This document shows positions 1 to 27,538 of a stretch of 27,538 bases of DNA, in pieces. Both the position numbers and the translations under genes were made by a program. Below the pieces are notes generated by a model. It was not told where the DNA came from and did not search any database. It saw nothing but the letters and a program-made list of their open reading frames with translations. Numbering within the stretch: position 1 is the stretch's first letter; every line of letters begins with the position of its first letter. This DNA comes from Promethearchaeota archaeon (lineage in GTDB: Archaea; Asgardarchaeota; Lokiarchaeia; Sigynarchaeales; SOKP01): contig JAUXAJ010000030.1 in the NCBI GenBank assembly GCA_030620005.1, positions 1-27,538 on the forward strand, written 5' to 3'.

Positions 1-519
1 TTCTAAGGTTAAAGAAACGAAATATTTTCCCGTCTTCGTCTTGCTCACCGTCGCATGCTTGATTTTTTGTGTAAATACCCTCTCATCTTTGTATCGAATC
101 CACTTGAGTTTCGGAAGCTTGATCATCTTTCGCTGAACATCAATCTTGATGTTTCTATTCGTCATCTTCGTGGTGTAGCTTTCTCGTGCTTTCTTGGATT
201 TGAATCGCGGAAATCCAACCTTACGACCTTTTTTCAAGCCATTGAAAAAGTTGTTGTATGCTTCTTGCAAGTGTTCTCTCGAACATTGTAAGGCGATTGA
301 ATCTGCGTTTTTGAGAAACGGATACTCCTTCTTGTATTCGGCTTCCGTTTTGTACTTATAACCGTAAAGAGCGTCCTTATCGTCTTTTAGTTGCTCGTAC
401 ACCTCTTTCCGTTCTGATAACATCTGATTGAAAATGAAGCGAGAACACCCGATGGTGTCATGTACCTGTATCCGTTGAATGTCGTTCGGAAAAATCCGTA
501 GCTTAATGGCTTGAATCAT
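1..519 (-). CDS. tnpB: TnpB-family (IS605 OrfB) RNA-guided nuclease, N-terminal part, cut by window start
   Basis: Reading the minus strand from the ATG at 519 gives 173 codons open to the window edge. The protein begins MIQAIKLRIFPN and contains GCSRFIFNQML, then LQEAYNNFFNGLKKGRKVG and PRFKSKKARESYTT. This is the usual N-terminal order of TnpB/OrfB proteins of IS200/IS605 and IS607 elements: a short beta strand, a helical segment, then the 'GxPxFKSKK' region. TnpB is known to be a DNA nuclease guided by an RNA made from the element's right end. Its RuvC catalytic residues, zinc finger and right end lie left of base 1 and cannot be judged. No TnpA (Y1 transposase) is visible. The codon use is somewhat more GC-rich than the surrounding AT-rich genes, which fits a mobile origin. 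Confidence 0.9.
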   Translation of the reverse strand, partial: MIQAIKLRIFPNDIQRIQVHDTIGCSRFIFNQMLSERKEVYEQLKDDKDALYGYKYKTEAEYKKEYPFLKNADSIALQCSREHLQEAYNNFFNGLKKGRKVGFPRFKSKKARESYTTKMTNRNIKIDVQRKMIKLPKLKWIRYKDERVFTQKIKHATVSKTKTGKYFVSLTLE

Positions 520-602
520 TTATACAATAGTAGAAGTAATTATTATTTTAATGGTTTACAGTGCGATGGTTTAGTGATTTTTTTTTTCTAAAAAAAAATA
601 GG

Positions 603-644
603 ACTCAATTCATCTCCACCTTGAAAGGTGGAGTTTTCTTGAGT
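603..644 (-). mobile_element. Subterminal hairpin of the TnpB element's left end
   Basis: A perfect 8-bp stem, CTCCACCT (614-621) with AGGTGGAG (626-633), closes a TGAA loop. An outer 6-bp pair, ACTCAA (603-608) with TTGAGT (639-644), encloses it. It lies about 85-125 bp upstream of the tnpB start, where IS200/IS605-type elements carry an imperfect palindrome near their left end that the Y1 transposase recognises in single-stranded form. The reading frame of the adjacent SGNH remnant starts immediately to the right, so the element boundary is probably close to 645. The exact end and target site cannot be fixed without the other end. Confidence 0.65.
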
Positions 645-1178
645 GGTCATTATAAAAAAAAAAAAAGGATCCGTTAATAGTAAATTTGCTAAAGATTTAA
701 TTTTTGTTAACAAAGGGATTCCTGGAGATACTTCAACTGGGCTATTACATAGAATTAATAAAGATCTATTGAACTTTAAGCCTAAACCAGATTATTCGAT
801 CATCATAATAGGTTCTAACGATTTAGGATGGGGGCTTAAGAGTGATAATGTTTTAGAAAATATAAAAATATTGCATGAGATTTCCAGAGAAAATAGAATC
901 ATGTCAATAGGCGGATTAATACCCCCAATAACCAAAAGATCTTCAAGTCCTAGATGGGATATAACACATTCAGATTTTAATGAAGAATTAAAGCAATGTT
1001 TTATTGAAAAGGAAATACCATGCACAGATTACGGATACATGACAGATAATGACGACTATTTAAAGCAAGAGTATACATCTGGAGATGGGATCAATTTTCA
1101 ATAGCAGGATATAAGCAAATGGGATATAGCTTATTTCAGAATGTTATAAAGAAGATCATGAAAACTATTTTAATGTAA
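643..1178 (+). pseudogene. SGNH/GDSL-type hydrolase remnant, 5' truncated and frameshifted
   Basis: The frame from about 643 to 1104 encodes GIPGDTSTGLLHRI, then PDYSIIIIGSNDLGWGL, matching blocks II and III (Gly and GxND) of SGNH hydrolases. These enzymes are secreted or cytosolic esterases/lipases. Block I with the nucleophilic GDS serine is missing. The frame begins directly at the hairpin end of the TnpB element, so the 5' part was probably displaced by the insertion. At the 3' end the frame reads DGINFQ-stop. One base further on, the other frame continues FSIAGYKQMGYSLFQNVI to a TAA at 1178, which is the normal end after the DxxH motif. A single base lost from a T run near 1095-1098 explains this. 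The catalytic His position reads Asn. The 3' end overlaps the end of the opposite gene by 14 bp. Confidence 0.75.
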
Positions 1179-2274
1179 TTGCATGACATTTTTCTTGAAT
1201 AACTTTTCTTCCAATATTAGCAATTCTTTGAGCCAATTCAGAAATTCTCCATTTTTCATATCCTTTTACATAAGTAGAAAAAGTGTCTTGAAGTGGGTCC
1301 TTCCATTTTGATGGCATCTTATCCGCCCCTATTTTCGCACCAAGAATCGCTCCAATGTTGCCACAATTGCAATCCGTATCAAGCCCCATCATTGCTGCAA
1401 TGCAGATGGATTTTCCAAGAGGGTCTTTGTCTTGAGCACCGTATAATAGAGATAATATAATTATTCCGATGTTTGGAAGCACGTGAACACCGGAGAGAAA
1501 GCGATTCAAGAACTTTAGTTTTCTTTGTTTATAATCTTTTGAGTCTTTTTTTAGCAAGGTTTTCCGTATCTCGTGCCAATAATCAATTAATTCCTTCCTT
1601 CCTTGCCTGAAATTGTTTGGAACCTTGTCATAGATCTTTCTCGCTTTGAGGATCATTTGTGTATAAAGACTTTCTTCTGGAGGTCGAATAAACTTGAGGG
1701 AATCTTCAATATTTTTTGATATCTTTGGCTCAAAAAAGGCATTAGAAAGTAAAACCGCCACATATATTTCTCCTTCAATTCCTATCCCTGCGTGTGATAT
1801 GGAACCATCAATTTCAGCATATTTTTTTGCGATTCCAGGACACCCAGGAGATATTTGACCCCATATATCCGCCCTCATTTGAGCACCAATGGCATCGTAA
1901 TATATGTTATTGTGAGTTCCTGATTCAGGAGGCATAATGCCAGCTCTAAGATTTTTTAATGCGACTTCCTCGGCAGTAAAATTCTTTTTATAGAGAAGCT
2001 TGACCCATTCTTGAGCAATATCTTCAGCTGAAAGATTAATTCCATGTTTTTCTAGGGCAATTAGTGCACAAATTTCATACATCTCATCGTCATTAACATA
2101 ATCTAAATCAATTGGTTTTGGATAATATGTTATTTCACCGTATTTCTTTTTTATATATGAATAAGGTCTAAATTCAACCGGAGCTCCCACGAAATCGCCC
2201 GCAACACGCCCAAGCCACGATCCTAAAACCTTGTTATAATAATCATCTGAAGTGATTTCTTTCATGGTTATCAC
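1165..2274 (-). CDS. ADP-ribosylglycohydrolase (DraG/ARH) family protein
   Basis: This 369-residue protein has the all-helical ADP-ribosylglycohydrolase fold. It starts with YYNKVLGSWLGRVAGDFVGAPVE, the family's 'GxxxGDALGxPxE' segment. It then has NDDEMYE (about 61-67), the counterpart of the metal-binding DDT segment, and GLDTDCNCGNIGAILGA (about 297-313), the counterpart of the 'GGDTDTxAxxxGAlxGA' metal site. Family members remove ADP-ribose from proteins or hydrolyse related N- or O-glycosides with two Mg ions. The acidic metal ligands are kept, but NDDE in place of DDT and the Cys residues in the second motif suggest a divergent substrate. The start is GTG at 2274 or ATG at 2265. Only 16 bp separate it from the upstream GTPase gene, so the two are probably co-transcribed. 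Target and partner are unknown. Confidence 0.85.
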   Translation of the reverse strand: MITMKEITSDDYYNKVLGSWLGRVAGDFVGAPVEFRPYSYIKKKYGEITYYPKPIDLDYVNDDEMYEICALIALEKHGINLSAEDIAQEWVKLLYKKNFTAEEVALKNLRAGIMPPESGTHNNIYYDAIGAQMRADIWGQISPGCPGIAKKYAEIDGSISHAGIGIEGEIYVAVLLSNAFFEPKISKNIEDSLKFIRPPEESLYTQMILKARKIYDKVPNNFRQGRKELIDYWHEIRKTLLKKDSKDYKQRKLKFLNRFLSGVHVLPNIGIIILSLLYGAQDKDPLGKSICIAAMMGLDTDCNCGNIGAILGAKIGADKMPSKWKDPLQDTFSTYVKGYEKWRISELAQRIANIGRKVIQEKCHAITLK

Positions 2275-2290
2275 ACATCACCATTCACAT

Positions 2291-3616
2291 TCACATAACC
2301 GAGAACTCGGTGTCGTCGTCGTTGAATTCACCTTCAATTTTACCGCTCCCAGCCAAATCAAATATTAATCTAATTATATCTTCTGCATTCATTTTTAGGT
2401 ATTTTTCAATGTAACTAATCCTTACTCGCTTTTTCGTTTTTAAAATTCCTAAAAGACGCTCTTTAATATTATATCCATCTTTTTCTTCCTTATTACTATC
2501 TTCACTACCTTCAACATGAGTGACTAGAGTTAGTTTTGCCATTTCGGATGGATTTTCTGTCATTTCTATATCTGATTCGGTTTCTTCGATAAATTGACTT
2601 TCTATTTTTTTCTCATCTTCAAAAACGCCCTCATCTAGAGAGAAATCTTCAAAATCACTGATATGATCAGTAGTAATTCTTTCTCCTATAATCTCAACTT
2701 TTTCAATTTTGTTTTCATTTATAGCTAATTCGGGGATCCCTACTAATTCCCCTTCATCAACCAAGGTTTCTAATAAAAGATCAGTTTCAGGATCCAAGTC
2801 TAAGATATTTCCAATGATCTGAATCATTTTATCTCGATTTTCTTGCTTATTGGCGACCATTGCGTAGGTTTTACTACCCAATATCTGTTCAATTTCACTA
2901 GGTTTTATGGCGTTAGGCAAATCCTGTTTATTACCAATAATTGCTAAACGAGAATTCGGCGCTTCTACCTCTTTCAATTCCAAGAAGAATTTAGTTTTTT
3001 CGATGTTTTCAGGAGTTGAATCTGTTACTACCAGTACAACATCACTGGCTTTAATAAGATTTTTCCAAAGATATCCAAACTCCTCCTGTCCTGCAAAATC
3101 AAATATGTTGAACGATAAATTACCTATTTGGATTGTATCGATTTCTCCTGAAATCGTAGGAATATGTATCATGGGTACATCATCTGCTCTAAGTAATTTA
3201 GTTATAGTTGTCTTTCCTACACCTGAATATCCTACAATAGCTAACTTTGGATATAGTTTTTTATACAATTTATCTGTTTGAGCGTTTAATGAGTTAAACT
3301 CGGAAGGCTCTAAATCACCTTTCTCAATTTCCTCCATGAATAAATTTATGAATTTGTTTTTAAATTTGAACAATGGTTTTTTATTCGAACTTAAATAGTT
3401 TTCTACTAAATCTGTAATAAAAACAAAAATTAAATTTTCTCTGGGTTTTTTATTGTAAGATATTTTATACTTGTTAAAATCCAGAGAACCTGATTTTATC
3501 ATATCTATTTTTTTTATCTTGGTAACTACTTCCTCGATTTCTGAATCAGATAATGCACTTCCAAAAGTTTTGGTGTATATCACATCTTTTTTATAAACTA
3601 TAATTTGCCTGAGCAT
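2291..3616 (-). CDS. Longin-like / Arf-like small GTPase / winged-helix fusion protein
   Basis: A 441-residue protein with three parts. Residues 1-115 (MLRQIIVYKKDVIYTKTFG at the start) resemble a longin or roadblock-type alpha/beta domain. Residues 124-275 form a Ras-superfamily GTPase. Its P-loop is GYSGVGKTT (129-137), its switch-I Thr is T154 in PTISGE, DFAGQEEF (173-180) is G3, NKQD (229-232) is G4 and ANK (255-257) is near G5. The Gln of DFAGQ is the usual catalytic Gln. A roughly 100-residue acidic linker follows, then a winged-helix domain (about 382-441) ending in an acidic FNDDDTEF tail. No lipidation signal or membrane segment is seen. Asgard archaea are known for many small GTPases and for longin/roadblock proteins; the fused winged helix makes this architecture unusual. 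It is the first gene of a two-gene operon. The cellular role is unknown; membrane-trafficking-like or signalling functions are only a guess. Confidence 0.88.
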   Translation of the reverse strand: MLRQIIVYKKDVIYTKTFGSALSDSEIEEVVTKIKKIDMIKSGSLDFNKYKISYNKKPRENLIFVFITDLVENYLSSNKKPLFKFKNKFINLFMEEIEKGDLEPSEFNSLNAQTDKLYKKLYPKLAIVGYSGVGKTTITKLLRADDVPMIHIPTISGEIDTIQIGNLSFNIFDFAGQEEFGYLWKNLIKASDVVLVVTDSTPENIEKTKFFLELKEVEAPNSRLAIIGNKQDLPNAIKPSEIEQILGSKTYAMVANKQENRDKMIQIIGNILDLDPETDLLLETLVDEGELVGIPELAINENKIEKVEIIGERITTDHISDFEDFSLDEGVFEDEKKIESQFIEETESDIEMTENPSEMAKLTLVTHVEGSEDSNKEEKDGYNIKERLLGILKTKKRVRISYIEKYLKMNAEDIIRLIFDLAGSGKIEGEFNDDDTEFSVM

Positions 3617-3910
3617 TTCTATTAAATCTCTTTTAAATCGTTAACTTCTTCTTCATAAATAATATAACAAATCTCAATTATTAATTTTCTTTAAAAATCA
3701 TGATGTTTCATTTATAAGTTTGTTTGTTTTTAAAAAAATCATGCGAATAGTTTTTAGGTAACCTCTTGCATTATTTCCCGAACTAACTAAGTCAATTTAA
3801 TGATTTGTCATTTAATTCTTTTATTTTTTGTTTCATTTTTCCTCAATCAATTATTTTAACTCTTGTTAATTTACTATCATAAATTAGACAATGTGAATTG
3901 AGTATTAAAC

Positions 3911-5197
3911 ATGAAAGAATACGGTGAAGATATAACTAGTTGGTTAGGATTTTTTCCTTCAAGAACTTTTGCTGCCGGCACTTGTCTTCAGATTGGTTCG
4001 ATGGGTGTTGTTGGTGTGGTTAAAACTGATGAGGGATTAATTGTATTCGACCTTGCCTTGAGACCAAACGGTCCCAAGATAATAAAAGAAATTCGTAAGT
4101 TTTCAGATAAACCAATAAAATATATAGTCTACTCACATGGTCATTTTGACCATTGTTTTGGATACGAACCAATCATTGAAGAGGTAAAAAAACAGGGTTG
4201 GGAAATGCCTCAAATAATTGGGCACGAAAATTTACTTGAACGATTTGAAAAATATAGAATTTTAGATAAATACCATAAATGGATAAATTCAATGCAATTT
4301 TCCTCAGCATCTAAAAAAGCAGGTAAATTGGTAACGGCGCACCAAACCCTTGATCCAACCATAATATTACGTGGAAATGAAAACTATAAATTTACCCTAG
4401 GCGGGATAAGCTTCGAAATTTATCACGATAAAGGGGAAACTGATGATAGCCTATGGATGTACGTGCCTGAAAAAAAAACCATATTTGCTGGCGATTTATA
4501 CTTATCGTGCTTTCCTAATGTAGGAAACCCCTATAAAGTTCAAAGATATCCAAAACACTGGGCACGAGCAATGGAAAGAATGTTAGAAAAAAACGCAGAT
4601 TATTTAGTACCGGGCCATGGTAAGCTTATTGAAGGTAAAGATAATGTTAAAGAATGTTTATCAATTACCGCAGAGGCCATGCACTTTGTTCACGACGAGG
4701 TTGTGAAAAGAATGAACCAAGGGAAATGGTTTGAAGAGATTTATCACGAAATGCTTGAGATTTTTCCAGATAAGTTCAAAAATAGCAAGTATTTAAAACC
4801 AATTTACGGTTGCTATCGATTTGCGATACATGCAACTCATAGACTTTATCACGGTTGGTATAATACGGGTAATCCCACTGATTTTTTTCCCGCAAGATCT
4901 AAAGATGTTGCTACTGAATTTTTAAAGATTAATGACCCAGAAAAATACCTTGAACACGCAACTAAACTTTTTGAAGAAGGGAAATTACAGTTAGTTTTAC
5001 ACGTCATTGACCCTGTAATTAAAGGCATCGATGAGTCAAGCAATTCGAAAGTATTATTAGATGCTCTGAATTTAAAATTCAAGATTTTAAAACAGAAAGC
5101 TTCGGACGAACCGTCATTCATAGCTGAAAACATAATTCGGAACGGAGCGGAACAGCTAAAGCGAAAAATAAAAGAGTTAAAAACAAAAATAAAATAA
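3911..5197 (+). CDS. Alkyl-sulfatase-like metallo-beta-lactamase-fold hydrolase
   Basis: A 428-residue protein. Residues 20-240 form a metallo-beta-lactamase domain with HGHFDH (76-81), GHEN (104-107), GETDDS (175-180), AGDLY (193-197) and PGHG (234-237), enough for a two-metal centre. Residues 245-370 contain YRFAIHATHRLYHGWYN and DFFPA, characteristic of the dimerisation domain of class III alkyl sulfatases (SdsA1/BDS1 type). Those enzymes cleave sulfate from primary alkyl sulfates. This protein is shorter than the usual ~600-660 residues, lacks an obvious C-terminal SCP2-like domain, and has Asp (AGDLY) where alkyl sulfatases often use Glu. The substrate may therefore be a different ester. 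No signal peptide is seen, so it is probably cytosolic. Two arylsulfatase-type genes follow within 3 kb, which supports a sulfate-ester theme. Confidence 0.82.
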   Translation: MKEYGEDITSWLGFFPSRTFAAGTCLQIGSMGVVGVVKTDEGLIVFDLALRPNGPKIIKEIRKFSDKPIKYIVYSHGHFDHCFGYEPIIEEVKKQGWEMPQIIGHENLLERFEKYRILDKYHKWINSMQFSSASKKAGKLVTAHQTLDPTIILRGNENYKFTLGGISFEIYHDKGETDDSLWMYVPEKKTIFAGDLYLSCFPNVGNPYKVQRYPKHWARAMERMLEKNADYLVPGHGKLIEGKDNVKECLSITAEAMHFVHDEVVKRMNQGKWFEEIYHEMLEIFPDKFKNSKYLKPIYGCYRFAIHATHRLYHGWYNTGNPTDFFPARSKDVATEFLKINDPEKYLEHATKLFEEGKLQLVLHVIDPVIKGIDESSNSKVLLDALNLKFKILKQKASDEPSFIAENIIRNGAEQLKRKIKELKTKIK

Positions 5198-5240
5198 AAA
5201 AAATTAAGAATAAATAAATTAGGAATTATTATTTTTATTA

Positions 5241-6302
5241 TTATTTACCTTTTCTTGCCTTCTTTGCTTCCTTCTTAGCTCTTTGCTTTAAATATTTTCG
5301 TCTTAAAGACTCAGGTTTTGTAGCGTAAATAACTATATTCAATATTCCTCCAAATGTTAAAATAACTCCGGTAATTATATATCCAATCCTACTAATTCTA
5401 TCGGTAAAAGGACTGTTAGAAAGACCAAAAAGCCATGAAGCTAAAAAGAAAAACATGATGCCCGCAAAAAGATTCCCCCTAAATAATTTTCCGTCTGAAA
5501 CTTCTTGAGTCATTGAAGGTGTGGCACCTGGTTTAAATTCTTGTTTTTTAATTGATTGGCTCTTCGGTGGTTGGATTTCTTGTCTTTCTAAATCCGCACC
5601 ACAATTCCCACAAAAAGTATTTTCAGGTGCTATTGATGTTCCACATGTAGGACAAAATCTTGCTCCCAATTCTTCCCTTTTCACAACTTCTGGTTGTCTA
5701 ATAACTTCTTCTTCTTTTGGTTTTTTCTTAATTTTAGGAACTTTTACTTTTTTGGGCTTTTTGACTTTTTCTTTAGTGGCTTCAAGGTCCACTTTAGATA
5801 GGATGGCTACACCAACAATAGGGATAGCGGCGCCAAGAAAAATCCCTATCACTCCAAATCCCGGCCCATGGTAATTTAATCCCCAGAATCTAAAACAACT
5901 CGAAGAAGAAAATGGATACCTGTTAATATTCAAGTTTAATGAACACGACAATTCCATCATTATCATCCATATTATTATTCCGATAATGGGTAAAACCGCC
6001 CCTATTAACCATTTTTTCTTAAATTCTTCAAGTTCCAATCCATTTTTTCTAATTTTTAAAGCACTATTAACGAGCACGATTACTCCAACTAATACTAAAA
6101 TCGAACTGACGATTGCGGGAATAATACGCATTATATCCCTTGTCATCTCGAAAACTCTCATATTTCTTAATGAGACGCCCCAAATCCAAACAAAACTCCA
6201 AGATCTATAAGCTGCGGGAGTTAAAAAAGCCATGATTAGCATTATTCCTCCAATTAAAGGAAATAACCAAGAAATATTTTTTAGATTCGCCATAATTCGC
6301 AT
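5241..6302 (-). CDS. Membrane protein with internal zinc ribbon
   Basis: A 353-residue protein with about four N-terminal hydrophobic helices (near 10-30, 60-80, 97-116 and 148-170). A very basic KKPKKVKVPKIKKKPKEEE linker comes next, then a zinc ribbon with CPTCG and CGNCG (about 218-236). After a disordered Gln/Lys/Pro stretch there are two more membrane helices (about 278-300 and 310-332) and a Lys/Arg-rich tail. Such 'zinc-ribbon plus membrane' proteins are common in Asgard archaea and have no fixed function. The gene is convergent with the alkyl-sulfatase-like gene, with only 43 bp between stops. The start is ATG at 6302, or possibly the ATG at 6293 three codons in. I do not recognise a specific family. 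Confidence 0.8.
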   Translation of the reverse strand: MRIMANLKNISWLFPLIGGIMLIMAFLTPAAYRSWSFVWIWGVSLRNMRVFEMTRDIMRIIPAIVSSILVLVGVIVLVNSALKIRKNGLELEEFKKKWLIGAVLPIIGIIIWMIMMELSCSLNLNINRYPFSSSSCFRFWGLNYHGPGFGVIGIFLGAAIPIVGVAILSKVDLEATKEKVKKPKKVKVPKIKKKPKEEEVIRQPEVVKREELGARFCPTCGTSIAPENTFCGNCGADLERQEIQPPKSQSIKKQEFKPGATPSMTQEVSDGKLFRGNLFAGIMFFFLASWLFGLSNSPFTDRISRIGYIITGVILTFGGILNIVIYATKPESLRRKYLKQRAKKEAKKARKGK

Positions 6303-6473
6303 TCAATTTTTATTTTTTTTAGAATGTTATTTTAAAAATATAAATTTCGTTAGTAATTATATTTTCATTTTACTTTTTAAGATTTATCATAATTCCATTT
6401 AAAAAAATAGGAAACAACTTTTTTTAATGAAAAAATTAGCACTCGATCAATTCCTTGACAAAAACATAAGAAA

Positions 6474-6482
6474 TTATATAAA
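6474..6482 (+). promoter_or_regulatory. TATA box of the sulfatase gene
   Basis: TTATATAAA lies about 30 bp before the ATG at 6509. Archaeal transcription normally starts about 25 bp after the TATA centre, which would give a transcript with almost no leader. No Shine-Dalgarno sequence precedes the ATG, which agrees with that. Confidence 0.5.
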
Positions 6483-6505
6483 TTTTTCATTAAACTAAAA
6501 AGATA

Positions 6506-7906
6506 TTGATGGTAAAAAACAAACCTAATATTATTTTTATACTAATTGACGATCTTGGCTGGAGTGATGTAGGCTGTCATGGTAGCGATTTTTACGAAAC
6601 ACCTAATTTGGATGCTCTAGCAATGGAAGGCATGCGATTTACCGACGCCTACGCAGCTTGTCCTGTATGTTCGCCTACTCGAGCGAGTATCCTGACGGGG
6701 AAATATCCTGCCACTTTAGGAGTGACGAACTTTATAGGAGGTCATGCAAAAGGTAAACTGATTGATGCTCCTTATGTCGATCACCTCCCCCTTGAAGAGA
6801 AAATAATTGCCAGCGCATTAAAAGATGCAGGGTATCGAACATATCACGTGGGTAAATGGCACCTGGGAAATGAGCCATATTGGCCTGAGCACCACGGTTT
6901 TGACGTAAATATCGCCGGCTGTAGCTGGGGCCTACCAATGGGAGGCTACTTCAGTCCTTATCGTAATCCTAAGCTTGAGGATGGTCCTAAAAGGGAATAT
7001 CTGACTGATCGGCTCACTGATGAGGCAATCAAACTCATTGAAGCTAATGGAGATGATCCATTTTTTTTATATCTACCTTACTATGCCGTGCACATTCCTA
7101 TTCAAGCCCCTCGGGAATATAAACTGAAATACAAGGAAAAGGCAAAAGCTCTTGGTCTTGATAAGTTGAAAACATTTGAGGAAGGAGAATTTTTTCCTTG
7201 TAAGCATAAAAGAAATTTGCATGTAAAGCGTCGTTTGGTACAATCGGATCCCGCGTATGCTGCCATGATCGAGAAACTCGATGAAAACATCGGACGATTG
7301 TTGAGATCACTCAAGGATTTGGGGAAGGAAGATAATACGGTTGTATTTTTTACTTCTGATAATGGTGGTCTATCGACAGCAGAAGGCTCTCCAACTTGTA
7401 ATGCGCCTCTGAGTGAAGGAAAGGGGTGGATGTACGAAGGTGGAACCCGCGAACCTCTCTTAGTCAAATGGCCTGGAGTAATCGAGCCTGGAAGCGTGTG
7501 TTCTACACCAGTAACAAGCCCTGATTTTTATCCCACTATATTAGAGATTGCCGGTTTAGAACTAATCCCAGAACAGCACTGTGATGGCGCTAGTTTATTG
7601 CCTCTTTTAAAGGGTAAAAATATAATCGACCGAGATGCGATTTTTTGGCATTATCCTCACTACGGTAATCAAGGAGGAACACCAGGATCATCCGTGCGAG
7701 CTGGTGATTACAAGTTGATCGAATTCTTTGAGAATGGAAACATTGAACTTTATGATCTAAGAAATGACATTGGTGAAGAGCACGATCTTTCAGAAGAAGA
7801 ACCTGAAATAGCTGCTCGACTTAAAAATTTACTTTTTGAGTGGAGAGAAAGCGTTAAGGCCAAGATACCAGAACGGAATCCAAATTATAGGAAAAAAAAT
7901 GAGTAA
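6506..7906 (+). CDS. Sulfatase (formylglycine-dependent, arylsulfatase A type)
   Basis: A 466-residue type I sulfatase that hydrolyses sulfate monoesters. The N-terminal PNIIFILIDDLGWSDVGCHG carries the Asp pair that binds Ca. VCSPTRASILTG (54-65) holds the C-x-P-T-R motif in which Cys is oxidised to formylglycine by FGE or an anaerobic maturase. GKWHLG and TSDNGG complete the metal and sulfate site. The C-terminal ELYDLRNDIGEEHDLS is also typical. There is no signal peptide, so the enzyme is predicted to be cytosolic, unlike many bacterial homologues. The first possible codon is TTG at 6506, but the ATG at 6509 is more likely given the TATA box spacing. Codon use is somewhat more GC-rich than in its neighbours, so acquisition from bacteria is plausible but unproven. 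No maturase gene is visible in the window. Confidence 0.93.
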   Translation: MMVKNKPNIIFILIDDLGWSDVGCHGSDFYETPNLDALAMEGMRFTDAYAACPVCSPTRASILTGKYPATLGVTNFIGGHAKGKLIDAPYVDHLPLEEKIIASALKDAGYRTYHVGKWHLGNEPYWPEHHGFDVNIAGCSWGLPMGGYFSPYRNPKLEDGPKREYLTDRLTDEAIKLIEANGDDPFFLYLPYYAVHIPIQAPREYKLKYKEKAKALGLDKLKTFEEGEFFPCKHKRNLHVKRRLVQSDPAYAAMIEKLDENIGRLLRSLKDLGKEDNTVVFFTSDNGGLSTAEGSPTCNAPLSEGKGWMYEGGTREPLLVKWPGVIEPGSVCSTPVTSPDFYPTILEIAGLELIPEQHCDGASLLPLLKGKNIIDRDAIFWHYPHYGNQGGTPGSSVRAGDYKLIEFFENGNIELYDLRNDIGEEHDLSEEEPEIAARLKNLLFEWRESVKAKIPERNPNYRKKNE

Positions 7907-7996
7907 TAAACGGATTTAATAATAGGTTTTATTTATTTTATTTAAAAATTTATTCTTTAATAATTTCTATAAAGTTAATTGTAAAATTAAGGAAAA

Positions 7997-8947
7997 GTGA
8001 TAAAAATTACCGAGAAAATGAATTTTCTGTTTATAATAACAGACCAGCAGAGGAAAGATCACTTGAGTTGTTACAATGATAAAATGATTTTAAAAACACC
8101 AAATATAGATAAGATAGCAGAAAAAGGCGTTAAATTTACAAGATTCTATTGTAATAACCCAATTTGCATGCCTAACAGGAGTACCATGTATACGGGACAA
8201 TACCCATCAACCCATGGAGTGATATCTAACGGAAGAAATTTACCTCAAAATACCAAAACATTTGTTGATTTGTTATTAGAATCAGGGCAATATCATACTG
8301 CCAGCTTTGGAAAGATTCATTTGAATTATTTTGGAATTCCAAATAAACAATTTACTAATCCAATTGAAAGTCAAGAATTTGCCCAACCAGATAAATATCC
8401 TAAATTGACCAATTACGCGCCTTATTTTGGATTAGAAGAAGTTAAATTAGTATCAGGGCATGGCTTTTTATGTGGTCATCCTGACTACCTAAATTGGGTA
8501 AAATCAAAAATAGAAAACGACGATTCCTTAGGGAAACCGCTTCGCATGAGGCCAAGACATCCGTTAAAAAGCATTTATAATAAAATAACCGGAAGCTTTA
8601 TCCCGGATGAGTCTACTTTAAAATTACAGGTGATAAAGCATAAAGTGCCAGTGGAATTGTACTCAACGACTTTCGTGAAAGAATTTACTATTAATTTTTT
8701 AGAGAAATTTGCTGCTGGTGAATATACAAGAGAAAACTTTTTTGTTTTTTGTTCGTTTCCCGACCCTCACCATCCATTTTCGCCGCCTGATAAGTATTTT
8801 GGGATGTATGAACCTGAAGATGTGATTTTAACTGAATCTTTTAACGACAATCACGAAAAGAGTCCTCAATTCATGAAAAAGCATTATAATGAGACAATCA
8901 ATACCGATGGAACCGTAAAAGGTCTTTTCCCCCCCCTAAAAATATAA
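7997..8947 (+). CDS. Sulfatase, N-terminal part of a frameshifted gene
   Basis: This frame encodes the first 316 residues of a second sulfatase. It has MNFLFIITDQQRKDHLSCY (Ca-binding Asp), then NPICMPNRSTMYTG with the C-x-P-x-R modification site (CMPNR, 57-61; Asn replaces the common Ser/Thr), and GKIHLN. It also has FPDPHHPFSPPDKY, a segment common in heparan- and choline-sulfatase-like enzymes. The frame ends GLFPPLKI-stop directly after a run of eight C residues (8929-8936). The remaining sulfatase core continues in another frame from about 8935. The start is GTG at 7997, with AAGGA upstream, or ATG at 8018, which begins exactly at the conserved MNFLF. It probably belongs to the same functional group as the sulfatase upstream, though the two proteins are not close relatives. 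Confidence 0.85.
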   Translation: MIKITEKMNFLFIITDQQRKDHLSCYNDKMILKTPNIDKIAEKGVKFTRFYCNNPICMPNRSTMYTGQYPSTHGVISNGRNLPQNTKTFVDLLLESGQYHTASFGKIHLNYFGIPNKQFTNPIESQEFAQPDKYPKLTNYAPYFGLEEVKLVSGHGFLCGHPDYLNWVKSKIENDDSLGKPLRMRPRHPLKSIYNKITGSFIPDESTLKLQVIKHKVPVELYSTTFVKEFTINFLEKFAAGEYTRENFFVFCSFPDPHHPFSPPDKYFGMYEPEDVILTESFNDNHEKSPQFMKKHYNETINTDGTVKGLFPPLKI

Positions 8948-8952
8948 CAGAA

Positions 8953-9588
8953 ATGGATGCGAAACAAGTAATTGCTGCATCTTATGGGGCGGAAAAAATG
9001 ATTGATGACGCTGTTGGAGAGATTTTAGATGTTCTAGAAGAAATAGGACTGACAAATAATACAGTTGTTATTTTTACCACAGATCACGGTGAATTAGGTG
9101 GCGACCACAGGTTTTTCTTTAAGGGACCTTTTCTTTACAATGCCTTGGTAAACATTCCTTTTATTATAAAAGTACCTAACGGCATGAAAAATAAAACTAG
9201 CTCATCCTTGGCGAGCTCGATTGACATACCCGAGACAATTTTGGAATTAGCTAGCCTTCCTATCCCAGATAGCATGCAAGGAAAGAGCCTAGTTTCAATA
9301 TTAAAAGATCCAAATATAAATATAAACGAAGACATATATATTGAGATGGACGATGAGATCCTCGACGAAAAAACAAGGACTTTAATCACGGATGAGTGGA
9401 GGATCACAATTTTTAGAGAAAAAGAAAACGATGGAGAATTATACAATTTAAAAGACGATCCTAACGAAATGAATAACTTATGGAACGATAATGATTATAA
9501 AGATAAAAAAATGGAATTACTGATGGAATTGATTCGAAAATATCTAAAAGTTTACAAAAGTCCGATTGTTAGAGATTGCCAATTTTAA
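8953..9588 (+). CDS. Sulfatase, C-terminal part of a frameshifted gene
   Basis: This 211-residue frame supplies the second half of the sulfatase. VVIFTTDHGELGGDHRFFFKG contains the Asp-His metal ligands, and LYNLKDDPNEMNNLW is the typical C-terminal segment. It has no promoter or credible ribosome-binding site of its own. If the C run at 8929-8936 held nine (or six) C residues, the upstream frame would read through as PKNITEMDAKQVIAASYG into this one, giving a normal sulfatase of about 530 residues. It could be a disrupted gene, an indel in the assembly, or slippage at the homopolymer. All metal and modification residues survive when the two halves are joined, which argues for recent breakage or a sequencing error. 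Confidence 0.8.
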   Translation: MDAKQVIAASYGAEKMIDDAVGEILDVLEEIGLTNNTVVIFTTDHGELGGDHRFFFKGPFLYNALVNIPFIIKVPNGMKNKTSSSLASSIDIPETILELASLPIPDSMQGKSLVSILKDPNININEDIYIEMDDEILDEKTRTLITDEWRITIFREKENDGELYNLKDDPNEMNNLWNDNDYKDKKMELLMELIRKYLKVYKSPIVRDCQF

Positions 9589-9612
9589 ATCATTTAACTT
9601 TAGTTTTGTATT

Positions 9613-9897
9613 TTAACCTGGATAATCGCTTTTTGTTCCACAAAGAGTTGTAGTTTCTTCAATCCATTGACTTAATTCCGGATCCACTCTACAATAAGTA
9701 ACTATTTTATCCAAATCTAGAAGTTTACTAAAGCTACACTCTATTATTAAATCCCACCCGCCATAAACAGGAGTTGCGTAAGTAACTTTCCAACTTTCTC
9801 CTTCATTGGTAGATTTTAGATTTATCACTTTATTTACAACATCCCATTCCTTTCCGATAATTTTTAGGCGTACTAATATATATCCTCTATAATGCAA
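9613..9897 (-). CDS. Stand-alone Lrp/AsnC ligand-binding (RAM) domain protein
   Basis: A 94-residue protein with the beta-alpha-beta-beta-alpha-beta pattern of the AsnC C-terminal effector-binding (RAM) domain. It begins YILVRLKIIGKEWDVVNKV, continues TYATPVYGGWDLIIECSF, and ends with a 'VDPELSQWIEETTTLCG' strand similar to the TTTL ending of the family. It has no HTH. Stand-alone RAM proteins bind amino acids or small ligands and can join Lrp oligomers. The only in-frame initiator near the N terminus is TTG at 9897, so the start is less certain than the domain. The gene is convergent with the second sulfatase (24 bp between stops). Confidence 0.72.
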   Translation of the reverse strand: MHYRGYILVRLKIIGKEWDVVNKVINLKSTNEGESWKVTYATPVYGGWDLIIECSFSKLLDLDKIVTYCRVDPELSQWIEETTTLCGTKSDYPG

Positions 9898-10056
9898 TTA
9901 TAACACCTTTTTTTCTATTTTTATTGTTTTATTTATTTATATTTTTTTTTTCATTGGTAGTATTTAATAGTTATTAATAATGATTTATTTTTTTGGAAAG
10001 CAATATTATATCTATTGAAAAATTGTAATAACCTTTCAATATAAGGATTCGTAACA

Positions 10057-11817
10057 ATGGATGACAACGAGATAAAGAAAATTCTATGGATTACCGGATT
10101 AAAAAACGCTGTAGAATTTGATGGAAAACCAAATAAAAAAGCCGTAATGGGAAAATTAATGGGTAAGAGAGAAGATTTAAGGTCTCAGGCTAAAAAAATA
10201 ATGCCCCTCTTAAACCAAATTGTTGAGGATATATCAAAACTGAGTTTAGAACAACAAAAAGAAGAATTATTACGATTGGATCCACGCTCGTTAGATAAGG
10301 AAGCACCTAAAAAAGAAAAAAAAGAGCTTCCCCCATTGCCTAATCTTCACAAATATAATAAAGTCGTAATGCGTTTAGCTCCATACCCAAGTGGGGCATT
10401 ACATATTGGAAATGCTAGAATGATCGTTTTGAATAACGAATATATAAAAAAACACGATGGAGATCTAATTTTATTTTTCGACGATACAATTGGAAGTCCT
10501 AAATCATTAAGAGATAGTCCTAAAGCAAAATATGTTCTTCCTGAAGCGTATGACTTGATAAAAGAAGGTTTAGAGTGGCTTGGAGTTAAATATTCTAAAA
10601 TATTTTACAAAAGCGATCGTTTAGATATCTATTACGAGCATTGTGAGAGATTAATTAAGGAGGAGCTTTGTTATGTTTGTTTCTGTTCTGCAGGTGATTT
10701 TCGAGAAAAATATAAGAATCAAAAAAAAGAATGCCCCCATAGAAACCAATCAGTTGACAAGAATTTAAAGGAATGGCACGACATGCTAAATAAAAAGTAT
10801 CGAGAGACTGAAGCGGTTGTAAGATTAAAAACTGGGATGGAACAAAAAGATCCTGCATTAAGAGATCAAATAATCATGCGAATTTCTGAAGCGAAACATC
10901 CAAGAGTCGGGAATAAGTACATTGTTTGGCCAATGCTAGAGTTTTCTTGGGCGATTGATGATCATCTTATTGGAGTTACTCACATTTTACGAGGCTCTGA
11001 TTTATTTAAAGAAGATTTTATTGAAGCCTTTATTTGGGATTATCTTAAGTGGAAAAAAGCTGAATTTCTACATTATGGGCGATTAACTTTCCCTGATCTT
11101 AAATTAAGTAAGACTAAAGCTAGAAACAATATTCAAAACGGAATTTATGAAGGATGGAACGATCCTCGGACTTGGAGCCTGCAGTCTTTGAAAAAGAGAG
11201 GGATCCAACCGGAAGCTTTAAAAAAATCGTTGTTAGACTTAGGCATGTCGTTAACATCAATCACTTTTTCTGTTAATTGGCTGTATTCAAACAACAAGGA
11301 TTTGATCGATGAAATTTCAGATAGATACTTCTTTGTCGAAGATCCAGTTTTGATTACAATTGACAACATTCCTTTTGAAGAGTATACTGCCGAACCATTA
11401 TTATTACCATCAAATACAAAGAAAGGGAAAAGAGCGATTAAAGTAATATCTAAAGACAGTTTACTTTCATTATACATGGCCCTATCAGATGCTAGAAATC
11501 TAAAAAAGGGTCGTATTATTCGGTTAAAAGATTTAATTAATGTAGAAGTCAAATCTTTAGATGTTGATATGAAATTGATAGAAGCGAAATTTCACAGCCA
11601 AGAATTAAACCGAAAATATCCCATAATTCAATGGGTACCCGAAAAAGAAAATGTGAAGGTTCTTGTTCTAAAACCAGACGGTACGATATCTAAAGGATTT
11701 GGGGAGATAAATTTATTGAAAATTCCTATGAATAAAACCGTTCAATTTGAGAGATATGGCTTTGTAAACCCAATAAAAATGGAAGAAAACGAGTTGTTTT
11801 GTGTCTTTACTCATTAA
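10057..11817 (+). CDS. gltX: Glutamyl-tRNA synthetase (archaeal type)
   Basis: A 586-residue class Ib synthetase that charges tRNA-Glu and, in archaea without GlnRS, usually also tRNA-Gln for amidation. An N-terminal helical extension (1-100) precedes the Rossmann domain. The first signature is ALHIGNAR (114-121), with HIGN in place of HIGH. A Cys/His cluster, CYVCFC (205-210) and ECPHR (225-229), is a probable zinc site. KLSKT (349-353) replaces KMSKS, and GRLTFPDLKLSK is typical of archaeal GluRS. The last ~180 residues are the beta-barrel anticodon-binding domain of the archaeal/eukaryotic type. AAGGA at 10043-10047 lies 9 nt before the ATG. The gene appears to stand alone. Confidence 0.95.
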   Translation: MDDNEIKKILWITGLKNAVEFDGKPNKKAVMGKLMGKREDLRSQAKKIMPLLNQIVEDISKLSLEQQKEELLRLDPRSLDKEAPKKEKKELPPLPNLHKYNKVVMRLAPYPSGALHIGNARMIVLNNEYIKKHDGDLILFFDDTIGSPKSLRDSPKAKYVLPEAYDLIKEGLEWLGVKYSKIFYKSDRLDIYYEHCERLIKEELCYVCFCSAGDFREKYKNQKKECPHRNQSVDKNLKEWHDMLNKKYRETEAVVRLKTGMEQKDPALRDQIIMRISEAKHPRVGNKYIVWPMLEFSWAIDDHLIGVTHILRGSDLFKEDFIEAFIWDYLKWKKAEFLHYGRLTFPDLKLSKTKARNNIQNGIYEGWNDPRTWSLQSLKKRGIQPEALKKSLLDLGMSLTSITFSVNWLYSNNKDLIDEISDRYFFVEDPVLITIDNIPFEEYTAEPLLLPSNTKKGKRAIKVISKDSLLSLYMALSDARNLKKGRIIRLKDLINVEVKSLDVDMKLIEAKFHSQELNRKYPIIQWVPEKENVKVLVLKPDGTISKGFGEINLLKIPMNKTVQFERYGFVNPIKMEENELFCVFTH

Positions 11818-11865
11818 ACAACGGGAAAAACATTTTGAAAATATTAGTTTTTTAAAAAAATCAAT

Positions 11866-12111
11866 TTAAAAGCCGATAGATTTCATTAATTCTTGTAGAT
11901 TTTCAAAATCATTCCCAGCTATAGCTTTTTCTACACTTGAAACGAATTCAGGCTCTTTATTTTGCGTTGTTGCCATTATAACTGATACTTTTGTAACTTC
12001 TTTTATCGTGATGTAATTAATACTAGATTGCTCGACAATTGAATTGATGTTTAAAAGAGAATAGGTCGTGTCGTTTAATTCTTTTATTATCGATTGAAGT
12101 AAATTTCTCAA
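11866..12111 (-). CDS. Small hypothetical protein
   Basis: An 81-residue reading frame with an amphipathic N-terminal helix (MRNLLQSIIKELNDTTYSLL), a beta-rich middle (NYITIKEVTKVSVIMATT) and a C-terminal helix ending ENLQELMKSIGF. The only initiator is TTG at 12111; the frame stays open a further ~20 codons upstream without ATG or GTG. Composition looks protein-like rather than random, and the gene fills the space between GluRS and the GH94-like gene. I do not recognise a family. The mixed pattern would suit a small scaffold or a fragment of a longin/roadblock-like fold, but that is speculation. Confidence 0.45.
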   Translation of the reverse strand: MRNLLQSIIKELNDTTYSLLNINSIVEQSSINYITIKEVTKVSVIMATTQNKEPEFVSSVEKAIAGNDFENLQELMKSIGF

Positions 12112-12183
12112 GTTAGTATCTACTATACGCCTTTCGAACTTTACGAATTTAACAAATTTAAAATAAGATATATAAAAAAAAAA

Positions 12184-14850
12184 TTACTTTTTGATGATCC
12201 ATTTTAGTGGCTTATCTGGAGTACTCGTGCCTTTCCATGATATCTTATCTTCTTCAATAATGATTGGTATTTCTTCTTCATTTACTTTCATGGTTGTAAA
12301 TTGTTTAAGTTCTTCCATACTAAGCTTCAATGACAACTTCCAATTACCGGCTACTTGAGGTGAATACCATCCAGAATATCCGTCTTTCAATTTTTCGAAT
12401 TCAAATAAAGGAGATGTGAATTTATACTCTTCTTTCGGTAATGTTGGTGAAAATTCAATACCTTCAGCGGTAAATTCGGCTCCAATTAGATTTGTAGTAT
12501 TAAAAATAGGCCATGCGTGTGGATGTAAATTCATGACGGGGAAATCTGTCCAATTAACTCCGGCAATTGGAAGTTCTGATATGTTTTTTCTCTCATCTTC
12601 TTTAAGTATTGACTCGTCAAACCCGGTTTGACCTGGATAATTAGATAACATTGAATTATAAAAATCAGGGCCGCTCCAAATTCCATACCATACCTCTGGA
12701 TATTCTTCTGCGTGAACCGCTCGAGTATTTTTTTTCCATTCGTCAAATGCTATTTTACCATCAACTAAGGACAGCGCCCAGATTAAAGTACCATTAATTG
12801 AAAGCCAAATTCCTGCGTTAATTCCCGTTCCTAACTTACTTGATTCTAATTCTAAACCTTTACTTAGAAGCATAGCGCCAATTTTTGAAGGTTTACGAAC
12901 TAACTCGTCTATTGATTGAACTAAAATTTTCCTTTGTTCTAAATCGGCAGCACCACCGATGATCGCCCATGGTTGAGGCTCTAACCACATTTGATCTTCA
13001 CCAACCCATCCAATATCTTCTGTAAGCCACGCTCGCTTGAACCATTTGCCTGTCCATTGGGAATGAACTGCTTCACGCTGTTGTTCTGCATATTCGAAAG
13101 CTTTTTTTGCCAATTCGTTATCATCAATAAATTTTAGCATCTCTGAGTAAATTTTTAGAGTTTTTGATGCCATCGCAGCGTTTAAAACGCTTTCTCCAAC
13201 TTTTTGAACTTCCCTATGTTTTTGGGTTGATACATGTCCTATTACGACACCGTCGTTCCAATCTCCATTGGATAAACGTTGAATGCCGTGTCGTCCCGTT
13301 CCAGTTTTTTCAGTAAAGTGTTTATAACATCGTGCCAGTACAACACGTACTTTCGCTTTTTCTGCTCTTGGTCCATAAACGGGCCAAGTGAAAATTTCTT
13401 CTTCAAGAAAATCCGTATCTCGTGTTGCTAAGACATATTCACTTGCCAACCATAGCAACCACATTTCTTGATCGCTAGGTTTAAAGGGAGCAGGCATTAT
13501 TTTTCCACTACCCGTTATTCCGTAGGGGATTTCTCCGCTCTTACGCACTTCTTTTAAAGTATACCTAAGCACATTTTTAACTATTTCTGGATTACTATAC
13601 ACGAATGGTAAAGCGTGTTGTAGTGGATCACGGGCAGCCCCCTGAAATCCTATTATATATTGATAGACGTGCCCTTGAGATAGAATGTGTTCTTTAAAGA
13701 AACTATCGTAAGTTAATGCACCACGTAAATAATAATTATGCCACATTAGTTCTCGATCTATCCACATCTCATTAGGGATTTTTAATTCAATTCTATCACC
13801 TTTCCAACATTCGCTTGACTTTTTCCAGCGTTGAGACAAATCTTTTTCGTATTTACTTAAAAGAGTGTTGAGTTCAAAGCCTTCTGGAAGATATCCATAG
13901 ACAAAATATAAAGTTTGGCTAGCATCGGGTTCTAATTGTAACTTCCTTTCCAATAGCAATGCTCTTTCAGTTTCAGTAGAAGATATATTTGAGGACAAGT
14001 CTTTTTTTAGTCCATCTGGCGCTTCAACACCTCCATTGCCAAAGAATTCTGATACATTCGTACTAAATCCATCTACCTTGGCATCCAATGACACAAGAAA
14101 GGTCATGGGAGGATCTAAATCCTCAAATACTCCTTGTGGTTCAGAAGGCTTACCATTCTCGGTTGAACCTTCAATATATTTTCTTTCTAAAAGGCCTTTA
14201 CCATCTTCAACAATAGTAAACTCGTGTTTAAACTGTTCGCTGAATTCTTGCCGGATTTGCCTTGGATGTTTTTCGCTTCTTTTTAAAAGGTTTGAAGTAT
14301 ATGCATTTATTGAAAATTGATACATGTTACACCCCCAATATTCAATCCAACGCAGATCCGTTGTTACTTTACGATTATTGGTTATGGTTACTTGAGAGAT
14401 CAGGACAGGATCGTCCCCAAATGGAGCAAAAACAACTTGATCAACGGCTAAATCATGTTCTCTAACGGTTTTACGAAGGTATCCTATCCCAAAAATTCTT
14501 TCGAACGATTCTTCCTTACCCGTGTAGTATGTACTCAATACATCTTTTCCATCAGTTAAATAACCAAATCCACCAGCATAATGCCCGCGCTTAGGATCGT
14601 GTTCATTTAGATATTTAGGACTTCCTTCGTCTTGTCTTACTTGGATATAACCATAATTGGATGCCACACCAACTAACCTATCGTTTCCGACTTGATGTAG
14701 ATGTTCCGTTTTTGATCGCCAATCCTCATATAAGGGTGTTATTGCCTTAGGATCTTTTACTTGATTACATGTGTATCGATAGGCAGCTAGACCAAACTCA
14801 TCCCGAATCCACTTACCGAAATAACCTGAACCATACTCCTTTTCTTTCAT
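12184..14850 (-). CDS. GH94-like glycoside phosphorylase (GT36 superfamily)
   Basis: An 888-residue protein built like cellobiose phosphorylase. It has an N-terminal beta-sandwich (residues 1-345, with GHYAGGFGYLTDGKDVLSTYY and the long DLRWIEYWG strands), then an (alpha/alpha)6 barrel and a C-terminal beta domain. The barrel has GFQGAARDPLQHALPF (401-416), PSDQEMWLLWLASEY and RLSNGDWNDGVV (525-536); DWNDG is the signature containing the catalytic acid of GH94. Phosphorolysis conserves the glycosidic bond energy as a sugar 1-phosphate. The donor (cello-, chito-, laminari- or other oligosaccharide) cannot be read from the sequence, and GH161 or another clan GH-Q family is possible. There is no signal peptide, so it is cytosolic. 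It is transcribed away from the adjacent protease gene. Confidence 0.85.
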   Translation of the reverse strand: MKEKEYGSGYFGKWIRDEFGLAAYRYTCNQVKDPKAITPLYEDWRSKTEHLHQVGNDRLVGVASNYGYIQVRQDEGSPKYLNEHDPKRGHYAGGFGYLTDGKDVLSTYYTGKEESFERIFGIGYLRKTVREHDLAVDQVVFAPFGDDPVLISQVTITNNRKVTTDLRWIEYWGCNMYQFSINAYTSNLLKRSEKHPRQIRQEFSEQFKHEFTIVEDGKGLLERKYIEGSTENGKPSEPQGVFEDLDPPMTFLVSLDAKVDGFSTNVSEFFGNGGVEAPDGLKKDLSSNISSTETERALLLERKLQLEPDASQTLYFVYGYLPEGFELNTLLSKYEKDLSQRWKKSSECWKGDRIELKIPNEMWIDRELMWHNYYLRGALTYDSFFKEHILSQGHVYQYIIGFQGAARDPLQHALPFVYSNPEIVKNVLRYTLKEVRKSGEIPYGITGSGKIMPAPFKPSDQEMWLLWLASEYVLATRDTDFLEEEIFTWPVYGPRAEKAKVRVVLARCYKHFTEKTGTGRHGIQRLSNGDWNDGVVIGHVSTQKHREVQKVGESVLNAAMASKTLKIYSEMLKFIDDNELAKKAFEYAEQQREAVHSQWTGKWFKRAWLTEDIGWVGEDQMWLEPQPWAIIGGAADLEQRKILVQSIDELVRKPSKIGAMLLSKGLELESSKLGTGINAGIWLSINGTLIWALSLVDGKIAFDEWKKNTRAVHAEEYPEVWYGIWSGPDFYNSMLSNYPGQTGFDESILKEDERKNISELPIAGVNWTDFPVMNLHPHAWPIFNTTNLIGAEFTAEGIEFSPTLPKEEYKFTSPLFEFEKLKDGYSGWYSPQVAGNWKLSLKLSMEELKQFTTMKVNEEEIPIIIEEDKISWKGTSTPDKPLKWIIKK

Positions 14851-15026
14851 TATTTTTATCTTCTTTATTTCTTATGATTAAAGATTAACATGGAACGTTA
14901 TTATCTTCGTTAAAAAACTCAGATGTTAATAATTTTCTTGGTTTACTAAAATATTTCTTTATAAATGAATTTTTAAGTTTAAAATGTAAAAAAATAATTA
15001 AGTTAATTTCTTTTAAAATTTTAAAG

Positions 15027-16328
15027 ATGAGTGACAAAAAAGATCAAGATAATTTAAAAAACGATATGCCTTCTAAATTAGTAAAAGAAGAATTTTTGAA
15101 CGAAGTTGAAAAAAAAGCTCCATCTAAGAAAAAAATAAATTGGTCATTTTGTCCGAGTTGCGGAAATAAATTACCAAAAATCGATTCATTAAAGTTTTGT
15201 ACTCGCTGTGGAATCGATCTTCAATATTTAAAAGAACACAAAACACTACCATCGCATCAACAGCCAAGAACTTATACCCGATACGAAAGCTATCCCAACT
15301 ATCCTCAATATTCACAAGCTTCACGATATCCCGTTACCTATGGACGATACAGACCGTTAGTGGAAAAAATCTCTGATGAAGACCTTACTAACACGAAAAA
15401 CCGAAAATTATGGGGGAAGTTAGCATCTATTGGAATTCCTTTAGCTGGATTCGGTGTAATGAATCTTTTGGCAGTTGGTTTTATCATACTCTTGGCAATT
15501 TTCACGCTCGATTACGAAAGTCTATATAATTTGGCGACCAGCGATCTATTTATTATTTTAACTTCTCTATTTGAGCTGATTTTAATCGTATTTCCGTTGA
15601 TATACGTGAGAAAATACATTCAGAGGCCAAATCTTAAGAATCGGTTAATCTTATTAGGTTTCACATCAAGAGGGTACGATAGAATTAAAATCTTTAAAGA
15701 AGTGCTACTTGGCTTGAGTTTTGCTGTAATAGGTGTTTTTTTAGTAGCTTTTTCTTCCATTGCTACAGAACTCATGCTAGAGAATTTTTTTAACGTACAA
15801 ATAATAACTGATTCTGGAGATTTTCCAACTGACGATGTCGACGTAATCATTTCAGGGACTGATATTCTTGGTCTGGTTCTTATAACAGCGATGATGTTAC
15901 TTGTTGTAGGTACTACGGAAGAGATACTATTTAGAGGCTTCATGCAGAAGGGCTTGGTTAGGAATTTAGGTGAAAGATGGGGTATTATCATCACTGCAGT
16001 TATATTTGCTTCAATACATTTAATAACGCTTTTTTTTATCACACTCGACTCTCCACTCGAATTTTTTATAATATTCGTGCTAATGTTCGTACCATATTTA
16101 TCGATATCGTTCCTACTTGGTTTGTTGTTTAAGTGGAGAGACGAAAACCTAATTGCGGTTGTCATAACTCATGGAGTCTACAATTCGATAACTATTATTA
16201 TTAGTTTTCTGGCTTATAATGCCCCTCAAACATTTTTAATATTCATGTTTATCCTCTTGCTAATGGTTTCATTCTCGCTTATATTATACTTCTACTTGCA
16301 AAATTATTATCGAAATAGTACATTTTAA
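15027..16328 (+). CDS. CPBP (CAAX/Rce1-type) intramembrane metalloprotease with N-terminal zinc ribbon
   Basis: A 433-residue protein. A charged N-terminal tail leads to a zinc ribbon (CPSCG 42-46, CTRCG 58-62), then a Tyr/Pro-rich linker (about 80-110). Seven or eight membrane helices follow from about 132. The ABI/Rce1 motifs are in order: EEILFRG (298-304), FASIH (327-331) and ITHGVYNS near 382, which provide the catalytic Glu and the metal-binding or nucleophile-orienting His and Asn residues. In eukaryotes Rce1 trims prenylated CAAX proteins; in prokaryotes CPBP proteins have varied roles. The substrate here is unknown. The zinc ribbon resembles the one in the membrane protein at 5241-6302. 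ATG at 15027 is the first start in frame. Confidence 0.9.
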   Translation: MSDKKDQDNLKNDMPSKLVKEEFLNEVEKKAPSKKKINWSFCPSCGNKLPKIDSLKFCTRCGIDLQYLKEHKTLPSHQQPRTYTRYESYPNYPQYSQASRYPVTYGRYRPLVEKISDEDLTNTKNRKLWGKLASIGIPLAGFGVMNLLAVGFIILLAIFTLDYESLYNLATSDLFIILTSLFELILIVFPLIYVRKYIQRPNLKNRLILLGFTSRGYDRIKIFKEVLLGLSFAVIGVFLVAFSSIATELMLENFFNVQIITDSGDFPTDDVDVIISGTDILGLVLITAMMLLVVGTTEEILFRGFMQKGLVRNLGERWGIIITAVIFASIHLITLFFITLDSPLEFFIIFVLMFVPYLSISFLLGLLFKWRDENLIAVVITHGVYNSITIIISFLAYNAPQTFLIFMFILLLMVSFSLILYFYLQNYYRNSTF

Positions 16329-16433
16329 TATATAACAAATCAAATTTGTGATTTTTAAGAAATTTATATTTTTCATGTTGTTTTATTACTACTTACACGC
16401 ATAGAAATACAAGTTTTTAGAAGAGAAGTTCGA

Positions 16434-17294
16434 ATGAATATATTAAATAAATTTAATTCGATGGCAAAGGGAAAGAGAATTAGTATTGGAATCGGGCTAA
16501 GCGATTCGGAATTTCATAACCTTAAAATTCTAAAAGCTTCACTCCAATTATCACGTCAGAATAGTTCTCAAATATATTTATTTGGAAAGAATCCTTCAAT
16601 CTTTTCCTTGTCTAATAATCCGATTTATAAAAAGAATAAAATGGGAATCGTTTTAATTGAATGTAAAGACCCTGAAAGGGAAATAGTCGAATTTTTAAAC
16701 AATAGAACTATTAATGCTATAGTTCGAGGCTCTTTAAGCTCGAGTAAGTTCCTCGAAAATGTTAAAAAAATACTAAAAATAAAAAAAATTAACCGTTTAG
16801 CGCTAATGGAAACGATCGACGGATTTCAATTTTTTTATGGTCCAGTAGGAATAGATGAATGTAATAATTTCAATGATAAGATTGAATTCATTAATAAAGC
16901 GATAAAGGTTCTTAAATCCTTGAATATTACTCCTAAAATCAGCGTTTTAAGTGGAGGAAGAGAAGGAGACCTTGGTCGCGATGTAAACGTCGATAAAACA
17001 ATTAAAATGGCCCTCCATGTTGTTGATTATTTTAAAAAAGAAGATCCTGGCTTAGATATTTTCCACGACGAAATACTCATTGAAAATGCAATAGAAAAAG
17101 AATCAAATTTAATCATCGCGCCTGAGGGAATTTCTGGGAACTTAGTTTATCGAACTTTAGTTCATTTAGGCGGGGGAAAGGCTTATGGTGCTATCTACAT
17201 GGGTATTGATGATTTAATTGTTGATACTTCGAGAGTTGGAAATATAAATGAGATCTCAGGTGCTTTCTTGTTAGCTCTTGCGTTATCGAGATAA
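16434..17294 (+). CDS. mtxX: MtxX-like protein (methanogenesis marker protein 4)
   Basis: A 286-residue protein that I assign to the MtxX / methanogen marker 4 family, related to phosphate acetyl/butyryltransferases. Evidence: AIVRGSLSSSKFLENV (95-110), the conserved LSGGREGDLGRD (172-183) and the C-terminal EGISGNLVYRTLVHLGGG, GAIYMGIDDLIVDTSRVG. In methanogens the gene is a phylogenetic marker and sits near methyltransferase genes, but its biochemical function is not established. No methyl-coenzyme M reductase or methyltransferase genes occur in this window, so its presence does not by itself indicate methanogenesis. It follows the protease gene on the same strand after 105 bp. ATG at 16434 has AGAGAAG upstream as a possible ribosome-binding site. 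Confidence 0.82.
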   Translation: MNILNKFNSMAKGKRISIGIGLSDSEFHNLKILKASLQLSRQNSSQIYLFGKNPSIFSLSNNPIYKKNKMGIVLIECKDPEREIVEFLNNRTINAIVRGSLSSSKFLENVKKILKIKKINRLALMETIDGFQFFYGPVGIDECNNFNDKIEFINKAIKVLKSLNITPKISVLSGGREGDLGRDVNVDKTIKMALHVVDYFKKEDPGLDIFHDEILIENAIEKESNLIIAPEGISGNLVYRTLVHLGGGKAYGAIYMGIDDLIVDTSRVGNINEISGAFLLALALSR

Positions 17295-17396
17295 CTAAAT
17301 AAAGTTTTTAAAAAGGTTTTTATGTCTTTCAATTTTAAAATCCTGAACTTTTAGCATTATTAGACACGGCTCCTTAATGCTATTTGATTTCCACGA

Positions 17397-18542
17397 CTAT
17401 TTTTTTTTTGATTTTGGGCCTCCTTTCGAGCCTTTTAAAGATTTTCCGTCGATCTTTTTAACTTCATCAATAATTTGTGGATTATTATCAATAGCATCTT
17501 TGTATATTCGCAAGAGAAAAAAGGTCATCCATGGAGAAGGTTGTTTTTTTTGGCCAAATGAGTAATTTTTAAAATAGCGATATACCGTTTTCGGGATAAA
17601 CTCTCCATTAGGAGGAAATTCTATCAGACTTACTGCGATTAACTCTAGAAAGGCTTGAGATTTTGTCAGTTCTGGATAATGCCTAACCGCATCAAGAACA
17701 GTACCTATATTGTACCAAAAAAACGGAGCTCGAGGTAAGCGAAATCTCTTCCCATGCCCAAACATGTATGGTTTCTCGGTCGAACGTTTTGTCCAACAGC
17801 TTAATAAGGTTTTTCCAGCTTCTATCAAATTAATAGGCCATTCTTCTTTAGGCAAAACCCAGTAACCTCTCAAAGCGTCTGCTACGATCATTGGGCACAC
17901 ATCGTTCACTCTTCCTGGACCACGACGTTTCTGATAAAGCCAAGGAACGCATTTCCATCCCCTTCCTTGAGTCGTTTCTGTCAATAAAGAGTTCATCCTT
18001 TTAACTCCTTTTTTAACTCTATCGTCGTCCTTCAATCCCGCAAGTAAAAGAACGCTCGTGATCAAGTTATGATCGCATAACGTGCTCGTCCACATTGGAT
18101 GTTTTGCCCTTGTTTTTTTTTCATAAACTTGGGAGTAAGCAAGAAATTGTCCCAATTTCGTATCTTGATGCTTAAGAATTTTTTCAATCGCTTCTTTTAA
18201 TCGCTCATCGTCGTTAATCCTAACACCCCAATTAAGTAATAACCACAATTGATTTGGGAGATAATCAGCTTTATTATGTGCTGTAACAATATCTCGTTCC
18301 CAATCTGATAAATTATTTAACAAGTCATTAACTAAAGGGTCTTCCAAAACATCTTGATGCGCTAGAACGACATCTGGATGATCTAACGGCAAATCGAATA
18401 AGTCTGTTAAAGTTCGATAAACCGTAAAAGATTCTCCTGATTCAAGGAGAAACTTGCGGGGATCTATAGGAAGAAAATTAATCCAATTTGCCTTTTTTTT
18501 TATCAAGCCTTGAACTTCGGATGAAAATGAACGAATTGACAT
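17397..18542 (-). CDS. Alpha/alpha-toroid (prenyltransferase/terpene-cyclase-like) protein
   Basis: A 381-residue soluble protein with repeated helical pairs of about 50 residues. Examples are LWLLLNWGVRINDDERLKEA, HNLITSVLLLAGLKDDDRVK and VNDVCPMIVADALRGY, spaced as in squalene-cyclase and prenyltransferase alpha/alpha barrels. No DxDD motif is visible, and no zinc site of protein prenyltransferases is obvious. Conserved-looking Cys, His and Asp residues (TLCDHN, DVCPM) could line a central cavity. It ends in a Lys/Gly-rich basic tail (GKSLKGSKGGPKSKKK). Similar proteins occur in archaea and bacteria as 'prenyltransferase/squalene oxidase repeat' hypotheticals, without known activity. The gene sits 34 bp downstream of the DUF3795-like gene and is probably in one operon with it. 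Confidence 0.7.
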   Translation of the reverse strand: MSIRSFSSEVQGLIKKKANWINFLPIDPRKFLLESGESFTVYRTLTDLFDLPLDHPDVVLAHQDVLEDPLVNDLLNNLSDWERDIVTAHNKADYLPNQLWLLLNWGVRINDDERLKEAIEKILKHQDTKLGQFLAYSQVYEKKTRAKHPMWTSTLCDHNLITSVLLLAGLKDDDRVKKGVKRMNSLLTETTQGRGWKCVPWLYQKRRGPGRVNDVCPMIVADALRGYWVLPKEEWPINLIEAGKTLLSCWTKRSTEKPYMFGHGKRFRLPRAPFFWYNIGTVLDAVRHYPELTKSQAFLELIAVSLIEFPPNGEFIPKTVYRYFKNYSFGQKKQPSPWMTFFLLRIYKDAIDNNPQIIDEVKKIDGKSLKGSKGGPKSKKK

Positions 18543-18576
18543 TGTAATTCTATAAATGTAGTTGATATTTTAATTG

Positions 18577-19119
18577 TTATAGTTTGAATAAATTTACTGA
18601 AAAATCAATAAGATCACGACTAGTCTTACCGGCTTTAATCATTTTATAGATGTTTTCGTCAACATCCTTTTTCTTCTTTTCTGCAATTGCCTTTAAGTTT
18701 TTAACATTCCACTTTCTATATCTTTGCGCAAGACCATTGAAAAAAATCGGTGCAGGAGGTAGGAATGGCAAATTTGAAGGTTCTGGAGGCGCTTTACAAA
18801 TACCTCCTTCAGTATCAAGAAATTCGCATTCACTGCAATTGTCGATCTCTTTTCCGTTAGCACAGTGATTAATTGGACATTCTTTTCTAATATTACAACC
18901 TGGACAAGGAGGATTATTTTTAAGAATTTCTAGCATCTCTTTTAATACGGAATAATTTTTTTCCTTAAAGTTCTTATTAGTCATGGAAATTACTCCCCGA
19001 TACATGGGATCTTCGAGCGTATTTAGTAAATTTATTGCACTCTCTTGGATTTTTGTAGTATTAGCATCGCAAAGATCACAACTTAAACTACACGTAGTAA
19101 TATCAAATTCCTTTGTCAT
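18577..19119 (-). CDS. Cys-rich DUF3795-like protein
   Basis: A 180-residue protein with Cys clusters: CSLSCDLCDA near the N terminus, CPGCNIRKECPINHCA in the middle and NCSECEF after it, followed by a Pro-rich loop and a helical C terminus. The pattern is that of DUF3795 proteins, which are thought to bind zinc or an iron-sulfur cluster and have no established function. About a dozen Cys residues over the first 115 positions could hold two metal sites. The start is ATG at 19119. It is the first gene of a probable pair with the toroid protein and is divergent from the Lrp regulator, whose promoter region they share. Confidence 0.72.
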   Translation of the reverse strand: MTKEFDITTCSLSCDLCDANTTKIQESAINLLNTLEDPMYRGVISMTNKNFKEKNYSVLKEMLEILKNNPPCPGCNIRKECPINHCANGKEIDNCSECEFLDTEGGICKAPPEPSNLPFLPPAPIFFNGLAQRYRKWNVKNLKAIAEKKKKDVDENIYKMIKAGKTSRDLIDFSVNLFKL

Positions 19120-19239
19120 GTATAAACTTACACCTTTAATTTATTCTACATAAATTAATAATTATTATATTAATCAAAAATAATGAAGCATCTCTTCCAT
19201 TTAATTTATTTCGAAACATTTAGGTCAAAAATCGGAAAC

Positions 19240-19247
19240 ATTTATTA
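19240..19247 (+). promoter_or_regulatory. TATA box of the Lrp-family regulator
   Basis: ATTTATTA follows the purine-rich ATCGGAAAC (19231-19239), which resembles a BRE. Transcription would start about 19268, upstream of the ATG at 19285 and downstream of the ATG at 19183. This is the main reason to prefer the shorter protein. Confidence 0.45.
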
Positions 19248-19284
19248 TTCATTTTGTCCTATTTTGATCAAACATAGCTTGAAA

Positions 19285-20178
19285 ATGGACAATAAGATGG
19301 ATGAATTGGATTTTAAAATTTTAAAAATCCTTGATAAAAATTGCCAGATACCATATTCTAGTATAGCCAAGTCGTTAGCCTTACCGTTAAGGAATGTATC
19401 ACAACGAATAGAAAATTTATTTGATAGTAAAGTTATAAGATACTTTTCAGTGCAATTTAGTTATAATTATCTAGGTTTTCGTCATTATATTGGCTCTATA
19501 AATCCTCCTCATGATATAACAGAAACGGATTTTTTCAAGGAACTGCAGCTGATACCTGAAATATACCGCATTTGGGAATTACTTGATGGAAGCTTAACTA
19601 TATCTTTTTTTTGCAAAGATGCAAAGCATCTCGAAGAAATTATAAATAGCATCGTAAAAATTGGGTCAAAATTTAACAGCTATACTGAAACAAGGGTTCA
19701 TATTCCTGCAGATATTCCTTATTCTCTTACTGATTGGCGTATAATTTTTTTCCTCTTTAAAAATAGTAGAGTAACTAAAAAAGAAATTGCTTCTACCTTG
19801 GGTATAAGTGAAAAAACAGTAATGAGGAGATTAAATAGAATGATAAATATGAATTTAATTCAATTCATTCCAGAAATCAATTTTGAAGCCATAAAAGGAA
19901 TGATTACAGCCGTTCTTTCTCTAGAAACAATAGGACCGTCAAAAAACACTTATCTCAAAATCAAGAAAGATGATTCTATAAAATATTGGAGAAATACAGG
20001 TTCCGTTTCACCCTCAATAGTATTATTTCTCTATGGAAATAGTCTAACTGAAATTTATAGAATGTATCTTAAACTTCGAGACATGAACGATGTCAAGAAT
20101 GCTAATTTAAATTTTATTGTAAGGAATTGGGAGAATTCTAATTTAATCGAAGACGCAATTCTTGAAAATATTCAGTAA
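19285..20178 (+). CDS. Lrp/AsnC-family transcription regulator with two HTH domains
   Basis: The protein has two AsnC-type winged helix-turn-helix units. The first is DELDFKILKILDKN...SIAKSLALPLRNVSQRI. The second, about 150 residues later, is LTDWRIIFFLFKNSRVTKKE...IASTLGISEKTVMRRL. Each is followed by a beta-rich half. Duplicated HTH regulators of this kind are common in archaea and act as DNA-binding dimers. The frame is open from ATG at 19183, but the 34 extra residues are hydrophobic and unlike a regulator, and a BRE/TATA pair lies inside them. I therefore start at 19285 (MDNKMDEL), with 19297 also possible. It is divergent from the DUF3795-like and toroid genes, which may be its targets; this is an inference from position only. 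Confidence 0.82.
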   Translation: MDNKMDELDFKILKILDKNCQIPYSSIAKSLALPLRNVSQRIENLFDSKVIRYFSVQFSYNYLGFRHYIGSINPPHDITETDFFKELQLIPEIYRIWELLDGSLTISFFCKDAKHLEEIINSIVKIGSKFNSYTETRVHIPADIPYSLTDWRIIFFLFKNSRVTKKEIASTLGISEKTVMRRLNRMINMNLIQFIPEINFEAIKGMITAVLSLETIGPSKNTYLKIKKDDSIKYWRNTGSVSPSIVLFLYGNSLTEIYRMYLKLRDMNDVKNANLNFIVRNWENSNLIEDAILENIQ

Positions 20179-20209
20179 TTATATATAATGTATTTAAAAA
20201 AAAGGAAAA

Positions 20210-21160
20210 TTATTCCCAGATTTCAGGATCATCACCCACGCGAAAATTTTCGTTTAAATTGTCAAGGTCATTCATGTCTTCGTCGTTTAATTTGAAGTCA
20301 AAAATGTTGGCGTTCTCTAGTATTCGTTCCTTGTGAGCTGATTTTGGTATTTCTACAATTCCATGCTGTAAGCCCCAACGAATCAGTAATTGAGCAGGAG
20401 TTTTACCATGTTTTTTTCCTATTGTTTTTAATAGAGGATGGTCTAATTTTCTTGCTCGAGTCAATGGACAATAAGCTTCTATAATTATTTTGCTAGAATT
20501 ACAAAATTCCAATAAATCTTTCTGAAATAGGAAAGGAGAGAATTCAACTTGATTTACTACTGGAATATTTGAAGTAGTCCCAAGAAGTTCCTTTAAATGG
20601 CGAATAGTGAAGTTACTAACACCAATTGCTCGAGCTTTACCGTCTTCATAAATATTTTCGAGAGCCTTCCAAGTTTCGTTTCTAAGACCAGTAACGGGCC
20701 AATGAATTAGATAAAGATCAACGTGAGATAGATCCAACCTTTTTAGGCTTTTTTTAAACGCAGTAAGCGTATTGTCGTGCCCTTGATCGTTATTCCACAC
20801 CTTAGTGGTTATAAATATTTCGTCTCTAGAAATGCCACTATCTCTAAGAGCTTGACCAACTTTTCTTTCATTATCATATATAGTTGCCGTGTCAATGAGT
20901 CTATAACCTGACTCAAGGGCCCACCTTACAGATTTATAAGCCCCGTTTCCAGAAAGCATCCAGGTGCCGAAACCTATTATTGGAATCTTTACTCCATTAT
21001 TTAATTCAAGAGTTGAATTTAAAGTTATATTCAAGGAATTCACTTCATTATTTTTCGTTGAAAACTTAATTTTATTTTTGTTAGATTTTATTGTATTAAA
21101 ATTAATTTTGTTCTTATTTCTAATAAAGGTTTTTGGATTAAAATTCAATTTTCTAATCAT
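20210..21160 (-). CDS. Aldo/keto reductase
   Basis: A (beta/alpha)8 NADPH-dependent oxidoreductase of the AKR superfamily. The catalytic tetrad is present: Asp in GYRLIDTATIYDNE, Tyr in the same segment (TIYDN), Lys in ITTKVWN and His in YLIHWP. The cofactor-binding end IPKSAHKERILENANIFDF is typical. It resembles 2,5-diketo-gluconate or glyoxal reductase-type AKRs that act on small aldehydes and ketones. The conserved core begins at ELNNGVKIPIIGFGTW. Before it lies an extra ~50-residue stretch rich in Asn and Lys that the family does not have. The frame is open from GTG at 21184; ATG at 21160 and GTG at 21043 are alternatives. The GTG at 21043 would give a family-typical N terminus. A perfect palindrome overlaps the first codons. 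Confidence 0.9.
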   Translation of the reverse strand: MIRKLNFNPKTFIRNKNKINFNTIKSNKNKIKFSTKNNEVNSLNITLNSTLELNNGVKIPIIGFGTWMLSGNGAYKSVRWALESGYRLIDTATIYDNERKVGQALRDSGISRDEIFITTKVWNNDQGHDNTLTAFKKSLKRLDLSHVDLYLIHWPVTGLRNETWKALENIYEDGKARAIGVSNFTIRHLKELLGTTSNIPVVNQVEFSPFLFQKDLLEFCNSSKIIIEAYCPLTRARKLDHPLLKTIGKKHGKTPAQLLIRWGLQHGIVEIPKSAHKERILENANIFDFKLNDEDMNDLDNLNENFRVGDDPEIWE

Positions 21161-21163
21161 ATC

Positions 21164-21187
21164 TTCGTGAAAGTGGACTTTCACGAA
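21164..21187. repeat. 10-bp perfect palindrome at the 5' end of the aldo/keto reductase frame
   Basis: TTCGTGAAAG (21164-21173) and CTTTCACGAA (21178-21187) are exact inverted copies around a TGGA loop. The hairpin covers the extreme upstream start of the reductase frame. Possible roles are an operator, a transcript-end hairpin or a recombination scar; the sequence does not decide. Confidence 0.55.
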
Positions 21188-21301
21188 ATTGTCGATATAC
21201 TTAGGTAATATGTTAATCCTGCAGATATAGATAAATCGAATGGTGAAGAAATCGATAAAATTGAAGTTGAGAATGGTTTAAAAAAGAAGAAACCCAAATG
21301 A
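21185..21301 (+). pseudogene. Possible decayed coding remnant on the plus strand
   Basis: The plus strand reads EIVDILR, then one in-frame TAA, then YVNPADIDKSNGEEIDK and a Lys-rich ending KKKKPK before TGA at 21301. The acidic/basic tail looks like a real C terminus of a larger protein rather than random AT-rich DNA. No upstream coding part is visible because the reductase occupies it on the other strand. I cannot name the family. It may be chance. Confidence 0.25.
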
Positions 21302-21380
21302 AATAAAAAATGGGTATTAATTATCTCTCTTGGAACAGTCGATATATCAAGAGAAAGTTTTAAAATGGGAGAGGGGGGAT

Positions 21381-21410
21381 GTGTCCCTTCGAAAAGTAGT
21401 TTTTCGCAGA
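21381..21410 (-). other. tRNA-Pro intron 3 (30 nt, T loop, position 58/59)
   Basis: Excision joins TTCGA to AT, giving the consensus T loop TTCGAAT. The BHB is fully canonical: outer GGGG with CCCU, a 4-bp helix GUUC/GGAC, bulges GA|T and AC|A, and an inner stem CU(G)CGAAAA / UUUUCG(A)AG with a 5-nt loop. Confidence 0.8.
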
Positions 21411-21431
21411 TCGAACCCCCGACCACTCGGC

Positions 21432-21460
21432 TTCTGTAAACCACGCAATCGCATGGAGTA
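21432..21460 (-). other. tRNA-Pro intron 2 (29 nt, canonical position 37/38)
   Basis: Excision between G37 and G38. The anticodon stem forms the outer helix. CUG of the anticodon loop pairs with CAG of the intron, with one G-A mismatch in the 4-bp helix. The bulges are GG|T and AA|G. The intron hairpin is CCATGC / GCGTGG closed by GATT. This is the usual site for archaeal tRNA introns. Confidence 0.8.
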
Positions 21461-21470
21461 CCCCAGCCGA

Positions 21471-21500
21471 TTTGAAATAGTTGGTAGAATCCAAGCTAAA
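21471..21500 (-). other. tRNA-Pro intron 1 (30 nt, between nucleotides 27 and 28)
   Basis: Removing 21500-21471 joins C27 to T28 and completes the anticodon stem CTCGG. Inside is a hairpin TAG(C)TTGG / CCAACTA with one bulged C. The bulge-helix-bulge fold has UGA pairing with UCA plus one mismatch, and the cuts fall after the second nucleotide of each bulge (AC|T and AA|T). The outer helix is weak, so this is a relaxed BHB. Confidence 0.7.
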
Positions 21501-21528
21501 GTATCATACCAAGCTAGACCACCCTCCC

Positions 21529-21851
21529 ATTAAAAGAAAAGTGTTCCTAATTTATGAATAAAATAATTTATCTTTTAAAATAAAATTTATTCCCTACATT
21601 ATTTATTTTTCTTCTATTGAAGAATAATATTATTATTCTATGGAGTGTAATAGTGATTTTTCGTATTTTTGAAATGAAAAAAAAAGGAGATTCTTAATAT
21701 AGTAGAAACAATTTCCTTTAATTAATTGTTTAACCTTTAAAATAAAACTTCTTTCCAAGATAATTTATATTTCATTCTAATAATTTTTATATTGTTTAAA
21801 GGGTTTTTATCCATATCATATTTGAAAAATTACTTTAATGTTCGATTGCTG
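21529..21851. other. AT-rich intergenic region without a recognised gene
   Basis: This lies between the divergently transcribed tRNA-Pro and SRP19. It is almost pure A/T with several possible TATA boxes for either direction. The SRP19 frame is open upstream to 21792, but the family N terminus begins at 21852. I see no RNA gene or repeat. Confidence 0.5.
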
Positions 21852-22148
21852 ATGAGATCCCGAAAACCCTATTTAATTTTTTGGCCCCAATACTTTGATT
21901 CAAAAAGAAGTAGAGGAGATGGAAGGCGTATTGCAAAAAAAATAGCTATTGATAAAATAACTGCCAAAGATGTCGCTAAAGCCGCAAGAAATTTGGGCTA
22001 CAAGGCTGAATACGAGCCAAATTATAAATATCCAAGAACTTGGTGGGACGAACCCGGAAGAGTTTTGGTTGATGCTAAGGGGAAAAAAAAATCAAAGGTC
22101 ATGCTTGAAATCTCAAAAGAACTTAGAATATTACGTGCGAGGCGTTAA
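21852..22148 (+). CDS. srp19: Signal recognition particle protein SRP19
   Basis: SRP19 binds helices 6 and 8 of archaeal/eukaryotic 7S SRP RNA and prepares the binding site for SRP54. From ATG at 21852 the protein is 98 residues, the normal archaeal length. It begins MRSRKPYLIFWPQYFDSKRS, matching the IWPxYxDxxxSRxxGR motif, and goes on with GDGRRIAKKIA. Further on are ARNLGYKAEYEPNYKYPRTW and GRVLVDAKGK, all typical. The frame is open 20 codons further up, but those residues (MFKGFLSISYLKNYFN) are not part of the family. HypA follows after 6 bp, so the two are co-transcribed. Confidence 0.93.
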   Translation: MRSRKPYLIFWPQYFDSKRSRGDGRRIAKKIAIDKITAKDVAKAARNLGYKAEYEPNYKYPRTWWDEPGRVLVDAKGKKKSKVMLEISKELRILRARR

Positions 22149-22154
22149 GGAGGA

Positions 22155-22526
22155 TTGCACGAGTTTTCATTCGCCTTTAATATCTTTAAAGTAGCCGAGG
22201 CTACAGCGATAAAATATAATGCTAAAAAAATCACTGAGGTTTATCTTGAAATAGGTGAATTAACTTTAATCGTTCCTGATCTTCTCAAGCGATCGTTTGA
22301 AATGGCTACAACCGGGTCAATTGCAGAAGGAGCAGAGTTAGTCATTGAAATTACTCCCGGAAAAATTCAGTGTCAAGATTGCAATAAGATTTCAACCGTT
22401 ACTTTAAACGAAGAAGCTCAATTAACCGGGCTACAGCTTTTTCAATGCCGCCATTGTGAAAGTAAGAATACAATAATTGTTGATGGGAAAAAAGCTAACA
22501 TCCGTAATATAAAAATCCAAGAATAA
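22155..22526 (+). CDS. hypA: Hydrogenase nickel-incorporation protein HypA
   Basis: HypA delivers Ni to the large subunit of [NiFe] hydrogenases together with HypB. The 123-residue protein starts MHEFSFAFNIF, whose Met-His-Glu N terminus binds nickel. The zinc domain carries CQDC and CRHC, as in the family. The conserved MHE forces the start to the TTG at 22155; GGAGG (22149-22153) sits only 1 nt before it, an unusually short spacing. It lies 6 bp behind SRP19, an unrelated gene. The presence of HypA implies a [NiFe] hydrogenase elsewhere in the genome; none is in this window, nor are hypB-F. Confidence 0.93.
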   Translation: MHEFSFAFNIFKVAEATAIKYNAKKITEVYLEIGELTLIVPDLLKRSFEMATTGSIAEGAELVIEITPGKIQCQDCNKISTVTLNEEAQLTGLQLFQCRHCESKNTIIVDGKKANIRNIKIQE

Positions 22527-22627
22527 GCTTTTTCTTTAAATGGATGAATCTAAAAGACATTTATTGAGAGTAAGTCCTAATAGAAATTATAAAACCTATC
22601 TATACATGGATTCAAGAGTTTAAAAAA

Positions 22628-23005
22628 TTAGATTAAAACCCCATTTAATAAGCCGTGTTGACCAGGACGGCTAGTGATTCGTGTTTTCCCTAATTCAGTT
22701 TCGACAATGGCTCCTTTTGTCAAAACTTTTCTTCTGTTCATATCCTTTGAGGCAGCATTACTCTCAAATTTCAATATTTTGACACGTGAAGTTTTATTCG
22801 TAGTAGGATCGGTAACATTGATGTAAGCTGATGAGAATAATTTCAACTTGTAATTACCCCCCCATACTCGCTGCTGTTTCTTTTTCTCTTTGCCGACAAC
22901 CGTGTTTATCGGTGGCCGTTCAAGTTCCCTCTTCCTCTTTTTGTGGAAGTGTTTGTATTTTTTTCCCGTATACTTTCTTCTGCTTTGAGCTTGACTTCTA
23001 GCCAA
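22628..23005 (-). CDS. rps8e: Ribosomal protein eS8 (S8e)
   Basis: A 125-residue small-subunit protein found only in archaea and eukaryotes. Characteristic segments are SRRKYTGKKYKHFHKKRKRE, RVWGGNYKLKLF, FESNAASKDMNRRKVLTKG and ITSRPGQHGLLNGVLI at the C-terminal end, all in family order. It is very basic, as expected for an rRNA-binding protein. The conserved N terminus MARSQ starts at a TTG (23005), with GGTG a few bases upstream. It is convergent with HypA and divergent from the proteasome gene. The length is normal for archaea. Confidence 0.95.
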   Translation of the reverse strand: MARSQAQSRRKYTGKKYKHFHKKRKRELERPPINTVVGKEKKKQQRVWGGNYKLKLFSSAYINVTDPTTNKTSRVKILKFESNAASKDMNRRKVLTKGAIVETELGKTRITSRPGQHGLLNGVLI

Positions 23006-23197
23006 TTAGGACACCAAAATAATCAAATGAATTACTTTTAATAATAATTGATATCTTTAAAATTTTTGTGTTCTACTCTCAGAAAGGATAAATTAACTAT
23101 AAAATAAAAGCAATAAATTAATTTATTAAAAATTCATTTACTTATTTAACTCAATAAAATTGAACTATTAATTTAAATTAATTGAAGTTTTAGAGCG

Positions 23198-23827
23198 ATG
23201 ATGGAAAATAATATTATTGACGAAGAATCGTTAAAACAAGCCGTTCTCTCGGGTACTACAACCGTTGGGATAATGGTTGAAGGTGGTGTTGTAATTGGTA
23301 CAGAAAGTCAAGCAACTGCGGGATACACGGTTGCTACCAAGACAGCGCAAAAATTGTTTCAAATTAACGATTATACGGCAGCAACTATAAGTGGCGGCGT
23401 AGCAGATTGTCAATACATTATAAATCAGCTAAAAGCAATATCTAGACTTAGAGAAGTCGAGCGCACAATAGTTCCAGAGCCTAAATACATCGCAAACACC
23501 ACGAGAAACATTTTGTTTTCGGGGCGTAGTTTTTTTTTAAGCATGATGATTATTGGAGGATATTCAGTAACAGAGAAAAAGGGAAAACTATACGGAATTG
23601 ATCTCTTAGGCACTCTATTTTTAGAAGATCAGTTCATCTCCTATGGTTCTGGTTCGCCCTTTTCTTTAGGCCTTTTAGAAGCAGATTGGAAATCAAATAT
23701 ATCGAGTTCCGATGGCATAGCACTGGTAAAAACTGCTATTAGCGCTTCAAAGGAAAGAGATGCTGCTTCTGGGTATAAAATTCAAATATGTACCATCGAT
23801 AAGGATGGATTTAAACAAATTCAGTAA
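23198..23827 (+). CDS. psmB: Proteasome beta subunit
   Basis: A 20S core subunit with threonine protease activity. A short propeptide (about 18 residues) ends in LSG, so Thr of TTTVGIMVEGG becomes the N-terminal nucleophile. Numbered from that Thr, E17 (GTESQAT) and K33 (AQKLFQI) are in place; Glu at 17 also occurs in Thermoplasma. Residue 19 is Gln rather than Arg. ISGGVADCQYI, YGSGSPFSLG (Ser129 region) and KERDAASGYKI (Asp166/Ser169 region) complete the active site. The subunit should therefore be catalytic. Both ATGs at 23198 and 23201 are possible starts. It is convergent with the JAMM protease gene, 9 bp between stops. Confidence 0.95.
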   Translation: MMENNIIDEESLKQAVLSGTTTVGIMVEGGVVIGTESQATAGYTVATKTAQKLFQINDYTAATISGGVADCQYIINQLKAISRLREVERTIVPEPKYIANTTRNILFSGRSFFLSMMIIGGYSVTEKKGKLYGIDLLGTLFLEDQFISYGSGSPFSLGLLEADWKSNISSSDGIALVKTAISASKERDAASGYKIQICTIDKDGFKQIQ

Positions 23828-23836
23828 ATAATATTT

Positions 23837-24319
23837 TCATTTTTTACTTATTTGAACATCGACCTGAATAAGTTTCTTTTTATAATAAATAAATCCATTT
23901 ATTTCTTTATTATTGGCATCCATGATACTCCAAATCTGATGCTTAAAACCTGAAAATCCATGTTTATCTAAAAATTTCATGTTTCTTTCATCTACTCCAC
24001 TGGGATAAGCTCCTGCTGGATGAGAATGAAAAATACTTATTAATTTTAACTTATATTTATTTACAGCATTATAATAGATTTCAAATAATTTTTCAATATT
24101 TTCAATGAGAAAGGCAACAGGTGATTTTCTGTCTGAATCTAGACAATCAAATTTATTACCAATATAGTGATATTGGAATCCTTTTTCTACCTTTATTTCT
24201 TTAATATCACCAAATATTAATCCACAAGCTTCGTTAGGACTAGCATTTCTCACACATATTATCATCTCTTTAATGATATTATCATTTATTAATAACTTTA
24301 TATCCTTTTCAAATTTCAT
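23837..24319 (-). CDS. JAMM/MPN+ domain metalloprotease
   Basis: A 160-residue single-domain JAMM protein. Residues NEACGLIFGD carry the catalytic Glu, and FHSHPAGAYPSGVDERN holds the zinc ligands (two His and Asp) and the Ser. Enzymes of this type cut isopeptide bonds of ubiquitin or ubiquitin-like proteins, or act on small-modifier precursors. The His-to-Ser spacing is six residues here, where Rpn11-like and most prokaryotic members have seven. It lies 22 bp after the winged-helix gene on the same strand and end-to-end with the proteasome beta gene. No E1, E2, E3 or ubiquitin gene is visible in the window, so the substrate is unknown. It is not the Rpn11 of the Asgard ubiquitin cluster by sequence feel. 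Confidence 0.88.
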   Translation of the reverse strand: MKFEKDIKLLINDNIIKEMIICVRNASPNEACGLIFGDIKEIKVEKGFQYHYIGNKFDCLDSDRKSPVAFLIENIEKLFEIYYNAVNKYKLKLISIFHSHPAGAYPSGVDERNMKFLDKHGFSGFKHQIWSIMDANNKEINGFIYYKKKLIQVDVQISKK

Positions 24320-24341
24320 TTTCTAATTAATAGCTATAATT

Positions 24342-25076
24342 TTAAATTAAAGTTAACGCGGCGTTTAGAGCTGCCAATCTTGCCTTTTTTGAGTCTCGTC
24401 CTAACCCTATAATTACAACGTCACCTTTTTCCAGATTTAAATTTTCTTCTTTAATTATATTTTTAAAATATTTTTGGACGTTCTCGTTTATTTTCATGTG
24501 TTCTTTATCGTTATCTGACATTAGTTTTAGGGGGAATTCAAATTTTGTTCCATCATAAACTAAGCACGAGGCCCCAGTACCATTTATTTTAATGGCAGCA
24601 TCTCTTTGAGCAATACCATTAGTTAATTCATTTGACGCATTTTTTACTAAGCAAAAATAAGGTTTTTCACTTTCAGATTCTATTGTAATGGCATTTAATA
24701 TCGAAAAATCTCCTTCTTTGATGAAAGGGATTTTCTTTTTAATTTTACTTAAATATTTTAAACCATTTTCCGTTAAAACATGTCCTTTTCTTTTGTTTTT
24801 TTCTCCTAAGACAGTTAGAAACCCCATTTTTTCGTTTAATTTCGTAATTAACGACCTTGAAGTTCCAGATCCAATTGATAACTCGTCTCGCAACCGATAT
24901 CGACCTATTCCATATGGATTTTCTTCAAAAATGAATAGTGCTAAAATTATATGGACAAAATCGAAGGTGGGCTTGATTGTTCCGCTGTTAAACATTTCTA
25001 TTAAATCTTCTAATGGATTTGGCATTGGCGGGAGATTATTTTCAGAATAATCAATATATTTGTTAATTAAACTCAA
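24342..25076 (-). CDS. Winged-helix protein with C-terminal DUF4443/DUF2111-like domain
   Basis: A 244-residue protein. Residues 30-110 form a winged helix (FDFVHIILALFIFEE, IGRYRLRDELSIGSGTSRSLI, GHVLTENGLKYL). The second half contains IAQRDAAIKINGTGASCLVY and ends VVIIGLGRDSKKARLAALNA, resembling archaeal DUF4443 / DUF2111 proteins of unknown function. A ligand-responsive regulator is likely, with the C-terminal domain sensing a small molecule; this is an inference. It precedes the JAMM gene by 22 bp, so it may control that operon. The start is ATG at 25076. Confidence 0.72.
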   Translation of the reverse strand: MSLINKYIDYSENNLPPMPNPLEDLIEMFNSGTIKPTFDFVHIILALFIFEENPYGIGRYRLRDELSIGSGTSRSLITKLNEKMGFLTVLGEKNKRKGHVLTENGLKYLSKIKKKIPFIKEGDFSILNAITIESESEKPYFCLVKNASNELTNGIAQRDAAIKINGTGASCLVYDGTKFEFPLKLMSDNDKEHMKINENVQKYFKNIIKEENLNLEKGDVVIIGLGRDSKKARLAALNAALTLI

Positions 25077-25238
25077 AACATTCAGATTTATAAATTTTAA
25101 TCATGAATGCAAATAAATAAAGTTATTTAGTCGTGATAATACTTATCCACTCCAAATAAATTAATGATCAAATAAAGTTCCTTCGGAAGAAATCGATCAA
25201 GATAATGAAATTGCTTTTAAAGAGTATAAATGACTCTG

Positions 25239-25264
25239 AAAAAAAATGTAAAAAAAAAAAAAAA
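25239..25264 (-). terminator. Oligo-T terminator after the histone gene
   Basis: On the minus strand a run of 15 T and then a run of 8 T, separated by ACA, lie about 65-90 bp after the histone stop codon. Archaeal RNA polymerase ends transcription at oligo-T without a hairpin. It would isolate the histone transcript from the winged-helix gene downstream. Confidence 0.55.
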
Positions 25265-25327
25265 TTTAAAATTGTATCGCTAATTTTATTTACGTCACCA
25301 AGTTGCGCGCAATTCGCTACGCAAGCT

Positions 25328-25571
25328 TTATTTGAAGTATTTAATTGCCAATAGTATGTCGTCCCGAGTTATTTTCTTTCTTTTAGCGTGTTGGGTCAAG
25401 GTTAGTGCTTGTTTTGTGAGTTTTACGGCACTGGTTCCCATCCAATCAACTAACTCGTCAACGGCATCACGAGCAACAATTTTAGCCAGTAATTAGGAAA
25501 ATCTAATTACTAAAAGCTCCGTTATGCTTCATGAGCCTTCTAATAGGACTCCAACTAATATATCCTCCCAT
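25328..25571 (-). CDS. Archaeal histone, interrupted by a 31-nt BHB-type intron
   Basis: Exon 1 runs from ATG 25571 and encodes MGGYISWSPIRRLMKHNGA, the alpha-1 helix region (compare 'PIxRIIKxAGA'). After 31 extra nucleotides the frame resumes as IVARDAVDELVDWMG, SAVKLTKQALTLTQHAKRKK and ITRDDILLAIKYFK to TAA 25328, which are alpha-2 and alpha-3 of the histone fold. The spliced product is 70 residues, the normal length. In the unspliced DNA the first frame ends at a TAG inside the insert, and the second has a TAA just before its start. Neither piece exceeds about 55 codons, so ORF callers miss it. GGAGG lies 13 nt before the ATG; the leader also contains ATG-ACC-TAA. Histones package DNA as dimers and longer polymers. 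A pseudogene is the alternative, but every other position looks intact. Confidence 0.85.
25482..25512 (-). other. Putative BHB intron (31 nt) in the histone mRNA
   Basis: The pre-mRNA can fold as follows: outer helix UAACGG/UUGUUG (three G-U), a 4-bp helix AGCU/GGCU, bulge UU|U on one strand and AA|AA on the other, and an inner perfect 9-bp stem AGUAAUUAG/CUAAUUACU with loop AUUUUC. Cutting after the second nucleotide of each bulge removes exactly 31 nt (25512-25482). The mature reading then is GGA GCU UUA AUU GUU (G-A-L-I-V). GCT also occurs on both sides of the insert, so a shifted cut would read G-A-K-I-V; both stay in frame. One bulge has four rather than three nucleotides. Confidence 0.78.
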
Positions 25572-26170
25572 TTTAGGTCATTCCTCCACTTTTTAATTAT
25601 TTTGATTAATTTCTTTAGTTTTTAATTTATAATAAACTATTGATACATTGTAAAATTTATAAGTTTATTATATGATAAATGTTCTTTCATTTATTTAAAG
25701 ATTTTGGTAAAAAGGTAATTTAGTTCAAGGAAAAACAAAAAGAATTCTTCGACAAAATTCCAAATTATTGAAATGATCGAGCTCGTGCAAGTTTAGGATT
25801 TATAGTAGAAATTTATATCTTGTTAAATCTTGGATTTATTGAAACGATAATCTTTATTTATATCTGTTAAATAACTAAATCAGTTGAATAATGTGAAAAA
25901 ACCGAAAATTTGATCAAATTCTGAGATGCTTGATCTTGATTTTTTTTAATATGAAGGAGTTAATAATTTTGATTTTTTCTGAGAAATAAAAACTCGGTAA
26001 ATAATTTTTTCGCTATCTAATATTTAAAATAAGAATTACTTTATATTTACATAAAGTATCTATGGCAAAAAATTTGACCTTGGTGAATAATCATTAAAAT
26101 TATCGAAAAATTTCAAGAAAGAATCGAAACAGCCTTTTTTAAAGGCCAATCCACAAAAACGAGTAAATGG
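25572..26170. other. Intergenic region, no confident gene
   Basis: About 600 bp, very AT-rich. It holds the histone leader and promoter (TTATAAAT-like sequence near 25625 on the minus strand). Around 25738-25880 there is a weak protein-like reading (DRARASLGFIVEIYILL) broken by stops, resembling a helical-bundle remnant. Close to the PAP2 gene the frame is open without ATG from about 26085. I see no RNA gene. Confidence 0.4.
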
Positions 26171-26848
26171 TTGACTCATGTTATTCTCAATGTCATTATA
26201 GTTCAAATCATTACGATTTATTTATTACACATTATTGCTTATGGATGGACAGGCAGTTTATATCCTGAAGGACAAGGATTTCGTTTAGATTTCGTGTTTG
26301 GTCCGTTAGATAATATGATTCCTTTTGTTCCTGAAATGTCAATTTTTTACGTGTTTCTTTTCTTTCCAATGATGCTAATTTCAACTATTTATTTCGTGTA
26401 TATTGACTCAGAGAAGGGTTTTGCTCTTGGTTGTTCAATGTTATTGATTGAACTTATTTCAATTGTTATATATATTTTTTTTCCGGTATCTACATATTGG
26501 TGGAGACAAGAACTATTTGCTATTGAAACATCTTACGAGGGAAACTTTTTGGCAGAAATTATATACGACGTCTATAGATTTGATACGTCTTTTAATTGTT
26601 TTCCAAGCCTTCACGCTGCAAGCTCGACAATAATTGCCTACGGGTGGTATAGATACTACAGAATTAAACCTAAGATAAAGAGCAAAGTGATGGCGATATT
26701 AACATTTATTATTGCCGTCGGCGTTGTTTTGTCCACCTTGTTCGTGAAACAACATTACATTATAGACGAGATCGCAGGGGTATCGTTAGCTCTTGTAGTA
26801 GGTAAATATGTGTTAGATGCTCTTTGGAAAAACTTCGAGATGCAATAA
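26171..26848 (+). CDS. PAP2-superfamily membrane phosphatase (IPC synthase-like)
   Basis: A 225-residue membrane protein with about six helices. The PAP2 motifs are FNCFPSLHAASS (catalytic-site PSxH) and LFVKQHYIIDEIAG (His and Asp of motif 3). This spacing, with a reduced first motif, is that of the PAP2_3 group, which includes inositol-phosphorylceramide synthases and lipid phosphatases. It probably acts on a phospholipid or polyprenyl phosphate at the outer membrane face. The first standard start in frame is TTG at 26171, but coding-like sequence (KFQERIETAFFKGQ) continues upstream to about 26085 with no ATG, GTG or TTG. A perfect 6-bp hairpin GCCTTT/AAAGGC lies there (26132-26146). The true start may be non-standard, or lie beyond a small sequence error. 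Confidence 0.85.
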   Translation: MTHVILNVIIVQIITIYLLHIIAYGWTGSLYPEGQGFRLDFVFGPLDNMIPFVPEMSIFYVFLFFPMMLISTIYFVYIDSEKGFALGCSMLLIELISIVIYIFFPVSTYWWRQELFAIETSYEGNFLAEIIYDVYRFDTSFNCFPSLHAASSTIIAYGWYRYYRIKPKIKSKVMAILTFIIAVGVVLSTLFVKQHYIIDEIAGVSLALVVGKYVLDALWKNFEMQ

Positions 26849-26947
26849 TTATTCACTTCTACCAAGAAATCCCTATTTCTGTAGTTTAAATTGATGAAAA
26901 AATGAGTAATTAAAGATTTTTTATTGATTGAATTACTTTCTATAACA

Positions 26948-27538
26948 ATGACTTTTACGCATATGGATTTTAAATACATTGATATGCATTCGCATTTTTT
27001 TCCGCCCCGAATATTTAGAGCGATTTGGAATTTCTTTGAGAAGCCATTAGACGATAAAAGCAATCGAGGCTGGCTAATAAAATACAAGCTTCCAACAAAT
27101 GAACTAGTTCAAATTCTCGAGTCCAAAAACGTGAAAGCATTTACAACTTATAATTATGCCCATAAAGAGTTATTAGCAGAATATATAAATAATTGGACAA
27201 GGGATTTCACTAAAACTCATAGAAATGCAATTCCTTTTGGATGTGTTTGGCCTGGAGACAAAAATCTTCTGGAATATGTTCATAGAATGCTTGAAGAAGA
27301 TAATTTTATAGGAATTAAGGTTCAGCCACTTGGTCAAAACTTTTATCCTTATGATAAAAGGATGCGTGGGGTATATAAATTAATTGTTGACCTTAATAAA
27401 TGGTATACCATTCATGCTGGTACGGGTCCATTTAGTAATCAATATTTGGGTTATAAAACTTTTTTAAAGTTCATAGAAGAGTTTCCTAACATGAATATTA
27501 TCGTAGCACATATGGGGGTGTATGAACACGTAAAATTC
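26948..27538 (+). CDS. Amidohydrolase family 2 (TIM-barrel) protein, cut by window end
   Basis: From ATG at 26948, 197 codons remain open to the last base. The protein starts with FKYIDMHSHFFPPRIF, giving the HxH metal ligands. It continues with FIGIKVQPLGQNFYPYD, TIHAGTGPFSN (third His) and NIIVAHMG (fourth His). These are the metal-binding strands of the amidohydrolase_2 group (decarboxylases and hydrolases of the ACMSD/uronate type). The final Asp-containing strand lies outside the window. It follows the PAP2 gene on the same strand after 99 bp. The substrate cannot be read from the sequence. Overlapping minus-strand frames are shadows. Confidence 0.88.
   Translation, partial: MTFTHMDFKYIDMHSHFFPPRIFRAIWNFFEKPLDDKSNRGWLIKYKLPTNELVQILESKNVKAFTTYNYAHKELLAEYINNWTRDFTKTHRNAIPFGCVWPGDKNLLEYVHRMLEEDNFIGIKVQPLGQNFYPYDKRMRGVYKLIVDLNKWYTIHAGTGPFSNQYLGYKTFLKFIEEFPNMNIIVAHMGVYEHVKF

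Follow-up and report, generated by a model that had tools for sequence, protein, structure and literature searches.

Probable bulge-helix-bulge introns in the histone genes of Lokiarchaeia

A histone gene in the stretch of Promethearchaeota DNA analysed here (27,538 nt, hereafter the window) is interrupted by 31 nt that are very probably an archaeal bulge-helix-bulge (BHB) intron in a working gene. We consider this the best explanation because 16 further interrupted histone genes occur in related genomes, 18 of 19 inserts share the same pairing at their boundaries, the exons carry signs of selection and the other host genomes tested encode splicing enzymes. Cutting and joining of the transcript in living cells, with EndA as endonuclease and RtcB as ligase, are inferred from the genes.

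An interrupted histone gene and its insert

The interrupted gene, a family A Lokiarchaeal histone, occupies 25328..25571 of the minus strand, with its ATG at 25571, its stop codon at 25330-25328, and a Shine-Dalgarno-like GGAGG upstream of the ATG (25583..25587, minus), a motif also found upstream of most other histone genes whose leaders were inspected. The first frame from this ATG (MGGYISWSPIRRLMKHNGA...) ends after 22 codons, and a second frame resumes 31 nt on. Exon 1 (59 nt, 25513..25571, minus) codes for MGGYISWSPIRRLMKHNGA and the TT of codon 20; exon 2 (154 nt including the stop, 25328..25481, minus) contributes the A of codon 20 and then IVARDAV...IKYFK. Excision of the BHB-type insert between them (31 nt, 25482..25512, minus) restores the frame and yields a protein of 70 residues, which matches the Pfam family CBFD_NFYB_HMF (PF00808, archaeal histone) over residues 8-66 with 36.7 bits, against a cut-off of 21.4. 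The preliminary description of this locus, a complete 70-residue histone encoded on the minus strand in two out-of-phase pieces, is thereby confirmed, its coordinates being correct to the base.

Uninterrupted histones in public databases are up to 91% identical to the spliced product over 100% of its length; among the best 120 of 244 proteins, the ten top full-coverage matches (84-91% identity) are all uninterrupted, and several lower-ranked matches are labelled Lokiarchaeota or Promethearchaeota. Judged by its sequence, the predicted product is an Asgard (Lokiarchaeal) histone. The junction falls between NGA and IVARDA, both invariant in an alignment of 25 sequences (the window and 24 relatives), with no residue gained or lost; the junction residue itself is L, assembled from TT and A, and relatives have L, I, V or M there. 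Alternative junctions of the same length place Phe at this residue, and other excision lengths score at least 12 points worse. A search for the pattern of exon, gap and exon finds this one instance in the window, and 100 shuffles contain none.

The insert is predicted to fold into a hairpin of 9 bp (AGTAATTAG, loop ATTTTC, CTAATTACT; 25488..25511, minus); both this stem and the 31-nt length had been given correctly at the outset. Next to it, the AGCT at the end of exon 1 (25515..25518, minus) pairs with a GGCT in the intron (25484..25487, minus) by three Watson-Crick pairs and one G-U, giving a central helix of 4 bp with 4/4 positions paired. This helix is flanked by two 3-nt bulges, TTT (25512..25514, minus) and AAA (25481..25483, minus), with 2^1 cut sites: exon 1 ends [AGCT]TT^ and the intron ends [GGCT]AA^, followed by the A of exon 2. 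The predicted cuts, after the second T (25513/25512) and after the second A (25482/25481), follow a rule taken from passages of PMC2738675. The expectation that cuts after nucleotide 2 of each bulge would remove 31 nt and restore the frame holds, and they also regain the conserved residues exactly. Only 1 of 200 dinucleotide shuffles folds equally well (z -3.88), and shuffling only the intron letters gives z -4.12.

A 3 x 4 internal loop, which includes the 3' bulge, lies between the exon-side and central helices, and one of the four exon-side pairs adjoining this bulge is formed, so that the window motif falls outside the strict BHB form, hBHBh', HBh' being the relaxed type. Because the exon-side and central helices do not stack on each other, we class the motif as a relaxed BHB, a softer reading than the near-canonical one first proposed; a strict canonical form was also considered and dropped, the exon-side helix being no better than chance. 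PMC2738675 reports relaxed BHB forms for cbf5, and PMC12397907 reports them for some substrates of the endonuclease.

The histone gene has genes for DUF4443, a JAB protein, a proteasome subunit, S8e, HypA and SRP19 as neighbours. In the corresponding blocks of six relatives a family A histone also lies near DUF4443; it is uninterrupted in five, and in the sixth (G001) forms a tandem pair, one member of which has an intron. The histone and DUF4443 are co-directional in the window (24342-25571) and in opposite orientation in 6/6 relatives, which points to a local inversion or to a second copy; because of this difference from all six relatives, orthology by position is uncertain. Elsewhere in the window, a sulfatase-like gene on the plus strand (7997-8947 and 8953-9588) changes frame at a run of eight C. 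We considered 7997-9588 as a second intron case and rejected it: a frame change at an eight-C run looks like an indel.

Interrupted histones in other Loki-type genomes

A scan for identical exon ends separated by a longer gap, covering contigs of one genome per species for 84,980 species, returned one locus (L001), in the metagenome-assembled genome Lokiarchaeota Loki_b32; the same pattern scan of viral contigs gave no match. The insert of the L001 histone measures 30 nt and occupies the identical junction, and its sequence differs from that of the window insert; it too has an AGCU central helix, and its removal gives the same junction residue. An uninterrupted tandem copy lies 0.7 kb away. 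The Loki_b32 tandem copies (L044, 4039-5148, and L128, 1039-2148, both minus), one with and one without the intron, form a natural presence/absence pair.

A protein search of the 227 genomes of the phylum, of which at least 138 have a histone match, added two genomes (G123 and G127) with one interrupted gene each, every gene holding two 30-nt inserts at new positions and every insert having a single protein-compatible junction. We then define as Loki-type a set of 60 genomes, G001 and G099-G157 (59 genomes), the latter called so because of their histones and gene neighbours. The histone matches comprise 113 in 24 of the 59 genomes (all listed), 156 in the other 35 (150 listed) and 5 in G001; match rows were screened by eye and sums made by hand. 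An insert is present in 13 of 20 additional regions examined, and all 13 genes belong to families B-E. Altogether, 16 further interrupted histone genes occur in 11 of the 60 Loki-type genomes, among the matches listed, with 18 inserts of 29-34 nt at about nine positions in five paralog groups, two of the genes having two inserts. Together with the window this makes a full set of 17 interrupted genes and 19 inserts, from which one poorly fitting locus (L131) is kept apart. These genes bear out the initial suspicion that others of the kind may escape notice, and the comparison with related genomes proposed there found both uninterrupted relatives and interrupted ones.

Thirteen loci that are partial at contig ends (L039, L040, L041, L045, L060, L068, L073, L076, L119, L122, L130, L132 and L133) were left uncounted, as were L072 (an N at a critical place), L074 (a false match) and L075 (a fragment); L067 was counted despite its gene start lying beyond the contig end. 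Single-stop histone copies, namely L042 and three from 30 other genomes of the phylum, were rejected as introns, their span being equal to the coding length: L042 (361-549, minus), a member of family B, is open throughout but for one TAA and has no extra length.

Of four short histone rows rechecked, three are contig ends and the fourth is L131 (509-776, plus, in G114), a family C histone interrupted after MAKKVFAWS by about 58 extra nt near the N-terminus. No junction restores its conserved proline, and its central pairing reaches 4/4 only at a junction 3 points under the best; with it included, 18/20 inserts have 4/4 central pairing at the best-scoring junction. L131 may hold an odd intron or two introns, or be a dead copy.

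An assembly or sequencing artefact in a metagenome contig deserves next to no credence. L001 does come from a metagenome-assembled genome, but different inserts of the same anatomy recur in 11 further genomes, in one of them, Loki_b32, at the same gene block. Almost nothing speaks, either, for an intron of a different class, be it group I, group II or a self-splicing mini-element. Its frame-restoring excision would look identical at the protein level, but no Rfam family matches the window at the gathering score, and inserts of 29-34 nt are below the size of a group I or II core, which needs more.

Control families were searched in the same genomes. Among the matches listed, no such insert was seen in S8e (57 matches in 55 of the 60 genomes, the S8e of G102 being broken by contig ends), in HypA (58 matches in 54 of the 60) or in proteasome subunits (60 genomes), where two rows have a single in-frame stop. 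TruB_N, the cbf5 family, has no in-frame stop among the matches listed from 59 Loki-type genomes; all but two of these matches lie in open frames of 336-423 residues, and many consist of two pieces within one stop-free open frame. The 30 other genomes of the phylum (171 histone matches, summed by hand) hold no interrupted histone among the matches listed; three rows there have one stop and no added length, and the short rows lie at contig ends or inside a 492-residue frame. For the four control families compared, the excess of inserts in Loki-type histones is real, no such insert having been seen in these families, or in histones of the 30 other genomes, among the matches listed.

The inserts might instead mark pseudogenes, redundant histone copies broken by random small insertions, as the uninterrupted paralogs in the same genomes would allow; L131, with its missing proline, could be one. 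For the set as a whole we hold this to be highly improbable. The shared length, the central helix and the exact restoration of residues are unexpected from random insertions; the four control families of the same 60 genomes show no such insert among the matches listed; some inserts (L061/L062/L064 and L070/L071) are more conserved than fourfold sites; and dN is far below dS wherever dS can be estimated, G127 versus G123 (too few changes) excepted. Decayed exons in related genomes had been named as an observation that would speak against an intron; the exons show instead this excess of dS over dN, the too-close G127/G123 pair aside.

In detail, the 17 spliced genes compared with their nearest intact gene have dN of 0.018-0.167 and dS from 0.49 to saturated, values to which selection on the intact copy also contributes. 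Comparing interrupted genes with each other points the same way, for example with dN 0.05 and dS 0.64 for L061/L062 and dN 0.065 and dS 0.90 for L070/L071; the G127/G123 pair, with dN 0.024 and dS 0.046, has too few changes to judge. We regard these values as signs of purifying selection on the exons of interrupted histone genes.

Pairing at the insert boundaries and the splicing enzymes

Loci were chosen for an interrupted histone frame and not for the presence of a BHB; for each gene, the excisions yielding the best histone protein were enumerated, and those junctions were then checked for BHB geometry. The central helix is 4/4 paired at the protein-defined junction in 18/19 inserts, against a pooled background of 2.6% (5566 positions in the same genes), the remaining insert (G123 intron 2) having 3/4 pairs. 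Each insert has 1-10 protein-compatible junctions, and choosing among them favours the central-helix score; a hand calculation that allows for junction number and collapses related inserts into nine position groups puts the chance probability at roughly 4e-12 to 5e-10, varying with the representatives taken.

Among 14 representatives, the intron-side pairs next to the 5' bulge average 3.2/4 against a background of 1.5, a value reached by 0 of 20000 draws, whereas the exon-side helix (1.9 versus 1.6 of 4, p 0.14) is no better than chance; L058 and L063 have 4/4 exon-side pairs. The motif across the inserts is a relaxed form, because the intron-side helices are significant and the exon-side helix is not. 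Inner hairpins are significant over the same number of representatives (Fisher p 3e-11, mononucleotide shuffles); those of L001, L063 and L069 have p between 0.05 and 0.08, and for L064 (p 0.21) and L065 (p 1.0) the hairpin does not stand out. In 5/19 inserts the fold of intron and flanks is not better than shuffles (z -0.5 or above).

Short inserts of a narrow length range (29-34 nt) that mostly form hairpins would also suit programmed translational bypassing, known from T4 gene 60 and the mitochondrial byp elements; here the ribosome would leave the message at a take-off codon, skip some 30 structured nucleotides and resume at a matching landing codon. The window and 7 other inserts, however, have no phase-0 junction yielding the same protein, codons for the same amino acid stand on both sides in only 2/19 inserts (L067 and L069), and bypassing does not predict the 4-bp exon-intron helix with 2^1 bulges present in 18/19; we therefore regard it as very unlikely.

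Under BHB splicing, exon 1 of the pre-mRNA would pair over 4 bp with the intron's 3' end, beside a short intron hairpin, and the fold would expose two 3-nt bulges; a heteromeric EndA, the tRNA-splicing endonuclease, would cut after the second nucleotide of each bulge, the RtcB ligase would join the exons, and the ribosome would make the 70-residue histone from the joined message. Genes for these enzymes are present in other host genomes: 13/15 genomes searched, including 10/11 hosts, have two genes of the EndA family (PF01974), the exceptions being G123 (one) and G099 (none), and RtcB occurs in 3/3 genomes tested. Extraction gave 26 EndA-type ORFs, 13 with an EHS stretch, 11 without that His and 2 wrong ORFs, and one locus gave none. 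The His of the EHS stretch is presumably the active-site His of the endonuclease. Among solved archaeal splicing endonucleases, the EHS type best matches 3p1z (E 2e-35) and the His-lacking type 1a79 (E 8e-24). Following passages of PMC12397907, the two may be read as catalytic and structural subunits, respectively. Two different EndA-family subunits per genome, as would be expected of a heteromeric (alpha-beta)2 endonuclease, are thus predicted from these genes; PMC2738675 ties a two-subunit pattern to cbf5 pre-mRNA splicing. The making of histones from interrupted genes probably depends on tRNA-splicing enzymes. This dependence on EndA and a ligase would hold for the interrupted copies only: G001, G123 and G127, the other genomes with an interrupted family A gene, each have an uninterrupted family A copy as well.

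Evolution of the inserts and comparison with known introns

A tree of 64 histones, built on 71 columns and with many open forks and some long branches that the program flagged, shows five groups, each with interrupted members (A 4, B 3, C 4, D 3, E 3); support is good for B, D and E and not for A (89/76) and C (86/75). On this tree the interrupted label shows no clustering: it requires 16 changes, at least 8 of which fall on supported branches, and 421 of 500 shuffles need as few. The inserts of L061/L062/L064 and of L070/L071 have 1-2 differences in 29-30 nt, while fourfold sites differ by 31-50% (Fisher p 0.0005-0.009); because these inserts are almost unchanged relative to fourfold sites, the intron itself looks conserved. 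Conservation beyond fourfold sites was not seen for L061/L065, L062/L065 and L059/L067 (p 0.11, 0.29 and 0.78). L058 and L063 have near-identical exons (10 nt differences in 74 codons) and, at one site, unrelated inserts of 30 and 34 nt; near-identical exons around unrelated inserts at the same site suggest intron replacement or a second gain.

An intron in the cbf5 pre-mRNA was reportedly described by Watanabe in 2002. For newly examined cbf5 introns from Sulfolobales and Desulfurococcales, Yokobori (2009, PMC2738675) describes mostly unconventional BHB motifs, cut between bulge residues 2 and 3 and recognised by a hetero-oligomeric endonuclease. The histone inserts resemble them as likely BHB introns of a protein gene with a mostly unconventional motif, the same predicted cut and a putative hetero-oligomeric EndA, and also in their patchy presence, which that paper ascribes for cbf5 to gain and loss. 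They differ in gene and phylum, in their length of 29-34 nt, and in occupying many positions in five paralog groups with up to two per gene; and the cbf5 intron, unlike the predicted histone introns, is backed by cDNA. With archaeal tRNA BHB introns of the relaxed HBh' type they share a 4-bp central helix, 3-nt bulges, a short intron hairpin and a weak exon-side helix, but their exons form an mRNA, which lacks the anticodon arm that provides the exon-side helix in a tRNA. The HVO_1309 mRNA of Haloferax volcanii is, according to passages of PMC7714728, likewise an mRNA cut by the splicing endonuclease; its sites lie in the untranslated leader (5' UTR), whereas the histone introns lie inside the coding region. 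The same passages name cbf5 as the only case reported so far of a BHB intron in a protein-coding region.

Passages of PMC10919886 describe at least five recognisable histone paralog groups in Lokiarchaeia, and a correspondence with the five families found here is plausible. The main text of that paper has no word beginning intron, splic, frameshift or pseudogene, and in a second paper on prokaryotic and Asgard histones the main text likewise has no word beginning 'intron'. Among the titles and starts of abstracts listed, in a literature with few subscription papers or bioRxiv preprints, introns in archaeal histone genes are not reported, nor are BHB introns in Asgard protein genes; to the extent of such titles and abstract starts in the open literature, this agrees with the original statement that no BHB intron was known in a histone gene.

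We see about an even chance that BHB introns settle preferentially and repeatedly in the histone genes of Lokiarchaeia, with many separate gains in all five groups, two introns in some genes and exchange of one intron for another at a given site; the tRNA-splicing machinery would then gate part of the histone supply of an Asgard archaeon. If true, these would be, going by the literature found, the first multi-intron protein genes and the first protein-gene intron hot spot in archaea, with short BHB introns recurring in chromatin-protein genes of a phylum close to eukaryotic origins. The genomes also supply natural presence/absence pairs, among them tandem copies of which one has the intron and the other lacks it, and it can now be tested how archaeal introns are gained, moved and kept, whether gene callers undercount histones in Asgard genomes and whether EndA activity affects the supply of histones.
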